DNA from: Paenarthrobacter aurescens TC1
GTDB taxonomy: Bacteria > Actinomycetota > Actinomycetes > Actinomycetales > Micrococcaceae
Length of the DNA: 64,000 nt
Assembly: GCA_000014925.1 (NCBI GenBank)
Contig: CP000474.1
Span: 2,604,001 to 2,668,000 of the forward strand
Direction: 5' to 3'
A program made the translations under genes and the position numbers. Each line of letters begins with the position of its first letter. Positions within the stretch are counted from its first letter, which is position 1. Positions 1 through 64,000 of the stretch are shown one piece after another. Below the pieces are notes generated by a model. It was not told the origin of the DNA. It saw only the letters and a list, made by a program, of their open reading frames with translations, and did not search any database.

Positions 1-178
1 TGAGAGCCGTGATGGCAGCCATTCCGTAACCGCCGAGTGCTGCGATGCTCTTCAGGTCCGCCTGAATTCCCGCGCCGCCGGAAGGGTCCGAGCCGGCAAT
101 ACTCAGTACGCGTGGGGTTGCCCGGCCCGGGTTCGGAGCGTCGAGTGGGTACACAGCTGAATATGGTGATGCAGTCAT
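1..178 (-). CDS. thiD: Hydroxymethylpyrimidine/phosphomethylpyrimidine kinase ThiD, N-terminal part
   Basis: Partial gene; the window edge cuts it after 59 codons. Translation from the ATG at 178 contains [20 protein letters not shown] followed by [12 protein letters not shown], the N-terminal signature of ThiD-type ribokinase-fold kinases, which phosphorylate HMP and HMP-P in thiamine biosynthesis. About 24 residues precede the conserved strand, a slightly long N-terminus. A GAAGGGA Shine-Dalgarno lies 7 nt before the ATG and is itself part of the upstream TPP riboswitch, so the gene is very probably repressed by thiamine pyrophosphate at translation. The C-terminal part cannot be judged, and a fusion to another thi domain is possible. 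Confidence 0.93.
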
Positions 179-183
179 GAGGA

Positions 184-268
184 CATCCCTTCGCCGGTGC
201 TAACCGGACAGGTTCAACGGGTCTGGATCTCAGCCTGGCCCAACGCCCGGCACCCCGTGTCAGTCCCC
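184..268 (-). ncRNA. TPP riboswitch (THI element) controlling thiD
   Basis: Read on the minus strand, the element has the conserved THI-box blocks in order: ACGGGGTGCC, GGCTGAGATC, ACCCGTTGAACCTG, CCGGTTAGCACCGGCG and AAGGGA. The outer helix can form between GGGGAC (263-268) and GTCCTC (179-184), and the latter directly abuts the thiD ATG. The GAAGGGA Shine-Dalgarno is the conserved 3' block of the aptamer. No terminator lies between aptamer and start codon, so control by hiding the ribosome-binding site is the likely mechanism (inference). Confidence 0.93.
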
Positions 269-269
269 A

Positions 270-275
270 AGCCTA
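270..275 (-). promoter_or_regulatory. Probable -10 box for the thiD riboswitch transcript
   Basis: The minus strand reads TAGGCT followed by TTGGGGAC. This fits the actinobacterial TANNNT -10 pattern and would start transcription within or next to the first strand of the riboswitch outer helix, leaving almost no extra leader. No clear -35 is visible, so this rests on position and one hexamer. Confidence 0.4.
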
Positions 276-361
276 GCCGGGAAGCGACGTGGCGCGGGAA
301 CCGGACCACGTCGCGACCGGGATGTGACCACGGATGCATGGAATGCGTGGCCTGCGCGGAC

Positions 362-406
362 AAGAAAGGCCCTGCACAGCCCGCCGTTGGCAGATTGTGC
401 AGGGCC
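362..406 (-). terminator. Intrinsic terminator after rne/rng
   Basis: An 11-bp perfect stem (GGCCCTGCACA at 368-378 pairing with 396-406) has a 17-nt loop and, in the minus direction, is followed by TTTCTTG. It starts 24 nt after the rne stop and separates that gene from the thiD riboswitch. The 90 nt between it and the riboswitch hold only the presumed thiD promoter. Confidence 0.85.
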
Positions 407-429
407 CTCTCAGCTGGTGCTGTCCGGAT

Positions 430-3400
430 TTAGAGCTCGGAGGCAGGAACTCCAACTCCGAGGATGATGGGCTCGTCGGTTGATGCCTTCTTGGCTTGTT
501 CCGCGGGCACCTTGGCCTCATGGGCCGAGCCTCGGGGGGCCGAGGCCGTCACCTCATGGTGCTCGACGCTGGTTTCATTGGCCGCGCCTTGGGCCCGGCT
601 GGCACTCCGGTTGCGGCGGCCACGACGACTACTCGTAGCCTGAACAGCCTCGGGAGCTTTTTCGGCACGGGCCGGCACATCAGCCTTCGGGGCATCAGCA
701 GGCTCCGGCACGACCACCGGCGCGGCTTCTTCCGCAGGTGCCGGAGCAGCGCCGAGGTGCGAGAACGCCTCGGCCAGGAGGTCCAGGCTCATGGCAGGCT
801 TGGCGGCCTGCGGTTCCTCGTGGTGCTCAACGAACGGAAGTGCTACTTCTTCGCCGCCGAAACGCAGGACGGGAGTAGACCTTGCTTCCTGGACTGCTGC
901 TTCCCTTTTTTCTGCTTCGCGGGCAGTTGCTCCGGCTTCGCCGCTGGCGGCGGTACCGGATGCGGGGCTAACGGCCGGCTCGTGGCCCGCCGCCCTTGCC
1001 TGCTCCTCTGCGCGGTGAACTTCGTCGTCGTGCAGGTGGGCGGCGTGCGCTGCAGCGGCAATCGTCGCCAGGGCAGCCCGGGTTGCCTCAGCCTTGGCTT
1101 GCCGGGCGGGATCCTGTGCTTCGACCGGAGCCGAAGGTGCAGCCGGGGCGGACGTCGTCGTATGGACCTGCGCGGGGGCTTCGGCGATGGCCTGTCCCCC
1201 ACCCTTGCCGCGGCGGCGCTTGCGTTCCGTCCGCGCTGCAGGCTGCTGTGCCTCGGCGTGCGGGCGGTGGTGCTCGGCGGCAACCACGTTGGCGCGGCGG
1301 TGTTCAACGGGCTCGTCGTGGGTGACAACGCCCCTGCCGGCGCAATGCTCGCACTGCTCACCGAAGACCTCAAGGAGGCCGGTACCCATACGCTTGCGTG
1401 TCATCTGGACCAAGCCCAGCGACGTCACTTCGGCCACCTGGTGCTTGGTACGGTCGCGGCCAAGGCACTCGACCATGCGTCGCAGGACGAGATCGCGGTT
1501 GGATTCCAGGACCATGTCGATGAAGTCGATGACGATAATGCCGCCGATGTCGCGCAGACGGAGCTGGCGAACCACTTCCTCAGCCGCTTCAAGGTTGTTC
1601 TTGGTCACCGTTTCTTCGAGGTTTCCGCCGCTGCCGGTGAACTTACCGGTGTTGACGTCCACCACGGTCATGGCCTCGGTGCGGTCGATGACCAACGAAC
1701 CACCGGACGGCAGGAAGACCTTACGCTCCAGCGCCTTGTGGATCTGCTCGTCGATGCGCCAGGCAGCGAAAATGTCCTGGTCCTTGGTCCACTTTTCAAG
1801 GCGGCCCACCAGATCAGGGGCAACGTACGTGACGTAGGCCTCGATGGTGTCCCAGGCGTCGTCACCGGAGACGATCAGCTTGGAGAAGTCCTCATTGAAG
1901 ACGTCACGGACCACCTTGATGGTGAGGTCGGGTTCGCCGTAAAGCAGTTCAGGGGCCAGGACCTTGGTGGACGAGGCCTGTCCTTCGATGCCTTCCCACT
2001 GGGCGCGCAGACGGTTGATGTCGTGCGTCAGCTCTTCCTCCGACGCCCCCTCAGCGGCTGTGCGGACAATGACACCGGCGTTTTCCGGCAAGCGGTCCTT
2101 CAGGATGCGCTTGAGGCGGTTGCGTTCGACGTCGGGAAGCTTGCGGGAGATGCCGGTCATGGAACCACCGGGTACGTAGACCAAGTAGCGGCCCGGCAAG
2201 GAGATCTGGCTGGTGAGCCGGGCCCCCTTGTGCCCCACGGGGTCTTTGGTCACCTGGACCAGGACGGAGTCGCCGGACTTCAGGGCGTTCTCGATCCGGC
2301 GTGGCTGGCCTTCAAGATTGACTGCGTCCCAGTTGACTTCACCGGCGTACAGGACCGCGTTGCGGCCACGTCCGATGTCCACGAAGGCAGCTTCCATGGA
2401 AGGCAGAACATTCTGGACCTTGCCCAGGTAAACGTTGCCGATCAGGGAGTCCTGCTGGGTCTTGGAGACGAAGTGCTCAGCCAGAACACCGTCTTCCAGG
2501 ACGCCGATCTGAATTCTGTCGTCGCGCTGGCGGACGATCATCTGGCGGTCCACCGACTCGCGGCGGGCAAGGAACTCGGCCTCGGTGATGACCTGGCGGC
2601 GGCGTCCGGTTTCGCGGGATTCGCGGCGACGCTGCTTTTTGGCCTCAAGCCTGGTGGAACCTTTGACGCCGGTAACGCGGTTGGACGGGGCTGTTTCCGT
2701 GATGGGGCGCGGTGCGCGGACACGGGTGACGGTGTTGGGCGGATCATCGTCCGAGCCGCCGGTCAGTTCAAGATCCTGGTCTCCGCGGCGGCGGCGGCGC
2801 CGGCGACGCGACGTGACGCCTTCTTCAAGGGCTTCGGCTGCCGGAGCTTCTTCGTCTTCGGACTCGGTGCCGTCCTCGGCCTCGTTCTCATCGCGTTCGG
2901 TTCCGCGGCGTCCACGACGGCCACGGCTCCTGCGACGACGACGGCTACCGGCGTCCTCCAGCTCGCCCTCAGCGGCGGCTTCGCTTTCTTCTTCTTCGGG
3001 CTCCTCGGCCTTCTCCTCCACCGGTGCAACGCGGGGAACAGTGGTGAGGTCCGGGGCCTGGAAGATCATGGAAGTGATGGAAACCGGCTCCATGAACAGC
3101 GAGGTGGACGCAGCAGGAGCGGCGTCTTGGGCAGCTGCCTCTTCGGACGCTGCCTCTTCGGACGCTGCCTCTTCGGATGCGGACTCCTCGGATGCTACAT
3201 CGGCGGCAGGTGCCTCCGGCTGGGAGCCCTTTTCCGGCGTCGTGCTTTCCTCGACGGCTTCCGCAGCTGCGGGCGCCTCGACTGCCTCAGCCTTGGGCTT
3301 GGTAGTACGACGACGGCGGACCGGCTTTTCGGGGGCAGGCTCAGCAATCGCTTCGGGCGCGGCTTCTGCGGCGGCTTCGGGCGCGGCAGTGGTGTCGTCC

Positions 3401-3639
3401 CCCAAACCGGGCAAGGGCTCTGCAGGCTCTGCCTTCTTGCGGGAACGGGTGCGGCGCACCGGCGCCTTGGTGGCCTCAGGGGCCGCTTCCGGCGCGGGCG
3501 TGTCAGCCGCAGGCGCCTCTACGTCAGCAGCGACCTTCGGCGCTGCCTTGCGCCGGGTCCTGGTGGCTTTCTTGGGCGCTTCCGCAGTTTCCGCGGGAGC
3601 TGCCTCGTCATTAACGGCTACAACCTGGTCATTATCCAT
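430..3639 (-). CDS. rne: Ribonuclease E/G with long charged N-terminal extension
   Basis: Endoribonuclease of the RNase E/G family, central to mRNA decay and rRNA/tRNA processing. Residues 1 to about 350 are low-complexity, with alternating acidic Ala/Glu runs and Arg-rich patches (RRRRRSRGRRGRRG, SRRRRRRRRG). An S1 RNA-binding domain follows (GNVYLGKVQNVLPSMEAAFV, about 390-500). The catalytic region has the metal-binding DVNTGKFTG (about 660) and IDFIDM (about 700), then the zinc-link CEHCAGRG (about 766). The C-terminus after 780 is Ala/Glu-rich and ends with another basic patch. I chose the ATG at 3639 (MDNDQ) because GGAG lies about 12 nt upstream; the open frame reaches back to 3759, but that segment is not protein-like. 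Length 1069 aa, typical of actinobacterial RNase E/G. A terminator follows. Confidence 0.93.
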   Translation of the reverse strand: MDNDQVVAVNDEAAPAETAEAPKKATRTRRKAAPKVAADVEAPAADTPAPEAAPEATKAPVRRTRSRKKAEPAEPLPGLGDDTTAAPEAAAEAAPEAIAEPAPEKPVRRRRTTKPKAEAVEAPAAAEAVEESTTPEKGSQPEAPAADVASEESASEEAASEEAASEEAAAQDAAPAASTSLFMEPVSITSMIFQAPDLTTVPRVAPVEEKAEEPEEEESEAAAEGELEDAGSRRRRRSRGRRGRRGTERDENEAEDGTESEDEEAPAAEALEEGVTSRRRRRRRRGDQDLELTGGSDDDPPNTVTRVRAPRPITETAPSNRVTGVKGSTRLEAKKQRRRESRETGRRRQVITEAEFLARRESVDRQMIVRQRDDRIQIGVLEDGVLAEHFVSKTQQDSLIGNVYLGKVQNVLPSMEAAFVDIGRGRNAVLYAGEVNWDAVNLEGQPRRIENALKSGDSVLVQVTKDPVGHKGARLTSQISLPGRYLVYVPGGSMTGISRKLPDVERNRLKRILKDRLPENAGVIVRTAAEGASEEELTHDINRLRAQWEGIEGQASSTKVLAPELLYGEPDLTIKVVRDVFNEDFSKLIVSGDDAWDTIEAYVTYVAPDLVGRLEKWTKDQDIFAAWRIDEQIHKALERKVFLPSGGSLVIDRTEAMTVVDVNTGKFTGSGGNLEETVTKNNLEAAEEVVRQLRLRDIGGIIVIDFIDMVLESNRDLVLRRMVECLGRDRTKHQVAEVTSLGLVQMTRKRMGTGLLEVFGEQCEHCAGRGVVTHDEPVEHRRANVVAAEHHRPHAEAQQPAARTERKRRRGKGGGQAIAEAPAQVHTTTSAPAAPSAPVEAQDPARQAKAEATRAALATIAAAAHAAHLHDDEVHRAEEQARAAGHEPAVSPASGTAASGEAGATAREAEKREAAVQEARSTPVLRFGGEEVALPFVEHHEEPQAAKPAMSLDLLAEAFSHLGAAPAPAEEAAPVVVPEPADAPKADVPARAEKAPEAVQATSSRRGRRNRSASRAQGAANETSVEHHEVTASAPRGSAHEAKVPAEQAKKASTDEPIILGVGVPASEL

Positions 3640-4109
3640 ATGTGGCAACACTCCTGCCCCAGCGACGCCGCCACATCCGGCGCCCAGTGGGGCAAATATT
3701 GTCAAAACCCGCAGGCGTTGACAGAAGTCGGCAGTATGCCTTCCGGTTCGCACCATCATTGGGGTGCGGCAGCCCTGGAAGGCCGGCGGCTCTATTCTGA
3801 AACCCGTTGTTCTGCTGCCACAACCAGGTGCCGTCCATTGTCATGGCGGGCCTACCGAGGATCACGTGATCCGGGCATGCCCAGCTCATACTGGCGGTCT
3901 TGGGAACAAAGTCACCGGACCGAAATTCGAATGTGGATCGACTTCCGGCCATGTTCATTCTCTCACACCCCCGCACATTCGCAGGGAAGGCCGCTGTGTC
4001 GTGGAGCTCGCGCGCAAGCTGGGGCCGGCGCCCAGCCTTCGGAGTTACAATCCTCCCAAGAGCCCTTCCCGGCTTGCCGGGCCAATCGTTGAAAAGGACC
4101 ACATCCGCG
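3640..4109. promoter_or_regulatory. Divergent intergenic region rne / vitamin K epoxide reductase
   Basis: A 470-nt gap between divergent genes with no supportable coding frame. Its clearest element is the 14-bp perfect palindrome GGATCACGTGATCC at 3859-3872, possibly an operator. I see no convincing -35/-10 pair on either strand. The rne leader is expected here, since RNase E genes often have long 5' UTRs, but nothing proves that in this sequence. Confidence 0.4.
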
Positions 4110-4778
4110 ATGCCAAGCACCGCCAGGGAAAACCTGGCCAAACAAGCCGCAAACCCTATGGAGGACGTGTCCACGCAGCCGGACTCCCTCCCCAGTACGG
4201 TGCGTGACAAGCCTTTCGCGTGGTTGCTGCTGATCACTGGAGTGGTTGGCTGGTTGGCGTCCGGCGCCCTCGTTCTGGAGAAACTTGAGGTGCTCAAGGA
4301 CCCCAATCACGTGACAGTGTGCGATGTAAATCCGTTTATCTCGTGCGGCGAAGTGATGCAGACACCGCAAAGTTCCGTGTTCGGGTTCCCCAACATGTTC
4401 ATCGGCATCGTTGCCTTCGCGGTCATCATCACTACAGCCATGGGTATCCTCGCGGGAGCCAAGTATTCACGGGGTTACTGGCTGGGCCTCCAAACCGGTG
4501 TGACCCTCGGCTTTGCCTTCGTTGTATGGCTGTGGTCGCAGGCCCTCTACGTCATCCACGTGCTGTGCCCGTTCTGCATGGTGGTGTGGGCGGCCATGAT
4601 CCCGTTGTTTGTCTGGGTGACCATCCGCAACATCACCAGCGGGGTCATCAAATCGCCACCCGCACTGGTCAAGCTTCTGTCCGGGTCGGGCTGGATCATC
4701 GTGGCGCTGCTGTACGTGGCCGTGATCACCACGATCTTCTTCTCCTTCATGCACCTCTTCGTGCCGTCGACAGCGTAG
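4110..4778 (+). CDS. Vitamin K epoxide reductase (VKOR) family membrane protein
   Basis: Integral membrane oxidoreductase that reoxidises a DsbA-like partner by passing electrons to quinone. The 223-aa product has the family layout: a short cytoplasmic N-terminus, TM1 at about 36-56, the periplasmic loop cysteine pair C71 and C79 (VCDVNPFISCGEVM), the conserved Ser-containing TPQSSVFGFPN, further TM helices, and the catalytic CxxC at C153-C156 (LCPFCMVVW) near the end of a helix. AAGGA lies about 12 nt before the chosen ATG; the frame extends further upstream but becomes unlike protein. It stands alone between divergent rne and convergent ndk, so its thiol-oxidase partner is not in the same operon. 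It need not act on vitamin K itself; menaquinone is the usual bacterial acceptor. Confidence 0.9.
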   Translation: MPSTARENLAKQAANPMEDVSTQPDSLPSTVRDKPFAWLLLITGVVGWLASGALVLEKLEVLKDPNHVTVCDVNPFISCGEVMQTPQSSVFGFPNMFIGIVAFAVIITTAMGILAGAKYSRGYWLGLQTGVTLGFAFVVWLWSQALYVIHVLCPFCMVVWAAMIPLFVWVTIRNITSGVIKSPPALVKLLSGSGWIIVALLYVAVITTIFFSFMHLFVPSTA

Positions 4779-4790
4779 AACCACCACTCG

Positions 4791-4847
4791 CGAGATAACA
4801 GTTAAGGCCAATGTTCACGAAGAACATTGGCCTTAACTGTTATCTCG
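4791..4847. terminator. 26-bp perfect hairpin between convergent genes
   Basis: The arms CGAGATAACAGTTAAGGCC... (4791-4816) and 4822-4847 are perfectly complementary over 26 bp with a 5-nt loop (ACGAA). It lies 12 nt after the VKOR stop and 11 nt after the ndk stop, so it can act in both directions. There is no U-tract on either side, so it would be a U-less terminator or an RNA-end stabiliser; see findings. Confidence 0.65.
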
Positions 4848-4858
4848 GTGGGGTTTGC

Positions 4859-5278
4859 TTAGCCCTCGAACCAGATCTTGATTTCACGTTCGGCAGAGTC
4901 GACGGAATCCGAGCCGTGCACGAGGTTCTGCTGCACTGCCAAGCCCCAGTCGCGGCCGAAGTCGCCGCGGATGGTGCCCGGTGCCGCCGTCGTCGGATCC
5001 GTGGTTCCGGCCAGCGAGCGGAAGCCTTCGATCACGCGGTGGCCTTCGAAGACGGCCGCAATGACCGGCCCGCTGAGCATGAACTCAACCAGAGGCTCGT
5101 AGAACGGCTTGCCCACGTGTTCCTCGTAGTGCTGCTCCAGCAGCTCGCGGGTGGCGTTGACCTTCTTCAGCTCAGCCAGGGTGTAGCCCTTGGCTTCGAT
5201 CCGGGCGAGGATGCTCCCACCCAGGTTGCGGGCTACGCCGTCGGGCTTGACCAGGACAAGGGTCCGTTCAATGCTCAC
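4859..5278 (-). CDS. ndk: Nucleoside diphosphate kinase
   Basis: Transfers the gamma-phosphate between nucleoside triphosphates and diphosphates through a phosphohistidine. The 139-aa product begins SIERTLVLVKPDGVARNLGG, the classic NDK N-terminus, and has the catalytic His at about 121 in QNLVHGSDSVDSAEREI. Start is GTG at 5278 with GGAG 6 nt upstream; the open frame extends about 29 codons further but lacks family similarity there. Length is normal. It is the last gene of a minus-strand run folC-DUF4233-ndk, with a 41-nt gap to the preceding gene. Confidence 0.97.
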   Translation of the reverse strand: MSIERTLVLVKPDGVARNLGGSILARIEAKGYTLAELKKVNATRELLEQHYEEHVGKPFYEPLVEFMLSGPVIAAVFEGHRVIEGFRSLAGTTDPTTAAPGTIRGDFGRDWGLAVQQNLVHGSDSVDSAEREIKIWFEG

Positions 5279-5319
5279 AGATGCTCCAATGCGGTTGTTC
5301 GGTGGTTTTCCCAGCCAGT

Positions 5320-5772
5320 TTACGGGGTTTGCGGGCCGGCTTGGTCCCCGTGAGCCGCGTTCCATTCCGCCTGCTCGCGGTCGCGTTGGGCTACCTCGCG
5401 GTCAATCCGTATTCCTGCCCTGATCCCGTACCACCAGCAGATGGCAAACAGAATGCCCACAATGAACATGGTGGGCTCGGCGAAGCCCGTCAGGATCAGA
5501 ACCAGCTGCAGCCCCCAGCCAACTGCGATGCCCCACGGCTTGGAAAGTACGGCGCACGCCAGAACAAGCACAACGCTCAGGGCAATGCCCACTCCCAGGA
5601 TGATGCCGGGGTCAACTTCCCCGCGCCTCAGGCCGAAGACTGCCAGCGTGCCGAAAAACGCGACGAACGCTTCCAGCAGGAGCACGGTGGAAGCGAACAT
5701 CACTTTGGTGGACCGGCGCTTTTTAGGCATGCCCGGGCGCCATTCGCGCTGCGCTTTAGTCATTTTCGCCAT
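5320..5772 (-). CDS. DUF4233 small membrane protein
   Basis: A 150-aa protein with a basic N-terminus (WRPGMPKKRRSTKVMF) and about four hydrophobic segments (about residues 25-43, 54-75, 80-100, 103-118), ending in a charged tail (IDREVAQRDREQAEW). Actinobacteria commonly carry a DUF4233 protein of this size immediately after folC, and the position here matches; function is unknown. The ATG at 5772 leaves a 1-nt gap after the folC stop, so translation is probably coupled; a GTG at 5781 in the same frame is an alternative start. Confidence 0.85.
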   Translation of the reverse strand: MAKMTKAQREWRPGMPKKRRSTKVMFASTVLLLEAFVAFFGTLAVFGLRRGEVDPGIILGVGIALSVVLVLACAVLSKPWGIAVGWGLQLVLILTGFAEPTMFIVGILFAICWWYGIRAGIRIDREVAQRDREQAEWNAAHGDQAGPQTP

Positions 5773-5773
5773 G

Positions 5774-7141
5774 CTAGGCACTTGCCTTTCCGAGCAGGAT
5801 CCGGGCCTCGGCCACCACCGTGATGGAACCCGTCACCAGGACACCGCCAGCGAGGTCGTCGTTGGATTCGGCACGTTCGATAGCCCATTCCAGGGCATCG
5901 TCCAGCTTCTCGGCGATGTGAACATTGTCCTCGCCGAAACCGAGGTCGACAGCGAGCTCGGCCAATTCCGCTGCAGGAACGGCGCGGGCGGAGTTGGATT
6001 GCGTAAAGCAAAATTCCTCGGCGAGGCCCCCCAGTGATTCCTTGAGCGTCTTCAGGATTTCCTCGGCATCCTTTTCCCGCAGAACGCCAACCACAACCAC
6101 CAGCTTGCTGAAACTGAAGGCCTCCTGGATCGCTTCTGACGAGACGCGAATGCCGTCGGGGTTATGCGCAGCGTCCACCACGACGGTGGGGGCAGTCCGC
6201 ACAACTTCGAGTCGGCCAGGTGACGTCACGGTGCCAAAGGCTTCCTTGAGTACCTCGGCGTCGAGTTCTTTCTCTCCTCCGCCGAAGAATGCCTCCAAGG
6301 CCGCAACGGCTACAGCCGCGTTTTCAGCCTGATGGGCGCCATGCAGCGGCAGCAGGAGGTCTTCGTAGCGGCCAGCGAGTCCCTGAATGGTCAGGACCTG
6401 ACCACCCACAGCAACGCTGCGGGACTCGACACCAAATTCAACGCCCTCGAAGCGGAACGGCACGTCCACTTCGCGGGCTTTCTCCAACAGGACCTGCGCA
6501 GCGTCCACTGGCTGAGCGGCACTCACCAGGAAGCCACCTGGCTTGATGATGCCGGACTTCTCGTAAGCGATGTCCTCGGTGGTGTCGCCCAGAAGATCCG
6601 TGTGATCCAAGGAAATCGGAGTGATGACTGAGACTTGGCCGTCGCCGACGTTCGTGGCATCGGTGATGCCCCCAAGGCCAACTTCCATGACGGCGACATC
6701 AACAGGCTGATCGGCGAACACCGCGAAGCCCAGGATGGTCAGGCATTCGAAGTAGGTCAGCCGCGGCTGGTTATCGGCAACAAGCTCGCTGTCCACGATT
6801 TCCAGGTAAGGGCGGATCTCGTCCCAGATGCGCACGAACGTAGCGTCCGGCACCGGCTCGCCGTCAATGCTGATGCGCTCAGTTACCTTGGACAGGTGCG
6901 GGCTGGTGTAGCGGCCTGTACTCAGCCCGTGGGCACGAAGTCCGGCTTCGATCATGCGGGCCGTGGACGTTTTGCCGTTGGTGCCGGTGATGTGGATGAT
7001 CGGATAAGCCTTGTTCGGCTCCCCCAGCACGTCCATGGCGCGGAACAACGGAGCAAGACGCGGTTCCATCTTGTTCTCCGGAGCGCGGCCCAAAAGTTCG
7101 GCGTAGACGCTTTCAACTGAGAATTCGTCAGTCATGATCAT
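5774..7141 (-). CDS. folC: Bifunctional folylpolyglutamate synthase / dihydrofolate synthase
   Basis: Mur-ligase-fold enzyme that adds glutamate to dihydropteroate and folates. Visible motifs: the P-loop [13 protein letters not shown] at about 51-63, [12 protein letters not shown] (omega-loop region), a central [10 protein letters not shown] stretch, and [12 protein letters not shown] at about 320, where the family's DGAHNP is DAAHNP. Length 455 aa is normal. The ATG at 7141 overlaps the ileS stop as ATGA, which indicates translational coupling; a second in-frame ATG at 7135 is equally possible. It lies between ileS upstream and DUF4233 downstream on the same strand, so this operon is likely under the ileS T-box. 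Confidence 0.95.
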
Positions 7142-10100
7142 GCACCTGCCTTTGCGACCGTGACCTGCGGTTCGTCGACACTGGCCAACAGGACCTCCAG
7201 TTCCAGCGTCAACGTTTCGGTCTTGACGAGCTCCGAGTTGGCTTCCAAGGCATCCACCACATCCTGTGCGGCTTCCACGGAGGTCCGGATACGGTCGCTC
7301 ACGTTGAGTCCGGCGTCCTTGCGGGCTTGCTGGATGGCGCGGACCATGTCACGGGCCAGCCCCTCGGCCGCAAGTTCGGCAGTAACCTCGGTGTTCAGGA
7401 CGACGAAACCGCCACCTGGGAGAACAGCGACTGCGGAACTGCCGCCGTCGGCCGTTTCTGCCACGACAGTCTCGAGCGTGTATTCCTGGGGCTCGAGCTC
7501 CAAGCCGCCTGCCACCACAACTCCGGCGTCGTTGACTGACCAGTCGCCGGACTTGGATCCCTTGATTGCTTGCTGCACGTTTTTGCCGAGGCGCGGGCCA
7601 GCGGCACGGGCGTTCACCACAAGCTTCTGCTCGATGCCGAACTCCTTTGGCGAAGCCGTGGCGGCGTCCAGCAGGCGGACCGAACGCAGGTTCAGTTCAT
7701 CAGCAACGACGGCGGCAAAGCCTTCCAGCGCGTCTGCACCCGGTGCCACCACCGTCAGTTCCTGCAACGGCAGGCGGACCCGCAGGTTCGCGGCCTTGCG
7801 CAAGCTGGAGCCGGTGGAGCAGATCTGCTGGACGCGGTCCATGGCTTCGACCAGTCCGGGGTTGGACGGGAACAGCGAAGCGTCAGGCCAGTCAGCCAGG
7901 TGAACGGAACGGCCACCCGTCAGTCCGCGCCAGATCTCTTCCGTCACCAGTGGCAGCAACGAAGCTGATACACGGCACACCGCTTCGAGGGCTGTGTAGA
8001 GCGCGTCAAAAGCGTCCACATTCTCGTCGAAGAAACGCTGGCGGCTGCGGCGGACGTACCAGTTGGTGAGCATATCCAGGTAGCTGCGCAGTTCATCGCA
8101 GGCACCGGAGATGTCGTAGCTGTCCAGGCTGGTGGTCACGTTTCGGACCAGGTCCCCCGTGTTCGCCAGAAGGTACTGGTCCAAGGTGTCGGCGTAACCG
8201 TCGTAGCGCAGCTTCGCCTCGTAGCCGGAAGCTGTCCCGTCCACTGCGTTAGCGGCGTTGGTGTACAGCGTGAAGAAGCTGTACACGTTCCACAACGGCA
8301 GGATGACCTGGCGCACGCCGTCGCGGATGCCCTGTTCGGTAACCACAAGGTTGCCGCCGCGCAGGATGGGGCTGGACATGAGGAACCAGCGCATGGCGTC
8401 GGAACCGTCGCGGTCCAGGACCTCTGACACATCCGGGTAGTTGCGCAGGCTCTTGGACATTTTCTGCCCATCGGAGCCCAGCACGATGCCGTGGCTGATG
8501 ACGTTGCGGAACGCCGGACGGTCGAACAGCGCCGTGGACAGGATGTGGAGCATGTAGAACCATCCACGGGTCTGGCCGATGTACTCCACGATGAAGTCCG
8601 CGGGGTTGTGGGTGTCGAACCATTCCTCGTTCTGGAACGGGTAGTGCACCTGCCCATACGGCATCGATCCGGAGTCGAACCAGACGTCCAGGACGTCCTC
8701 GACTCGGCGCATGGTGGACTTACCTGTAGGGTCGTCCGGGTTGGGACGGGTCAGTTCGTCGATGAACGGGCGGTGCAGGTCCACCTGGCCTTCGTTGTTG
8801 ACCGGCAGGCGGCCGAAGTCGGCTTCCATCTCGGCGAGCGATCCGTACACGTCAGTGCGCGGGTACTCGGGGTCGTCGGACTGCCACACCGGGATCGGCG
8901 AACCCCAGTAGCGGTTACGGCTGATGGACCAGTCGCGGGCGTTGTCCAGCCACTTGCCGAACTGGCCGTCCTTGACGTTGCCCGGGATCCAGTTGATCTC
9001 CTGGTTCAGCTCGGACATACGGTCCTTGAACTTGGTGACCTCCACGTACCAGGAGGACACGGCACGGTAGATCAGCGGGTTCCGGCAACGCCAGCAGTGC
9101 GGGTAGCTGTGCTCGTAGCTGGCCTGGCGGACAAGGCGGCCATCGGCGCGCAGCACCTGGGTGATGGGCTTGTTCGCTTCGAAGACCTGCAAGCCGACGA
9201 TCGAGGCGAGCTCACCGTGTGCGAACAGCGGCAGGAACTTGGCGCCTTCATCGACGGACAGGACCACGGGGATGCCGGCGTCTTCACAGACCTTCTGGTC
9301 ATCCTCGCCATAGGCCGGAGCCTGGTGAACGATTCCGGTGCCGTCAGTGGTGGTGACGTAATCGGCCACCAGGAAGCGCCAGGCATTCTGCGTGCCGTAC
9401 TTCTCAGTGTCGGCAAAGTCGTTCCACAGCGGTTCGTATTCAAGGCCTGCCAAGTCGGCGCCTGTGTGCGTGGACACAACAGCGGCCGTTGCGGCAGCGG
9501 CGTCGTCGTACCCCAGATCCTTGGCGTATGACCCCACAAGGTCAGTGGCCAGCAGGAAGCTGCCGGTGACGGGCGCTTCAGCGGACGCAGCCTTAACACC
9601 GTTGGGTCCTTCGGGCAGGACGGCATAGGAGATGTCAGGCCCGACGGCGAGCGCCAGGTTGGTGGGCAACGTCCAGGGCGTGGTGGTCCAGGCGAGCGCC
9701 TGCACACCTTCCAAAGCCTTGGAGAGTTCGGACTCCCCTGCCTTGACGGGGAACGTTACCGTGACCGTCTGGTCCTGGCGGTTCTTGTAGACGTCATCGT
9801 CCATGCGAAGTTCGTGGTTGGACAGGGGTGTCTCGTCCTTCCAGCAGTACGGAAGGACGCGGTAACCGTTGTAGGTCAGGCCCTTCTCATGCAGTTGCTT
9901 GAAGGCCCAGAGGACCGATTCCATGTATTCGACGTTGAGGGTCTTGTAGTCGTTCTCGAAGTCCACCCAGCGGGCCTGGCGCGTGACGTAGGCCTTCCAC
10001 TCGTTGGCGTACTTCATCACGGAGGCGCGGCATGCGTCGTTGAATTTGTCGATGCCCATGGCTTCGATCTGGGTCTTGTCCGTCATGCCCAGCTGCTTCA

Positions 10101-10449
10101 TGGCTTCGAGCTCAGCAGGAAGGCCGTGCGTGTCCCAGCCGAAGCGGCGCTCTACACGCTTGCCGCGCTGGGTTTGGTAGCGGCCCACGAGGTCCTTGGC
10201 GTAGCCAGTGAGCAGGTGGCCGTAGTGAGGGAGGCCGTTGGCGAAGGGAGGGCCGTCATAGAAGACGAACTCGTTGCTGCCGGCTGCCCCGCCGGGAAGG
10301 TCGCTGTCGCGCTGGTCGATGCTGGCTTGGAAGGTGCCGTCTTCATCCCAGTATTTGAGGATGCGCTCTTCGATTTCCGGGAACTTCACGGAAGCGGACA
10401 CGCCAGGTGTGCCGGACGAAGACGCTGAGGCCTTGGGGTAGTGGGTCAT
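7138..10449 (-). CDS. ileS: Isoleucyl-tRNA synthetase, long (eukaryote-like) type
   Basis: Class I aminoacyl-tRNA synthetase charging tRNA-Ile. The HIGH signature appears as HYGH at about 75-78 ([17 protein letters not shown]) and KMSKS at about 660 ([13 protein letters not shown]). The editing (CP1) domain lies between, with [15 protein letters not shown]. At 1103 aa it is longer than the roughly 940-aa E. coli form and has a C-terminal extension ending [13 protein letters not shown], as in the IleS2/eukaryote-like clade; members of that clade are often mupirocin-insensitive (family knowledge; not tested here). The ATG at 10449 has AGGAT 5 nt upstream, and this Shine-Dalgarno lies in a hairpin of the T-box leader. 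The stop overlaps folC. Confidence 0.97.
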
Positions 10450-10454
10450 CTCAT

Positions 10455-10707
10455 ATCCTGTGATAGCTGGTTGACTGTCAGGATGCGAGGACGGCTTCGG
10501 CGGTGATCTGCATCACCACCGGTACCGCGGTACCACCTCACTTACCGGAACCTTGGCCTCCCCGGGTAAGGAAGGACTGCCGGTGCCGGCCTCTCATTAC
10601 TGCTGTGACGGGCTTACCCGTCCGGTTCTACTGGGCGCTTGCCACTTTGCAGGTGGTCAGTGCCGTTCTTCCGGAAGCTCACCGGTGATGGCCGGGTCAA
10701 AGCTGGT
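10455..10707 (-). ncRNA. Translational T-box leader of ileS
   Basis: On the minus strand the leader has the actinobacterial ileS T-box layout: a very short Stem I with an AUC isoleucine specifier (10687-10689) in GGCCAUCACCGGUGAGC, the following UUCCGGAAGAACGG element, and the invariant T-box AGGUGGUACCGCGG (10525-10538). No terminator follows. Instead AUCCUG (10479-10484) is perfectly complementary to CAGGAU (10455-10460), which contains the ileS Shine-Dalgarno. A 9-bp GGUGGUGAU/AUCACCGCC hairpin lies between (about 10500-10521). Uncharged tRNA-Ile is therefore expected to free the ribosome-binding site. Confidence 0.9.
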
Positions 10708-10713
10708 CCTCCA

Positions 10714-10719
10714 AGTCTA
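10714..10719 (-). promoter_or_regulatory. Probable -10 box of the ileS leader
   Basis: TAGACT on the minus strand, about 7 nt before the presumed leader start and about 25 nt before the specifier codon. The same hexamer stands before rnpB. No good -35 match is visible. Confidence 0.45.
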
Positions 10720-10801
10720 GCGGCAGCTGAGGGCCCGGCTCTACTTGCGGTCATCCTTTGGGTGGAGTCCGTCGCACGTGGCGGTGCATAGACTCGAGCC
10801 C

Positions 10802-11836
10802 ATGACACACCCCGCACCTTCCATGATGGAAACCCGCCGTGCGCCGCGCCGTGCTTCAGTTGTGTGTTCGGTATTGGCGTTGCTTGCGGTGCTGCCCGTG
10901 GCCGGGGTGTCCATGTTCCGGGCGATCCCTGCGGAATGGCCCTTGGTGGTGGTGCAGTTGTTGTCCTTCACCCCGTGGATGGTGCTTCCTGCTGCGTTTG
11001 CCTTGATGCTGGCTGTGGTGGGGCGGCGGCGTTGGGTCATCATCGCGACGTCGGCCCTGTTGGCTGTCCAGTTGTTCTGGCTGTTTCCGATGGACGCCGG
11101 AAAGCCGGAGGCACTGCCTGCCGGTACACCAACCGTGGCGCTGAAGGTGATGAGCCTCAACTCTGAGTACGGGGAGGCCGACGCCGCGGCAATCGTGAAG
11201 TTGGTCCGGGACAACGGCGTCCAGCTCCTGGCCATTCAGGAACATACGCAGGGACTGGAGGATCGCCTGGAATACGAGGGCTTGGATCGGATGCTGCCGA
11301 ACCGGGTCAGCGAACCACATGACGATGCCTCCGGTGGCGCCGTATATTCGGTGTTCCCGCTCGAGCCCAACGGGCTCCTCCCTGATACGCCCTTCCGGAA
11401 TGATGTCACCCGCGTACTCGTCTCGAACCCGGGTTCCGGGTCCAAGGCCACGCTGAACCTCACCAACGTTCACGCCCTCCCGCCGGTGGATGAGCGGATT
11501 GACCAGTGGCGGAGCGACCTCGTCAAGATCGCCCGCCAGGCGTCAAGCCCGGGGAATCACCTGCTGATGGGTGACTACAACTCCACCTATGATCACTCCG
11601 AGTTCCGGGCGTTGCTCGCTGATGGCCCGCAAGGCACCAAGCTCGTGGACGTCGGGACGGCCTCCGGTGCACGGTTCTCTCCCACGTGGCCCATGGAGGG
11701 ACCCCCGCTTCCGGGCATCGTGATCGACCATATGGTCACCTCACCCCGCATCAGCAGCAGCGGCTATGCCGTCCACCGGGTACCCGGTTCGGACCATGCG
11801 GCGATCATGGCCACGCTCGCAGTCCCGGCCGGCTGA
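10802..11836 (+). CDS. Membrane-anchored endonuclease/exonuclease/phosphatase family protein
   Basis: 344 aa. The N-terminal third has three hydrophobic segments (about 20-40, 50-72, 77-95), after which an EEP catalytic domain follows, facing the outside by the usual topology of such proteins. Motifs: VMSLNSEYGEADAA (strand 1), LLAIQEHTQGL with the metal-binding Glu, LLMGDYNSTYDHSEFR with the D-x-N motif, IVIDHM and VPGSDHAAI with the catalytic His near the C-terminus. The substrate cannot be read from sequence; the fold covers nucleases, lipid phosphodiesterases and inositol phosphatases. The ATG at 10802 lacks a clear Shine-Dalgarno; ATGs at 10823 and 10826 are alternatives. It is divergent from ileS and convergent with the SDR 6 nt downstream. 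Confidence 0.85.
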   Translation: MTHPAPSMMETRRAPRRASVVCSVLALLAVLPVAGVSMFRAIPAEWPLVVVQLLSFTPWMVLPAAFALMLAVVGRRRWVIIATSALLAVQLFWLFPMDAGKPEALPAGTPTVALKVMSLNSEYGEADAAAIVKLVRDNGVQLLAIQEHTQGLEDRLEYEGLDRMLPNRVSEPHDDASGGAVYSVFPLEPNGLLPDTPFRNDVTRVLVSNPGSGSKATLNLTNVHALPPVDERIDQWRSDLVKIARQASSPGNHLLMGDYNSTYDHSEFRALLADGPQGTKLVDVGTASGARFSPTWPMEGPPLPGIVIDHMVTSPRISSSGYAVHRVPGSDHAAIMATLAVPAG

Positions 11837-11842
11837 CGGGCC

Positions 11843-12634
11843 TTAGCCCTCTTTGCGAATCAGCTTGTGGTTGGCTGCCTGGGCCACAGGGCGGACAACA
11901 ATCTGGTCAAGGTTGATGTGGTGAGGCAGCGAAACGGAGTACGCCACCACGCCGGCCACGTCCTCTGCGGTCAGCGGCTTCTCCACCCCGGCGTAGACCT
12001 TGGCCGCGGCGTCTTTGTCGCCGAGCCGGTTGAGCGCGAACTCCTCTGTCTGCACCAGCCCCGGGGCAACCTCAATGACCCGGACATTGTTGCCCACCTC
12101 TTCGAGGCGAAGCGCGTTGGTCATGGCGTGCTGGGCGAACTTGGCAGCGTTGTAGCCTGCGCCGCCCTCGTAGGCGGACAGTCCGGCTGTAGAGGTGAGG
12201 TTAAGAACAGTTCCTTCGCCGTTTTCCCGCAGCATCGGCAGGAAGGCCCGGGTGATCTTCATGGTGCCCAGGACGTTGACCTGGTACATCCAATCCCAAT
12301 CTTCCGTGTCAGCGTTGGCGATGGTGTCCGCACCCCGTGCACCGCCGGCGATGTTGATGAGGGTGTCAGCACCTCCGGCCTTGGTGACGGCCGCGAGCAA
12401 GGCCGAGACGTCGTCGTCGAGCGTGATGTCAGCCGGGAACGGCACCGCACCGGTTTCGGCGCCCAAGGCGCCGAGCCTGTCCGCCCGGCGAGCAACGGCG
12501 AAGACCTTCCATCCGGCGGAAACCAGCGCCTTCACTGTGGCCTCGCCGATCCCAGTGCTTGCACCGGTGACGACTGCCGTCTTGTTGTTTCCTGCATTCT
12601 GTCCGGAAGGCGTGTTGTGCGCTGCCAAAGTCAT
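11843..12634 (-). CDS. Short-chain dehydrogenase/reductase
   Basis: Classical SDR of 263 aa, NAD(P)-dependent; substrate unknown. It shows the cofactor motif [14 protein letters not shown] at about 21-34, ADITLDDDVSALL, the NIAGGARG segment in place of the usual NNAG, the Ser of LTSTAGLSAY and the catalytic YNAAKFA. The region after the active site (IEVAPGLVQTEEF) is typical. AAGG lies 8 nt before the ATG at 12634. The ARRADRLG after the second strand suggests NADP preference (Arg after the Rossmann turn; inference). It is divergent from valS with a 72-nt gap and lies in no evident operon. Confidence 0.88.
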   Translation of the reverse strand: MTLAAHNTPSGQNAGNNKTAVVTGASTGIGEATVKALVSAGWKVFAVARRADRLGALGAETGAVPFPADITLDDDVSALLAAVTKAGGADTLINIAGGARGADTIANADTEDWDWMYQVNVLGTMKITRAFLPMLRENGEGTVLNLTSTAGLSAYEGGAGYNAAKFAQHAMTNALRLEEVGNNVRVIEVAPGLVQTEEFALNRLGDKDAAAKVYAGVEKPLTAEDVAGVVAYSVSLPHHINLDQIVVRPVAQAANHKLIRKEG

Positions 12635-12706
12635 GGCACTACCTTATCCGGGGCGCAGCTCCTCCAACGGGCGGGCTGTAACGCCAGGCCATGAAACAAT
12701 TGATCC

Positions 12707-15328
12707 ATGGCTGAATCAACGCAGGGTACAGACACGCCCGCCACCGCCCCCATCAACGTTCCCGACAAGCCGGCCCTGGAGGGCCTTGAGGCTGCCCTGA
12801 CGCAGCGCTGGCTGAGTGAAGGAACCTACAAGTTCAACCCGGACACCACCCGGGAGCAGGTCTACTCGATCGACACTCCCCCGCCCACGGCATCCGGCTC
12901 GCTCCACGTGGGCCACATGTTCTCCTTCACCCAGACTGACGTCCAGGCCCGCTACATGCGCATGACCGGCAAGAACGTCTTCTACCCCATGGGCTGGGAC
13001 GACAATGGACTGCCCACCGAGCGCCGCGTCCAGAACTACTACGGTGTGCGTTGCGATCCCGCCATCCCCTACAAGGCCGACTACACGCCCCCGGCACAAC
13101 CGGCCAAGAACCAGCGCGATTTCGACGTCGTTTCGCGCCAGAACTTCATCGAACTGTGTGAAGAACTCGCCGTTGAGGACGAAAAGGTCTTCGAGAACCT
13201 GTTCCAGACCCTTGGTCTGTCGGTGGACTGGGACCTCACTTACCGCACCATTGACGACACTTCGCGTGCGGTGTCCCAGCGCGCCTTCCTCGCGAACCTC
13301 TCGGCCGGTGACGCCTACATGGCCGAAGCACCCACACTCTGGGATGTAACGTTCCGCACCGCCGTTGCCCAGGCCGAGCTTGAGGACCGGGAAGTTGCCG
13401 GCGCCTACTACCGCTACCCCTTCTTCACCGAAGACGGCGACAAGATCTTCATCGAGACCACCCGCCCCGAACTTCTGGCTGCCTGCGCGGCCCTGGTGGC
13501 AAACCCCGACGACGAGCGGTACCAGCCGCTCTTCGGCAAAACCGTGAAGTCGCCCCTGTTCGACGTCGAGCTCGAGGTCAAAGCGCACCCCCTCGCCAAA
13601 GCGGACAAGGGCTCCGGCATCGCCATGGTCTGTACCTTCGGTGACCTGACCGACGTCACCTGGTGGCGCGAGCTGCAGCTGCCCACGCGCGCCATCATGG
13701 GCCGCGATGGCCGCATCATTGCAGACACCCCTGAATGGATCACCACCGACGCCGGCAAGGAAGCCTACGCTGCGATCGCCGGCAAGACCGCTTTCTCCGC
13801 CAAGGAAGCAGTGGTTGAACTGCTCAAAGCAGCGGACCTGCTGGACGGCGAACCCAAGAAGATCACCCACCCGGTGAACTTCTTCGAGAAGGGTGACAAG
13901 CCCCTTGAGGTTGTTACCTCCCGTCAGTGGTACATCCGTAATGGTGGCCGCGATGAGGAACGCCGCGAACGCCTGATCGGCCGTGGCCAGGAAATTACCT
14001 TCCACCCGGCCTTCATGCGTTCACGTTACGAGAACTGGATCGCCGGCCTGAACGGTGACTGGCTCGTATCCCGCCAGCGCTTCTTCGGCGTGCCCATCCC
14101 CGTCTGGTACCCGCTGGACGCCCAGGGCAACCCGGACTACGACAACCCCATCCTGCCTTCGGACGAGATGCTTCCCGTGGATCCTGCCGCGGACGCTGCT
14201 CCCGGTTTCGAGGAATCCCAGCGTGACCAGGCCAATGGCTTCACAGGTGACGCCGATGTACTTGACACCTGGGCTACGTCCTCCCTGACCCCGCAGATTG
14301 TGGGCGGCTGGAGCCGTGACGAGGACCTGTTCTCCAAGGTCTACCCCTTCGACCTCCGTCCGCAGGGACACGACATCATCCGCACCTGGCTCTTCTCCTC
14401 CGCCGTCCGCGCGGATGCCCTGCAGAAGAACGCTCCGTGGAAGCACGCGGCCATCTCCGGCTGGATCCTTGACCCGGACCGGAAGAAAATGTCCAAATCC
14501 AAGGGCAACGTTGTTGTGCCCACGGATGTTTTGAACGAGTACGGTTCGGACGCCGTGCGCTACTGGGCAGCGTCAGCAAAGCTCGGTGCAGACACGGCCT
14601 ACGAGATCGCCCAGATGAAGATCGGCCGCCGCCTCGCCATCAAATTGCTGAACGCTTCGAAGTTCGTGCTGAACCTCGGCGCCACCGAGAACTCAGTGGT
14701 GACCTCCGACCTTTCGGTCCTCACCAATCCTTTGGACCGTGCACTGTTGGCGCAGCTTTCCGACGTCGTTGCCCAATCCACCAAGGCCTTCGAGAACTAC
14801 GACTACGCCCGCGCACTCCAGATCACTGAGTCGTTCTTCTGGCAGTTCACGGACGACTACGTGGAGCTCATCAAGGACCGTGCCTACGGTGCCGCCGGCG
14901 AAGCCGAGCAGGCATCCGTACTTGCCGCGCTGGCGACAACGCTGGACTCCCTCCTGCGCCTGTTCGCACCGTTCCTGCCCTTCGCCACCGAAGAGGTCTG
15001 GGGCTGGTGGCGCACCGGATCAGTTCACCGTGCTGAGTGGCCGGCAGCCTTGGAGATCACCGATGGTGACACCACCATGCTCGGCACCGTGGGCGTAGCA
15101 CTCAGCGGCATCCGCAAGGCAAAGTCCGAGGCCAAGGTGAAGCAGCGTACCGAGGTGCTCTCGGCATCCATTACTGCTTCGGAAGTGCTGGTAGCCCAGT
15201 TGAAGGCCGGCATGGGTGACTTGAAGGCAGCCGCGAACGCGCAGGAGATCACTCTTCAGTCCGGCGAAGGCGAACTGAAGGTCAGCGATGTTGTCCTGGC
15301 ACCTGCCGAGGAGCAGCCCGCGTCGTAG
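12707..15328 (+). CDS. valS: Valyl-tRNA synthetase
   Basis: Class I synthetase charging tRNA-Val. The HIGH motif is HVGH at about 66-69 (PPPTASGSLHVGHMFSF) and KMSKS is at about 594 (DRKKMSKSKGNVVVP). The editing domain contains IFIETTRPELLAACAALVA, and the tRNA-contact region has RQRFFGVPIPVWYP and DVLDTWATSSLTPQ. At 873 aa it has a complete anticodon-binding domain and a C-terminal helical arm (SGIRKAKSEAKVKQRTEV). No T-box is visible upstream, in contrast to ileS. The ATG at 12707 has only a weak Shine-Dalgarno. A terminator follows. Confidence 0.97.
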   Translation: MAESTQGTDTPATAPINVPDKPALEGLEAALTQRWLSEGTYKFNPDTTREQVYSIDTPPPTASGSLHVGHMFSFTQTDVQARYMRMTGKNVFYPMGWDDNGLPTERRVQNYYGVRCDPAIPYKADYTPPAQPAKNQRDFDVVSRQNFIELCEELAVEDEKVFENLFQTLGLSVDWDLTYRTIDDTSRAVSQRAFLANLSAGDAYMAEAPTLWDVTFRTAVAQAELEDREVAGAYYRYPFFTEDGDKIFIETTRPELLAACAALVANPDDERYQPLFGKTVKSPLFDVELEVKAHPLAKADKGSGIAMVCTFGDLTDVTWWRELQLPTRAIMGRDGRIIADTPEWITTDAGKEAYAAIAGKTAFSAKEAVVELLKAADLLDGEPKKITHPVNFFEKGDKPLEVVTSRQWYIRNGGRDEERRERLIGRGQEITFHPAFMRSRYENWIAGLNGDWLVSRQRFFGVPIPVWYPLDAQGNPDYDNPILPSDEMLPVDPAADAAPGFEESQRDQANGFTGDADVLDTWATSSLTPQIVGGWSRDEDLFSKVYPFDLRPQGHDIIRTWLFSSAVRADALQKNAPWKHAAISGWILDPDRKKMSKSKGNVVVPTDVLNEYGSDAVRYWAASAKLGADTAYEIAQMKIGRRLAIKLLNASKFVLNLGATENSVVTSDLSVLTNPLDRALLAQLSDVVAQSTKAFENYDYARALQITESFFWQFTDDYVELIKDRAYGAAGEAEQASVLAALATTLDSLLRLFAPFLPFATEEVWGWWRTGSVHRAEWPAALEITDGDTTMLGTVGVALSGIRKAKSEAKVKQRTEVLSASITASEVLVAQLKAGMGDLKAAANAQEITLQSGEGELKVSDVVLAPAEEQPAS

Positions 15329-15364
15329 CCAGAGTCCTCCCAGTCAGGGATTTTGGGCAAAGGG

Positions 15365-15408
15365 GAAGCCCCATCAGCGTTTTGCCGTTGGTGGGGCTTC
15401 GACTTTTC
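15365..15408 (+). terminator. Terminator after valS
   Basis: GAAGCCCCA (15365-15373) pairs with TGGGGCTTC (15392-15400), followed by GACTTTTC. It lies 36 nt after the valS stop. Confidence 0.8.
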
Positions 15409-15670
15409 GGCTGTCTGGTGATGTCTTGACAGTCTGGCGGAATCCTTGGAATTTCAGGTCTTCCTACCTCATCACTGGTAAGTTGCTTCCAACTTTGCCA
15501 AAGGCTGCGTTGGTTGCAATCACTGAATCTTTGGTTTCCGTGTCCCTCTTCTTTCGAAGTGGGTAAGAACTATTGTTGTCCCGCCGAGGACGATGCACAA
15601 GGGCTTTGAAAGAACTACAAACCTGTAGTTCTCCTGCGGTGGAAGAGCATCCTGTGGCAGAGTATTGACC
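15409..15670 (+). promoter_or_regulatory. Intergenic region ahead of Fpg-like gene, with a 22-bp palindrome
   Basis: 262 nt without a credible gene. The notable element is the perfect inverted repeat AGAACTACA-AACC-TGTAGTTCT at 15611-15632, about 39 nt before the start codon of the glycosylase gene, placed where an operator would act. TTGAAA overlaps its left side (15606-15611). Otherwise I see nothing. Confidence 0.5.
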
Positions 15671-16546
15671 ATGCCGGAACTCCCCGAAGTGCACGGCCTG
15701 TGCATGTACTTGGACACCCAACTCCACGGAGCTGTGCTGACCGAGGTCCGAATCAACTCCTTCTCTGCACTCAAGACGGCGGATCCCCCCTACACAGCCC
15801 TTGAAGGCCGGACCATTCTTGGTGCCAAGCGCATCGGAAAATTCGTGTGCATCGACGCTGACGGCCTGTTCTTCGTGTTCCATCTGGCCAAGGCCGGGTG
15901 GGTCAGGTATACCGAACACCCGTCCTCAGCCGGTTTGCGCATGGGCAAGAGCAACATCTCAGCACGGCTCCTGCTCCACCGGCCTGCCGACGACGCCCAT
16001 ATCGGCGTGGATCTGACGGAAGCGGGAACCAAGAAAAGCCTCGCCATCTACGTAGTGAAGGATCCTCAGGACGTTCCGGGAATAGCCACGCTGGGACCGG
16101 AGCCCCTCAGCCCCGATTTTGACCTGGACGCGCTGGCAGGAATCCTCGGATCGAGCTCACAGCAGATCAAGGGCCTGCTGCGCAGCCAGAGCGTGATCGC
16201 TGGCATCGGCAACGCTTACAGCGACGAGATTCTCCACGCCGCCAGGATTTCCCCCTTTGCCACCGCCAAGTCTTTGGACCAGGCGACGGTGGCCAGGCTA
16301 TATGCGGCCATGCAGGAGGTTCTGGTGGGTGCCGTCAACGCGGCAGCCGGCAAGCCGTCCAGCGAGCTTAAGGACACCAAGCGCAGCAATTTCCGGGTGC
16401 ATGCCAGGACCGGCCAGCCTTGTCCGGTGTGTGGAGATACCGTCCGTGAGGTGTCCTTTGCGGACACCTCACTTCAGTATTGCCCTACATGCCAGACCAA
16501 CGGGAAGATCCTCGCCGACCGAAGAACCTCAAGGTTCCTGAAGTAG
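15671..16546 (+). CDS. Fpg/Nei family DNA glycosylase
   Basis: Bifunctional base-excision repair glycosylase/AP-lyase family, 291 aa. The protein starts MPELPEVHGL, where the Pro after Met is the catalytic nucleophile in Fpg and Nei; this fixes the start at the ATG 15671 rather than the in-frame TTG at 15665. The helix-two-turn-helix region is QQIKGLLRSQSVIAGIGNAYSDEIL (about 162-186), and a C-terminal zinc finger has CPVC at about 250 and CPTC at about 271. The motif MPELPEV points to Fpg rather than Nei, yet the overall sequence is divergent and the damage specificity is uncertain. A second family member (nei) lies at 22 kb. A palindrome precedes it. Confidence 0.87.
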   Translation: MPELPEVHGLCMYLDTQLHGAVLTEVRINSFSALKTADPPYTALEGRTILGAKRIGKFVCIDADGLFFVFHLAKAGWVRYTEHPSSAGLRMGKSNISARLLLHRPADDAHIGVDLTEAGTKKSLAIYVVKDPQDVPGIATLGPEPLSPDFDLDALAGILGSSSQQIKGLLRSQSVIAGIGNAYSDEILHAARISPFATAKSLDQATVARLYAAMQEVLVGAVNAAAGKPSSELKDTKRSNFRVHARTGQPCPVCGDTVREVSFADTSLQYCPTCQTNGKILADRRTSRFLK

Positions 16547-16570
16547 GGATTTATGGTCTTAGGGGTCAGG

Positions 16571-17215
16571 CTAGCTGAACTCAGGGCTTTCAGTTCGGCT
16601 GCGCTTAAGTTCAAAGAAGTGAGGGTAGCCAGCCAAAGTTACCGTGGCGTCCCAGATTTTTCCTGCTTCTTCACCCCGGGGAATCCGTGTGAGGACCGGA
16701 CCAAAGAACGCCGTGCCGTTGACGGCTACCACTGGTGTTCCGACATCCTGGCCCACCAATGAGATGCCTTCCTCGTGGCTTGCGCGCAATTGGGCATCGT
16801 ATTCATCGGAGTCCGCGAAGCGTGCCAAGTCAGCGGGAAGTCCTGTTTCGGCGAGGGCCTTCTGGATCACCGAAGCGCGGTCCTTGTTACCCTCGTGGTG
16901 GATCTGCTCCCCCATGGCGTCATACAAGGGCTTGACGTAGCTGCTGCCGTGGAGCTCCTGGGCGGCAATGATGACCCGAACGGGACCCCAGCTGTCGTCC
17001 ATCATGGCCCGGTAATTTTCGGGGAGGTCGCGGCCCTCATTGAGTACTGAAAGGCTCATGACGTGCCATTCGGTCTCGATGCCGCGCACCTGCTCCACCT
17101 CACCGATCCAGCGGGACGTGATCCACGCGAAGGGGCATACGGGGTCGAACCAGAAGTCAGCCTTGTTGACGTTCTCTTCGGACGCAAGCTGTTCTGGCGC
17201 AGTCTGTTCGGGCAC
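16571..17215 (-). CDS. DsbA-family thioredoxin-fold protein (mycothiol-dependent nitroreductase type)
   Basis: 214-aa DsbA-like thioredoxin-fold protein with the helical insertion. The N-terminal motif is FWFDPVCPFAW, with a single active-site Cys at 27 (CPFA, no CxxC), and the cis-Pro loop is VGTPVVAVNG. This resembles the Rv2466c group, cytosolic enzymes that use mycothiol; that specific assignment is an inference from the WFDPxCP motif and the actinobacterial background. No signal peptide is visible. Start is GTG at 17215 with AGAGGAG 6 nt upstream. It lies 92 nt downstream of clpX on the same strand and convergent with the Fpg-like gene. Confidence 0.82.
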   Translation of the reverse strand: MPEQTAPEQLASEENVNKADFWFDPVCPFAWITSRWIGEVEQVRGIETEWHVMSLSVLNEGRDLPENYRAMMDDSWGPVRVIIAAQELHGSSYVKPLYDAMGEQIHHEGNKDRASVIQKALAETGLPADLARFADSDEYDAQLRASHEEGISLVGQDVGTPVVAVNGTAFFGPVLTRIPRGEEAGKIWDATVTLAGYPHFFELKRSRTESPEFS

Positions 17216-17307
17216 AGGGAACTCCTCTGAGGGGTGTGTAATGGCACGACGTCGGCCCCTTGAGAACTACATCCTGGGAACCACGTCTCGTTTAGGCCAA
17301 CAGGAGG

Positions 17308-18597
17308 TTAAGCCGACTTATTCCGGCGCTTCGCGACGACGTCGTGGGCGATCATGGTGGGCTGAGCCTTCTTGGCGACCACGTCTGCCGTGATCACCAC
17401 GGTTGCGATGTCGTCCCTGCTGGGAAGATCGAACATGACAGGCAGCAGCACGTCTTCCATGATGGCCCGGAGGCCACGAGCACCTGTGCCACGCTCAAGC
17501 GCCTGGTCCGCTATGGCATCCAAGGCGTCGTCATCGAATTGCAGCTCCACGCCGTCCAACTGGAACATCTTCTGGTATTGCTTCACCAGGGCGTTCTTTG
17601 GCGTGGAGAGAATTTGGATCAGGGCCGGCCGGTCCAGGCTGGACACGGTGGTGATTACAGGCAGACGCCCAATGAATTCCGGAATGAGGCCGAACTTGAG
17701 CAGATCTTCCGGCATAACTTCGCCATAGGTATCCACGTTGTCCCGGGCCTCGTTGAGCGGTGCACCGAATCCGATGCCCTTGCGCCCGGATCGCGAACCA
17801 ATGATGTCTTCCAGCCCGGCGAAGGCACCGGCCACAATGAAGAGGACGTTGGTGGTGTCGATCTGGATGAACTCCTGATGCGGATGCTTCCTGCCGCCCT
17901 GAGGGGGAACGGAAGCCACAGTGCCCTCAAGAATCTTCAGGAGAGCCTGCTGTACACCTTCGCCGGATACGTCGCGGGTGATCGACGGGTTCTCGCTCTT
18001 CCGGGAGATCTTGTCGATTTCGTCGATGTAGATGATGCCTTGCTCGGCCTTCTTGACGTCGTAGTCAGCAGCCTGGATGAGCTTGAGCAGGATGTTCTCT
18101 ACGTCCTCGCCAACGTAGCCGGCTTCCGTCAACGCAGTGGCATCAGCAACGGCGAACGGCACGTTGAGGCGACGGGCCAGTGTCTGGGCCAGGTAGGTCT
18201 TACCGCAGCCTGTTGGGCCGATCAGGAGGATGTTTGATTTAGCGATCTCCACGTCCTCGTGGTGGGAGCCTTCGCCGAGGCTTCCGGCCTTTGGGGCATG
18301 GCCGGCCTGAATGCGCTTGTAGTGGTTATAGACCGCTACTGCCAGCGAGCGTTTGGCGGGCTCCTGGCCGATGACGTATTCCTGCAGGAAGTCGAAGATC
18401 TCACGCGGCTTGGGCAGTTCGAAGCTACCGAGATCGGAAACTTCAGCAAGTTCCTCTTCGATGATCTCGTTGCAAAGCTCGATGCACTCATCGCAGATGT
18501 AGACACCGGGCCCGGCAATCAGCTTGCGTACCTGCTTCTGGCTCTTTCCGCAGAAAGAACACTTCAGCAGATCCGTGCTCTCGCCAATCCGAGCCAT
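17308..18597 (-). CDS. clpX: ATP-dependent Clp protease ATP-binding subunit ClpX
   Basis: AAA+ unfoldase that feeds tagged proteins to ClpP. 429 aa from the ATG at 18597 ([20 protein letters not shown]), which has AAGGGA 9 nt upstream; the longer frame adds 21 residues unlike ClpX. The zinc-binding domain cysteines are C13, C16, C35 and C38. Walker [11 protein letters not shown] is at about 127, the pore loop GYVGEDVEN follows, Walker B is IIYIDEIDK, and the ClpP-binding loop region contains IGFG. The sensor-2 region [15 protein letters not shown] is present. clpX lies downstream of clpP2 on the same strand but is cut off from it by a terminator, so it needs its own promoter in the 18598-18727 gap. 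Confidence 0.98.
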
Positions 18598-18727
18598 GTG
18601 GGAATCCCTTCGTTGCATGCGGGTAATGCGGCTCCGCGCCGTACTCAAGTGTGCGGCCACGCCGCGGTTGGCACCACCGTGACAACATCCACTCTAGGTC
18701 ACAATGGGCTGCTTGGGTGGAAACAGA

Positions 18728-18766
18728 ACGCCGGTGCGGTCCATATTTCGTGAACCGCACCGGCGT
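18728..18766 (-). terminator. Terminator after clpP2
   Basis: A 13-bp perfect stem, ACGCCGGTGCGGT (18728-18740) with 18754-18766, followed in the minus direction by TCTGTTTCC. It begins 13 nt after the clpP2 stop and uncouples clpP1P2 from clpX. Confidence 0.85.
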
Positions 18767-18779
18767 CGTAATCCGTGCG

Positions 18780-19439
18780 CTACCGGGCGATTGCCTGGGG
18801 CTTGATCTTACGGGAGTCCAGAACCTGGTCGATAAGACCGTAGCTCAGGGCGTCCGCAGCGGTCAGGATCTTGTCTCGCTCGATGTCGTTGTTGACCTGC
18901 TCGGACGTACGGCCCGAGTGGTGCGCCAACGTGTCCTCAAGCCAGGTGCGCATGCGCATGACTTCCGCGGCCTGGATCTCGAGGTCCGAAGCCTGGCCGC
19001 CTTGGCCACCCGAGAGAGCCGGCTGGTGGATCAGCACGCGGGCGTTCGGCAGGGCCAGACGCTTGCCGGGCGTACCAGCGGCGAGCAGCACGGCAGCCGC
19101 GCTGGCCGCCTGCCCCAGGCACACCGTCTGGATCTCCGGACGGATGTACTGCATGGTGTCGTAGATGGCCGTCATTGCAGTGAATGAGCCACCCGGAGAG
19201 TTGATGTACAGGGTGATGTCCCGGTCCGGGTCAGTCGATTCCAAGACCAGCAGCTGGGCCATGATGTCGTCAGCGGACGCGTCGTCAACCTGGACGCCAA
19301 GGAAGATGATGCGGTCCTCGAACAGCTTGGTGTACGGGTCCTGGCGCTTGAAGCCGTAGGGCGTGCGCTCCTCGAACTGGGGCAGGACGTAACGGCTGGA
19401 CGGGAGATTACCGGCAGACCATCCGAAGTTGTAGTTCAT
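18780..19439 (-). CDS. clpP2: ATP-dependent Clp protease proteolytic subunit ClpP2
   Basis: Serine protease subunit of the Clp barrel, 219 aa. The catalytic triad is visible: S113 in [13 protein letters not shown]138 in VLIHQPAL and D189 in [11 protein letters not shown]. The N-terminal extension, with [20 protein letters not shown], is the style of actinobacterial ClpP2. AGGAG lies 8 nt before the ATG at 19439. It follows clpP1 after 39 nt in the same direction, so the two are co-transcribed and, by analogy with Mycobacterium, form mixed ClpP1P2 rings (inference). Confidence 0.96.
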
Positions 19440-19478
19440 GTTCTTTACTCCTGGGGTTTCAGTGGTTCTTTGTGCCGG

Positions 19479-20117
19479 TTAGTTTTCGGAGTTCGACTGG
19501 TTGGCCGTTCCGCCGCCGCCTGCAACAGAACCGGCGTGCGCCGAGATCTTGTCGAAGAAGCCGTATTCCAGGGCTTCAGTGGCCGTGAACCACTTGTCGC
19601 GGTCGTTGTCCTTGAGGATGGTTTCCACGGACTGCCCGGTCTGCTCCGCAGTGAGCTCAGCCATGACCTTCTTCATGTGCAGGATGAGTTCCGCCTGGAT
19701 CTTGATGTCCGAGGCCGTGCCGCCGATGCCGCCCGAGGGCTGGTGCATCAGGATGCGGGCGTTGGGTGTGGCGTAACGCTTTCCCTTGGTTCCGGAGGAA
19801 AGGAGGAACTGACCCATGGACGCTGCAAGACCGGTTGCCACGGTGACCACATCGTTCGGGATGAACTGCATGGTGTCGTAGATAGCCATGCCGGCCGTCA
19901 CGGAACCACCCGGGGAGTTGATGTACAGGTAGATGTCCTTCTCCGGGTCCTCGGCCGAGAGGAGGAGGAGCTGCGAGCAGATGGCGTTGGCGTTCTCGTC
20001 ACGGACTTCAGAGCCGAGCCAGATGATGCGCTCTTTCAGCAGGCGGTTGTAGATGTAGTTGTCCTGGGCTGCGGGATCGACAGTTGCCATCCGGGGAGCC
20101 TCTGATTGCTGTGACAT
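19479..20117 (-). CDS. clpP1: ATP-dependent Clp protease proteolytic subunit ClpP1
   Basis: Serine protease subunit, 212 aa. Triad residues are S100 in [13 protein letters not shown]125 in ILMHQPSGG and D174 in DNDRDKWFT. The flexible C-terminus ([17 protein letters not shown]) is longer than in E. coli ClpP. The start at 20117 has GAGAGG upstream; [10 protein letters not shown] at 20090 is an alternative, and cleavage of the propeptide would remove the difference. First gene of clpP1-clpP2. A ClgR-like operator lies about 96 nt upstream, which fits stress induction of this operon. Confidence 0.96.
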
Positions 20118-20212
20118 AAGTACTTACCTCTCGCTGGTGCCAGTGACCTCACTGAACTTCACTACTTGGACACTAACCGTTTTCACGGGCGATTTGTTCG
20201 CCGAAATCGCAC

Positions 20213-20230
20213 TGTTCGCTGACGGCGCAC
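20213..20230. promoter_or_regulatory. Putative ClgR operator upstream of clpP1P2
   Basis: TGTTCGCTGACGGCGCAC matches the actinobacterial ClgR box WNNWCGCYNANRGCGWWS at 13 of 14 specified positions (the exception is C at the third-last). A weaker similar sequence, TTGTTCGCCGAAATCGCA, lies just beside it (about 20194-20211). ClgR activating clp genes is established in Corynebacterium and Streptomyces; its action here is inferred. Confidence 0.6.
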
Positions 20231-20265
20231 GTCTGCGTTCAACGTCGAAGTTCAGCCTTAAAGCA

Positions 20266-20298
20266 AACCGGCCCCGGATCAGAGATCCGGGGCCGGTT
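20266..20298 (-). terminator. Terminator after tig
   Basis: A 15-bp perfect stem, AACCGGCCCCGGATC, with a 3-nt loop, 11 nt after the tig stop, followed by TGCTTTAAG in the minus direction. It separates tig from clpP1. Confidence 0.8.
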
Positions 20299-20309
20299 GA
20301 AGTCGTGAA

Positions 20310-21692
20310 CTAGAACTTCACTGCTGCGGGGTCGTCGCTTGCGACAACGTCAGCTTCTTCGTTCGCTTCACCAGCTGCAGCCTCTTCGGCTGCTGCTTCG
20401 CCTGCGGGGCGGACGAAGTCGGTGAGGTCAACCTTGTTGCCCTCGGAGTCGACTACCTCTGCCTGACCCAGCACAACGGCCAGGGCCTTGCGGCGGCGAA
20501 CCTCGGAAACCATCATGGGAACCTGGCCGCTCTGATCAATGATCTGTGCGAACTGGTTGGGGTCCATGCCGTACTGGCTTGCGGTGGTGACGATGTAGTC
20601 GATCAGCTCGTTCTGGCTGACGTCTACTTCTTCCTTGTCCGCAATGGCGTCGAGGATGATCTCGTTCTGGAAGGCGCGCTCGGTGTTGGCCTTGACCTCG
20701 GCGCGGTGCTCCTCGGTGTCGTGGTCACCTTCGCCGTGTGCGTTCTCCGGGTTGAAGTGAGCTTCGATCTGCTCTTCAACCACGGAGTCCGGAACCGGAA
20801 CCTCAACCAGCTCAACGAGCTTGTCAAGAACCTTGTCGCGAGCTTCAACGCCCTGCTCGACGACCTTGGAGTCGGCAGCCTGCTTGGCGAGATCCTCACG
20901 GAGTTCGGCAAGGGTGTCGAACTCGGAGGCGAGCTGAGCAAAGTCGTCGTTCGCTTCGGGGAGCTCGCGCTCCTTGACAGCCTTGACAACAACCTTCACC
21001 TGCGCGGATTCGCCGGCATGGTCGCCGCCAACCAGTGTGGTCTCGAAGATTGCTTCTTCGTCGGCAGAGAGGCCGGTCACGGCTTCGTCGAGGCCTTCGA
21101 GCATGGTGCCGGCGCCGACCTGGTAAGAAAGGCCGGCAGCGGAATCGATGTCTTCGCCATCGATGGTGGCGGTGATGTCGATGGTCAGGAAGTCATCGTT
21201 CTTGGCAGGACGTTCAACGGACTTCAGCGTGCCGAAACGGCCGCGCAGTTCGTCCAGGGACTTGTCCACGTCAGCTTCGGAGGACTCAGCAGCGGCAACC
21301 TCAACCTTGATGCCGGCGTAGTCGGGCAGCTCGATCTCAGGGCGGACATCGATCTCAACCTGGAACTTGAGCTCGCCATCGGTTGCGGACGGGTCCGGAA
21401 CCTCGGTGATTTCAACCTCGGGACGGCTCAGGGGGCGTACGCCGGTTTCCTGAACTGCAGCCTGGTACCAGCCGTTGAGGCCATCGTTGATGGCGGTCTC
21501 CAGAACGTAGCCACGGCCAACGCGCTGGTCGATCAGCTTGGAGGGAACTTTGCCCTTGCGGAATCCGGGAACCTGGATCTGCGAAGCAACGGTCTTGTAC
21601 GCGGCATCGATGCTCGGCTTCAGTTCCTCAAAGGGAACCTCAACGTTGAGCTTGACCCGCGTTGCGGTGAGGTTCTCGACAGCGCTCTTCAC
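20310..21692 (-). CDS. tig: Trigger factor
   Basis: Ribosome-associated chaperone with peptidyl-prolyl isomerase activity, 460 aa. The N-terminal ribosome-binding domain has the signature [14 protein letters not shown] at about 43-56. The FKBP-like PPIase domain follows (about 160-250: [20 protein letters not shown]), then the helical chaperone arms, and an Ala/Glu-rich acidic tail. Start is GTG at 21692 with AGGAG about 12 nt upstream, slightly far. It precedes clpP1-clpP2, the common bacterial order tig-clpP-clpX, but a terminator intervenes. Confidence 0.97.
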
Positions 21693-21761
21693 AGTCTAAG
21701 TACTCCTGAATTTGTGGGTATGGGGTTCTGTCGTGTCCCTGAAGCGGACACAAACACAGAG

Positions 21762-21836
21762 TCGGGGTGACAGGATTTGAACCTGCGACTTCCTGCTCCC
21801 AAAGCAGGCGCTCTAGCCAAGCTGAGCTACACCCCG
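21762..21836 (-). tRNA. tRNA-Pro (TGG anticodon)
   Basis: On the minus strand a complete cloverleaf: acceptor CGGGGTG / CACCCCG, anticodon arm CCTGC-TTTGGGA-GCAGG giving anticodon TGG, and T arm GCAGG-TTCAAAT-CCTGT. Discriminator A; CCA is not encoded. Confidence 0.96.
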
Positions 21837-21964
21837 AATGCACAGGACAGTCTACGGGGAAGTAAGCCAAGAATGCACATTTGACACTGCCGCCGGAATT
21901 AGGTTTAGTTGTACCCGGCTTCAACAGCCACCGGGAAGATGTCCTGAACAAGGATATCCGTCCT

Positions 21965-22038
21965 GGGGACGTAGCTTAATGGTAAAGCCTCAGTCTTCCA
22001 AACTGATTACGCGGGTTCGATTCCCGTCGTCCCCTCCA
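21965..22038 (+). tRNA. tRNA-Gly (TCC anticodon)
   Basis: Acceptor GGGGACG pairs with CGTCCCC, the D arm contains TAGCTTAATGGTAAAGC, and the anticodon loop CTTCCAA gives TCC. CCA is encoded (22036-22038). It is divergent from tRNA-Pro and followed at once by a strong terminator. Confidence 0.97.
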
Positions 22039-22042
22039 CGAG

Positions 22043-22080
22043 GAAGGGCCCCGATCCATGGATCGGGGCCCTTCTTGCTT
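22043..22080 (+). terminator. Terminator after tRNA-Gly
   Basis: A 14-bp perfect stem, GAAGGGCCCCGATC with CATG loop, followed by TTGCTT. It stands 5 nt after the tRNA CCA and also between tRNA-Gly and the convergent nei gene. Confidence 0.85.
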
Positions 22081-22102
22081 CATCGCAACGTTCGGAAGAC
22101 GC

Positions 22103-22990
22103 CTATATTTGGCAGCCGGGACACCAGTACAGCTTGCGTGCACCGATTTCCGTCATCCCCACCAGCGTTCCGCAGGCCCGGCAGGGCATGCCGTCACGCT
22201 TATACACAAAGTGGGCATCGGCGTCGGGCGCTGCAGCACCGCCGCCGGTCCACAGAGTGGATGGCGTCGTAACAATCCGTCCGTCACGGACGCCGTCGGA
22301 CATGGTGTCCACGGTGTCATCCCAGAGGCGGCCAGCGGTTTCCACATCGATGCTGCTCCCCGGCGTCCACGGATCGACCGCTTGCCGGAACAGCACCTCG
22401 GCCCGATAGATGTTGCCGACACCGGCCAGTACCGACTGGTCCATCATCAGCAGTGCTACGGCCGTTTTGCGTCGACGCAGGCGTCGAATGAACTCATCCC
22501 GGTCCCCCGGGCGGTTGTGTAGCGGATCGGGCCCCAAACGGTCCAGCACGGCTGCGGCCTCGGCAGAGGTGATCGCCGCGCACGTCGTGGCACCACGGAG
22601 ATCAGCCCAGCCATGGTCTGAGACCAAGCGGACACGGACGGCGCCTACCGGCGCGGGCGGCCCTGAGTACTCGCCGTCGTCGGCAGCTGAGCCGCTTTCC
22701 CGTTCGCCGATACGACGCGGAGCCCCGATGCTGGACGCACCCGTAAAGGAGCTGTCACCGCCAAAGCTCCATGCACCGTAGAGGCCCAGATGGACGTGAA
22801 GGAATAGCTGGTGGTCGAACCTGAGAAAGAGCTGCTTTCCATGGGCAGCAGCGTCCACCATGATGTGCCCGGTGAGTAGCTCCGCGCCGGCAGCGAACCT
22901 GCCTTGCGGGCTGGAAACGTCCAACGGCCGGCCGCCAAAAACATCCTGGAATTGGCGGGCCAGCCTATGGACCGAATGCCCCTCGGGCAC
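22103..22990 (-). CDS. nei: Endonuclease VIII (Nei) family DNA glycosylase
   Basis: Base-excision repair glycosylase/AP-lyase for oxidised pyrimidines, 295 aa. Starts MPEGHSVHRLARQF, where PEGH (instead of PELPE) marks the Nei branch. The H2TH region is VALLMMDQSVLAGVGNIYRAEVL, and the C-terminal zinc finger has CRAC (about 270) and CPGC (about 290). A Ser/Gly-rich insertion (about 75-110) is unusual and may be a flexible loop. The GTG start at 22990 overlaps the rpiB stop by one base (TAGTG), so it is translationally coupled to rpiB. Confidence 0.92.
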   Translation of the reverse strand: MPEGHSVHRLARQFQDVFGGRPLDVSSPQGRFAAGAELLTGHIMVDAAAHGKQLFLRFDHQLFLHVHLGLYGAWSFGGDSSFTGASSIGAPRRIGERESGSAADDGEYSGPPAPVGAVRVRLVSDHGWADLRGATTCAAITSAEAAAVLDRLGPDPLHNRPGDRDEFIRRLRRRKTAVALLMMDQSVLAGVGNIYRAEVLFRQAVDPWTPGSSIDVETAGRLWDDTVDTMSDGVRDGRIVTTPSTLWTGGGAAAPDADAHFVYKRDGMPCRACGTLVGMTEIGARKLYWCPGCQI

Positions 22991-23472
22991 TACTCGACGA
23001 TCTCGCCGGTGGTTTCGTACACCGCGATTTTTCCGATTCGGCGAACGTGGCGTTCGTCGTTGCTGAACGGTTCCTGCAGGAAGGCTTCAATGAGCTCCGT
23101 GGCTTCTTCAACGGTGTGCTGGCGTCCGCCAACAGCTACGACGTTGGCGTCATTGTGCTCGCGGGCCAACTTAGCTGTGGAGAGGTTCCAAGCCAGCGCA
23201 GCGCGGACGCCGTTGACCTTGTTGGCAGCAATTTGTTCCCCGTTGCCTGAGCCGCCCAGCACGATGCCGAGAGCGTGCACACCGGCTTTCTGGTCCGCCA
23301 CCACCGCAAGGCCGGCATTGATGCAGAACGAGGGGTAGTCGTCCAGGGCGTCGTACTCCTTGGGCCCGTGATCCACCACTTCGTAGCCTTTGGCCGTGAG
23401 GTGGCTGACCAGGTGGGCACTGAGTTCCATGCCGGCGTGGTCGGTAGCAATGTGGACGCGGGGTGTTGTCAC
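22990..23472 (-). CDS. rpiB: Ribose-5-phosphate isomerase B
   Basis: Interconverts ribose 5-phosphate and ribulose 5-phosphate in the pentose phosphate pathway. The 160-aa product has HIATDHAGMELSAHL at the N-terminus and the anion-hole motif GIVLGGSGNGEQIAANKVNG at about 69-88, with Ser rather than Cys at the motif position, as in actinobacterial RpiB. HNDANVVAVGGR follows. GTG start at 23472. It is the first gene of an rpiB-nei pair. The oxidative pentose phosphate enzyme gnd lies 28 kb away. Confidence 0.93.
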   Translation of the reverse strand: MTTPRVHIATDHAGMELSAHLVSHLTAKGYEVVDHGPKEYDALDDYPSFCINAGLAVVADQKAGVHALGIVLGGSGNGEQIAANKVNGVRAALAWNLSTAKLAREHNDANVVAVGGRQHTVEEATELIEAFLQEPFSNDERHVRRIGKIAVYETTGEIVE

Positions 23473-23553
23473 AGGAAGTCCATTCTTTCTGGCGCGCCGG
23501 GTACGGCATATGGCCGGGGCGCGGCGATAAGGGATGCGCTACCTAGGGTACCG

Positions 23554-24558
23554 CTACCCGGGTTGTTGGGCCGGTCCCTCGCCGTGGGCCCGGTGCGCGG
23601 CCCTGTTGAGAACCCCGGCGAGTTTGTCCGCGGACGCGTGGGTCCCTGCACTGAGTGCCACCCGGCCTCCGTTAAGTTTCCTTACGACGACGGCCGGGCC
23701 GCTGCTGACCAGCATTGCGGTTGCGTCGTCGTGATGCCGCCACCCCCACCCGCCATAATCTGCGGCCTTTACGTCAGCGGGGGCTGCCGCAGCGATGTCG
23801 ACGGCGGGTACCGTCAGGACGCGCACGATCCCGCCGGCGAACACCTGCAGCCCTCCCCTGTCCGCCCGCACCCGCGCGAACAGGAACCCTGCACCAATCA
23901 GCGCTGCCACTGCCACCAAGGCACCGAGCCATGGGACCGCCACCGCTATCAGCGCAGCGGGGAACAGCGCCGACACGATGATCATGACGAACACAGAGCT
24001 CCGGGCATGCACCCAGAAGCGGAGGGTGTCGCGGGCAAGATCGGGGTCTTCCAGAAGGCGCAGCTCTTCTTGGAGGGCGACATCATCTTCCCGTGTCCAT
24101 CGCGGGTCCGGTTTGAAAGCGAACATCATGACGACACCCAAGGCCACGGCGGCACCACTGCCCATGGCCAGCACGATCGGGTCAACGTGGGACTCTCGGG
24201 CATCCGCCAGCCCGGATTGGCCCACCAGGCCGGCCGCCAACACCGTGGTGATGAACAGGCTCACCATGAGGCCCACGCCCATCATGACGCGCCGCATCAC
24301 CACCGGCCGGGAAATCGAAACAGCTTGAAGGAAGACCGCCCAACCGCAGAAAATGATGAGGCCGGCGCCGCCGGTTACATAGGCACCGTAAGGCGCGAAG
24401 GACGTCCCGCCGTCGGCGTTCCACATCACGGCTACCGGGTTGGGGAGATCGTTGCGCAGCATCTGGGCGCACACCACGAACCCGATGGCAAGCAGCAGCG
24501 GAAAGGCAACCGCAAACCTCAGTGCGCGGAAATCGAGAGTGTCCCGGAACGATGCCAT
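23554..24558 (-). CDS. DUF1648-type multi-pass membrane protein
   Basis: 334-aa membrane protein of unknown function. The first helix (about 14-34) is followed by LPNPVAVMWNADGGTSF, the DUF1648 pattern (P-x-HFN-like loop). Further helices lie at about 62-80, 90-112 and 128-146, then a cytosolic linker, two more helices at about 186-225 and a soluble C-terminal domain with YGGWGWRHHDDATAML. DUF1648 also occurs in SdpI-like immunity proteins, but the arrangement here is different and I do not assign a role. It is divergent from pepN. Confidence 0.7.
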   Translation of the reverse strand: MASFRDTLDFRALRFAVAFPLLLAIGFVVCAQMLRNDLPNPVAVMWNADGGTSFAPYGAYVTGGAGLIIFCGWAVFLQAVSISRPVVMRRVMMGVGLMVSLFITTVLAAGLVGQSGLADARESHVDPIVLAMGSGAAVALGVVMMFAFKPDPRWTREDDVALQEELRLLEDPDLARDTLRFWVHARSSVFVMIIVSALFPAALIAVAVPWLGALVAVAALIGAGFLFARVRADRGGLQVFAGGIVRVLTVPAVDIAAAAPADVKAADYGGWGWRHHDDATAMLVSSGPAVVVRKLNGGRVALSAGTHASADKLAGVLNRAAHRAHGEGPAQQPG

Positions 24559-24690
24559 AATCCAACGCTACTCCGTGGGGCGACACTGTGGTGCTCACTC
24601 CTTGCCTTCCCGGCCTGGAGTGAAAGAATGGCTTCACACCAGCGACCGGCCATGACGGACCGGCCATCCCAAAATCTCCGGAGGCACCAC

Positions 24691-27252
24691 TTGCCAGGCC
24701 TGAATCTCACGCGCGAAGAAGCCGCTAACCGCGCCGAACTGCTCAACGTCGAGTCGTACAACGTCACCTTGGACCTGACCCAGGGAGCAGAGACCTTCGG
24801 CTCCACCACCGTCGTAAAGTTCTCCGCGGCACCGGGATCGTCAACGTTCATCGACGCCATCACGGCGGCGGTCCACAGCGTTACGTTGAACGGCACCGAC
24901 CTGGACCCCGCCGAAGTCTCTGACGGCGTCCGAATCCAGCTCCCGGACCTGGCCGCGGACAACGAACTCGTGGTGGTGGCCGATGCTCCCTACATGAACA
25001 CCGGCGAGGGCCTCCACCGCTTCGTTGACCCTGTTGACGGTGAGGTTTACCTCTACACGCAGTTCGAAGTTCCGGACTCCCGGCGCATGTTCGCCGTCTT
25101 TGAGCAGCCCGACCTGAAAGCAAGCTTCACGTTCACGGTCACTGCGCCGTCGCACTGGGACGTTATCTCCAACTCGCCCACTCCGGTTCCGTCCGAAACC
25201 GCGCCCGGTGAGGACGGCGGCGCCCGCTCCGTGTGGGAATTCACGCCCACCCCGCGCCTGTCCTCCTACGTCACGGCTTTGATCGCCGGACCTTACCAAT
25301 CAGTTCGCGCCGAGGTCACCAGCTCCGACGGCCGGGTGATCCCGTTGGGAGTATTTGCCCGTAAGTCCCTCATGCAGTACCTCGATGCGGACAACATCTT
25401 CGAGCTGACCCGCCAAGGCTTCGAGTTCTTCGAGGCACAGTTCGGCTTCCCGTACCCCTTCGAGAAATACGACCAGCTCTTCGTGCCGGAGTTCAACGCC
25501 GGAGCCATGGAAAATGCCGGTGCAGTGACCATCCTGGAAGGCTATGTCTTCCGCGGAAAGGTCACAGGCGCTCAGATTGAGCGCCGTGCCATCACCGTCC
25601 TGCACGAACTGGCGCACATGTGGTTCGGGGACCTGGTGACCATGCGCTGGTGGAACGACCTCTGGCTCAACGAGTCCTTTGCTGAATACATGTCTCACTT
25701 GGCCGCTGTTGAGAACACGGAATTCGACCGGGCCTGGACAACGTTCGCCTCCGTGGAAAAGTCCTGGGCCTACAAGCAGGACCAGCTGCCCACCACACAC
25801 CCGATCTTCGCCGAGATCAACAACCTTGAAGACGTCGAGGTTAACTTCGACGGCATCACCTATGCCAAAGGCGCTTCCGTACTGCGGCAATTGGTGGCGT
25901 GGGTGGGCCCGGAACAGTTCATGGCCGGTGTCCGCACATACTTCGCCAAGCACGCGTGGAAGAACACCGAGCTCGCGGATCTCATGGTTGAGCTCGAAGC
26001 CGCCAGTGGCCGCGACCTGGACGCCTGGGGCAAGCTGTGGCTTGAAACCGCCGGAGTGAACACCCTCGCCCCGGAGCTGACCGTCGACGCCGATGGCACC
26101 ATCACCGATTTCGCGATCCTGCAAACCGCAATCGACGAACAGCCCACTCTCCGCCCGCACCGCCTCGCTGTCGGCTTCTACACGCTCTCCGGGGAAGGCA
26201 AGCTGGAGCGCACCCACCGCGAGGAACTCGACGTCGACGGGCCCCGCACCGAAGTCCCCGCCCTTGCCGGACTCTCCCGGCCGGACCTGATCCTGTTGAA
26301 CGATGACGACCTCGCCTACGCTAAGGTCCGCCTCGACGAGCACTCCCTCGCCACCGCCAAGGCCCACCTGAAGGACTTCGCCGCCAGCCTGCCCCGCACC
26401 TTGGTCTGGGGTTCGGCCTGGGACGCTGCCCGCGACGGCGAAACCCCCGCCCGCGGCTACGTGGAACTGATCCTGGCGAACATCGCCTCGGAAACGGACT
26501 CCTCGGTGATCCTGGTCCAGCTGCGCCAACTCGCCACCACGTTGACGTATTACGTGGCAGCGGAGCACAAGCTTGCCTCGACGATCGCGGCCGCAGACAC
26601 ACTGTGGGAGCTCGCTTCGTCCGCTGCGGCGGGATCGGATGCCCAGCTGCAGTTCGCCAAGTCATTCGCTCAGCTGGCACGCAGCGCCGGACAGTTTGAC
26701 CTTATCCAGGCCCTGTTGGAGGGTACGGAGACCCTCCAAGGCCTCACTATTGACCAGGACATGCGCTGGGAACTCCTCACGGCCCTCGTCGCCGGCGGAC
26801 GGCAGGATCAGGCGCGGATCGACGAAGAACTCGCCCGCGACAACACCTCCAACGGCCAGAACGCCGCAGCCCTAGCCACAGCGGCCATCCCCACCCCGGA
26901 GGCCAAGGCAGCAGCTTGGGATTCCATCGTGGTCAAGGGAGACCTCTCCAACGCCTTGCAAGCCTCAGCTGTGGCCGGCTTCATGCGTGTGGCGGACACT
27001 GCCTTGTTGGAGCCTTTCGCGGAGAAGTATTTCGAAGCAGTGCCCGGAATCGTCGAGGAACGAACACACGCCTTGGCCCAGCAGATCGTGGTGGGTCTTT
27101 ACCCTGCACAGCTCACTACGCAGGCCACGGTAGACCGTACCGACGAGTTCCTGGCAGGACTCCCGGAGGAGAGTGCAGCTCTGCGCCGCATGATGCTGGA
27201 AAACCGCGACGGCGTGGCCCGTGCCCTGCGTGCACGGGCAGCGGACGTCTAA
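24691..27252 (+). CDS. pepN: Aminopeptidase N (M1 family)
   Basis: Zinc metallo-aminopeptidase, 853 aa. The exopeptidase motif is FNAGAMENAGAVT at about 269-281; the zinc site HELAHMWFGD is at about 304, with the third ligand in WLNESFAEYMS. A C-terminal ERAP1-like helical domain follows. I chose the TTG start at 24691 (PGLNLTREEAANRAELL) because GGAGG stands 7 nt upstream and family members begin here; the open frame reaches far upstream without homology. It is cytosolic; no signal peptide is seen. A long hairpin that reaches into osmC follows the stop. Confidence 0.95.
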   Translation: MPGLNLTREEAANRAELLNVESYNVTLDLTQGAETFGSTTVVKFSAAPGSSTFIDAITAAVHSVTLNGTDLDPAEVSDGVRIQLPDLAADNELVVVADAPYMNTGEGLHRFVDPVDGEVYLYTQFEVPDSRRMFAVFEQPDLKASFTFTVTAPSHWDVISNSPTPVPSETAPGEDGGARSVWEFTPTPRLSSYVTALIAGPYQSVRAEVTSSDGRVIPLGVFARKSLMQYLDADNIFELTRQGFEFFEAQFGFPYPFEKYDQLFVPEFNAGAMENAGAVTILEGYVFRGKVTGAQIERRAITVLHELAHMWFGDLVTMRWWNDLWLNESFAEYMSHLAAVENTEFDRAWTTFASVEKSWAYKQDQLPTTHPIFAEINNLEDVEVNFDGITYAKGASVLRQLVAWVGPEQFMAGVRTYFAKHAWKNTELADLMVELEAASGRDLDAWGKLWLETAGVNTLAPELTVDADGTITDFAILQTAIDEQPTLRPHRLAVGFYTLSGEGKLERTHREELDVDGPRTEVPALAGLSRPDLILLNDDDLAYAKVRLDEHSLATAKAHLKDFAASLPRTLVWGSAWDAARDGETPARGYVELILANIASETDSSVILVQLRQLATTLTYYVAAEHKLASTIAAADTLWELASSAAAGSDAQLQFAKSFAQLARSAGQFDLIQALLEGTETLQGLTIDQDMRWELLTALVAGGRQDQARIDEELARDNTSNGQNAAALATAAIPTPEAKAAAWDSIVVKGDLSNALQASAVAGFMRVADTALLEPFAEKYFEAVPGIVEERTHALAQQIVVGLYPAQLTTQATVDRTDEFLAGLPEESAALRRMMLENRDGVARALRARAADV

Positions 27253-27270
27253 GCCCTGTGGTTCCATCGG

Positions 27271-27317
27271 GCCCATGCGGACAGTTTTCGCTCCATGGCT
27301 AAACTGTCCGCATGGGC
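27271..27317. promoter_or_regulatory. 17-bp perfect inverted repeat covering the osmC start codon
   Basis: GCCCATGCGGACAGTTT (27271-27287) and its exact complement at 27301-27317 flank a 13-nt loop. The right arm contains the osmC ATG (27312). It could be a U-less terminator for pepN or a regulatory element for the downstream gene. Confidence 0.55.
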
Positions 27318-27791
27318 CTCAACGAACACCACTACGCTCTTACCGTCCGCTGGACTGGAAACCTCGGCGAAGGTACGGCCAGCTATCGGGGATACTCCCG
27401 GGACCACGACGTTGAGATCAGCGGGTTGCCCACGTTAAAGGGATCAGCCGACCCCACGTTCCACGGCGACCGGGCACGCTACAACCCGGAGCAACTACTC
27501 CTTGCCGCGCTCTCGCAATGCCACATGTTGTCCTTCCTGCACGTGGCGGTCAAACACGGCGTGGTTGTCACCGGCTATGAGGACAACGCCGAAGGCCTCA
27601 TGATGCTCAACCGGGACGGCAGCGGCCAATTCGATAGTGTCACCCTGAAGCCGCACGTCACCATTGCCGATCCCGCCCACGCAAGCCTTGTACCGCAGCT
27701 ACATCATGAAGCCAACCAGGTCTGCTTCATCGCCCGCAGCGTCAACTTCCCGGTACTCCACGAGCCAACCACGACGGCGGCAGCAGCCTAA
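27312..27791 (+). CDS. OsmC/Ohr-family peroxide-detoxifying protein
   Basis: 159-aa OsmC-fold protein. The two redox cysteines are C70 in LLLAALSQCHMLSF and C138 in EANQVCFIARSVNF, with E61 nearby (ARYNPEQLL), as in OsmC/Ohr hydroperoxide reductases that reduce organic peroxides using a dithiol. The N-terminus NEHHYALTVRWTG suits the family. The ATG at 27312 has no Shine-Dalgarno and lies inside a perfect inverted repeat, so expression may be leaderless or structure-controlled. Its stop overlaps the convergent epimerase by 4 nt. Confidence 0.85.
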   Translation: MGLNEHHYALTVRWTGNLGEGTASYRGYSRDHDVEISGLPTLKGSADPTFHGDRARYNPEQLLLAALSQCHMLSFLHVAVKHGVVVTGYEDNAEGLMMLNRDGSGQFDSVTLKPHVTIADPAHASLVPQLHHEANQVCFIARSVNFPVLHEPTTTAAAA

Positions 27792-28801
27792 CGCTCCTCA
27801 AGCCGCCACAGTGCCACGAGCCTTTGTTCGGTGTCACGGCTCAGACCTGCTTTGCGGTCCCTTTCCAGACCCCGCTGTTTCTCATCCTCGAGCGTTGCCA
27901 TGAGCGTTTCCTGCCACGGCCGCAAGACCATGCCCCGCTCACGTGCCGCTTGGTTTGTCCGCGCCTGGAAGCCATCGTGGTCCGCCGGCAACCACAGTGG
28001 CAGAGAATCCGGGCCCGCCCAGTAGTCGACGCCGTGGCGCACGAGCCAATCTTCGTCAGGCCGGATAACATCCTGAGCCGCTCCATCACCCACTGCGGTT
28101 TCAGCAGCACGCCTCGACTCGGCGATGTAGTCCTCGAACCGCACCACGTCTCCCAGGGCGTTGTAGGTCCCCGTCAATCCTTCCTCAGCGGATTGCAGGA
28201 TCCACGCCGCCAGGTCCCGGACATCAATGATCTGCGTAGCGTCATCCGGGATGTCCGGTACCAGCACCGTGTCAGTGTTCGCAGCGAATCGGGCCGGCCA
28301 GTAACCGTATCTGTCAGTACCGTCCCCCGGCCCGCCAATGAGACCCGATCGAACGATATGCGCCTTCGCTCCCACCGTGGCCAGCGTCATCTGCTCGATC
28401 GCTGATTTGGACTCGCCGTACGTGTCCGGGGTGCCTGCCTGACCTTCCGGCAAGGGCTCCAGAAGTGCCGCGGTCTCATCTGCGCCAGGAACCGAGGCAT
28501 CCGCGTACACGGAGCAACTTGAGACGAACGTCCAATGAGCGGCGGCCGGACCCAGCACGTCCAGTGCCACACGGGCCTGCACGGGATCCCGTGAGACGTC
28601 CACCACTTCATCCCAGCCGCCCCCAACCCCCGTGAAGGCCGCGGCACCAGCGGCGCGGTCGCCCCTGACCCAGGTGACGCCGTCGGGCGGGTTTGCTGAA
28701 CTTCCGCGCGCTAAACAGGTGACGTCATGCCCGGCAGCTACAGCCTGCCGGGCGATTTCTGCTGAAAGGAAGGCGGTACCGCCCAACACCAGGATGCGCA
28801 T
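27788..28801 (-). CDS. NAD-dependent epimerase/dehydratase family protein
   Basis: Extended-type Rossmann SDR, 337 aa. N-terminal cofactor motif ILVLGGTAFLSAEIAR (3-18), VSSCSVYAD with the catalytic-site Ser, and YGESK as the YxxxK pair at about 128-132. The C-terminal half (IIDVRDLAAWILQSAEEG) fits the nucleotide-sugar epimerase/reductase group. The substrate is unknown; it is not next to sugar-nucleotide genes. It is convergent with osmC and divergent from mscS. Confidence 0.82.
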   Translation of the reverse strand: MRILVLGGTAFLSAEIARQAVAAGHDVTCLARGSSANPPDGVTWVRGDRAAGAAAFTGVGGGWDEVVDVSRDPVQARVALDVLGPAAAHWTFVSSCSVYADASVPGADETAALLEPLPEGQAGTPDTYGESKSAIEQMTLATVGAKAHIVRSGLIGGPGDGTDRYGYWPARFAANTDTVLVPDIPDDATQIIDVRDLAAWILQSAEEGLTGTYNALGDVVRFEDYIAESRRAAETAVGDGAAQDVIRPDEDWLVRHGVDYWAGPDSLPLWLPADHDGFQARTNQAARERGMVLRPWQETLMATLEDEKQRGLERDRKAGLSRDTEQRLVALWRLEER

Positions 28802-28888
28802 ACCGTCACGCTACGGCGCTAGGGTTGTAGGTGGACAGAGTGTTCCGCGCCCGGCGAACACGGGCCGACGACAAGGAGCTATTCCACC

Positions 28889-29590
28889 TTGACCTCCATC
28901 CCCCTGGCGGAAACCATCAACATCGAACCCGAAAAAATCGATCTCATGTCGATCCTCATCACAGTGGGTGTAGGCCTGGCTGTGTGGATCGTTGCACGGT
29001 TCATCATCCTGCGGATCACAAGACGGGTGTCCGCGGGCAGTTCGTTTTTCAAAAAGCCGCACTTCAAATGGGTGCAACCCGCCATCCGTGCGCTGGACCA
29101 TGAACGACGATCACAGCGCGCCGAGACCATCGGTTCACTGCTGACAAGCTTGGTCAGCGTTGTGGTGGTGGTGATCGTGATCATCTACGTCCTCAAATAC
29201 ATGAACGTAGACGTCGCTCCCCTGCTGACCAGCGTCGGCATCCTGGGTGTTGCCATCGGCTTCGGCGCCCAGCAGTTGATCCGCGACTTCCTCGCGGGGA
29301 TCTTCATCACCATTGAGGACCAGTACGGGATCGGCGATGTGATCGTCACCAGCGAAGTGATTGGTACCGTTGAATCGGTGGGCCTGCGCATTACGCGGGT
29401 CCGCGCTGAGGACGGAGCCATCTGGTACCTGCGCAACGGCGAAATCCTCCGCGTGGGCAACCGCTCACAGGGCGACTACGTACCGTTGGAAACACCGGAC
29501 ACCACCGATGAGCCCGGCGCTGCGGCAGCTGCGCCCGTGACAGCAGGCGCACCGCGCGTCACCAAAGCCGAGGAGAAGTCCAATGAGTAA
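28889..29590 (+). CDS. Small-conductance mechanosensitive channel (MscS family)
   Basis: 233-aa MscS-type channel that opens under membrane tension on hypo-osmotic shock. TM helices are at about 22-43 and 78-98; the pore-lining third helix and start of the beta domain read GILGVAIGFGAQQLIRDFLA (about 112-131), followed by FITIEDQYGIGDVI. The C-terminal cage domain is short, so this is a minimal member. Start is TTG at 28889 with AAGGAG about 10 nt upstream. Its stop overlaps the globin start by 8 nt, so the two are translationally coupled. Confidence 0.9.
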   Translation: MTSIPLAETINIEPEKIDLMSILITVGVGLAVWIVARFIILRITRRVSAGSSFFKKPHFKWVQPAIRALDHERRSQRAETIGSLLTSLVSVVVVVIVIIYVLKYMNVDVAPLLTSVGILGVAIGFGAQQLIRDFLAGIFITIEDQYGIGDVIVTSEVIGTVESVGLRITRVRAEDGAIWYLRNGEILRVGNRSQGDYVPLETPDTTDEPGAAAAAPVTAGAPRVTKAEEKSNE

Positions 29591-30065
29591 CACCGAAGCC
29601 GGGCAAACACCAGCGCCGGGGGCTGGGCCCCGACGCCAGCTGATGCAGAACGACCCCTTTAGCCAGCCCGCCTACACGGACAGCTTCTACGCAGCAGTTG
29701 GCGGCCATGAAACGTTCGTCAAGCTCATCGATGTCTTTTACGACGGCGTTGCCACGGATTCGTTGCTCCGGCCCATGTACCCGGAAGAGGACCTGGAGCC
29801 GGCAAAGCGCCGCTTCCTCATGTTCCTGGAACAGTACTGGGGTGGTCCCACCACCTACGGCGAAGAACGGGGCCATCCCCGGCTCCGCATGCGCCACATG
29901 CCCTTCCGGGTGACCCCGGAAGCCAAGGACCGCTGGCTGTTCCACATGCGGACGGCTGTGGACTCTCTGGAGCTCTCACCGTTGCATGAGGGCACTCTGT
30001 GGGACTACATGGAACGGGCAGCGCTAACCATGATCAACAGCCCATCGGCCGGCCCCGAGGCCTAG
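29583..30065 (+). CDS. glbO: Truncated haemoglobin, group II (GlbO-like)
   Basis: 160-aa 2-on-2 globin. Proximal F8 His is H105 in LRMRHMPFRV, G8 Trp W118 in AKDRWLFHM, and B10 Tyr Y53 in IDVFYDGV; YPEEDLEPAKRRFLMFLEQY is the E-helix region with group II character. The N-terminal about 20 residues (Pro/Gly-rich) are extra. It binds oxygen; physiological roles proposed for the family are oxygen supply or peroxide/NO handling. GAGGAG lies 7 nt before the ATG. It overlaps mscS upstream by 8 nt and is convergent with the next gene 3 nt away. Confidence 0.93.
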   Translation: MSNTEAGQTPAPGAGPRRQLMQNDPFSQPAYTDSFYAAVGGHETFVKLIDVFYDGVATDSLLRPMYPEEDLEPAKRRFLMFLEQYWGGPTTYGEERGHPRLRMRHMPFRVTPEAKDRWLFHMRTAVDSLELSPLHEGTLWDYMERAALTMINSPSAGPEA

Positions 30066-30068
30066 GGC

Positions 30069-30740
30069 CTAGAAACCGAGTCCCAAACCTGCTCCGGTCC
30101 GGACCAGCACATGGCCGCGGGGACCGCTCAGGCGGAACCAGCGGCCATTGCGGAAGACCTTCTGCTCGCCCTCGCCCAGGAAACCCAACGCGAAAGCGGC
30201 GAAGGCCGCACCTGCCGGCAATTCATCCAGGCCGGGCAGCTCCCGGCCCCACACTGCCGCCCTCGCGGTGTTGACCACCGCTGCTCCTGCCAAAGCGGGA
30301 ACAACACCAGCCACCTCCGCAATGCCGGCTTCCGCGGCTGCCTTGAGGTCGGCGTCGAGAACTGTCCCTTGGGCTTCCCAGCCGTTCCGTGGCGCACCAA
30401 CGCCCGCCCACGACTCAGAAACGGTGGACGGCGGGATGGGCAGTTCCACATCTTCTGCCCCGGACCGGGCCAACCGGTCCATGACCGACGCGAGAGTCAC
30501 GGTGACGTCGGCTTGGGCAGGCTCAGCGAGGGCCATGGTTCGCAGGCCAAGGATTGTAGGCGTCGATTCGCCCAGAATGCGGGGCCTCAGGACACACACG
30601 TAGGAGGCCAGGACATTGCCCGCGGCCTGAAGCCGGATAGCGCCGTCGTCAATGCTCTTAGCCCGGGTGACGAAAGTACGCAGGTCAGCGAGGTCACGAG
30701 GATCGGCGAAGCGGAAGGACTGGGTCAAGACGTCTGTCAC
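30069..30740 (-). CDS. Conserved-looking hypothetical protein
   Basis: 223 aa from GTG at 30740 (TDVLTQSFRFADPRDLADL); upstream of this the frame overlaps tesB and stops looking like protein. The N-terminal part (LRTFVTRAKSIDDGAIRLQA) may bind a nucleotide or be regulatory, while the C-terminal half is Ala/Gly-rich with RELPGLDELPAGAAFAAFAL and ends NGRWFRLSGPRGHVLVRTG. No membrane helices are clear. I do not recognise a family. Coding is supported by the sound amino-acid composition and by its tight fit between globin and tesB. Confidence 0.65.
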   Translation of the reverse strand: MTDVLTQSFRFADPRDLADLRTFVTRAKSIDDGAIRLQAAGNVLASYVCVLRPRILGESTPTILGLRTMALAEPAQADVTVTLASVMDRLARSGAEDVELPIPPSTVSESWAGVGAPRNGWEAQGTVLDADLKAAAEAGIAEVAGVVPALAGAAVVNTARAAVWGRELPGLDELPAGAAFAAFALGFLGEGEQKVFRNGRWFRLSGPRGHVLVRTGAGLGLGF

Positions 30741-30803
30741 ATCATCGACTCTACCGGCATGTCTCCGGTTGAGAGGGGTTGGGGTGCCGTCTAAAGTCGA
30801 ACC

Positions 30804-31709
30804 ATGACTGAGACGAACGCTGGCTTCGACGTGGATGCACCCGCAGAAGACCCCATGGAAGTGCTGATTGGCCTGCTGGATCTTGGTGACTTCGACGGCG
30901 CCCGAACCAACGAGGACATTTTTCTGGGGCCGTCCCAAAAGCAGCCACGGCATCGCGTTTTTGGGGGCCAAGTGTTGGCGCAATCCATGATGGCCGGAAT
31001 GCGGACCGTTGAGCCGGACCGGGTGGCGCACTCCATGCACGGCTACTTCCTGCGTCCCGGTGACGCCAACAAACCGATCACCTTCGGGGTGGAGAGGCTG
31101 CGTGACGGCCGATCCTTCTCGGCCCGCCGCGTACATGCCTACCAGGACGGTGTGCCGATTCTCTCGATGATCGCTTCGTTCCAGGTGGAAGACAGCGGCC
31201 TGGACCATCAGGCGCAGATGCCCGAAGGCATCCCGGACCCCGAATCCTTGCCCAGCACCGCCGAGCTGCTGTCCCACTACGACCACCCCATGGCACGGCA
31301 TATGTCCTCGGAGCGGCCCTTCGACGTGCGCCACATCGACCCCGCGCTCTATGTGTCCCCACCAACAGATCACGTAGCTACCAACGCTGTGTGGATGAAG
31401 ACCATGGGTCCCCTGCCTGATGACCCCAACCTCCACCGGGCAGCCCTGGCCTACGCGAGTGACTACACGCTGCTGGAGCCCATTCTCCGAAAGCACGGCC
31501 TTGCCTGGATGACACCGGGGATGAGCGTCGCCAGCCTCGATCACGCCATGTGGTGGCACCGGCCCGTGCGTGTTGACGAGTGGATGCTCTACGTTCAGGA
31601 GTCCCCCAGCGCCCAAGGAGCCAGGGGACTCGCCACAGGCCGTATCTTCAACCGTGACGGACAGCATGTGGCTACCGTTGCCCAGGAAGGCATGGTCCGG
31701 ATTCCATAG
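30804..31709 (+). CDS. tesB: Acyl-CoA thioesterase II (TesB family)
   Basis: 301-aa double hot-dog thioesterase that hydrolyses acyl-CoA. Recognisable stretches: PRHRVFGGQVLAQSMMAG (first hot dog), VAHSMHGYFLRPGDANKPI, RDGRSFSARRVHAYQDG, and in the second half LAYASDYTLLEPIL and MSVASLDHAMWWHRPV, containing the catalytic Asp region. It ends ATVAQEGMVRIP, typical of TesB. Length is normal. It is transcribed away from the hypothetical gene; a shared terminator follows. Confidence 0.94.
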   Translation: MTETNAGFDVDAPAEDPMEVLIGLLDLGDFDGARTNEDIFLGPSQKQPRHRVFGGQVLAQSMMAGMRTVEPDRVAHSMHGYFLRPGDANKPITFGVERLRDGRSFSARRVHAYQDGVPILSMIASFQVEDSGLDHQAQMPEGIPDPESLPSTAELLSHYDHPMARHMSSERPFDVRHIDPALYVSPPTDHVATNAVWMKTMGPLPDDPNLHRAALAYASDYTLLEPILRKHGLAWMTPGMSVASLDHAMWWHRPVRVDEWMLYVQESPSAQGARGLATGRIFNRDGQHVATVAQEGMVRIP

Positions 31710-31754
31710 GTGCTGACGAGCCGCCTGTCGGCGACGCGATAAGACGCGTTAAAT

Positions 31755-31788
31755 AGTAAGGCCGGTCCCTGACGGGACCGGCCTTACT
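31755..31788. terminator. Bidirectional terminator between tesB and ettA
   Basis: A 15-bp perfect stem, AGTAAGGCCGGTCCC with TGAC loop, between convergent genes. In the minus direction it is followed by ATTTAACG, so it fits ettA best. Confidence 0.8.
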
Positions 31789-31814
31789 ACGTTCGTGGCT
31801 GAGGCGATCAGATT

Positions 31815-33497
31815 CTAGTCGCGGGTCAGGCGACGGTGGGTCACGCGGTGCGGCTTTGCGGCATCGGGACCGAGACGCTCCACCTTGTTCTCCTCATAGG
31901 AGTCGAAGTTGCCCTCGAACCAGTACCACTTGGACGGGTTCTCGTCGTCACCTTCGTAAGCCAGGATGTGGGTCGCAACCCGGTCCAGGAACCAACGGTC
32001 GTGCGAAACCACTACAGCGCAGCCCGGGAACTCGAGAAGGGCGTTCTCAAGGCTGCTCAGGGTTTCGACGTCGAGGTCGTTGGTAGGTTCGTCAAGGAGG
32101 AGGAGGTTGCCACCCTGCTTGAGCGTCAGTGCCAGGTTAAGGCGGTTACGCTCACCACCGGAGAGAACACCCGCCTTCTTCTGCTGGTCCGGGCCCTTGA
32201 AACCAAACGCCGAAACGTAGGCCCGCGAAGGCATTTCAACCTGACCGACCTGGATGAAGTCGTGGCCCTCGGAGACAACTTCCCAAAGGGACTTGTTGGG
32301 ATCGATGCCCCCACGGGACTGGTCCACGTAGGAGATCTTCACGGACTCGCCGATCTTGAGCTCACCATCGTCCAAAGGCTCCATGCCGACGATCGTCTTG
32401 AACAGTGTGGACTTACCCACACCGTTGGGCCCAATGACGCCGACGATGCCGTTGCGGGGCAGCGAGAAGGAGAGGTCTTCGATCAGTACCCGATCGTCGA
32501 AACCCTTCTTCAGGTTCTTGGCTTCAATGACCAAGGAACCCAGGCGCGGTCCCGGCGGAATCTGGATCTCTTCGAAGTCCAGCTTGCGGGTACGCTCGGC
32601 CTCTGCAGCCATTTCTTCATAGCGTGCCAGGCGGGCCTTCGACTTGGTCTGGCGGCCCTTGGCGTTGGAGCGCACCCACTCAAGTTCCTCGGTAAGGCGC
32701 TTGGAAAGCTTTGCGTCTTTCTTGCCCTGGACCTCGAGGCGGGCTTTCTTCTTCTCCAGGTAGGTGGAGTAGTTGCCTTCGTACGGGTAGAGGTGGCCGC
32801 GATCGACTTCTGCAATCCACTCAGCTACGTGGTCCAGGAAGTAACGATCGTGAGTCACGGCAAGTACAGCGCCGGGGTACTGAGCCAGGTGCTGCTCCAG
32901 CCAAAGTACGCTCTCGGCGTCCAAGTGGTTGGTGGGCTCGTCAAGAAGCAGGAGGTCAGGCTTCTGCAGGAGAAGCTTGCACAGCGCTACGCGGCGGCGC
33001 TCACCGCCGGAGAGGACCGTGACATCGGAATCAGCCGGCGGGCAGCGCAGCGCGTCCATGGCCTGCTCCAGCTGGGAATCAATATCCCAGGCGTCCGCAG
33101 CGTCAATGGCTTCCTGCAGCTTGCCCATCTCGTCCAGGAGCGTCTCGTAGTCCGCATCCGGGTTGGCCATTTCTTCGGAGATCTCATTGAAGCGCTGGAT
33201 CTTGCCGTAAATCTCGCCAACGCCCTCCTGGACGTTGCCGAGGACCGTCTTCTCCTCGTTCAGCGGCGGTTCCTGCAGGAGGATGCCCACGGTGTAGCCG
33301 GGGCTCAGGCGGGCTTCGCCGTTTGACGGGGTGTCCAGTCCGGCCATGATCTTCAGGATGGTGGACTTACCAGCACCGTTCGGGCCCACGACGCCAATCT
33401 TCGCGCCAGGGAAGAACGACATGCTGACATCGTCCAGAATAAGTTTGTCGCCAACGGCCTTGCGAGCCTTGGTCATCGTGTAAATGAATTCCGCCAT
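31815..33497 (-). CDS. ettA: ABC-F translational regulator EttA
   Basis: 560-aa ABC-F protein with two ATPase cassettes and no membrane domain. Walker A1 is GPNGAGKST at about 39, signature LSGGERRRVALC, Walker B LLLLDEPTNHLDAES; the linker (P-site tRNA interaction motif) has WVRSNAKGRQTKSKARLARY; Walker A2 is GPNGVGKST at about 360 and LSGGERNRLNLA follows. The opening EFIYTMTKARKAVG and the linker sequence identify EttA, which binds the ribosomal E site and gates the first peptide bond by energy state. AAGG is about 5 nt before the ATG. Single gene with a terminator behind it. Confidence 0.96.
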   Translation of the reverse strand: MAEFIYTMTKARKAVGDKLILDDVSMSFFPGAKIGVVGPNGAGKSTILKIMAGLDTPSNGEARLSPGYTVGILLQEPPLNEEKTVLGNVQEGVGEIYGKIQRFNEISEEMANPDADYETLLDEMGKLQEAIDAADAWDIDSQLEQAMDALRCPPADSDVTVLSGGERRRVALCKLLLQKPDLLLLDEPTNHLDAESVLWLEQHLAQYPGAVLAVTHDRYFLDHVAEWIAEVDRGHLYPYEGNYSTYLEKKKARLEVQGKKDAKLSKRLTEELEWVRSNAKGRQTKSKARLARYEEMAAEAERTRKLDFEEIQIPPGPRLGSLVIEAKNLKKGFDDRVLIEDLSFSLPRNGIVGVIGPNGVGKSTLFKTIVGMEPLDDGELKIGESVKISYVDQSRGGIDPNKSLWEVVSEGHDFIQVGQVEMPSRAYVSAFGFKGPDQQKKAGVLSGGERNRLNLALTLKQGGNLLLLDEPTNDLDVETLSSLENALLEFPGCAVVVSHDRWFLDRVATHILAYEGDDENPSKWYWFEGNFDSYEENKVERLGPDAAKPHRVTHRRLTRD

Positions 33498-33552
33498 GCC
33501 CTTAAATCTAATGGGTAGGCGTACTTAACTCACATTCGGGCGCTGCGGTGAA

Positions 33553-34050
33553 CTAGCGGGAGTCTCCCACGAAGCATTTTCCGGTGGCCAGTACGGGCAA
33601 CACCGTAACCACCACTCCGCCGTCGCGGATCTGCCCCATAACGCAGCTCTCCCCCGCCAGCGCTGCAGCTTCCATGGCGTCAACCTCAAGACCAGTGGGC
33701 GTACGGCTTACTGAAACCTCTACATTGGCTTCGGGGATGCCTGCTGACACCAGGGCAGCACGCAACGTTTCACGGTCGGGCTTGGGGTTCCCCGCGGCCA
33801 AGGTTTTCAGCGTTGACTCCACCGCTGACGTGGTCGCCACGACAGTAGGATCAGCGGGGGCGGTCGCTTGCGGAATGGTGGAGTCTTCCGGGCTGGTGGA
33901 CGGTGACGCGGGCTGACCGGAGGATGACGTGGCCGGTGGTGTGCAGGCCGTCATCGTCAACGCGGCCGCGATGATCAGCGAGAGTCCGGCGACGCGGACT
34001 TTCCATGCGTCTGCTGCCCTGCTGTTTGCCTGTGCGGTTCGCCTGCTCAT
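33553..34050 (-). CDS. Small secreted lipoprotein of unknown function
   Basis: 165 aa from ATG 34050 (MSRRTAQANSRAADAW). A basic N-region, hydrophobic core VAGLSLIIAAALTM and lipobox-like TMTAC form a type II signal peptide; the mature N-terminus is a Ser/Thr/Pro linker (SSSGQPASPSTSPEDS). The C-terminal domain of about 95 residues (TLKTLAAGNPKPDRETLRAAL ... ESCVMGQIRDGGV) has two Cys that could pair (GESCVMG and GKCFVGD). The domain resembles DUF6993 of actinobacteria as I remember it; that label is tentative. It lies upstream of ettA on the same strand (55-nt gap). Confidence 0.75.
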   Translation of the reverse strand: MSRRTAQANSRAADAWKVRVAGLSLIIAAALTMTACTPPATSSSGQPASPSTSPEDSTIPQATAPADPTVVATTSAVESTLKTLAAGNPKPDRETLRAALVSAGIPEANVEVSVSRTPTGLEVDAMEAAALAGESCVMGQIRDGGVVVTVLPVLATGKCFVGDSR

Positions 34051-34183
34051 CACGTAGCCATTCTGCCATCCACAGTGGAGTGCCATTCACGTGGCGTGCT
34101 GACCGGCGTAGCGTTTCCCAGACAAGGTTCAGCGTGTTCCCAAAGGAAGATCAGCAGGCAGCACAAAAAGGTGGAGCGGCACT

Positions 34184-34870
34184 ATGAGTGGACAAATCCG
34201 GGATGCGGTCGCACAGATCACCGTCTCTTCGTCGCGTGAAAAGGTTTGGGAAGCGCTCACTGACCCTGCCCTCATCCGGCAGTACTTCCTGGGAACCAAG
34301 ATCACCACCACCTGGCGGGTGGGCGATGCGATTACGTACTCCGGCGAATACAACGGCAAGCCGTACCAGGACAAGGGCTCAATCCTTGCTTTCGAACCCC
34401 CGGAGTTGCTGAAGACCACGCATTACAGTCCGGCTTCAGGGCTTCCTGACGTTCCCGAAAACCACCACACCGTGGAGTACAGGCTGGCTGAGGAAGCCGA
34501 CGGAACAACGGTGACCATCAGGCAAGGCAACAATTCGAGCGAGAAAGAAGTGGAGCAATCCACCGCTACTTGGCGGTTGGTTCTCCAAAATCTCAAAGAA
34601 TTTCTGGATTCAGGGCCACAAGGGACATCCCCCTTGGACATTGCTCCAAGGGGGATGTTCTGTGCCCCAGGAGGGAATCGAACCCCCGACCGGCGGATTA
34701 GAAGGCCGCTGCTCTATCCCCTGAGCTACTGGGGCGCACTGGCGCCGTCACCACCATGGGTCGCTGGCGCCACAAAGAGTTTACAGTGCGATCGGCAAGC
34801 TGCTTGCCACCTTCACGGGACCCGGCTCTTCTCCTCCACAGCCGTCGCAGAGCCGGGGTTATTCACATAG
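34184..34870 (+). CDS. SRPBCC (AHSA1-like) protein with anomalous C-terminal read-through
   Basis: The N-terminal about 146 residues form a START/Bet v1-like AHSA1 domain: AQITVSSSREKVWEALTDPA, FLGTKITTTWRVGDAITYSG, FEPPELLKTTHYSP and ATWRLVLQNLKEFLDSG. Such proteins normally end just after that last helix. Here no stop occurs, and the frame continues through a hairpin and antisense through tRNA-Arg (giving APGGNRTPDRRIRRPLLYPL) to a stop at 34870, adding about 80 residues of artefact-like sequence. Either the stop codon was lost or the true end differs because of a sequencing error. GGTGGAG lies 8 nt before the ATG at 34184. The ligand is unknown. Confidence 0.78.
   Translation: MSGQIRDAVAQITVSSSREKVWEALTDPALIRQYFLGTKITTTWRVGDAITYSGEYNGKPYQDKGSILAFEPPELLKTTHYSPASGLPDVPENHHTVEYRLAEEADGTTVTIRQGNNSSEKEVEQSTATWRLVLQNLKEFLDSGPQGTSPLDIAPRGMFCAPGGNRTPDRRIRRPLLYPLSYWGALAPSPPWVAGATKSLQCDRQAACHLHGTRLFSSTAVAEPGLFT
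34625..34658. terminator. 14-bp hairpin between SRPBCC domain end and tRNA-Arg
   Basis: ACATCCCCCTTGGA (34625-34638) pairs perfectly with 34645-34658 around a 6-nt loop. It begins 4 nt after the tRNA-Arg 3' end on the minus strand, so it most likely terminates the tRNA transcript, and it may also stop the SRPBCC mRNA. There is no strong U-tract. Confidence 0.7.
34663..34735 (-). tRNA. tRNA-Arg (TCT anticodon)
   Basis: Minus-strand cloverleaf: acceptor GCCCCAG / CTGGGGC, anticodon loop CTTCTAA giving TCT, T arm CGGGG-GTTCGATT-CCCTC. Discriminator A; no encoded CCA. The lowest anticodon-stem pair is a C-U mismatch. The SRPBCC frame runs antisense through it. Confidence 0.95.
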
Positions 34871-34955
34871 GCGTAAATGACACTCCCCTCCCGGACTTCT
34901 CTGGATAAAGCTGAAAGAGCCGGACAGGCGCTTCCCTATATCCAGAAGGACCACA

Positions 34956-35507
34956 ATGAATGACATGATCACCGTCCGGGGCTTCGTAGCCTCGGAGGTC
35001 AAGAGTTCCACTACTACGCGCGGCACGTCCACCGCATCGTTCCGGCTGGGAACAACGGAGCGGCGCTACGACCGCGCCACCAACACCTGGGTGGACGGAA
35101 ACACTAACTGGTACACGGTTCAGTCCTTCCGATATCTTGCCGGACACGTTGGATGCAGCGTAAAAAAGGGTCAGCGGGTCCTCGTCGTGGGGAAGCTTCG
35201 GTTGCGGCAATGGGAACATGAAGGCCGCGTCTATCACGTTGCCGAAATCGACGCCGAATCAGTGGGGCATGACCTCATGTGGGGTTCTGCAAACTTCACC
35301 CGAATGAGCGGCACCGCAGCCCCCGCCGATGCACCGTCAGTGGAGACACCCGGTACCCCCGACCGCAGCAACGAGTGGGACTCCGATGACCACGAGCACG
35401 TTCCTCCGGAAGACGAGGCCATCGAAACCGACGTCGACAATCCTGATGGCAGCGGTCCTCTGCTGGTCAACAGCACAACAGGGGAACTGGTGGGTGCCGG
35501 CGTTTGA
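34956..35507 (+). CDS. ssb: Single-stranded DNA-binding protein (paralogue-type)
   Basis: 183 aa with an N-terminal OB-fold: ITVRGFVASEVKSST, ASFRLGTTERRYDRATNTW, NWYTVQSFRYLAGHVGCSV, KKGQRVLVVGKLRLRQWEH. The C-terminal half is acidic and disordered (DSDDHEHVPPEDEAIETDVD) but lacks the DDDIPF-type tip used by replicative SSB to recruit partners; it ends STTGELVGAGV. I therefore take it for a secondary SSB rather than the replicative one, which usually lies with rpsF and rplI. AAGGA is 6 nt before the ATG at 34956; an ATG at 34965 is also in frame. GNAT follows after 63 nt. Confidence 0.88.
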   Translation: MNDMITVRGFVASEVKSSTTTRGTSTASFRLGTTERRYDRATNTWVDGNTNWYTVQSFRYLAGHVGCSVKKGQRVLVVGKLRLRQWEHEGRVYHVAEIDAESVGHDLMWGSANFTRMSGTAAPADAPSVETPGTPDRSNEWDSDDHEHVPPEDEAIETDVDNPDGSGPLLVNSTTGELVGAGV

Positions 35508-35570
35508 CCGTCACACCAGGTATCACGAGTCTGCGGGACTAGCCCCGCGGCTCAGACCTATTCTGGGACC

Positions 35571-36194
35571 ATGGCACACAACCCTGCTGCTTCGAGAATC
35601 GAGACAACTCCTGCTACGTGGGCGGCTGTTGAAGAATTGTTCGGAACCAAGGGCGAACCCTCCCGGTGCTGGTGCCGGTGGTTCGCCCTGACCGGAAAAG
35701 AGTGGGCCAGCACGTCGCCAGGTGATCGGCGGGAATTGTTGAAATCAGCGTTCCAGTCCGGTCCGGCGCCGGGCGTCATGGCGTTCCGGGATGACCGTCC
35801 GGTCGGCTGGTGCGCAGTGGAATCGCGAGCGAATTATCCGCGTCTGAAGCGATCCCAGGTACTCAGGGCAGCGGCAGATCCGGTCATAACGGACCGGCTC
35901 GATCTGTGGGCGGTCAGTTGCTTCGTCGTCGCACCGAACCACAGGCGCACGGGCGTGTCCTCCGTGCTGCTCGCTGCGGCGGTGGAACATGCGTTCAACA
36001 ACGGTGCAGACATCATTGAGGCTTATCCGGTGGACACGGCTCAAAGGACCAAAGCGGCGGCTTCGGACCTGTTTCACGGCTCACTTTCCCTTTTCACGGC
36101 TGCGGGCTTCAGCCCAGTGTCCGAGTCAGTTCCGGGCCGACCCGTGGTGCGGCTGGAAAAGGTCGTGCCTAACAAAGGCGGAGCGGCCCGATAA
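35571..36194 (+). CDS. GNAT family N-acetyltransferase
   Basis: 207 aa. Acetyl-CoA-binding motif A is visible as VVAPNHRRTGVSSVLLAAAVEHA (about 120-142), preceded by LDLWAVSCF (motif D/strand 4) and followed by GADIIEAYPVD. The N-terminal segment with CWCRWFALTGKEW and the following AFRDDRPVGWCAVE is characteristic of a GNAT subgroup of unknown substrate, common in actinobacteria. The ATG at 35571 is the only good start. It stands between ssb (same strand) and convergent map. Confidence 0.87.
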   Translation: MAHNPAASRIETTPATWAAVEELFGTKGEPSRCWCRWFALTGKEWASTSPGDRRELLKSAFQSGPAPGVMAFRDDRPVGWCAVESRANYPRLKRSQVLRAAADPVITDRLDLWAVSCFVVAPNHRRTGVSSVLLAAAVEHAFNNGADIIEAYPVDTAQRTKAAASDLFHGSLSLFTAAGFSPVSESVPGRPVVRLEKVVPNKGGAAR

Positions 36195-36209
36195 GCGGGG
36201 AAACCCCGG

Positions 36210-36977
36210 CTACGGCAGTGTCAGGATCATCGGCCCCTCGGCCGTGATGGCAACAGTGTGTTCGCTATGGGCGGCGCGTCTCCCGTTTGCCGAACGAAGA
36301 GTCCATTCGTCCTCATCGTGGTAGTAATCGTCCTTGCCGCCCAGGATCAACATGGGCTCAATGGCAATAACCAGGCCTTCTTCGAGCTTCATGCCCCGGC
36401 CGGGCCGTCCGAGGTTGGGGACGGGAGGTTCGGCATGCATTGTCCGGCCTATGCCATGCCCGCCATGATCAGCCAACAGCCCGTATCCGGCACGTTTCGC
36501 TTCTCCACCGATCGCATAGGCAAGGTCGCCCATTTTGCTGCCTACCCGGGCTGCGTCGATACCGCGCGCCAGTGCGGCCTCTGTCGCTTCCACCAGCTCG
36601 TGATCCTCCGGCTTTCCCGTCCCTACGACGAAGCTGACCGCCGCATCGCCGCACCAGCCTTCCAGGAAGGCGCCGCAGTCAACACTGAGCAGATCGCCGT
36701 CCTCGAGTACGTATCCGTTCGGGATCCCGTGGACCACGGCGTCGTTAACGCTGGTACAGATCACACCGGGGAACGGCACCGCCGCCCAACGTGGGTGGTA
36801 GTCAAGGAAGGCTGGCTTTGCGCCGGCATCGGAGATTACGGCGGCGGCGACGTCGTCGAGCGCTTTCAATGAGACACCCACTTCAGCTTGCTCCCGCACG
36901 GCGGACAGGGCATTGGCCACCACGCGACCGGCCTCGCGCATCATCGCGATTTGGTCCGGTGATTTCAGCATTGACAT
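36210..36977 (-). CDS. map: Methionine aminopeptidase type I
   Basis: Removes N-terminal Met from nascent proteins. The 255-aa protein has the pita-bread fold residues: H in DAVVHGIPNGYV, metal ligands D in LLSVDCGAFLEGW and D in WCGDAAVSF, H in HGGHGIGRTMH, E in AIEPMLIL and E in SEHTVAI. GGAGGAA lies 6 nt before the ATG at 36977. No adjacent infA/rpm genes are seen, so this is not the ribosomal-operon copy; actinobacteria often have two. It works after peptide deformylase, encoded here at 40.6 kb. Confidence 0.96.
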   Translation of the reverse strand: MSMLKSPDQIAMMREAGRVVANALSAVREQAEVGVSLKALDDVAAAVISDAGAKPAFLDYHPRWAAVPFPGVICTSVNDAVVHGIPNGYVLEDGDLLSVDCGAFLEGWCGDAAVSFVVGTGKPEDHELVEATEAALARGIDAARVGSKMGDLAYAIGGEAKRAGYGLLADHGGHGIGRTMHAEPPVPNLGRPGRGMKLEEGLVIAIEPMLILGGKDDYYHDEDEWTLRSANGRRAAHSEHTVAITAEGPMILTLP

Positions 36978-37141
36978 CGAGATTCCTCCGTTGTTGCCGA
37001 CATGAGTGCAGGGATTAATTGACCGTGCAGGGACCTCTGTTTGAATACGCCCACTCTACGGCGGCCGTACAGCAGGAGCGAGGGCCACAATGCAGTACTC
37101 GTCCAAAGGATTCCGCCCCTCCTCCGTCCTAGAGTTGTGAC

Positions 37142-37828
37142 ATGACCATCAACGACCTCGTGCAGTCGATCCGATCAACGCTCCGCTCGGCCGGTGATGC
37201 CGAACGTGGGCTCGGAGCCCAGGCTTATTTAAAATCTGATATGCCTTCTTGGGGTGTCCGGGTCCCGGAGGTACGCAGAATAGTAAAGGAAGCCGCGAAG
37301 CAGTTTCCGGTGAAGACGCCGGCTGAGCTGCAGGAGGCCGTCCTCGAGCTGTGGCGCAATGCGGAGGCCCGTGAAGAGCGGTACGCAGCCATCGACCTGA
37401 CGGGCCTGCGCATGGTCAAGGAAGACCTGCAGATGCTGCCCATATACGAGGAAATCATCCGCACGGGTGCATGGTGGGACCTCGTGGACGGGGTCTCACA
37501 TCGGATTTGCGCTCTCCTGCTTTCCCACAGAGTCACCATGACCCCGATACTGCTGCAGTGGTCCCGGGACGACGACATGTGGATCCGACGGGCGGCCATC
37601 ACTGCTCAACTGGGCGCGAAGTCGAAAACTGATCCCGCCCTGTTGGCAACGATCATCTCCTGGAACCTCAGGGACAACGAGTTCTTCATCCGTAAGGCCA
37701 TCGGATGGGCGCTCCGTGAATACAGCAAAATAGATCCTGAATGGGTCAGGACATTTGCTTCCAACAACGCGACCACCATGAGTCCGTTGTCCACCCGCGA
37801 GGCATTGCGGCTGCTGCCGTCAGGCTGA
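37142..37828 (+). CDS. DNA alkylation repair protein (AlkD-like HEAT repeat)
   Basis: 228-aa all-helical HEAT-repeat protein of the AlkD family, DNA glycosylases for bulky or N3/N7-alkylated purines. Family stretches: WGVRVPEVRRIVKEAAKQF near the N-terminus, TGAWWDLVDGVSHRI (about 110-124), DDMWIRRAAITAQLG (about 142-156) and NEFFIRKAIGWALREYSKID (about 180-199), the strongly conserved C-terminal block. The W, D and R residues lining the AlkD cleft are represented (WD in WWDLVD, R in WIRRAA). The ATG at 37142 has a weak Shine-Dalgarno. It stands alone, convergent with the glycosyltransferase. Confidence 0.93.
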   Translation: MTINDLVQSIRSTLRSAGDAERGLGAQAYLKSDMPSWGVRVPEVRRIVKEAAKQFPVKTPAELQEAVLELWRNAEAREERYAAIDLTGLRMVKEDLQMLPIYEEIIRTGAWWDLVDGVSHRICALLLSHRVTMTPILLQWSRDDDMWIRRAAITAQLGAKSKTDPALLATIISWNLRDNEFFIRKAIGWALREYSKIDPEWVRTFASNNATTMSPLSTREALRLLPSG

Positions 37829-37843
37829 GCTGGAATGCAGCCG

Positions 37844-37877
37844 GCCTCCGCCTCCGGCGAGCCTCCGCCTCCGGCGA
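37844..37877. repeat. Tandem duplication of 17 bp
   Basis: GCCTCCGCCTCCGGCGA occurs twice head to tail, followed by the related ACCTCAGATAGGCGA and GCCTCAGATA. It fills the short gap between the convergent AlkD-like and mannosyltransferase genes and reaches into the last codons of the latter. Confidence 0.8.
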
Positions 37878-37895
37878 ACCTCAGATAGGCGAGCC

Positions 37896-39452
37896 TCAGA
37901 TAATGGGGCGAAGACCGGCTTCGTCCCGCACACGGAACAAGCTCTTGGTCTTCGGATCCACAAAGATCAGGTAGATGGCGAACAGGAGCCCAATGAGGGC
38001 TGCAGCGCAACGCGCCAGGATGATCGCAAGTCCCAGGTCCTCGCTTTGAAGGTAAGGGAACACGTCCAGCTGGTCTGAGATGGCGTAGACCATGAAGAAC
38101 GAGACGATGAAGTAGAGGGCCTTCACCTGCCAGTCGTTGCGGATGCCGGTCACGGCGAAAAGCGGTATCAGCCACACCACGTACCAGGACTGAATCATGG
38201 GGGCCAGTAGGACGATCGCCGCAAAGGCCAGGGTAAGGCGGCGCATCAGGCGATCGTAGTCGCCCCGAAAAATCAGCCAAGCCACCGCTGCAACCATCAG
38301 TACTTTACCGGCGTCGTAAACCAACTTTGCCAAGGCCCAGCCGTCCAAGCCAAAAGCATTGAAGATCACGGCAACAACCATTCCGATGAGACCGACAGGC
38401 GCGTACCAGATCCAAACGCTTCCCGGAGCTGAGAGACCGTTGATCCACCCAAATCCGAATCCGTTGACGAGGCTCAAGGCGTAGAGGAGCCCGAAGCTCA
38501 GGGCCGCAGTCAGGAACCAGTAGAGGAATTTGCGCGGCCACGAGGCATCCTTGCCGGCCCACAGAAGTCCGATGAAGGGGAGGAATACCACCGTGATCGG
38601 CTTGACCGAAATGGAGAGCGTGACCAGCACCAGCCCCCGAATGACACGGCGGGTGGCGCAGTAGTACAGGCCCGCCAACGCCAGCCCAATCATCAAGGCG
38701 TCGTTATGGACGCTGGCAATGAAGTTCGTGAGGAAAAGCGGGTTGGCCGCCGTCAGCCATAAGGCCCTGTGAGGATTCACGCCGTGCAGTTCCGCCAGCT
38801 TCGGCACATAAATTATGCAGAGGATGACACCCGCGGCGGCAACAAGACGGAAAAGCATGATGCTGGCTTCGGGCTGTACGTTGGTCACCCAAACTACAAG
38901 CTGCTCGATCCACAGGAACAGCTGACCGTAGGGAACCGGCGCTTCAGTCCACATTTTGTCGGCGCCCAGCTGGAAGTAGTTGGGCAGGGCCGAAATCCCG
39001 TTCTCGTAAGGATTGATGCCTTCCACCATCAACCGGCCTTGGCCGATATACGCGTAAACGTCCCTGCTGAAGAGGGGAACGGTAAACATCATGGGCAGGC
39101 CCCAGGCCGCTACAGCCTGCAGCGTGGCTTTTCGGGCTTCCAATCCCCACACCCGGACCCGCTGCCCCAGCCTTAGCCAGGCACGGACGAGCAACATGCC
39201 ACCGATGGCGAGCAAAACTATGGACAGTGCGACGCCAACACCTTCAGTGCGCATCCAGATGAAAAGCGGGAGGCGACGAAGTTCGGAGACCGGAGCAAGC
39301 CAACCAACGCCCAATGAGCCGAACACCAGGAACATCGAACCAACGAAACCGGCGATCAATGGCGAACGTGCGTTATCCACCTCGCTGGCAACAGCGCCGG
39401 CTGACGGCTTTGCTGTCCCTGCCAACTGGGCGGCGGGTACTGGCACCGTCAT
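37896..39452 (-). CDS. GT-C glycosyltransferase, alpha-1,6-mannosyltransferase (MptA/MptB) type
   Basis: 518-aa multi-pass membrane glycosyltransferase using polyprenyl-phosphate mannose. About 12-13 hydrophobic segments; the first extracytoplasmic loop has the GT-C motif FSRDVYAYIGQGRLM followed by GINPYENG (about 130-150). Later stretches FIASVHNDALMIGLALAGLY and SVKPITVVFLPFIGLL are typical of MptA/MptB, which build the mannan core of lipomannan. In Micrococcaceae the matching product would be a lipomannan-like polymer (inference). The ATG at 39452 has GGATGA 6 nt upstream; a TTG at 39467 is an alternative. The 3' end runs into a tandem repeat. Confidence 0.88.
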   Translation of the reverse strand: MTVPVPAAQLAGTAKPSAGAVASEVDNARSPLIAGFVGSMFLVFGSLGVGWLAPVSELRRLPLFIWMRTEGVGVALSIVLLAIGGMLLVRAWLRLGQRVRVWGLEARKATLQAVAAWGLPMMFTVPLFSRDVYAYIGQGRLMVEGINPYENGISALPNYFQLGADKMWTEAPVPYGQLFLWIEQLVVWVTNVQPEASIMLFRLVAAAGVILCIIYVPKLAELHGVNPHRALWLTAANPLFLTNFIASVHNDALMIGLALAGLYYCATRRVIRGLVLVTLSISVKPITVVFLPFIGLLWAGKDASWPRKFLYWFLTAALSFGLLYALSLVNGFGFGWINGLSAPGSVWIWYAPVGLIGMVVAVIFNAFGLDGWALAKLVYDAGKVLMVAAVAWLIFRGDYDRLMRRLTLAFAAIVLLAPMIQSWYVVWLIPLFAVTGIRNDWQVKALYFIVSFFMVYAISDQLDVFPYLQSEDLGLAIILARCAAALIGLLFAIYLIFVDPKTKSLFRVRDEAGLRPII

Positions 39453-39598
39453 GTGGTCGTCATCCAATCGTTCACCCGCTGGTTCGGGTCAAAATTCTGC
39501 GTCATGGGGGCGTTCGGCAACAGGATGAAACGACACTGCCGCGCTCAAAAATCGTACCATCGGAGCACTTGGAAGCCACTGAGGGATAGGCTGGGCGC

Positions 39599-40234
39599 GT
39601 GCCTATTACTAATGAACGCATCGTCTGGATCGACTGCGAAATGACCGGCTTGGATCTCACGAACGACGCCTTGATAGAGGTTGCCGCGTTGGTGACGGAT
39701 TCCGAGCTCAACATTCTGGGCGACGGCGTGGACGTCGTCATCAAGCCGGACGACGCCGCGCTGGAACAAATGAACGACTTCGTGCGGGACATGCACACCC
39801 GCTCCAAACTTCTGGACGAGCTTCCCCATGGCAAGACCATGGCCGAGGCAGAAGCGCAGGTCCTTGAATACATCGAGAAGTGGGTCCCGGATCCCCGCAA
39901 GGCTCCGCTGGGCGGAAACTCCGTGGGAACAGACCGCATGTTCCTGGCCAGGGACATGCCCAACATCGTGGAGCACCTTCACTACCGTGTGATCGACGTC
40001 AGCACCATCAAAGAGCTCTCACGCCGCTGGTTCCCGCGTGCGTACTTCCAGTCCCCCGCCAAGCATGGCGGTCACCGCGCCCTGGGCGACATCAAGGATT
40101 CCATCGACGAACTCCGGTACTACCGCCAGGCTGTCTTCGTTCCGGCGCCGGGACCCGACACCGCCACGGCGCAGCGCATTTCCAAGGACATCATCGCCAC
40201 TGCGGAGGTCTTGGGATCCAGCGAAAAGGTGTGA
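39599..40234 (+). CDS. orn: Oligoribonuclease
   Basis: 3'-5' exonuclease that degrades 2-5 nt RNA fragments, including pGpG, to mononucleotides. 211 aa with the DEDDh residues: D12 and E14 in [13 protein letters not shown] in [12 protein letters not shown] and D in [17 protein letters not shown]. Start is GTG at 39599. At about 211 aa it is slightly longer than E. coli Orn (181) through its C-terminal tail. It is divergent from the mannosyltransferase and followed by tRNA-His. Confidence 0.96.
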
Positions 40235-40365
40235 TCTGCGCCATTTTTCAAGGTTTTTTCGCTAAAACCGGCAAAAGTGGACTTTGCACCCCAAAACAGC
40301 AGGTAAGCTATTTGTCGTTGCCTTGAAGGAAAGCCGGTCAAACGGTTCAGACCAAAAAGGCACAT

Positions 40366-40442
40366 GGTGGGCTTAGCTCAGTTGGCAGAGCGCCTGGTTG
40401 TGGTCCAGGAGGTCGCGGGTTCAACCCCCGTAGCTCACCCCA
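40366..40442 (+). tRNA. tRNA-His (GTG anticodon)
   Basis: Has the extra G-1 (40366) opposite discriminator C73 (40439), unique to tRNA-His; anticodon arm CCTGG-TTGTGGT-CCAGG; T arm GCGGG-TTCAACC-CCCGT. CCA is encoded (40440-40442). Confidence 0.97.
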
Positions 40443-40471
40443 CCGAGATTGGCTCCAGAGCCGGTTTCCAC

Positions 40472-40510
40472 AAAGGCCGCACCGGTTATCCGGTGCGGCC
40501 TTTGCTTTTA
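40472..40510 (+). terminator. Terminator after tRNA-His
   Basis: A 14-bp perfect stem, AAAGGCCGCACCGG with TTAT loop, followed by GCTTTTA: a canonical intrinsic terminator. Confidence 0.92.
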
Positions 40511-40569
40511 ACCTCAAAGCGGACCAAGGCCGCTCCCGGACTACAGCGCTAGACGAAGGAAAAACTGAC

Positions 40570-41142
40570 ATGACCGTCCTGCCAGTCACTATTTGGGGCG
40601 AACCTGTTTTGCATCGCCGGGCAAGCGAAGTGGAGGTTTTCGACGACGAGCTCCGCGCCTTGATCGCAGACATGTTCGAGACCAATGACGCTGCCAACGG
40701 GGTTGGGCTCGCCGCCCCTCAGATCGGCGTGGGAAAGCGCCTCTTTGTCTACAAGTACGCCAACGACGACGACGTCCCGGAGCAGGGCGTGGTGGTCAAC
40801 CCCGTGCTGACCCTTTCCAAGGTCTCGGGCGCTCTTCCGGATCCCGACGAGCATGTTGAAGGCTGCTTGTCCTTCCCCGGCGAGTATTACCCTTTGCAAC
40901 GGGCTGAATGGACACGGGTTCAGGGTTTTGACGGCAACGGCAACGCCTTGGATTTCGAAGCGACAGGCTGGTTCGCCAGAATCCTGCAACACGAGTTCGA
41001 TCATCTGGACGGCATACTGTACGTCAACCGCCTTGTGGACCGGTACTCCAAGAAGGCGTTGAAGCAGGCCAAGAAGAACGGCTGGGGTGTTCCTGGACTG
41101 ACCTGGATGCCTGGCGTCGATCCCGATCCGTTCGGGCACTAA
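40570..41142 (+). CDS. def: Peptide deformylase
   Basis: Removes the formyl group from nascent N-formyl-Met peptides; an iron enzyme. The 190-aa protein has motif 1 GVGLAAPQIG (44-53), motif 2 EGCLSFPGEY with metal ligand C99, and motif 3 QHEFDHLDG with H141, E142 and H145. The C-terminal tail (KQAKKNGWGVPGLTWMPG) is typical of actinobacterial type I deformylases. AGGAAAAACTGAC precedes the ATG (AGGA about 11 nt away). The next gene starts 3 nt after the stop and is probably co-translated. Confidence 0.97.
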   Translation: MTVLPVTIWGEPVLHRRASEVEVFDDELRALIADMFETNDAANGVGLAAPQIGVGKRLFVYKYANDDDVPEQGVVVNPVLTLSKVSGALPDPDEHVEGCLSFPGEYYPLQRAEWTRVQGFDGNGNALDFEATGWFARILQHEFDHLDGILYVNRLVDRYSKKALKQAKKNGWGVPGLTWMPGVDPDPFGH

Positions 41143-41145
41143 GCC

Positions 41146-41958
41146 ATGGCCACCAGCCCTGACGCGGAGCTTTTCGAGCTCCTGGACATCACCGGCGAAG
41201 ATGCCGCTGAATGCGCGCACCTTTTGGAGACGCCTCCGGATGAGCCTGTTCTTCAGGCAATGGAGGCGATGCAGAAGAGGCTTGGGACCTTTCCGGTGGA
41301 CAGCATCCGGGCAGACGGTGCCGCGGAGACGGTCTGGATCGAAGCCCTGCTCCGCTTCGCACCGTCAGTTCACGCATACCACCTGGATCTCGGAATTAGT
41401 CCGGCTGTGTCGGCTGCGTCCTTGGCAGACCTGGGTTTACAGCTCCGTATCAACCGACGAGTCCACGGCCATTTTGGGCTGGACACGTGGAGCTGGCTCA
41501 CGCTGCACATGGCCGGCAATTTGTTCCGGCTTGGCCGGCTGCAGTTCCATTTGGTTCCAGCCGACGGCCAGGGTTCAGACTGGGTTCTTGGCGTCCATAT
41601 TCCCGAAGATGGAGGCCTCTCCCCCACGTTGGTGGATTCCAGCTTTGCCGAGGCGAGCTCTTTCTTCCCCCGGTATTTCCCCGACAAACCTGCCCGTAAG
41701 GCCACGTGCGATTCCTGGATGCTGGACCCGTATCTGATTGAGCGCCTGCCGGACAGCAACATTGCCTCGTTTGCCCGCCGCTTCACGCTGGACCGTTGCA
41801 CTGATGCCCCTACGGATGCCGTCTATTTCACCTTCAGGCAACGGGGACTGGACAACCTGGATAGGCTTCCGCGGGAAACCTCACTCCAGCGCGTGGTCCT
41901 GGAACGGATCGACGACGGCGGCACCTGGCAACTGGGGCACGGTCACCTGGCACTGTAG
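41146..41958 (+). CDS. Acyltransferase-domain protein (DUF5596/GNAT-like C-terminal)
   Basis: 270 aa. The central stretch LQLRINRRVHGHFGLDTWSWL followed by NLFRLGRLQFHLVP is the mark of a GNAT-like two-domain family (acyltransferase domain-containing protein), and the C-terminal part has WVLGVHIPEDGGLSP and SWMLDPYLIERLPDSNIASFARRF. Its substrate is unknown. It starts 3 nt after the def stop, so translation is coupled. The 3' end overlaps the convergent HNH gene by 16 nt. The family name is from memory and moderately sure; the coding call is secure. Confidence 0.78.
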   Translation: MATSPDAELFELLDITGEDAAECAHLLETPPDEPVLQAMEAMQKRLGTFPVDSIRADGAAETVWIEALLRFAPSVHAYHLDLGISPAVSAASLADLGLQLRINRRVHGHFGLDTWSWLTLHMAGNLFRLGRLQFHLVPADGQGSDWVLGVHIPEDGGLSPTLVDSSFAEASSFFPRYFPDKPARKATCDSWMLDPYLIERLPDSNIASFARRFTLDRCTDAPTDAVYFTFRQRGLDNLDRLPRETSLQRVVLERIDDGGTWQLGHGHLAL

Positions 41959-42743
41959 ATGGTTTGCTGGTCCGGGCAAGAGGACAGGACCCGCTTCATG
42001 GCATCCTTTTCGGCCTGCGTAATCCACAGCTGATACGCCGCTTTCACCGAGACTTGCCGGGCGACGTAATGGCAGCGGAAATTCTTGTTGGCCGGCAGCC
42101 ACGTGGCGGCGTCTCCTGCACCCTTCTTGACGTTGGCGGGACCGTCCGCGGCGATCAGGTTCAGCGGATCGTTTGCGAACATTTGCCGCTGCTGAACAGT
42201 GAGCTGCTGGGCCCCTTTCTGCCACGCGTCGGCGAGGGCCACCACGTGATCGATTTGAACGGCGGCACTGGTGTCCTGGCCTCTTTGGAAGGTCACTTGT
42301 GCCCCTGTGTAGGGTTCGTGAAAGCTACCACCGGCGACCTTGCACAATGAACCCTCCGTGAATTCGACGCCCGAGAGGTCCCTCCGCAGGATGTCGTTTC
42401 GTGTATCGCATCCGTTACGGTCAGCGTCCGCCCAGGCTTGACCGAAAGCGGCCCTGTCGTAGTCCGTTTTTGCCGCCCGCCCTTTGACCGGGAGCCGCTC
42501 CAGGGCGTCGCTTGCCCTCTCCGGGGTAACGGGCGCCGCACCGCGTAGGGGTTTCATCCAACCGGGGTTGTAGACAGGGGCTTCGCTTGGGCCGACTGCC
42601 CACGGTTCAGCGGTACTGAATTGTCCGGTGGTGAAAAACCAGGACAGCCCTGCCACGATGGTGGCGGCCGCCAGTCCAAGAATGGCCCACGCTTGACGTG
42701 ACCTTCTCCGGGCGCGCTTGTAGGCAGACCATGTGGTACTCAA
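41943..42743 (-). CDS. Secreted or membrane-anchored HNH nuclease-family protein (DUF1524)
   Basis: 266 aa. One N-terminal hydrophobic segment (AWAILGLAAATIVAGLSWFF, about 19-38) after a basic stretch acts as signal anchor. The DUF1524/GmrSD-C-type domain has CDTRNDILRRDL, the motif VQIDHVVALADAWQKGA and NDPLNLIAADGPANVKKGAGD, and ends with FRCHYVARQVSVKAAYQL; H and D of DHV and the N residues would form the ββα-metal site. Such secreted HNH proteins are common in actinobacteria, perhaps scavenging DNA outside the cell (inference). TTG start at 42743 with GGAG 4 nt upstream. Confidence 0.85.
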   Translation of the reverse strand: MSTTWSAYKRARRRSRQAWAILGLAAATIVAGLSWFFTTGQFSTAEPWAVGPSEAPVYNPGWMKPLRGAAPVTPERASDALERLPVKGRAAKTDYDRAAFGQAWADADRNGCDTRNDILRRDLSGVEFTEGSLCKVAGGSFHEPYTGAQVTFQRGQDTSAAVQIDHVVALADAWQKGAQQLTVQQRQMFANDPLNLIAADGPANVKKGAGDAATWLPANKNFRCHYVARQVSVKAAYQLWITQAEKDAMKRVLSSCPDQQTIYSAR

Positions 42744-42865
42744 GAGACTCCATCCAGTGGGGCAGGCAATGTCCTATGAGCGTAGGACAGGGCCCCGACA
42801 GTCAGAGCCGATATCCACAGTGTGTAGGAGAAGTCACACTGCGGGCATGGGGCTTTCTCAGCGGC

Positions 42866-43075
42866 CTATTGCTCACGCATTACACGCTGAAGGTCCTCCG
42901 TTGCCACCGCAAGGAGGCCACGCAACTGTTCAACGCGCTGATCCGTGACGTCACCGGCCGCGTTGGCTGCGATGGCTTGATCCAGAAGTTTCTGGGCTTG
43001 TTTGTGGTTGGCCTTCGCTACGTCCAGGGCGTGCTCCAGCGTGGTCTCATGTTCCAACGTTGATTCGTTTTCCAT
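42866..43075 (-). CDS. Small coiled-coil hypothetical protein
   Basis: 69 aa from ATG 43075 (MENESTLEHETTLEHALDVA). It is almost entirely helical: two E-H-rich short repeats (STLEHETTLEHALD) lead into a heptad-like helix KANHKQAQKLLDQAIA and RVEQLRGLLAVATEDLQRV. There are no cysteines or TM segments. The Shine-Dalgarno is weak (GGG 4 nt upstream). It lies 73 nt downstream of the GAPDH gene on the same strand, with a long hairpin between them. Function unknown. Confidence 0.6.
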   Translation of the reverse strand: MENESTLEHETTLEHALDVAKANHKQAQKLLDQAIAANAAGDVTDQRVEQLRGLLAVATEDLQRVMREQ

Positions 43076-43091
43076 GAACCCATTTTGATCA

Positions 43092-43129
43092 GGTTTCCCG
43101 GCTGATACCAGTGACTCAGCCGGGAAACC
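43092..43129 (-). terminator. Hairpin after the GAPDH gene
   Basis: GGTTTCCCGGCTGA (43092-43105) pairs perfectly over 14 bp with 43116-43129, loop of 10 nt. In the minus direction it lies 19 nt after the GAPDH stop and 16 nt before the ATG of the small protein; no U-tract follows (TGATCAAAATG). Confidence 0.65.
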
Positions 43130-43148
43130 CGCCAATAGTTCGGAGCGC

Positions 43149-44636
43149 CTAGGCTCCTGCCCCTTCAAGCACCGCGATGGGAGCAATCACGTCACGCGCG
43201 GGGAAGGACGGCGGGTTCACACCTGCCATTTCTTCCATGACACGCACAACCTGGCAGGAGTAGCCGAACTCGTTGTCGTACCAGACGTAAAGAACCAGGT
43301 TCTTGTCGTTGGAAATCGTTGCGAGGCCATCAACAATGCCGGCGCGACGCGAGCCAACGAAGTCAGTGGACACCACATCGGGAGAGTCGATGTAGTCGAT
43401 TTGCTTGCGAAGGTCCGAGTGCAAGGACATTTCGCGGAGGAAGTCGTTGACTTCGTCGCGAGTAGTGCCGTTCTCAAGGTTGAGGTTCAGGATGGCCATG
43501 GAGACATCCGGGGTGGGTACGCGGATGGCGTTGCCCGTGAGCTTGCCCTGCAACTCGGGCAGCGCCTTGGCTACAGCCTTGGCGGCACCGGTCTCCGTGA
43601 TGACCATGTTCAGTGCTGCCGAACGGCCGCGGCGGTCACCCTTGTGGAAGTTATCAATCAGGTTCTGGTCGTTGGTGAACGAGTGAACCGTTTCCACGTG
43701 GCCGTGAATGATGCCGAACTTGTCGTTGATAGCCTTCAGCACCGGCGTGATGGCGTTGGTGGTGCAGGATGCCGCGGTGACGATCTTGTCGTCATCGGAG
43801 ATGTCCTTGTGGTTGATGCCGTGGACGATGTTCTTGAGGTCGCCCTTGCCTGGTGCCGTCAACAGGACGCGGGCAACGCCCTTGCTCTGCAGGTGCTGGG
43901 CGAGGCCATCGGCGTCGCGCCAGCGGCCGGTGTTGTCCACCACCAAGGCATCCTTGATGCCATATGCGGTGTAGTCCACAGTGGCAGGGTTGTCCGAGTA
44001 AATGACCTGGACCTGCACGCCGTTGGCTGTGATGGTGTTGGCTTCCTCGTCCACGCGGATGGTGCCCTCGAAGGAACCGTGCACGGAGTCGCGGCGCAGC
44101 AGGCTGGCGCGCTTCACCAGATCGTTCTCAGCGCCCTTGCGAACAACGATGGCGCGGAGCCGCAGACCGTGTCCGCCACCGGCCTTTTCAATGAGGATGC
44201 GGGCCAGGAGGCGGCCGATGCGGCCGAAGCCGTAGAGAACGACGTCGGTGCTGGTGCGGTTGTCGGCGCCACGCTTTCCCACGATCTCGGCGAGCTCGGC
44301 ACGCAGGTACTCATCCAGCGAGGCGCCGTTGCCTTCGGCCCGGAACTTCTCGGTCAAACGTGCAATGTCAATGGCTGCTGCGCCGAGTTCCAGCTCGGAC
44401 AGGGCGTTCAGCAGCGGTGCGGTCTCTTCGAGCAGAAGCTCGTGGTTGCTCATCCGGCGCGCAAAGCGGTGGGCCTTCAGGATGTTCATGGTGGACTTAT
44501 TGATCAGGCTCCGGCCGTGGATGCTGGTGACCACGTTGTTTTCCCGGTACAACCGGCCGATCACCGGAATCATGGCCTCGGCGAGAGCCTCCCGGCCCAT
44601 CCACTTATCAAGACAAGAATCTGACGTCTGGCTCAC
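43149..44636 (-). CDS. gap: Glyceraldehyde-3-phosphate dehydrogenase, long GapB-like form
   Basis: 495 aa, against about 335 for usual GAPDH. Residues 1 to about 128 form an extra N-terminal helical domain (MIPVIGRLYRENNVVTSIHG, RFARRMSNHELLLEET). The Rossmann start is VVLYGFGRIGRLLARIL (about 130), and the catalytic Cys lies at about 287 in TAASCTTNAITPVLKA, followed by HSFTNDQNL and RRGRSAALNMVITETGAAKA (Pi-binding region), and YDNEFGYSCQVVR. This length matches Corynebacterium GapB, the gluconeogenic NAD(P)-linked enzyme (family knowledge). No pgk/tpi neighbours are present, consistent with a second, non-glycolytic GAPDH. Start at ATG 44636. Confidence 0.93.
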   Translation of the reverse strand: MSQTSDSCLDKWMGREALAEAMIPVIGRLYRENNVVTSIHGRSLINKSTMNILKAHRFARRMSNHELLLEETAPLLNALSELELGAAAIDIARLTEKFRAEGNGASLDEYLRAELAEIVGKRGADNRTSTDVVLYGFGRIGRLLARILIEKAGGGHGLRLRAIVVRKGAENDLVKRASLLRRDSVHGSFEGTIRVDEEANTITANGVQVQVIYSDNPATVDYTAYGIKDALVVDNTGRWRDADGLAQHLQSKGVARVLLTAPGKGDLKNIVHGINHKDISDDDKIVTAASCTTNAITPVLKAINDKFGIIHGHVETVHSFTNDQNLIDNFHKGDRRGRSAALNMVITETGAAKAVAKALPELQGKLTGNAIRVPTPDVSMAILNLNLENGTTRDEVNDFLREMSLHSDLRKQIDYIDSPDVVSTDFVGSRRAGIVDGLATISNDKNLVLYVWYDNEFGYSCQVVRVMEEMAGVNPPSFPARDVIAPIAVLEGAGA

Positions 44637-44769
44637 AGAACTACCTTCCTTGGGTCAACCACATACGTCCTCGTATGCAGATGGCAGCGGCCGCCCGGAG
44701 TGATCCTGCGGCACATGCGCCAGCGGGCTTCGGTCCACCCACAGCGCCTTGAACGAGAGCAAAGAAAAT

Positions 44770-44797
44770 CCGCCGGCTGCGAACGCAGTCCCGGCGG
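44770..44797 (-). terminator. Terminator downstream of rnpB
   Basis: CCGCCGG (44770-44776) pairs with CCGGCGG (44791-44797), with an inner CTGC/GCAG stem, followed in the minus direction by ATTTTCTTTG. It lies about 100 nt beyond the mature RNase P RNA 3' end and before gap, so it probably ends the rnpB precursor. The rest of the gap (44637-44896) shows nothing clear apart from a TAGAAT at about 44822-44827. Confidence 0.75.
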
Positions 44798-44896
44798 CAG
44801 AACATCTACGTTCAGTAACCATTCTAGGGCGGAAGGAAGGGCTGCAGGCCGCCCCAGGGCGTGAAATCACTCACACGGCACAAATCCGGGAGTCAT

Positions 44897-45294
44897 AAAT
44901 GGATGGGTCGACCGATACGCCGGGTTCTGTCATCCCCTGCCGTTACCAGCAAGGGAGTAGCGGCCATCCATCTACGAACGCCGTTGCCGACGCCCTCCAG
45001 CAGCCTACCCGGACACTCGGGCGAGCAGCCCTCAAACGTGTCCTGTCTGGCCTTGCTCCGGGTGGGGTTTACCTAGCCTCCCCGGTCACCCGGGGAGCTG
45101 GTGGTCTCTTACACCACCGTTTCACCCTTACCTGCTGCCCCGCGATGCAAACATCACGACGCGCAGGCGGTCTGTTCTCTGTGGCACTGGCCTGCGGGTT
45201 ACCCCGAGTGGGCGTTACCCACCACCCTGCTCTTCGGAGCCCGGACGTTCCTCGAGCCACTTCCGTGACGCGCGACCGCCTGGTCGACCCATCC
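44897..45294 (-). ncRNA. rnpB: RNase P RNA (class A)
   Basis: Catalytic RNA that matures tRNA 5' ends. On the minus strand it begins GGATGGGTCGACC and ends GGTCGACCCAT, which pair as P1. The universally conserved regions are visible: GAGGAACGTCCGGGCTCC (CR I/P4 5' side), CAGGGTGGTGGGTAACGCCC, and the 3' conserved block GGCCGCTACTCC ... GACAGAACCCGGCGTATCGG with P4 pairing. Length about 400 nt fits bacterial type A. Ends are estimated to within a few bases. Apparent small frames here are not genes. Confidence 0.96.
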
Positions 45295-45301
45295 GCCGTC
45301 C

Positions 45302-45307
45302 AGTCTA
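45302..45307 (-). promoter_or_regulatory. Probable -10 box of rnpB
   Basis: TAGACT on the minus strand, 7 nt before the G at 45294 that begins the P1 helix; the same hexamer as before the ileS leader. A -35 is not clear. Confidence 0.5.
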
Positions 45308-45348
45308 CCGGCGTTGGGGCCAGGCAAAGTCCCCGGTAATATCGACTG

Positions 45349-46113
45349 GTGCTGATTCTGCTGCCGCCTTCCGAAGGCAAGACCCCCGCTGCCAACGGTC
45401 CCGCCATAAACTGGGAATCGCTCAGCTTCCCCGAACTGAACCCTTACCGGGCAAAAGTACTCGAAGCACTGGGTATGGTGAGCGCGCACGAGGATGCACT
45501 GACGCTGCTGGGGGTCGGTGCCTCGTTGCGGGACGACGTCGAACGTAATACCCGGCTGCATGCCGAACCAGCCGCTCCCGCGCATCAGGTCTATTCAGGG
45601 GTCCTCTACGACGCCTTGGGCTACAACAGCATGACGCCAACGCAACGCCGCAAGGCGAGCGAATCCATCCTGGTGGTTTCCGCCCTGTGGGGCGCCATAG
45701 GCTTCGACGACCACGTGCCCGCCTATCGGCTGTCGATGGGAACGGCATTGCCCGACGTCGGGCGCCTCGCCTCCTACTGGAAGCCGCAGCTTAACGCAGC
45801 CCTCGCCTCACGCGCCGAGGGCGAACTCTTGGTGGATTGCCGTTCCAGCACCTATGCCGCTGCCTGGGCTCCCCCGGCGACGCAGACGGTTAACGTCAAC
45901 GTCTTCAACGAAGCGAACGGCAAGCGCACGGTTGTCAGTCACTTCGCCAAACACACCCGCGGCGAACTGGGCCGCCACCTGCTGACCCGGCGCGGCAAAG
46001 CGCCGGCAACCCCGGATCAGCTCCTGAAGGCTGCCCGGGAGATTTGGACTGCGGAACTTGTTGAGGGCACGGCCCGCAAGCCGCACGCGCTCAACATCAT
46101 CCTCACCACCTGA
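45349..46113 (+). CDS. yaaA: YaaA family peroxide-stress protein
   Basis: 254 aa, UPF0246/DUF328. It starts GTG 45349 with LILLPPSEGKT, the N-terminal signature, and continues with ALWGAIGFDDHVPAYRLSMG, LVDCRSSTYAAAW, and VSHFAKHTRGELGRHLL, all family blocks. E. coli YaaA binds DNA and lowers intracellular iron during peroxide stress; here only the family can be stated. No Shine-Dalgarno is obvious. It is divergent from rnpB, with a 54-nt gap that must hold both promoters. Confidence 0.92.
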   Translation: MLILLPPSEGKTPAANGPAINWESLSFPELNPYRAKVLEALGMVSAHEDALTLLGVGASLRDDVERNTRLHAEPAAPAHQVYSGVLYDALGYNSMTPTQRRKASESILVVSALWGAIGFDDHVPAYRLSMGTALPDVGRLASYWKPQLNAALASRAEGELLVDCRSSTYAAAWAPPATQTVNVNVFNEANGKRTVVSHFAKHTRGELGRHLLTRRGKAPATPDQLLKAAREIWTAELVEGTARKPHALNIILTT

Positions 46114-46137
46114 GTGTCCAACCGGCGTTGGGTTGCG

Positions 46138-46875
46138 TCAGTTCCACTCCGCCGAACGGACCAGGATGACACCTGAGTCCGGGCAAAACACGATCTCGTC
46201 CTCTGCTGCAGCTTTGACTTCGGCAAGGTCGCCGGGGCTGAGCATCATGCCGGAGCCTTCGGACTTGCCGTGGAACAGACGGGCTGCGCCGACACCGCGC
46301 TTGGCAATGGTCTTCTCGTAGATGGCAAGTACTCCCGCGTCCAGCGATTCCGCGAAGGCGGCGCGCTGTCCACGAACCACCGTTTCCTCGGCAGCAATCT
46401 CGGCAATGGCTTCGTCCAGCTCCGCCCGGATGCTGCCGAACGAGCCTTGGATATCGTCCACGATCGACTGCTGAGCGGCCTGACGCTCGCGCAATGTATC
46501 CAGGCGTTCCAGGATTTCGAGCTCAACGTCTTCAAGGTCCGAGCGGCGCTTGTTGAGTGAGGCAATGTCACTCTGCAGCGCCACCAGGTCCTTGGACAGG
46601 CCGGTGCCGCTGTTAAGCCGGGTCTCGTCCCGTTCAATGCGGGTTGCTACCTGCTCCACATCGGCTTCTGCCCTGCGAAGTTCGGTCTCGGCGTCATGGA
46701 CGGCAATTTTGGCAGCGCCGAGTTCGCCGTTGGCTACATTCAACGCATCCGTGAGGTCAGTGATGCGTGGATCGGTTTCCAGGACCTTCCGGCGGCCGGC
46801 AAGCGACCTGAGCTTGGCATCCAGTCCCTGCAGTTCAAGCAATTTCAATTGTTCTGCCGGTGCTGCTTTCGCCAC
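46138..46875 (-). CDS. CT398-type coiled-coil / C4-type zinc ribbon family protein with decayed zinc site
   Basis: 245 aa: a long antiparallel coiled coil (about 1-180: EQLKLLELQGLDAKLRSL, LRRAEADVEQVATRIERDET, SLNKRRSDLEDVELEILERL) followed by the small C-terminal domain. In relatives the latter carries CxxC-x-CxxC; here the corresponding sites read GSGMMLS and FCPDSG, so only one Cys of four remains. Function is unknown; the family partners Nif3 genes in many actinobacteria. Nif3 lies just upstream on the same strand (89-nt gap), forming a nif3-CT398 operon. Confidence 0.87.
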   Translation of the reverse strand: MAKAAPAEQLKLLELQGLDAKLRSLAGRRKVLETDPRITDLTDALNVANGELGAAKIAVHDAETELRRAEADVEQVATRIERDETRLNSGTGLSKDLVALQSDIASLNKRRSDLEDVELEILERLDTLRERQAAQQSIVDDIQGSFGSIRAELDEAIAEIAAEETVVRGQRAAFAESLDAGVLAIYEKTIAKRGVGAARLFHGKSEGSGMMLSPGDLAEVKAAAEDEIVFCPDSGVILVRSAEWN

Positions 46876-46964
46876 GCTTACCTCCGCTAATCGCCACCGG
46901 GCCTGGGGATCAGGTCCGGCCGGACCGCCACTATCTGTCAGGGCTGTCCGTATCTTTCTAGACT

Positions 46965-47876
46965 CTAGTCCCCGCCGGGAGTGAGTATGAAGTCCCAGGG
47001 ATCGCTGTTGGTGCTGCTGACGCGGATCTCGACGTCGTAGCCTTGGTCCGCGAGCACGTTGCCCAGCGCTTCAGCGGCAGCAGGGAGCCACAGCCATTCA
47101 CTGGCAAAGTGCGAAACGTCGATCAGGTAGGGCCGGCCGTTGGTGGCACCTTCGCGCGCCTCGGATGCCGGGTGGTGCCGCATGTCTGCTGTGACGTACA
47201 CATCCGCGTGGCTGGCCCGAACGGCATCGAACAAGCTGTCCCCCGCACCACCGCAGACGGCAACGCGCCGGATCAGGCCGTCTTTGTCTCCAGCCACCCG
47301 GACTCCGCCTGCGACGGCCGGCAGCATTTCAAAGACGCGGGCAGCGAAATCACCGAGCGTCTCGAGATCAGGCAGGTCGCCTACCCTGCCAATACCTTCC
47401 TCCGGCAATCCGTTGCTTGCAGCCGTCAAGGGCGTAACGTTCTCCAACCCAAAGGCGTCAGCCAGGACATCGGAAACCCCGCCAACAGCTGAATCACCAT
47501 TCGTGTGCACGGTCAGCAGACCAGTCCCGGCCTCTATCAATCGGTGTACCGCAAGGCCCTTCGCGGATGTGGCCGCCACGGAGTTGACCCCTTTGAGAAG
47601 CAAGGGGTGGTGGGTGATGAGCAGTTCGGCCCCCCACTCCACGGCCTCATCGATCACGGCCAGCGTGGGGTCAACGGCAAAGAGGACTTTGGTGACAGGG
47701 ACGTTTGGCCGTCCGACAACCAGGCCCACCTCGTCCCAGTCTTCAGCCAAGGACTCCGGCCAGAGTTCCTCGACAGCCAGCAACACCTGACCGAGCGTAG
47801 GATCACCGCTGGCGTCAACTGTTTCCTCTTCTTCGACGGAATCCGCATCCGAAATGTCGGTGTTTACTGCTTCCAT
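46965..47876 (-). CDS. Nif3-like dinuclear metal centre protein
   Basis: 303 aa, YbgI/DUF34 family forming hexameric rings with a di-metal site; biochemical function debated. Metal-binding blocks: LLITHHPLLLKGV, GLLTVHTNGDSA, YVTADMRHHPASEA and SHFASEWLWLPAAAE (conserved H and E). An acidic N-terminal tail (ISDADSVEEEETVDAS) is specific to this protein. The Shine-Dalgarno region is duplicated: a 15-nt unit containing AGGGAAGAA occurs twice before the ATG at 47876. Upstream partner of the CT398-type gene. Confidence 0.92.
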   Translation of the reverse strand: MEAVNTDISDADSVEEEETVDASGDPTLGQVLLAVEELWPESLAEDWDEVGLVVGRPNVPVTKVLFAVDPTLAVIDEAVEWGAELLITHHPLLLKGVNSVAATSAKGLAVHRLIEAGTGLLTVHTNGDSAVGGVSDVLADAFGLENVTPLTAASNGLPEEGIGRVGDLPDLETLGDFAARVFEMLPAVAGGVRVAGDKDGLIRRVAVCGGAGDSLFDAVRASHADVYVTADMRHHPASEAREGATNGRPYLIDVSHFASEWLWLPAAAEALGNVLADQGYDVEIRVSSTNSDPWDFILTPGGD

Positions 47877-47883
47877 GCTCTTA

Positions 47884-47919
47884 TTCTTCCCTACTGAGGC
47901 CGATTTCTTCCCTACTGAG
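47884..47919. repeat. 15-bp direct repeat in the Nif3 leader
   Basis: TTCTTCCCTACTGAG occurs at 47884-47898 and again at 47905-47919 (period 21). On the minus strand each copy gives AGGGAAGAA, so the duplication doubles the purine-rich ribosome-binding sequence before the Nif3 ATG. The rest of the gap to msrA shows no other element. Confidence 0.85.
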
Positions 47920-48021
47920 CCTGATCAGGCAGTCGCCGCTCCCACGGCACCTCCCCGGTGCCGTAATTCTCCCGTAAGGTGAAGCGGGAATCATCAGGCC
48001 CTCCGATCCATTGAAGAGAAC

Positions 48022-48546
48022 ATGAAAACTTTCGTACTTGGCGGCGGCTGCTTCTGGTGCCTTGATGCTGTTTACCAGAAGACCCGCGGCGTCAGCTCGG
48101 TGGTGTCCGGTTACACGGGCGGCCACGTTCGCAATCCCGACTACTACGAGGTCTGCTCCGGCACCACTGGTCATGCAGAAGTAGTTGCGGTGACATTTGA
48201 TGAAACCGTAGTTCCGGAGGAAGTCATCCTGGACATGTTCTTCGCCCTCCACGACCCCACCACATTGAACCGTCAGGGCTATGACGTGGGGACGCAGTAC
48301 CGTTCGTCGATGTTCTACACAACCACGGAAGAAAAAGTGTTGTTCGAGGAAGCCATTGAGCGCGCCCAAGCCCTCTGGTCCGATCCGATTGTGACCGAGG
48401 TCAGCCGCCTTCCCGAATTCCATGAGGCCGAGGAAGTCCACCAGAATTACTACGCAAAGTTCCCCTATCAGGGGTATTGCCAGGTGATCATTAACCCGAA
48501 GCTGGCAAAGGCCCGGAAATATTACTCTGCATGGCTTACTGCTTAG
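48022..48546 (+). CDS. msrA: Peptide-methionine (S)-S-oxide reductase MsrA
   Basis: Repairs the S-epimer of methionine sulfoxide. 174 aa with the catalytic GGGCFWCLDAVYQ (C10 nucleophile, C13), the conserved SGYTGGHVRNPDYYEVCSG and ALHDPTTLNRQGYDVGTQYRS blocks, and EVHQNYYAKFP. The second recycling Cys is probably in YQGYCQVI. It starts at ATG 48022, preceded by GAAGAGA. Single gene, with a hairpin directly behind the stop. Confidence 0.97.
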   Translation: MKTFVLGGGCFWCLDAVYQKTRGVSSVVSGYTGGHVRNPDYYEVCSGTTGHAEVVAVTFDETVVPEEVILDMFFALHDPTTLNRQGYDVGTQYRSSMFYTTTEEKVLFEEAIERAQALWSDPIVTEVSRLPEFHEAEEVHQNYYAKFPYQGYCQVIINPKLAKARKYYSAWLTA

Positions 48547-48564
48547 CAGGGTTTCGACCCTGCT
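48545..48564 (+). terminator. UUCG-capped hairpin after msrA
   Basis: AGCAGGGT-TTCG-ACCCTGCT overlaps the msrA stop codon: an 8-bp stem with the exceptionally stable UUCG tetraloop. No U-run follows (GGTTAGGC), so it may terminate weakly or protect the mRNA end. Confidence 0.55.
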
Positions 48565-48612
48565 GGTTAGGCTGACCTCAGCATTCCCTCTTCAGAGATA
48601 GGCGTAATTTTC

Positions 48613-49548
48613 ATGGCAAGGATCTACGACGACGTCACGCAGCTGGTCGGTCGCACCCCGCTGGTCCGTCTGAACCGGCTCACAGAAGGCCTCGACGCCA
48701 CGGTTGCAGTCAAGCTTGAGTTCTACAACCCGGCCAACAGCGTCAAGGACCGCATTGGCGTGGCCATCATTGATGCTGCCGAAAAGTCCGGCGCCCTGAA
48801 GCCCGGCGGAACCATCGTCGAAGGTACTTCCGGCAACACCGGCATCGCCCTGGCACTGGTGGGTGCAGCCCGCGGATACAAGGTCATCCTGACCATGCCT
48901 GAGACCATGTCCACCGAGCGCCGCGTCATGCTGCGCGCTTACGGTGCAGAAATCGTCCTGACGCCCGGATCCGAAGGCATGCGTGGCGCCGTCGAGAAGG
49001 CACAGGAAATCGTCGCCAACACGGAGAACTCCATCTGGGCGCAGCAGTTCGCCAACGAGGCCAACCCGGCGATCCACCGCACCACTACCGCCGAGGAAGT
49101 CTGGGAAGACACCGACGGCGAAGTGGACATCTTTGTTGCCGGCGTGGGTACCGGCGGTACCATCACCGGTGTTGGCCAGGTCCTCAAGGAGCGCAAGCCG
49201 GGCGTGCAGATCGTGGCTGTTGAGCCCAAGGACTCCGCGATCCTCAACGGTGGAGCCCCCGGCCCGCACAAGATCCAGGGAATCGGCGCCAACTTTGTTC
49301 CGGAAATCCTGGACACCAACGTTTACGACGAAGTCCTGGACGCCACGCTGGAAGATTCAGTCCGCGTAGCCCGTGAACTCGGAGCCCGTGAAGGCATCCT
49401 TGGCGGTATTTCCTCCGGCGCCATCGTGTGGGGTGCACTGGAACTGGCCAAGCGTCCCGAGAACGCCGGCAAGCTGATCGTCGCCGTCGTCTGTGACTTT
49501 GGAGAGCGTTACATTTCCACGGTCCTGTTCGACGACATCCGTGGCTAA
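48613..49548 (+). CDS. cysK: Cysteine synthase (O-acetylserine sulfhydrylase)
   Basis: PLP enzyme making cysteine from O-acetylserine and sulfide. 311 aa: PLP lysine K45 in [12 protein letters not shown], substrate loop [13 protein letters not shown] (about 73-85), [13 protein letters not shown] phosphate-binding turn, and [15 protein letters not shown] with the pyridine-nitrogen Ser near the C-terminus. It begins [20 protein letters not shown]. It is followed after 41 nt by serine acetyltransferase, so both steps of cysteine synthesis are in one operon, and the two proteins are expected to form the cysteine synthase complex. Confidence 0.97.
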
Positions 49549-49589
49549 CACTTAGCCCGCACACCTTCATTTCCTGTAGAAAGGTCTTT

Positions 49590-50174
49590 GTGAGCTTCTT
49601 CGCAAGGCTTAAGGAAGACCTCGATGCCGCCCGGTCACACGACCCGGCGGCTCGAGGCTCTTTTGAGAACTTTTTCGCTTATTCCGGTTTGCACGCCATT
49701 TGGGCGCACCGGGTGACTCACCGGCTCTGGCAGAATCCGGCACTCCGTTTTCCTGCCCGCCTGATTTCCCAGTTGGCCAGGTTCCTTACCGGCATTGAGA
49801 TCCATCCCGGTGCAACCATTGGCCGGCGATTCTTCATTGACCACGGCATGGGGGTGGTGATCGGTGAGACCGCTGAGATCGGCGAGGACGTGATGATCTA
49901 TCACGGCGTCACGCTCGGCGGCCGTTCATTGGCCAAGGTCAAGCGTCACCCGACCATCGGCGACCGCGTCACCATTGGCGCCGGCGCAAAGGTTCTGGGT
50001 CCCATCACCATCGGTGCGGGAAGCGCCATCGGCGCCAACGCCGTGGTGGTGAAGGACGCACCACCGGAGTCCATCATCACAGGCATCCCAGCCACGTGGC
50101 GGCACCGCGACGCCAGGTCCGAAACGAAGCCCGCTGTGGACCCGGCTGAGTACTACATCGAGTACCGGATCTAG
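49590..50174 (+). CDS. cysE: Serine O-acetyltransferase
   Basis: Acetylates serine with acetyl-CoA. 194 aa: an N-terminal helical region ([20 protein letters not shown]) then a left-handed beta-helix of hexapeptide repeats ([60 protein letters not shown]). H in IDHGMGVV is the catalytic residue region. The C-terminus ends EYYIEYRI; CysE tails that bind CysK usually end in Ile, as here. This is the short EpsC-like form. GTG start at 49590 with GAAAGG 7 nt upstream. It overlaps the convergent SDR by 4 nt. Confidence 0.96.
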
Positions 50175-51010
50175 CCGGCTAGCCTTCTGTATAAATTCCA
50201 GAAGACAGCGTCGAAGGCGCGGTCCGGAAGAACCCTTCGCAATGCCAGGACGCTCCAGGCCCCCCTGCCCACCGGGTAACGGGTTCTGGGGCGTTTTGCC
50301 GTTGCGGCGCGAACTATGGTTCTTGCTACAACACGCGCCGGCGTCGACAACACGTGGCCTGATCCGGAGGTGGAGGCCAGTGCTGCAGCCACGATGTGCG
50401 CTTGTTCTTTGTAAGGTCCACCACCCGATATAGTCAACAGGCCCTCGCCCGCGATGGTGCCCCATTCACTATCCGTTCCCGACGGCTCGATAACGACGAC
50501 GTCGATGCCGTGTGGCTTAAGCTCCAGCCGCAGGGAATCGCTCAACCCCTCCACCGCAAACTTTGTCCCGTGATACCAAGCCCCCAATGGTTCATATATT
50601 TTGCCGCCAATGGAGGTTACGTTGATGATCCGGCCCGAGCCGGCGAGGCGCATCCCGGGAATGACAAGTTGGCTCATCCTTGCCAGGCCTATGACGTTGA
50701 CTTCGAACTGGCGCCTGCCCTCAGCCATCGGAACTTCCTCGAGTGAGCCGTAGGAACCATATCCGGCATTGTTGACCAGCAAATCGATCCGCCCGTGGGC
50801 CGCTTCAACCAGCCCCACCGCAGACGCCATCGATTCTTCCGAGGTGACGTCCAAGGACATGACAGTGATGCCGTGCTGCTTCAGCGGTTCCATCTTGTCC
50901 ACACGGCGTGCGCCTGCATAGACAGTGAAACCGGCTGCCCTGAGTGCTATGGCCGTGTCGAAGCCGATCCCGGTGGAGGCCCCGGTGACAAACGCGATAC
51001 GGGATGCCAT
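50171..51010 (-). CDS. SDR family oxidoreductase
   Basis: 279-aa classical SDR. Cofactor motif [15 protein letters not shown] (8-22), [12 protein letters not shown], Ser in [12 protein letters not shown] and catalytic [23 protein letters not shown] after strand 2 suggests NADP use. The extended C-terminus ([25 protein letters not shown]) is common in SDRs active on lipids or ketones, but the substrate is not predictable. It is convergent with cysE (4-nt overlap) and upstream-adjacent to gnd's terminator. Confidence 0.88.
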
Positions 51011-51061
51011 GGGTGGTCTCCTTCAGTTCATAAGGGGAACGGCAAACAATTCACTACGGCA

Positions 51062-51102
51062 AAGGCCGGTCCATCCCAGAGTATCTGGGAGGAACCGGCC
51101 TT
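51062..51102 (-). terminator. Terminator after gnd
   Basis: AAGGCCGGT (51062-51070) pairs with ACCGGCCTT (51094-51102), with an inner TCCCA/TGGGA stem; TTGCCG follows on the minus strand. It lies 14 nt after the gnd stop. Confidence 0.8.
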
Positions 51103-51116
51103 AAGGAAAGGTGCTG

Positions 51117-52553
51117 CTAGTGGGTGTCGACTGCCGAGATCTCGGACTTGTCTTCGCCCCAGAGGGTGTGGAACGTACCCTCGGTGTCCACGCGACCGTA
51201 GGTGTGTGCACCGAAGAGGTCGCGCTGGCCCTGGATCAGGGCAGCGGCAACGCGCTTGCGGCGCAGGCCGTCGTAGTATGCCAGCGAGGAGGAGAACACC
51301 GGTACCGGGATGCCCAGCTGGACGGCGGTGGCCACAACCCGGCGCCACGCCGGAAGTGCCTCGGCGATGGCCCTGGTGAAAGCCGGCGCGAACAGCAGGT
51401 TGGCGGGCTTCTCCTCGGCTGCGTAGGCCTTGGTGATGTCCTTGAGCAGCTCTGCACGGATGATGCAGCCTGCACGCCACAGCGAAGCGATCTCGTCCAG
51501 CTTGAGGTCCCAGCCGTACTCCTTGGCAGCGGAGGTCAGCATGTCCAGGCCCTGAGCGTAGGAGACCAGCTTGGAGGCGTAGAGCGCCTGGCGGACATCC
51601 TCGACGAAGGTCTCGGGGATTTCCACAGAGGCTTCTTCGCCGGCCAGCAGTTCCTGGCCAAGTTTGCGCTGCTCCGTCTGGGAGGACAGTGCGCGGGCAA
51701 ACACGGACTCGGCAATGCCGGAGACCGGGGACCCGAGTTCCAGGGCGGAGATGACCGTCCAGCGGCCCGTGCCCTTCTGGCCTGCTGCATCCACCACGAC
51801 GTCGACGAACGGCTTGCCCGTCTTTGCGTCAACGTGTCCCAGGACCTCGGCGGAGATTTCGATCAGGAAGGAGGAAAGGTCGCCCTTGTTCCATTCAGCG
51901 AAGATCTTGGACTGCTCGGCGGGCTCAATACCAGCGCCGGAGCGGAGGAGATCGAATGCTTCACCGATGACCTGCATGTCGGCGTATTCAATACCGTTGT
52001 GGACCATCTTGACGAAGTGGCCGGCGCCGTCGGTGCCGATCCATGCACAGCAGGGTTCGCCGTCGACCTTTGCGGAGATCTTTTCCAGCAGCGGGCCGAG
52101 CGCGTCGTAGGACTCGCGCGAGCCACCGGGCATGATGGACGGGCCGTTCAGCGCGCCTTCTTCGCCACCGGAAACGCCGACGCCTACGAAGTGCAGGTCC
52201 TTCTTTGCCAGCGCGGCTTCGCGGCGGCGGGTGTCCTCGTAGTGCGAGTTACCGGCATCGATGATGATGTCGCCGGCTTCAAGCAGCGGTTCCAGCTGCT
52301 CGATCACGTTGTCAACGGGAGCGCCTGCCTTGACCATGATCAGGACACGGCGGGGCTTTTCGAGGGAATCGACGAGTTCCTGCAGCGTTTCCGTGCGGAT
52401 GAAGTCGCCGTCCGTGCCGTGCTTTTCCAGCAGGGCGTCAGTCTTTTCCACGGAGCGGTTGTGGAGAGCCACGGTGAAGCCGTTGCGGGCGAGGTTGCGG
52501 GCCAGGTTGGCACCCATCACCGCAAGGCCGGTGACACCGATGTGTGCTGACAT
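51117..52553 (-). CDS. gnd: 6-phosphogluconate dehydrogenase, decarboxylating
   Basis: Converts 6-phosphogluconate to ribulose 5-phosphate, CO2 and NAD(P)H. 478 aa, dimeric Gnd type. NADP motif GVTGLAVMGANLARNLARNG (6-25), VHNRS-like LHNRSVEKT, substrate-binding VGVSGGEEGALNGPSIMPGG, catalytic Lys in GTDGAGHFVKMVHNGIEYAD, and the C-terminal QRDLFGAHTYGRVD. The ATG at 52553 with GGAG 6 nt upstream is preferred to the TTG at 52556. Position next to a GntR regulator and aldonate dehydrogenases suggests a role in gluconate or idonate use. Confidence 0.97.
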   Translation of the reverse strand: MSAHIGVTGLAVMGANLARNLARNGFTVALHNRSVEKTDALLEKHGTDGDFIRTETLQELVDSLEKPRRVLIMVKAGAPVDNVIEQLEPLLEAGDIIIDAGNSHYEDTRRREAALAKKDLHFVGVGVSGGEEGALNGPSIMPGGSRESYDALGPLLEKISAKVDGEPCCAWIGTDGAGHFVKMVHNGIEYADMQVIGEAFDLLRSGAGIEPAEQSKIFAEWNKGDLSSFLIEISAEVLGHVDAKTGKPFVDVVVDAAGQKGTGRWTVISALELGSPVSGIAESVFARALSSQTEQRKLGQELLAGEEASVEIPETFVEDVRQALYASKLVSYAQGLDMLTSAAKEYGWDLKLDEIASLWRAGCIIRAELLKDITKAYAAEEKPANLLFAPAFTRAIAEALPAWRRVVATAVQLGIPVPVFSSSLAYYDGLRRKRVAAALIQGQRDLFGAHTYGRVDTEGTFHTLWGEDKSEISAVDTH

Positions 52554-52762
52554 CAAAACTCCAATTCGTTCGTGTACAAACAGTCCTCTGTTTCCCGATA
52601 GGGCACGCAGGAAGCGATTTCAAAACCAGGGGCTGCAATAAACCATACGTATTTAAACCTTGGGCGGGAAAGCGGCGCCCACGTTTTGGAACGGTGCCGC
52701 GTCATAAACAGTCTATGATGCCGCCCCGGTTCCAGCTGCGCGCAGGACGCCTCCGCGCCATT
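52554..52762. promoter_or_regulatory. Divergent promoter region gnd / gntR
   Basis: About 210 nt between divergent genes. It contains an AT-rich island (ATAAACCATACGTATTTAAA) with the palindrome ATACGTAT at 52645-52652, a candidate operator for the adjacent FCD-type regulator. TATGCT at 52764-52769 may be a -10 box that would start the gntR mRNA close to its ATG at 52775. Confidence 0.4.
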
Positions 52763-52774
52763 ATGCTTACCTCT

Positions 52775-53503
52775 ATGTCAACCAGCCTCCACCACCGCGC
52801 CGTAGAGCACCTGGGCACCAGGATCGTCGGTGGTGCCCTTCCCACCGGCCACGTCATGTTGGCGGAGCATCTGGAAGACGAACTGAAAGTCTCCCGCTCC
52901 GTGGTCCGTGAAGCTGTCCGTGTGCTGCAATCGCTGGGACTTGTGGAGACCATCAAGCGTGTGGGCATCCGGGTTCTGCCGGCCCATCGATGGAATCCTT
53001 TCGATCCTTTGGTGATTCGTTGGCGTCTTGCCGGCGAGGGGCGTGGCGCCCAGTTGAGGTCGCTCGCCGAGCTGCGTTCCGCCGTCGAGCCTGTCGCAGC
53101 AGAACTGGCCGCCGGGAACGCGCCCGAAAGTCTTCGGCAGGAGTTGGTGGGCATCTCGTTGGCCATGAAGGAAGCCGGCGATGCCGGTGACATGGCCCGG
53201 TTCCTGGACCTCGACATCCGGTTCCATGCACTGGTCCTCTCGGGCTCGGGCAACGAGATGTTCGCCAACTTGATCGGCCAGGTCACGGAGACCCTCACGG
53301 GCCGAACCGTCCACGGGCTCATGCCTGAACACCCCCAAAAGCAGGCGCTTCAGTGGCATATGGACGTGGCCCATGCGATTGACGCCGGAGACGGTTCCCT
53401 GGCGCGCGACGCCGCCGCAAAGATTATGCGTCAGACCATCGCGGAGCTGGCACCCAGCTGGAATGACCAGCCCCGCGTCTTCGTCCCCGTAGCCAAAAAC
53501 TAG
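52775..53503 (+). CDS. GntR-family transcriptional regulator, FadR subfamily (FCD domain)
   Basis: 242 aa. Winged helix at about 5-70 (HHRAVEHLGTRIVGGALPTG, DELKVSRSVVREAVRVLQSLG, KRVGIRVL), then an FCD effector domain (RSAVEPVAAELAAGN, DLDIRFHALVLSGSGNEMFA, HMDVAHAIDAGDGSLARDA) with the His/Asp residues that bind a metal and carboxylate ligands. A sugar-acid effector is plausible from the neighbours gnd, idnO and idnD (inference). Starts at ATG 52775; ATG 52763 is also in frame; no Shine-Dalgarno, possibly leaderless. Its stop abuts the convergent idnD. Confidence 0.9.
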   Translation: MSTSLHHRAVEHLGTRIVGGALPTGHVMLAEHLEDELKVSRSVVREAVRVLQSLGLVETIKRVGIRVLPAHRWNPFDPLVIRWRLAGEGRGAQLRSLAELRSAVEPVAAELAAGNAPESLRQELVGISLAMKEAGDAGDMARFLDLDIRFHALVLSGSGNEMFANLIGQVTETLTGRTVHGLMPEHPQKQALQWHMDVAHAIDAGDGSLARDAAAKIMRQTIAELAPSWNDQPRVFVPVAKN

Positions 53504-54553
53504 CTACGGCTGGAAGTTCAGCAGCACTTTTCCGGATTCAGCGGAGTTCTTCGCCACCTCAAAAGCCTCCAGGCCTTGGGCCAGGCCGAATTCGTGCGTC
53601 ACCACAGGGTCGACGAACAGCGAACCATCGGCCAGGGCAGCAATGACCTCATCGATTTCGTCGTTGAAGCGGAACGAGCCAAGGAGTTCCAGCTCGCGGG
53701 TGATGGCGAGGGAGATGAACACCGGCTGTGGTCCGGATGGCAGTAGTCCCACCATCACCACCTTGCCGCCACGGGTAGCACCCTTGATGGCCGAGGCCAG
53801 TCCAAAATGGCTGCCTGATGATTCAATGACCACGTCTGCGTCCACCGCCGCGATAGCCTCCGCATCGTCGCCTTTGAGGACGTCATCCGCCCCCACGGCG
53901 CGCGCAATCTCCAAGGGCTTGTCATGCATGTCGACGGCGACAATCCGGGCCGCGCCGGCACGCTTCAGGACAGCGACCGCCAGCGCACCGATCGGACCAC
54001 TGCCGATCACGAGCGCCGTTTTTCCTTCGACGTTTCCCGCGCGGCCTACAGCATGCCAAGCGACACTGGCGGGCTCAACCAGGGCGGCAGTGCGGAGATT
54101 CAGGTTCTCCGGAAGAGGGCGCAGCATCCTTGAGGGAAGGTTTGCGTAGCGGCTGAACGCGCCGTCCGCGTGGGGGTACCGGGCAGCACTGCCAAGGTAG
54201 GTGCAGCCCGGGGAGAGGTTGGGCCGGTCCTCGGGGTATCTAACATCGCCGGGTGCCGGGGTTGCCGGGTGGACGGCCACTGGGGTTCCCTCAGCGGGGC
54301 CGGTACCGTCCGCTGCCTGCTGGACCACCACGCCAACGATTTCGTGGCCCAGGACCATGGGCTCTTTGAGGATGGACTCCCCCGCTGCGCCATGCAGCCA
54401 GTAGTGAAGGTCTGATCCGCAGATCCCGCCGTAGGCGATCTCCACGATCGATTCGTCTTCTGCCGGAGTGGCCAGCGGGACGTCCTCAATCCGGAGGTCA
54501 CCTTTGCCGTGGGCAACTACAGCGGGGCCGGAAGCTGGAAGGTTGATGCCCAT
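53504..54553 (-). CDS. idnD: L-idonate 5-dehydrogenase-like zinc alcohol dehydrogenase
   Basis: 349-aa medium-chain dehydrogenase. Zinc/substrate motif IAYGGICGSDLHYWLHG (about 37-53), LGHEIVGVV (GHE), VEPASVAWHAVGRAG, cofactor motif VIGSGPIGALAVAVLKRAG with VDMHDKPLEIA, pointing to NAD(H). The sequence style matches L-idonate 5-dehydrogenase, which oxidises L-idonate to 5-ketogluconate; related polyol substrates cannot be excluded. The loop that binds structural zinc in other MDRs (four Cys) is not evident; only PGCTYLG stands there. Its ATG shares a base with the idnO stop (TGATG), so the two are coupled. Confidence 0.85.
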   Translation of the reverse strand: MGINLPASGPAVVAHGKGDLRIEDVPLATPAEDESIVEIAYGGICGSDLHYWLHGAAGESILKEPMVLGHEIVGVVVQQAADGTGPAEGTPVAVHPATPAPGDVRYPEDRPNLSPGCTYLGSAARYPHADGAFSRYANLPSRMLRPLPENLNLRTAALVEPASVAWHAVGRAGNVEGKTALVIGSGPIGALAVAVLKRAGAARIVAVDMHDKPLEIARAVGADDVLKGDDAEAIAAVDADVVIESSGSHFGLASAIKGATRGGKVVMVGLLPSGPQPVFISLAITRELELLGSFRFNDEIDEVIAALADGSLFVDPVVTHEFGLAQGLEAFEVAKNSAESGKVLLNFQP

Positions 54554-55323
54554 CAGACCACCACCGTCATTCCGCCGTCGACGAAGATCGTCTGGCCGTT
54601 CACGAAGTTCGAGGCCTGGGAGGCGAGCCATACGGTGGGGCCGGCAAGGTCTGCCGTGGTGCCCCATCGGTTGGCCGGGGTCCGGCCAAGGATCCAGGAG
54701 TTGAAGTCAGCATCATCCACCAGGTTTTGGGTCATTTCCGTGTGGATGTACCCCGGCGCGATTCCGTTGATCTGCAAACCGGAGGCGGCCCACTCCGCGG
54801 TCATGGCGCGGGTGAGGTTGCGGAGACCGCCCTTGGCAGCCACATAGGGGGCGATGGTGGGGCGTGCCAGGTCCGTTTGGACCGAGCAGATGTTGATGAT
54901 CTTGCCGTGACCTCGGGGGATCATATGCCTTGCCGCTTCCCGGCCTACCAGGAAGGCGCTGGTGAGGTCGGTGGTGATGACGCGGTCCCAGTCCTTGACG
55001 TCGAGCTCCAGCATGGGGACACGGTGCTGAATTCCGGCGTTGTTCACCAGGATGTCCAAAGGCCCGACGTTCTGTTCGATCCAGGCCACCCCCTCAGCGG
55101 CGGATCCAGCGTCCGTGACGTCGAAGGCCCGGCTGTGGACCCTGCCCACCGGATAGTCAGCGGCCATGGCCTGGTGGGCTTTCTCCAGGCGTTCAGTGCT
55201 GATGCCATTGAGCACCACCGTCGCTCCGGCATCGGCGAGGCCCTTGGCCAGGGCGTTGCCGATTCCCCGGCTTGAACCAGTGACCAAGGCAACCCGCCCG
55301 GTCAGATCGAAAAGTCCACTCAT
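54553..55323 (-). CDS. idnO: Gluconate 5-dehydrogenase-like SDR (IdnO type)
   Basis: 256-aa SDR. LTGRVALVTGSSRGIGNALAKG (N-terminal cofactor motif), LVNNAGIQHRVPMLEL, NICSVQTDLARPTIAPYVAAKGGL (S and YxxxK), IAPGYIHTEMT, and FVDGGMTVVV at the end. The NNAGIQHR and SVQ...AR...PY segments are typical of IdnO, which reduces 5-ketogluconate to D-gluconate. With IdnD it would give idonate to gluconate. An ATG at 55338 is an alternative start, but its Shine-Dalgarno would be too close. Middle gene of the three-gene dehydrogenase operon. Confidence 0.88.
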   Translation of the reverse strand: MSGLFDLTGRVALVTGSSRGIGNALAKGLADAGATVVLNGISTERLEKAHQAMAADYPVGRVHSRAFDVTDAGSAAEGVAWIEQNVGPLDILVNNAGIQHRVPMLELDVKDWDRVITTDLTSAFLVGREAARHMIPRGHGKIINICSVQTDLARPTIAPYVAAKGGLRNLTRAMTAEWAASGLQINGIAPGYIHTEMTQNLVDDADFNSWILGRTPANRWGTTADLAGPTVWLASQASNFVNGQTIFVDGGMTVVV

Positions 55324-55359
55324 AGTTTTGTTCTTCATTCCTTCTGGTGTTGCGCCGGT

Positions 55360-56271
55360 TCAGTTGCTGTTCGACGTCGCGGCTGGTGAAAGGCTTAGGT
55401 TTGCGATGGTCTGACGGACAACGGCGAGGTCGTGATCTCCGAGTCCTTGGCGTTTGAGTTCGGCATAAAGGTCGATTGCCGCCGATGCCATGGGGACGGC
55501 GGAGCCAACGGCTTGTGCGCTGGTGAGCACGAAGCCGAGGTCCTTGTGCATAAACTTTGCCGGCCCGGTAGGCGCATAGTCCTTGGCGGCCAAGCGTGGG
55601 CCAACGTTTTCCAGCACCCGGCTTCCGGCCAGCCCTCCGGAAAGGACCTCAAAGAGTGCCTCCACGTCCATGCCGGCGCGTTCAGCGAGTTCGGCCGCTT
55701 CGGCGAGGGCCGCCGTCGTTGTTCCGACGATGAGTTGGTTGCACGCTTTGGCGAGCGACCCCGAACCCAGCGGCCCCATGCGCCGGACGGTAGTCCCCAT
55801 GGTTTCCAGGAGTGGTTGGAGAGCTTCGAACTGGCCTTCGGTGGCCCCCACCATGATGGCGAGGCTTCCGCGTTGCGCCCCGGCGGTACCGCCGCTGACC
55901 GGCGCATCCACCACCGCGGCGTTGCCGCCGGATGCCTGGTGAACAGTTTCGCCAAACAGTTGGACCGCAGTTGGCGAGACGCTGCTCATGATGACGACGG
56001 CGGTGCCCGGCCGGGGTGCCTTGTTCCGCCATGATTCGAGCAGGTCCGCTGCGGCTTCCTCGATGAAGGGCAGATCGGGGAGCATGAAGATGATGGTGTC
56101 TTCGTCCCGCAGCTCCGCCACGGCTGCTGCGCGCCGGACGCCGGAAAGGCCTTCAAAAACGGTCTCGGATCGGTTCCAGGCGGTGACGTTCCAGCCGGCT
56201 GCCGCCAGGTTTGAGGCCATGGGCGCTCCCATGAGTCCCAAGCCAACGAAGCCCACGCGTTTGCTGGTCAT
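55360..56271 (-). CDS. 3-hydroxyisobutyrate dehydrogenase-family NAD(P)-dependent oxidoreductase
   Basis: 303-aa beta-hydroxyacid dehydrogenase. N-terminal GFVGLGLMGAPMASNLAAAG (cofactor), substrate motif DAPVSGGTAGAQRGSLAIMVG, GSGSLAKACNQLIVGTTTAA with the catalytic Lys, and KDLGFVLTSAQAVGSAVPM. The family includes HIBADH, tartronate semialdehyde reductase, and 4-hydroxy acids; exact substrate unknown. Start ATG at 56271 with GAGGTG upstream; a GTG at 56283 is in frame. First gene of the operon with idnO and idnD, divergent from a D-2-hydroxyacid dehydrogenase across a short operator-bearing gap. Confidence 0.9.
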   Translation of the reverse strand: MTSKRVGFVGLGLMGAPMASNLAAAGWNVTAWNRSETVFEGLSGVRRAAAVAELRDEDTIIFMLPDLPFIEEAAADLLESWRNKAPRPGTAVVIMSSVSPTAVQLFGETVHQASGGNAAVVDAPVSGGTAGAQRGSLAIMVGATEGQFEALQPLLETMGTTVRRMGPLGSGSLAKACNQLIVGTTTAALAEAAELAERAGMDVEALFEVLSGGLAGSRVLENVGPRLAAKDYAPTGPAKFMHKDLGFVLTSAQAVGSAVPMASAAIDLYAELKRQGLGDHDLAVVRQTIANLSLSPAATSNSN

Positions 56272-56333
56272 GGTAGGTAACACCTCACTTCTTTGTGGTC
56301 ATCTACGAGATTACTGTTCAATATCCTAGCCTC

Positions 56334-56351
56334 CATTCAGTATGATGAACA
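56334..56351. promoter_or_regulatory. Putative IclR-type operator in the divergent dehydrogenase promoter
   Basis: CATTCAGTATGATGAACA contains TTCA-N6-TGAA, the same half-sites and spacing as the perfect palindrome upstream of iclR, and the 11-mer TATGATGAACA recurs before the transporter. It overlaps the likely start of the hydroxyacid dehydrogenase mRNA. Confidence 0.6.
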
Positions 56352-56353
56352 CC

Positions 56354-57409
56354 ATGACGACTGATGAACTTACCATCGCCATCGCTGTACCGCTCGAAGC
56401 AGAGCACGTAGAGCTGATCCGCGCTGTAGATCCTTCCGTAACAGTTCTCTACCATCCCGAGCTTCTTCCGCCTGAACGCTTTCCCGCAGATCACGCGGGC
56501 GATCCGGAGTTCAAGCGCACTCCGGAGCAGGAGGAACGCTACTGGGACATGCTGAACCGGGCGCAGGTCCTGTACGGCTTCCCCAACGAAAGTCCAGCCG
56601 GCTTGGCACGCATCGCCGCGAGCAACCCGCACTTGCAGTGGATTCATGCCATGGCAGCGGGAGCGGGTGGCGCGGTCAAGGCTTCCGGGCTCGACCCGGA
56701 AACCCTGCAGAAGTTCCGCGTGACAACGTCCGCGGGCGTCCATGCCCTGCCCTTGGCGGAATTTTCAGCCTTCGGCATCCTCAACGGGTTCAAGCGCAGC
56801 GCCGAGATGGCACAAGATCAAGCCGCCAAGGTTTGGCCCGAGCTGAGAACACCCACCAAACTTGTCAACGGCTCAAAGGTGGTCATCGCAGGCCTCGGCG
56901 AAATTGGCTTGGAGACTGCCCGAATTGCCCGGGCCTTGGGTATGAACGTCAGTGGAACCAAGCGCACTGTGGAAACCATTGAGGGAATCGAGGAGGTCAC
57001 CAACAATGATGGTCTCCCCGGCCTGGTGGCTGATGCCGACGCAGTGATCAATACACTTCCCGGCACGCCGTACACGGAGAAGCTGTTCAACAAGGACATT
57101 TTCTCGGCCATGAAACCCGGAGCCGTGTTCGTCAACGTGGGCCGGGGAACAGTGGTGGATGAGGACGCTTTGCTCGAGGCCTTGAACAATGGCCAGGTGT
57201 CGTATGCCTGCCTTGACGTCTTCGCGGTGGAACCCCTTCCACAGGACAGCCCCTTGTGGAACCATCCCAAGGTCCTGGTGTCCCCGCACACTTCTGCGTT
57301 GAGTGCTGCCGAGAACCGGCTCATCGCCGAACGCTTCTGCAGCAACCTGCGCACCTTCCTGGACGGTGGCGAACTCCCCCATCTGGTTGATCCGGTCCAC
57401 TTCTACTAA
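56354..57409 (+). CDS. D-2-hydroxyacid dehydrogenase
   Basis: 351 aa. Rossmann motif VVIAGLGEIGLETARIARALG (about 175-195), catalytic Arg in VFVNVGRGTVVDE, Glu in DVFAVEPLPQDSPLW and His in SPHTSALSA, in the order R, E, H of the family. The N-terminal lid has WIHAMAAGAGGAV. Members reduce 2-keto acids or oxidise D-2-hydroxy acids; ligand not predictable. ATGs at 56342, 56345 and 56354 are in frame; I chose 56354 because the operator overlaps the others, and no Shine-Dalgarno decides. Convergent with the acyltransferase gene 8 nt away. Confidence 0.9.
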   Translation: MTTDELTIAIAVPLEAEHVELIRAVDPSVTVLYHPELLPPERFPADHAGDPEFKRTPEQEERYWDMLNRAQVLYGFPNESPAGLARIAASNPHLQWIHAMAAGAGGAVKASGLDPETLQKFRVTTSAGVHALPLAEFSAFGILNGFKRSAEMAQDQAAKVWPELRTPTKLVNGSKVVIAGLGEIGLETARIARALGMNVSGTKRTVETIEGIEEVTNNDGLPGLVADADAVINTLPGTPYTEKLFNKDIFSAMKPGAVFVNVGRGTVVDEDALLEALNNGQVSYACLDVFAVEPLPQDSPLWNHPKVLVSPHTSALSAAENRLIAERFCSNLRTFLDGGELPHLVDPVHFY

Positions 57410-57417
57410 ACCGGCAA

Positions 57418-59475
57418 CTACCAACCTGTGGCGTCAAACCACCTCTCGGACAACGTGTCGGTCATGGTCCTGACATAAGTGCTCGAGAGGTGGTTGTCGT
57501 CGAGGTATACATAAACGTTGCCCACGATTCCTGGACAGGCCGTGCCGTCGCAGATCAGGTCCGTCATGTCCAGGATCGACAACCCCGTGAAAGTTCCCTC
57601 CAACTGGTCCAAGGGATTGCTTTCGGCGAGAACCGAGGACTGGGCGGGACGGCAGCGTGAGTCATCCACGCCGGAAGCCATTGCGCACTCACTGGGGCTG
57701 AATGAGAAGCGCGGGTTGTCCCTCATGGCGATGACTTCCACACCTTGATCAGTGATCTCACCCACCAGCTCGTCGAGCCCCCATGTGAGGTCCTCGTCCG
57801 GCGAGTCGGGGACCGCCGCCGTTCCCACAAGGAAAACGGCATCCGGCTGATGGATACGGATGTGTTCCCGGACGTTCCGATTGAAGGTGTTGCACTCGTC
57901 CCCCACCTCGTCCGTTTCGGTCATGAAGGGACAGGCTCCAAACGTGATGGCTTGAACCCGCCAATGGTGTTCCTTGGCCAGGGGGCCGATGGCCCCGAGC
58001 CACTGCAGGGAATGCGATTGGCCCACTACAAAGACGGTCCTCTCGGCGTCAGCGCCGACGTCGTTCTGCTGGCATTCCGCAAACAACACCGGGTCCGTTG
58101 GCCGGAGATCCCCTATACATGCGCCATCGAGCCTTCCCCAGTCTTCCGGAAGCTGCTCAGGGGTTGGCAGTGTCCGCGCGCCCTCGCCAACACGGTCAAC
58201 ATAGCCAGGCAACAACGCCCTGGCCCCCGGGTTGTCGTCAGCATCCTGCGTGGCGATGATGTTCTTCTCCGCTTGCTGCTGGAAACCAAACTGCACCATC
58301 GGTGCTGCAGCGACGGCCAAGCAAACAAGCACCGCCAGCGCCAGGCGCCAACGTTTGGCTTCCGGCCATCGCCATGCACGCAGTGGCTGCTCAACAAACC
58401 GGGTAGTGAGGAACGCCAACAGCAGCGACGCACCCACGATCAAGGTGCCGGTGATCGCGTCTGCATGGTCTTGGCCGATCCACACCAAAGTGATCACCAA
58501 CAGGGGCCAATGCCACAGGTAAAGGGCATATGAAGTAGAGCCCAGCCCCACCAGAAGCTTGGACGAGAGGATCCTGTCAACTCCGAAGCGGCTGCCCGAT
58601 TGCCCCGCGACGATGACAGCCACCGCTGCGAGGGTCGGCCACAGCGCCACGAAGCCCGGAAACGCGGTCTGGACCTGAAGAACAGCGCCACAGCTCAGCA
58701 TTGCGGCTATGCCCACCCACCCCAGCACGCTACTCAGCCCGAGACCGGGCCGAAGATAGGGAAGCAACAGTGCCACCAGGGTGCCCAACGCAAACTCCCA
58801 CAACCGGGCAAAGGTGTCAAAATAGGCCAGTTCCTGATTGGCCGCCGTGAAGTAGATCGAATACGCCAGCGATACTGCGAAGATCAGCCCGAAGATTCCA
58901 AGAAGCACGGCCCGATACCGCAGGTTTAAGCGGCGGCACACCCAGGCCGTGGCAACAAAAATGGCCGGCCAAAGAATAAAAACTTGCCCCTGGATGGACA
59001 GCGACCAAAAATGCTGGAATGGACTCGCCAAGCTGTGGTCCGCCGCATAGTAGTTGACCACCTGCCGCTGGAGCAGCCAATTTTGGACGTAGAACAGCGA
59101 AGCCCATCCTTGGCTGACTATTTCGATCCAGCGTGTGCGGGGAATGAACACGTACGTAGCCGCCAAAGTGCTCAGCAGGACCACGACGACGGCGGGCAAC
59201 AGCCGCCAGAACAGGTGCAGCCAGTGCCGCACCAGTGATACCGGCCGTGCGTCCTCATAGCGGCTGACGAATTGCAGCGTCATGAGGAACGCTGAAATCA
59301 GCAGGAACACGTCCACGCCGCCGGAAACGCGACCGAACCAGATGTGATACGAGACAACCATGAGAACGGCCAAAGATCTTAGGCCCTGGATCTCGGGCCG
59401 AAACTTGGTACCCCCGCTGGCGGCCCGGACCTGCCCGGGACTTTCCGGTGATGCAAGGCCCTTGGTTGCCGTCAT
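57418..59475 (-). CDS. OafA/YrhL-type acyltransferase with C-terminal SGNH domain
   Basis: 685-aa membrane protein. The N-terminal acyltransferase-3 domain (about 10 TM helices) opens with RPEIQGLRSLAVLMVVSYHI, where RPEIQGLRSLAVL and the H of YHIWF are the family's catalytic region. The C-terminal extracytoplasmic part is an SGNH hydrolase-like domain: block I is VVGQSHSLQW (about 488), with Gln where relatives have Asp (GDSHS), and the final block DDNHLSSTYV (about 660) keeps D-x-x-H. Such fusions O-acetylate exported polysaccharide. GGAGGG is 6 nt before ATG 59475. It stands alone inside the hydroxy-acid cluster and has no evident link. Confidence 0.9.
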   Translation of the reverse strand: MTATKGLASPESPGQVRAASGGTKFRPEIQGLRSLAVLMVVSYHIWFGRVSGGVDVFLLISAFLMTLQFVSRYEDARPVSLVRHWLHLFWRLLPAVVVVLLSTLAATYVFIPRTRWIEIVSQGWASLFYVQNWLLQRQVVNYYAADHSLASPFQHFWSLSIQGQVFILWPAIFVATAWVCRRLNLRYRAVLLGIFGLIFAVSLAYSIYFTAANQELAYFDTFARLWEFALGTLVALLLPYLRPGLGLSSVLGWVGIAAMLSCGAVLQVQTAFPGFVALWPTLAAVAVIVAGQSGSRFGVDRILSSKLLVGLGSTSYALYLWHWPLLVITLVWIGQDHADAITGTLIVGASLLLAFLTTRFVEQPLRAWRWPEAKRWRLALAVLVCLAVAAAPMVQFGFQQQAEKNIIATQDADDNPGARALLPGYVDRVGEGARTLPTPEQLPEDWGRLDGACIGDLRPTDPVLFAECQQNDVGADAERTVFVVGQSHSLQWLGAIGPLAKEHHWRVQAITFGACPFMTETDEVGDECNTFNRNVREHIRIHQPDAVFLVGTAAVPDSPDEDLTWGLDELVGEITDQGVEVIAMRDNPRFSFSPSECAMASGVDDSRCRPAQSSVLAESNPLDQLEGTFTGLSILDMTDLICDGTACPGIVGNVYVYLDDNHLSSTYVRTMTDTLSERWFDATGW

Positions 59476-59564
59476 CGACACCCTCCTCATTCGCTGCACC
59501 AATTCTGCACTGCCACAGGTGAATTTCCACCAGCTTCGGAGGACATTTTGTGTTCAAGCGCAAA

Positions 59565-59603
59565 GCAGCGCGGCACCCTCCGCATGAAGGGATACCGCGC
59601 TGC
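59565..59603 (-). terminator. Terminator after the MHS transporter gene
   Basis: GCAGCGCGG (59565-59573) pairs with CCGCGCTGC (59595-59603), with an inner 4-bp stem, followed by TTTGCG on the minus strand. A short near-repeat (GGTTAGGGCGTTGCCTC / GGTTTGGGTGTTGCCTC) lies between it and the transporter stop (about 59632-59667). Confidence 0.75.
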
Positions 59604-59668
59604 CAGGCGTGTGGTCTGTATGGTGCCTCGGGTTAGGGCGTTGCCTCAGGTTTGGGTGTTGCCTCGGC

Positions 59669-61021
59669 CTACTTTGCGTCTTCCGTGCTGACGAGGTCCC
59701 TGCCTGCCGTCTCCGGGGTGAAGAAGGTTGTGACGAAGGAGATGAGCGCAAGGACCAGGGAGTAGATGGCCAGGACCAGCCAGGAGTGGTTGGTGGCGGC
59801 CAACATGAGCGCCCCGAGCAAGGGCGCAAGACCGCCTGCCAGGACCGCTGAAATCTCGCGGCTCATAGCGACACCCGTAAAGCGATACTGGGATCCGAAC
59901 AGTTCAGGCAACAGCGGGCACTGCGGGCCCAGCATGGACTGAACACCGATTGCGATGCCTACGGCCATGACCACCCATACCAAGGTGACGTTGCCCAAGG
60001 TCACCAGATAGAACGCCGGAACCGCGATGATTGCTTGGAACAGTGCCCCGTACCGGTACACCGGGACACGACCGAACCTGTCGGACAAGGCACCGAACGT
60101 GACCACCATAACGGCGGCGAACCCGGCCGCGATCAACAAACCCACAGGACCGATGGAGTTGTTCCCGGCGAAGACACCCGCCGGCATGCTCATGAAGGAC
60201 ACCAGCAGCGCGGAGTAGATCGAAGAGTTGCCGTTCTCGCCCATGCGCAGACCGATTCCCAGCAACACGTTCTTCTTGGAGTGCTTCCAGAGAGCACCAA
60301 TGGGGTTCTTGACCACGTTCTTGTGCTTTTCCAACTCTTGGAACGCGGGCGTTTCCTTGAGCTTCAGGCGAATGAAGATGGCCACGGCGATCAGAATGAA
60401 ACTGGCCAGGAACGGCACGCGCCACAACCAGCCCTGAAGGACGGACTTGTCCGCCATCGTGATGAGCGCGAAAGTTCCGGCACCGAGGAGCGTGCCCAGC
60501 TGGATGCCGACGAACGGCAGAGATGCGAAGAACCCACGACGGCGACGCGGCGCCACTTCAGATATCAGCGTCGTGGCGCCGGCCTGCTCCGCACCGGCCC
60601 CCAGGCCCTGAATGATTCGCAGCGTCACCAGCAGGACAGCGCCGAGCATGCCGGCTTGCTCGAACGTGGGGAGCAGGCCAATGGCAAAGCTGGCTGTTCC
60701 CATCAGCGCGATGGTCAGGATGAGGACCATCTTCCTGCCGAATCTGTCCCCGATGTAGCCGAAGATCAAACCGCCGAACGGACGTGCAGCAAAGCCAACG
60801 CCGTACGTGGCGAACGAAGCAATCAGAGCACCGTCCGGGCCGAGCGGGGAAAAGAACAACGGGCCGAAGATCAGGGCCGAAGCCAAGCCATAAATGTAGA
60901 AGTCGTAGTACTCCAGCGCGGAGCCGACAGAGCTGGCCAGCGTAGCCCGCCGGAGCTGTTCCGGCTCAACTACAGCGTCGTCAGCCTCGGCCGCGAGCGT
61001 TTCATTTGCACGAGTTATCAC
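59669..61021 (-). CDS. MHS-family MFS transporter (metabolite:H+ symporter)
   Basis: 450-aa 12-TM permease. The opening ASSVGSALEYYDFYIYGLAS is the hallmark of the MHS family (KgtP, ShiA, ProP), which import organic acids or osmolytes. Loop 2-3 motif is YIGDRFGRKMVLILTI; PRRRRGFFASLPFVGIQLGT lies in the central loop. The transported compound is probably a hydroxy or sugar acid given its neighbours (inference). Start GTG at 61021 with GAGGGA 6 nt upstream is preferred to GTG at 61027. Preceded by an IclR-type operator, followed by a terminator. Confidence 0.92.
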   Translation of the reverse strand: MITRANETLAAEADDAVVEPEQLRRATLASSVGSALEYYDFYIYGLASALIFGPLFFSPLGPDGALIASFATYGVGFAARPFGGLIFGYIGDRFGRKMVLILTIALMGTASFAIGLLPTFEQAGMLGAVLLVTLRIIQGLGAGAEQAGATTLISEVAPRRRRGFFASLPFVGIQLGTLLGAGTFALITMADKSVLQGWLWRVPFLASFILIAVAIFIRLKLKETPAFQELEKHKNVVKNPIGALWKHSKKNVLLGIGLRMGENGNSSIYSALLVSFMSMPAGVFAGNNSIGPVGLLIAAGFAAVMVVTFGALSDRFGRVPVYRYGALFQAIIAVPAFYLVTLGNVTLVWVVMAVGIAIGVQSMLGPQCPLLPELFGSQYRFTGVAMSREISAVLAGGLAPLLGALMLAATNHSWLVLAIYSLVLALISFVTTFFTPETAGRDLVSTEDAK

Positions 61022-61087
61022 AAGCACTCCCTCAAAATCACCCCGGGCCCCCGTTGGCCCAGCGAGATAGTGATGGCATCACCGCCA

Positions 61088-61105
61088 AGATCACTATGAT
61101 GAACA
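61088..61105. promoter_or_regulatory. Putative IclR-type operator before the MHS transporter
   Basis: AGATCACTATGATGAACA has TCA-N6-TGAACA, differing from the iclR-upstream site by one base in the left half. It lies 67 nt before the transporter start and 65 nt beyond the iclR stop. Confidence 0.5.
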
Positions 61106-61169
61106 GCGTACAGCTTGTTGAACGTACTGCCAAGGTTGTAATCAGATTTATTTAGACGTGCTCCGGTTC

Positions 61170-61964
61170 CTACCCCATCGGGTTCCCCAAGGAACGCGCC
61201 AGCTCTTTGAGTTCCTTGACCATCAGGGCGCCCTGCTCCTCCGAGTACGTGGCCTTCAGCGCGGTCACCGACAAACCCAGACTTGGGCCGTGAGCTCCGT
61301 GGGTCGGCACCGGCACGGCCAGACACACCACACCAACCGTGGACTCTTCATCCTCAAAGGCGAAGCCCTGCTTGCGGATGGCGGAAATCTGGGCCTTGAG
61401 TTCCTCGGCGGTCTTCAGCGAATTGGCCGTCATAGTGGGCAACTGCATGCCATCCGGGAACATCGAGTCAATATCGTGATCATGCAACTGGGCGATCAGC
61501 GCCTTCCCGACGCTGCAGAGCGAGACCGGCATCTTGTCACCGATGTTCGACGTCAACCTGACCGCAGGATGGCCCTCATACCGCGCCAGGTAGATGACGT
61601 GGTCGCCGTCGAGCATCGCAATCCTCACGGTCTCCCCGGACAGCGTAGGCGCCTGCTCACAGTACTTATAGAACTCCTGCACCTCGTCGAGTCGGCTCAG
61701 GTATGCGGCACCCAGTTCCACAAGCTTCCTTCCCAAGGCAAAGTCCGCACCCTGCCTGGTAATGAGGCGCGCTTCTTCCAGCGCCAGCAACAGGTTCGAC
61801 GTAGAAGACTTGGGGATCCCGAGTTCACGAGAGAGATCACTCAGCGTCAGCCGGCCCGTTGGGGACTCAGCGAGCACCTCCAATACAGCCGCAGCGCGGG
61901 TGACGGCAGGCGCCGGCGACGAAGCGCCCAGCCCTTCGGAACGGGAGGTGCGGGAATCGGCCAT
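61170..61964 (-). CDS. IclR-family transcriptional regulator
   Basis: 264 aa. N-terminal winged helix (about 20-80): AVTRAAAVLEVLAESPTGRL, LSDLSRELGIPKSSTSNLLL (recognition helix) and LITRQGADFALGRKLVELGA; C-terminal IclR effector domain with LDGDHVIYLARYEGHPAVRL, MPVSLCSVGKALIA and AVPVPTHGAHGPSLGLSVTA. AAGGAG lies 6 nt before ATG 61964; the frame extends 7 codons upstream without support. A perfect 22-nt palindrome upstream suggests autoregulation, and similar sites mark the transporter and dehydrogenase promoters. The effector is unknown, likely a carboxylate. Confidence 0.93.
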   Translation of the reverse strand: MADSRTSRSEGLGASSPAPAVTRAAAVLEVLAESPTGRLTLSDLSRELGIPKSSTSNLLLALEEARLITRQGADFALGRKLVELGAAYLSRLDEVQEFYKYCEQAPTLSGETVRIAMLDGDHVIYLARYEGHPAVRLTSNIGDKMPVSLCSVGKALIAQLHDHDIDSMFPDGMQLPTMTANSLKTAEELKAQISAIRKQGFAFEDEESTVGVVCLAVPVPTHGAHGPSLGLSVTALKATYSEEQGALMVKELKELARSLGNPMG

Positions 61965-61989
61965 GATTCTCCTTAGGCATCGCAATTCG

Positions 61990-62011
61990 ATTGTTCATTC
62001 TGCTGAACAAT
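61990..62011. promoter_or_regulatory. Perfect palindromic operator upstream of iclR
   Basis: ATTGTTCA (61990-61997) and TGAACAAT (62004-62011) are exact inverse complements around TTCTGC. It lies 26 nt before the iclR start codon, where a regulator would block transcription. Best example of the shared TTCA-N6-TGAA site. Confidence 0.75.
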
Positions 62012-62123
62012 TCTCATCATAGTGGAATGAGTATGCGGGAGTAAGGCGTGTGTATCGCCCCCACCTCCGCCCTCAGCGGGGCCTCACTTTCCAAACCCGA
62101 AAGTTCTCTGTATATTCATCTTC

Positions 62124-62168
62124 GAGCTCTCCACCGCGGCATCCCCCAATAGTCGTGGTGGAGAGCTC
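62124..62168 (-). terminator. 12-bp hairpin after DUF6504 gene
   Basis: GAGCTCTCCACC (62124-62135) pairs exactly with GGTGGAGAGCTC (62157-62168), loop 21 nt, 21 nt after the stop on the minus strand. No U-tract follows. The rest of the 62012-62189 gap shows nothing else. Confidence 0.6.
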
Positions 62169-62189
62169 ATCCATTTCCCGGGCAGGAGA

Positions 62190-62510
62190 CTACGCCGCGG
62201 CGACTTCCTCGCCCCTAAGGCACCAGCCCCCACCGGAGCCATCCCGGACCAGTTCCCAAGTCGCCGTACCTGAGCGGGGGTTGTTCCCCAAGCGAACCTG
62301 GACCTGCCAGACTTCAACGTCAACCCGCCCCTGTCCTCGCGGCATACGGCGGGACTCCTCCCACCACGCGACCCGCTCAAACCAGCGGACAGGTTCCACC
62401 ACAATGCGCCACTCGCGGCCGCCCCTCACAACGACTGCAGGGGCGCCTTGCGCAGCCGTGCGGATGTATACGTGCTCCATGGATGAAACCGTAGGGTGGG
62501 GGTCTGACAT
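62190..62510 (-). CDS. DUF6504 family protein
   Basis: 106-aa protein from ATG 62510; a second ATG at 62480 (MEHVYIRTAAQG) is possible. The stretch VVVRGGREWRIVVEPVRWFE followed by ERVAWWEESRRMPRG and the WELVRDGSGGGWCLRG end matches the small Trp-rich proteins called DUF6504, often found near DnaE2/ImuB genes in actinobacteria; that neighbourhood is absent here. Function unknown. Good codon and amino-acid composition supports coding; competing frames on the other strand do not look like protein. Confidence 0.7.
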   Translation of the reverse strand: MSDPHPTVSSMEHVYIRTAAQGAPAVVVRGGREWRIVVEPVRWFERVAWWEESRRMPRGQGRVDVEVWQVQVRLGNNPRSGTATWELVRDGSGGGWCLRGEEVAAA

Positions 62511-62543
62511 TCAAGACCCACCGGAGGAAAGGGGCAGGCAAAC

Positions 62544-62590
62544 AAAAACCCCGCCACCCAAGTCTTTTGACTTGAAATGACGGGGTTTTT
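62544..62590 (-). terminator. Terminator after tRNA-Val
   Basis: AAAAACCCCG (62544-62553) pairs with CGGGGTTTTT (62581-62590), with an inner CAAGTC/GACTTG stem, and TTTGTTTG follows in the minus direction. It stands 2 nt after the tRNA CCA. Confidence 0.9.
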
Positions 62591-62592
62591 CT

Positions 62593-62668
62593 TGGTGGGT
62601 CCTACCGGGATCGAACCGATGACATCCACGGTGTAAACGTGGCGCTCTACCAGCTGAGCTAAAGACCC
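62593..62668 (-). tRNA. tRNA-Val (TAC anticodon)
   Basis: Minus-strand cloverleaf: acceptor GGGTCTT / AGGACCC, D arm TAGCTCAGCTGGTAGAGC, anticodon arm CCACG-TTTACAC-CGTGG giving TAC, T arm ATCGG-TTCGATC-CCGGT. CCA encoded (62593-62595). Confidence 0.97.
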
Positions 62669-62734
62669 AAATCGCGGCTTCCGTGCTTCGTAACTTCCTC
62701 AGCGCTTCAACCAACGAACAATGACTCTACATGA

Positions 62735-63691
62735 TCAACCGCCGGAAACACCAATCGGCCCTGGTGCCTCCGGAATATCCGGTAAAGCGCGCGCAAGGTA
62801 GTCCAATGCGCCGCTTACGCCCAGTTCCAATTTCAGCTCGGCAAAGTCGTCGCCACGGGTGGTTCCGCGGTTGATGATGACCACTGGTTTCCCCGTTTTT
62901 GCAGCGTGGCGCACGAACCGCAGACCGCTCTGAACCGTCAGCGATGATCCCGCCACCAACAGGGCCTCCGCGTTGTCCACCATCTCGTAGGCGCGGGCCA
63001 CCCGATCCTTGGGGACGTTCTCTCCAAAGTAGACAAAGTCCGGCTTCAACGTTCCTCCGCAGATCGGACACACAGCCATGACGAACGATGTGATGAGATC
63101 AGGGTCCTCAACTATTGCGTCGGCATCGGGGGCCATTTCTACCACTCCGGACTTCAGCGCCTCCTCCAGGAAACCAGGATTGATTTCTTCCAGGATGGCG
63201 GCAATCAAACGCCGACTGAAGGTATGCCCGTTGCTGAGGCAAATCACTTGGTCAAAACGGCCATGCAGGTCCACCACGTTGACACTTCCGGCGTCCTCAT
63301 GGAGCCTGTCAACATTTTGGGTAATGAGTCCGGTCATCAGGCCGCGGCGCTCCAGGAGCGCGACTGCGACATGGCCGGCATTCGGATCAGCATGCCGAAG
63401 GTGGGACCAGCCGATATGGTTCCGCGCCCAATAGCGCCGCCGATTGGCCTCCCCGCCAATAAACTCCTGGTAGGTCATAGGGTTTCTGGGCGCAGAACCT
63501 GGGCCACGGTAATCAGGAATTCCGGAATCGGTACTCAAGCCGGCACCGGTGAGTACCGCCAAACGCTTGCCACCCAGGAGATCCACGGCAAGCCCAAGTG
63601 CTTCCAGCTCCCTGGGGTCCAGTTGCGCCACCGCCGCGGGTGCCATGCTGGCAAATCCAGTCATGCCAACTCCGGGCCTGGGATGGTTCAT
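62735..63691 (-). CDS. NAD-dependent protein deacylase, sirtuin (Sir2 class II-like)
   Basis: 318 aa. NAD-binding blocks: VLTGAGLSTDSGIPDYRGPG (about 46-65), TQNVDRLHEDAGS and DLHGRFDQV with the catalytic His, LVAGSSLTVQSGL and VIINRG. The zinc site is reduced: CLSNGHTF and, later, CPICGG, so the first pair is C...H rather than CxxC. It removes acyl groups from protein lysines using NAD. ATG at 63691 lies 2 nt after the peroxiredoxin stop, so the two are probably co-translated. A tRNA-Val is downstream. Confidence 0.92.
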   Translation of the reverse strand: MNHPRPGVGMTGFASMAPAAVAQLDPRELEALGLAVDLLGGKRLAVLTGAGLSTDSGIPDYRGPGSAPRNPMTYQEFIGGEANRRRYWARNHIGWSHLRHADPNAGHVAVALLERRGLMTGLITQNVDRLHEDAGSVNVVDLHGRFDQVICLSNGHTFSRRLIAAILEEINPGFLEEALKSGVVEMAPDADAIVEDPDLITSFVMAVCPICGGTLKPDFVYFGENVPKDRVARAYEMVDNAEALLVAGSSLTVQSGLRFVRHAAKTGKPVVIINRGTTRGDDFAELKLELGVSGALDYLARALPDIPEAPGPIGVSGG

Positions 63692-63693
63692 GA

Positions 63694-64000
63694 CTACTGA
63701 TCCGCCAACGACGACAATGCCCGGCGATATTCGGAAAAGTCCCTTGCCTGACCCCGCGGATTAACAACCACATAGCGGATGATGCCCGCGTCGTCGATGA
63801 TGAACGTCCCCCTCAAGGCCATTCCACTCGCTTCATCAAAGATGCCGTACTTCTGCGCCACCGCTCCATGCGGCCAGAAGTCCGCCAGGAGCTCGAAGCC
63901 AAATTGCTCGTGCTCAGCGTAGGCACGCTGCACGAACTTACTGTCGACCGAAATCGCCAAGACCGCGGCATTCGAATCCTTGAAGGCGGCTATGTTGTCG
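63694..64000 (-). CDS. AhpE-like 1-Cys peroxiredoxin, C-terminal part
   Basis: Partial; the 5' end lies beyond the window. The open frame runs to the edge (NIAAFKDSNAAVLAISVDSK at the start of what is visible) and has FELLADFWPHGAVAQKYGIF, GMALRGTFIIDDAGIIRYVV and SEYRRALSSL, matching the C-terminal two thirds of AhpC/TSA peroxiredoxins of the AhpE type in actinobacteria. The peroxidatic Cys is upstream of the window and not visible, so activity cannot be checked. It would reduce peroxides and sits 2 nt before the sirtuin gene on the same strand. Confidence 0.9.
   Translation of the reverse strand, partial: DNIAAFKDSNAAVLAISVDSKFVQRAYAEHEQFGFELLADFWPHGAVAQKYGIFDEASGMALRGTFIIDDAGIIRYVVVNPRGQARDFSEYRRALSSLADQ

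What the first reader, a model, noticed from the sequence alone, without database searches (positions are those of the whole stretch)
56334..62011. Three matching operator sites suggest one IclR regulon for a sugar/hydroxy-acid locus
The site upstream of iclR (61990-62011) is a perfect palindrome, ATTGTTCA-N6-TGAACAAT. The same TTCA-N6-TGAA with TGAACA on the right occurs between the two divergent dehydrogenase promoters (56334-56351), and a one-mismatch copy (TCA-N6-TGAACA) lies before the MHS transporter (61088-61105); the last two also share TATGATGAACA. Seen in sequence: the motifs and spacing. Established: IclR regulators commonly autoregulate and bind inverted repeats at catabolic promoters. 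Inference: one IclR protein controls uptake and oxidation genes here.
Basis: partly seen in the sequence, partly recalled or inferred. Interest (0 to 1): 0.7.

Follow-up and report, generated by a model that had tools for sequence, protein, structure and literature searches.

The report
Local IclR regulon with tandem operators
A soil bacterium's regulator gene and its neighbouring uptake and dehydrogenase genes carry matching, evolutionarily conserved docking sites, so one protein very probably switches the whole cluster; this is a new example of a known kind of gene control.

Summary
TTCA-N6-TGAA alone is weak evidence (84 genome copies), but the fuller sites are rare and strongly conserved. 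I compared 35 loci from named genomes and 51 from unnamed family genomes. A matrix trained only on iclR-promoter sites finds a site in 68 of 69 MHS promoters and 73 of 74 divergent-dehydrogenase promoters. Exact copies of the dehydrogenase site occur in 18 of 30 genomes with this IclR and in 0 of 167 without. No other convincing promoter copy turned up in the own genome with the patterns tried.

Best reading: one IclR protein, probably as paired dimers, sits on the -10/start regions of the divergent dehydrogenase promoters and the MHS promoter, and on its own promoter; most likely a repressor lifted by a pathway metabolite. Binding and effector are not shown. Boxes and 18-22-bp tandem spacing are known for IclR regulators (PMC8222616): new member of a known kind. 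Separately, the MHS leader holds a covarying hairpin.

The parts
61170..61964 (-). iclR: IclR-family regulator (264 aa from the ATG at 61964; ORF open to TTG at 61985)
   Evidence: PF01614 110.8 bits and PF09339 46.9 bits, both over cut-off; orthologues at >=63% identity in 91 of 395 family genomes, 9 of 32 genera
61990..62011 (.). iclR operator, perfect palindrome ATTGTTCA-N6-TGAACAAT (core 61992-62009), about +1 to +18 of the predicted iclR transcript
   Evidence: 12 of 12 core positions in 36 of 74 iclR promoters, >=9 in all 74; column identity 0.981 in half-sites vs 0.512 outside the site
62011..62028 (.). degenerate partner site 19 bp from the iclR operator, holding the predicted -10 (TATGAT, minus strand, 62016-62021)
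   Evidence: score -2.0; second-best hit at -19 in only 12 of 74 loci, score >=3 in 4 of 74
61088..61105 (.).
   Evidence: PWM score 13.3 in the window; conserved
61107..61124 (.).
   Evidence: PWM score 13.8; 19-bp partner with score >=3 in 65 of 69 loci
59669..61027 (-). MHS-family (metabolite/H+ symporter) transporter
   Evidence: PF00083 116.2 bits; TIGR00883 340.9 bits, below its 443.45 cut-off
61043..61062 (-). leader hairpin CTGGGCC-AACGGG-GGCCCGG before the MHS ribosome-binding site
   Evidence: covariation on 20 chosen sequences: 3 of 7 pairs changed on both sides, 19 cells, 0 of 500 shuffles; scored terminator-like
56315..56332 (.). dehydrogenase operator 1 (TGTTCA-N6-TAGCCT), weak right half; overlaps the predicted -10 (TAGGAT, minus strand, 56323-56328) and start of the hibadh transcript
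   Evidence: 19-bp partner with score >=3 in 67 of 74 loci
   Evidence: PWM score 15.8; half-site columns of the composite identical in all 34 rows
56354..57409 (+). D-2-hydroxyacid dehydrogenase, predicted leaderless start at ATG 56354
   Evidence: PF02826 169.1 bits; 6-7 nt between -10 and ATG in 73 of 74 loci
55360..56271 (-). hibadh: 2-hydroxy-3-oxopropionate / 3-hydroxyisobutyrate dehydrogenase-like (ORF open to GTG 56283)
   Evidence: PF03446 and PF14833; TIGR01505 215.2 bits, below its 340.75 cut-off
54553..55338 (-). SDR (gluconate 5-dehydrogenase-like), same direction as hibadh
   Evidence: PF13561; NF005983 299.6 bits, below its 408 cut-off
53504..54667 (-). zinc alcohol dehydrogenase (L-idonate 5-dehydrogenase-like), same direction; the ORF overlaps sdr, so the true start is probably later
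   Evidence: PF00107 and PF08240; NF007375 232.8 bits, below its 469 cut-off

Best explanation
The IclR protein (61170-61964) controls its own promoter, the MHS transporter promoter and the divergent promoter pair of the hydroxyacid dehydrogenase and the hibadh-sdr-adh genes. It recognises GTTCA-N6-TGAAC boxes. At the two catabolic promoters two such 18-bp boxes abut with 1 bp between them (19 bp centre to centre), which suits two dimers or a tetramer side by side. At the divergent promoter the 37-bp pair covers the predicted -10 and start of both transcripts; at MHS one box holds the likely -10; at iclR the single strong box lies at about +1 to +18. From this geometry the protein most likely represses all four promoters without a ligand and leaves when a substrate or intermediate of the pathway binds. 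Shown: sites, spacing, conservation, co-occurrence. Inferred: binding, oligomer, repression, -10 boxes and transcription starts, ligand.
For: (1): half-site columns are more identical than the aligned columns outside the site: dehydrogenase 1.000 vs 0.755 (34 rows), MHS 0.912 vs 0.770 (35 rows), iclR 0.981 vs 0.512 (36 rows). (2): a matrix from iclR-promoter sites only, spacer ignored, gives a best hit above 95% of the maxima of letter-shuffled promoters in 68 of 69 MHS and 73 of 74 dehydrogenase promoters. (3): partner at exactly 19 bp with score >=3 in 65 of 69 and 67 of 74; in the window these are the two best tandem pairs (weaker-member scores 13.3 and 3.6; best in 40 random sequences 1.1). 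(4): exact ATTCAGTATGATGAACA in 18 of 30 genomes with the orthologue (>=63% identity) and 0 of 167 without; with <=1 mismatch 23 of 30 and 2 of 167. (5): 16 operator positions matched on average 15.3 in 74 loci with IclR, 12.8 in 8 without (Mann-Whitney p = 0.001, not corrected for descent), while the -10 is nearly equally kept (5.4 and 5.3 of 6, p = 0.05). (6): of 21 genome sites within 1 mismatch of TGTTCA-N6-TGAACA, 19 lie inside ORFs, 1 is a terminator-like hairpin, 1 is the iclR promoter.
Against: No binding or expression data. G284 keeps 16 of 16 operator positions although no IclR orthologue was found there at E <= 1e-75, and several IclR-less loci are only mildly decayed. The 8 IclR-less loci are not 8 independent losses, and placements were chosen to maximise operator plus -10 matches. 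Seven of the 30 genomes with IclR have no hadh-site match within 1 mismatch; their sites are diverged. In the 13 fetched loci where dehydrogenase and iclR run in the same direction (L107-L119) the left box of operator 2 is weak (2-3 of 4). The iclR promoter mostly lacks a 19-bp partner (4 of 74 with score >=3). The right half of dehydrogenase operator 1 is poor (TAGCCT). The consensus promoter scan found none of the four promoters I propose; its only hit in 56250-62100 (1.3 expected) is a + strand one on the TATGAT of the MHS site, facing away from MHS. The GntR/FCD regulator next door was not excluded as a co-regulator.
Confidence: 0.85

Rival explanations
1. Same regulon, but IclR is an activator or has a dual role, not a simple repressor.
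For: The family includes activators and dual regulators (PMC8222616 section 4). NCBIfam similarity to the PcaR/PcaU/PobR group (108.3 bits, below its 284.75 cut-off); that group holds activators (recalled).
Against: Sites sit on the predicted -10/start region of the dehydrogenase genes and at about +1 to +18 of iclR, not upstream of -35; starts are predicted, not mapped.
Confidence: 0.15
2. Another regulator, such as the GntR/FCD protein at 52544-53503, binds these sites and IclR is a bystander.
For: A gntR relative is near the cluster in 33 of the 35 named-genome loci.
Against: The motif is strongest at the iclR promoter, tracks the IclR orthologue, and is intact in L033, where no GntR relative was found in the 18.8-kb locus at E 1e-20. 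Boxes and spacing fit IclR-family operators (PMC8222616). A GntR-type site was not searched for.
Confidence: 0.06
3. The shared sequence is only promoter signal (-10 TATGAT and a leaderless start), not an operator.
For: TATGAT is inside operator 2 of the dehydrogenase gene in 55 of 74 loci, with ATG 6-7 nt downstream in 73 of 74.
Against: The matrix ignores the six spacer positions, where most of the -10 lies, and still finds the sites; at MHS the TATGAT is on the strand opposite to the gene; without IclR the -10 is nearly kept while the boxes lose matches.
Confidence: 0.03

Closest known systems
IclR-family group 1 motifs, subgroup NGT-12-ACN (NGTYCRAW4TYGRACN), Suvorova and Gelfand 2021, PMC8222616
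   Same: 18-bp even-length inverted repeat with GTYCR...YGRAC boxes at the same distance; the paper says sugar and sugar-acid genes are frequent, and dehydrogenases (COG1028, COG1012) over-represented, in this subgroup's regulons
   Different: The spacer here is not the A-W4-T of the consensus (GCAGAA, GTATGA, TCATAG, ACAAGC in the window)
IclR-family tandem sites with 18-22 nt between centres (94 of 181 orthologous groups, PMC8222616)
   Same: 19 bp between centres at the MHS and dehydrogenase promoters
   Different: The iclR promoter has one strong site; its 19-bp partner is degenerate
NpdR of Rhodococcus opacus (motif GTTCMRYATMRTGAWS as listed in PMC8222616 Table 1)
   Same: Nearly the same boxes and spacing
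   Different: Controls 2,4,6-trinitrophenol use; no comparison of the proteins was made
TtgV (PDB 2xrn, 2xro) and IclR regulator 1mkm
   Same: Same protein family by sequence: 1mkm E 3.1e-24, TtgV E 1.4e-16; PMC8222616 cites IclR-family proteins binding DNA as tetramers and mentions TtgV's dimer/tetramer asymmetry
   Different: TtgV controls efflux (recalled); operators were not compared here

Membership tests
IclR family of regulators | N-terminal IclR helix-turn-helix and C-terminal IclR_C domain over curated cut-offs | tested here: met
   PF09339 46.9 bits (cut-off 22), PF01614 110.8 bits (cut-off 24)
Characterised IclR equivalogs (IclR, KdgR, AllR, BhcR, PcaR/PcaU/PobR) | NCBIfam equivalog or subfamily cut-off | tested here: not met
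   Best is BhcR, 125.6 bits against a cut-off of 350; so not filed as one of these
IclR-family NGT-12-ACN operator subgroup | GTYCR and YGRAC boxes with 12 bases between GT and AC | tested here: met
   TGTTCA-N6-TGAACA at iclR; 12 of 12 in 36 of 74 and >=9 of 12 in all 74 iclR promoters
IclR-family NGT-12-ACN operator subgroup | Spacer A-W4-T | tested here: not met
   Spacer GCAGAA at iclR, GTATGA at the dehydrogenase, TCATAG and ACAAGC at MHS
IclR-family tandem operators | Two palindromes with centres 18-22 bp apart | tested here: met
   19 bp at MHS in 65 of 69 and dehydrogenase in 67 of 74 loci; not at iclR, 4 of 74
IclR-family tandem operators | Protein binds the sites as paired dimers or a tetramer | not testable with these tools
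   Needs EMSA, footprinting or structure
ANTAR target RNA (considered for the MHS leader hairpin) | Hexaloop with A at position 1 and G at position 4 | tested here: inconclusive
   Loop AANGNN in the 20 aligned sequences, columns 11, 12 and 14 invariant, but A1 and G4 had been required in the search that collected them
ANTAR target RNA (considered for the MHS leader hairpin) | Two such hairpins in tandem | tested here: not met
   Only 25 of 60 leaders have any second A1/G4 hexaloop within reach, at varying places, most often +21 in 16

The most novel reading that the evidence does not exclude
The MHS transporter is under two layers: the tandem IclR operator at the promoter, and a covarying leader hairpin with an AANGNN hexaloop that acts as a new small cis-regulatory RNA (an attenuator or protein-binding hairpin, possibly a reduced ANTAR-type target), found with strong scores only at this transporter in the relatives searched.
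Probability: 0.2. Interest if true: 0.5.

Novelty: new member of a known kind. Interest (0 to 1): 0.35.

Why it matters
It turns a hand-spotted motif into a testable local regulon conserved across several genera of one family, with exact operator coordinates and a clear prediction (37-bp composite operators, 19-bp phasing, leaderless dehydrogenase transcript). It gives the uncharacterised MHS transporter and four dehydrogenases a common control and so probably a common, still unknown, substrate. It adds one well-conserved case to the tandem-operator class of IclR regulators; it does not change the picture of that class.

Tried and rejected
TTCA-N6-TGAA as evidence on its own: rejected, 84 genome copies. 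A wider regulon: TGTTCA-N6-TGAACA with <=1 mismatch (21 sites), TCANNATNNTGAACA (3 sites) and the tandem pattern with <=1 mismatch (MHS, iclR, 5 inside ORFs, 1 intergenic) gave no further convincing promoter. The intergenic one (C1:4265241) is an AT-rich palindrome before an amino-acid-permease-like start and looks like another regulator's site (my reading of the sequence). A <=2-mismatch genome search was not used: its listing was cut and did not show the known iclR site. C1:4272685 (TGTTCACCATAGTGATCA) matched the MHS site closely but lies inside an ORF. GTTCAGTAGGATGAACA before an unrelated MFS gene in g22 genomes (three of four such genomes looked at) was set aside: another gene, and no orthologue of this IclR in those genomes at E <= 1e-40. 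Rfam over 60900-62200: no match up to E = 5. Naming the pathway from family models: rejected, the NCBIfam matches of the cluster's catabolic proteins that I rely on are below their cut-offs. The neighbourhood 45-51 kb showed no gluconate kinase or permease among the 8 ORFs scanned. The first -10-to-ATG count was wrong (it caught an upstream TANNNT) and was redone. The hibadh leader CAC-AANGNN-GTGAGG (39 of 56 loci) was considered as a second hexaloop hairpin; its stem shows no compensatory change and it overlaps a purine-rich ribosome-binding stretch, so I do not claim it. Literature listings on leaderless transcripts and idonate enzymes were not read further.

Sampling notes: L128 (G239) appears to be the same genome as L033 (contig of 2,708,006 bases in both), so the 74 and 69 counts hold at least one duplicate. 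Of 98 family genomes with a dehydrogenase orthologue (>=64% identity; one, G208, truncated with an in-frame stop) and 91 with IclR (89 with both; my tally from the lists), I fetched loci of 51 genomes, chosen by hand: all 9 without IclR, both with IclR but no intact dehydrogenase, the rearranged ones and a spread of the rest. G208 was left out because its upstream end is missing. For the hairpin alignment I used 20 of 22 distinct sequences: L143 looked like a false hit, and L023 has a shifted base that breaks the stem in this register (5 of 7 pairs); leaving L023 out favours the structure, as does the selection (4 inner pairs and >=5 of 7 pairs required). 8 of 69 leaders had no such hairpin.
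Full report
WHAT IS THERE. The window is part of a 5.2-Mb genome (G000:C1:2604001-2668000). From high to low coordinate the cluster reads iclR (-), an MHS-family transporter (-), a SucT-like acyltransferase (-), a D-2-hydroxyacid dehydrogenase, here hadh (+), and, divergent from it, hibadh-sdr-adh (-), then gntR/FCD (+) and gnd (-) (gnd named's query and its sequence). In 35 loci from named Arthrobacter, Paenarthrobacter and Pseudarthrobacter genomes (L001-L035, of 39 loci; the other 4 are distant proteins at 25-29% identity) the order iclR-mhs-hadh<>hibadh-sdr-adh-gntR-gnd is mostly kept; L035 lacks it, L023 lacks hibadh-sdr-adh, and L020 matches only in pieces. The acyltransferase was found in 7 of the 35. 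It is therefore probably an insert and not part of the unit.

THE SITES. The short pattern TTCA-N6-TGAA is not special: 84 genome copies, 46 for the reversed control. The fuller forms are: TGTTCA-N6-TGAACA 3 exact copies, only one at a promoter; TCANNATNNTGAACA 3 copies, two of them here and one inside an ORF.

CONSERVATION. In alignments of 34 to 36 rows the half-site columns are on average 100% (hadh), 91% (mhs) and 98% (iclR) identical, against 76%, 77% and 51% for the aligned columns outside the site; the spacer columns give 94%, 76% and 68%. The composite CTGTTCA-N14-ATTCAGTATGATGAACA of the divergent promoter is intact in all 34 rows.

AN INDEPENDENT TEST. I built a matrix from the iclR-promoter sites alone (in each promoter the best match to TGTTCA-N6-TGAACA), symmetrised it and set the six spacer positions to zero, so that most of the -10 box could not contribute. 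It was then run on the other two promoters of every fetched locus with IclR and readable upstream. The best hit exceeds 95% of the maxima of letter-shuffled promoters in 68 of 69 mhs and 73 of 74 hadh promoters. The second-best hit lies at exactly 19 bp in 61 of 69 and 66 of 74; with a score cut of 3 the 19-bp partner is present in 65 of 69 and 67 of 74. In the window the two best tandem pairs are the mhs and hadh promoters (weaker-member scores 13.3 and 3.6; the best in 40 first-order random sequences of the same length is 1.1). At iclR a partner at 19 bp is weak: score >=3 in 4 of 74.

DOES IT TRACK THE IclR PROTEIN? In 197 family genomes, 30 have an IclR orthologue at >=63% identity (counted by me from its list). 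The exact 17-mer of the hadh site is in 18 of these 30 and in 0 of the other 167; with one mismatch allowed, 23 of 30 and 2 of 167. The two exceptions, G056 and G028, are hadh promoters in genomes without IclR (E <= 1e-40), where the site is altered. The 7 with IclR but no match within one mismatch carry diverged versions. In 395 genomes, hadh without IclR occurs in 9 and IclR without an intact hadh in 2 (G382, G255). For 8 of those 9 the upstream was readable: 12.75 of 16 operator positions on average against 15.28 in 74 loci with IclR. One of the 8, G284, is fully intact, and the 8 are not independent, so this is support, not proof. In G382, where iclR stands in its 9-kb locus without mhs, hadh and the hibadh-sdr-adh genes, its own operator is still perfect.

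HOW IT PROBABLY WORKS. The -10-like TATGAT (56341-56346) lies inside operator 2 and the next ATG follows after 6-7 nt in 73 of 74 loci, with a TANNNT hexamer in 73 of 74 (the placement was fitted to TATGAT), which predicts a leaderless hadh transcript starting at 56354. On the other strand TAGGAT (56323-56328) lies in operator 1 and predicts a hibadh start within its TGTTCA box. One pair of dimers on the 37-bp composite would thus cover both divergent promoters. At mhs a weak -10 (CATAGT, minus strand) lies within one box; at iclR TATGAT precedes the strong box by a few bases. These promoters are my reading: the consensus scan, which asks for a good -35, found none of them. Steric repression is the simplest reading; direction of regulation, starts and ligand are inferred. 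The substrate is open: the enzymes resemble L-idonate and gluconate 5-dehydrogenases, tartronate-semialdehyde reductase and a 2-hydroxyacid dehydrogenase, all under curated cut-offs, and gnd is near by, so a hexonate or keto-hexonate feeding gluconate metabolism is a guess.

COMPARISON WITH WHAT IS KNOWN. I read the abstract, sections 4, 13 and 15 and passages of other sections of PMC8222616. It describes IclR motif subgroup NGT-12-ACN with the same boxes and box distance, frequent for sugar and sugar-acid genes and dehydrogenases, and tandem sites 18-22 nt apart in 94 of 181 orthologous groups, explained by tetramer binding; it also states that the family generally regulates itself and one or two adjacent operons. 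What is seen here matches, save for the spacer composition. Whether this orthologous group is in that paper's supplementary tables I could not check. Searches of the paper library for IclR with Arthrobacter and idonate (none), TGTTCA with IclR and operator (none), Arthrobacter with IclR and regulon (6 papers), IclR family with Arthrobacter, binding site and promoter (1 paper) and RegPrecise with Arthrobacter (5 papers) listed no paper whose title or abstract start describes this regulon; those papers were not read.

A SIDE FINDING. Between the mhs operators and its ribosome-binding site lies a hairpin (61043-61062, minus strand), found in 61 of 69 leaders, one of which (L143) I take for a false hit; 5 of 69 had such a hairpin in a control stretch. 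On 20 distinct sequences, picked for pairing, 3 of 7 pairs change on both sides, 19 cells, reached by 0 of 500 shuffles, and sliding the partner destroys it (the count of pairs with double change alone was reached by 74 of 500 shuffles). A covariance model gives its strongest hit at E 1.2e-5 or better in 12 of 13 same-genus genomes searched, own included (none in G398); in the own genome and the six others whose iclR place is known this hit lies beside iclR, and all other hits are at E 0.001 or worse. The loop has A and G at positions 1 and 4 as in ANTAR targets (PMC3369931, passages read) and the genome has 11 ANTAR matches, but A1 and G4 were required when I collected the hairpins, and the second hairpin that ANTAR targets need is not conserved. 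It is also scored terminator-like (7 such sites found, 5.6 expected in the stretch). I leave its function open.

VERDICT. It is a new member of a known kind.

Noticed in passing
window 61043-61062 (-), leader of the MHS gene: Covarying hairpin with AANGNN hexaloop just before the ribosome-binding site, in 61 of 69 relatives by the search used (one a likely false hit); no Rfam match; function unknown.
   Followed up: partly
window 56283-56298 (-), leader of hibadh: Conserved CAC-AANGNN-GTGAGG before the hibadh start (39 of 56 loci), with much the same loop letters as the MHS hairpin; no compensatory changes, probably a long ribosome-binding stretch.
   Followed up: partly
window 57418-59502 (-): SucT-like acyltransferase between hadh and mhs was found in 7 of 35 named-genome loci, so it looks like an insert in the cluster.
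   Followed up: no
L107-L118 (12 genomes of genus handle g1) and L119 (g22): Rearranged order: hadh and iclR run in the same direction with mhs behind iclR; operator 2 of hadh is weaker there and in some of them operator 1 is the better palindrome (e.g. TGTTCAATATGCCGAACA in L113).
   Followed up: partly
L093-L095 (centre), g22 genomes: GTTCAGTAGGATGAACAC directly before the ATG of an MFS transporter, same layout as the hadh site, in genomes without this IclR orthologue; possibly the operator of a related regulator.
   Followed up: partly
G000:C1:4265241-4265271: AT-rich palindrome AATGAACAACATTCATT between divergent ORFs, before an amino-acid-permease-like start; looks like the site of another regulator.
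   Followed up: no
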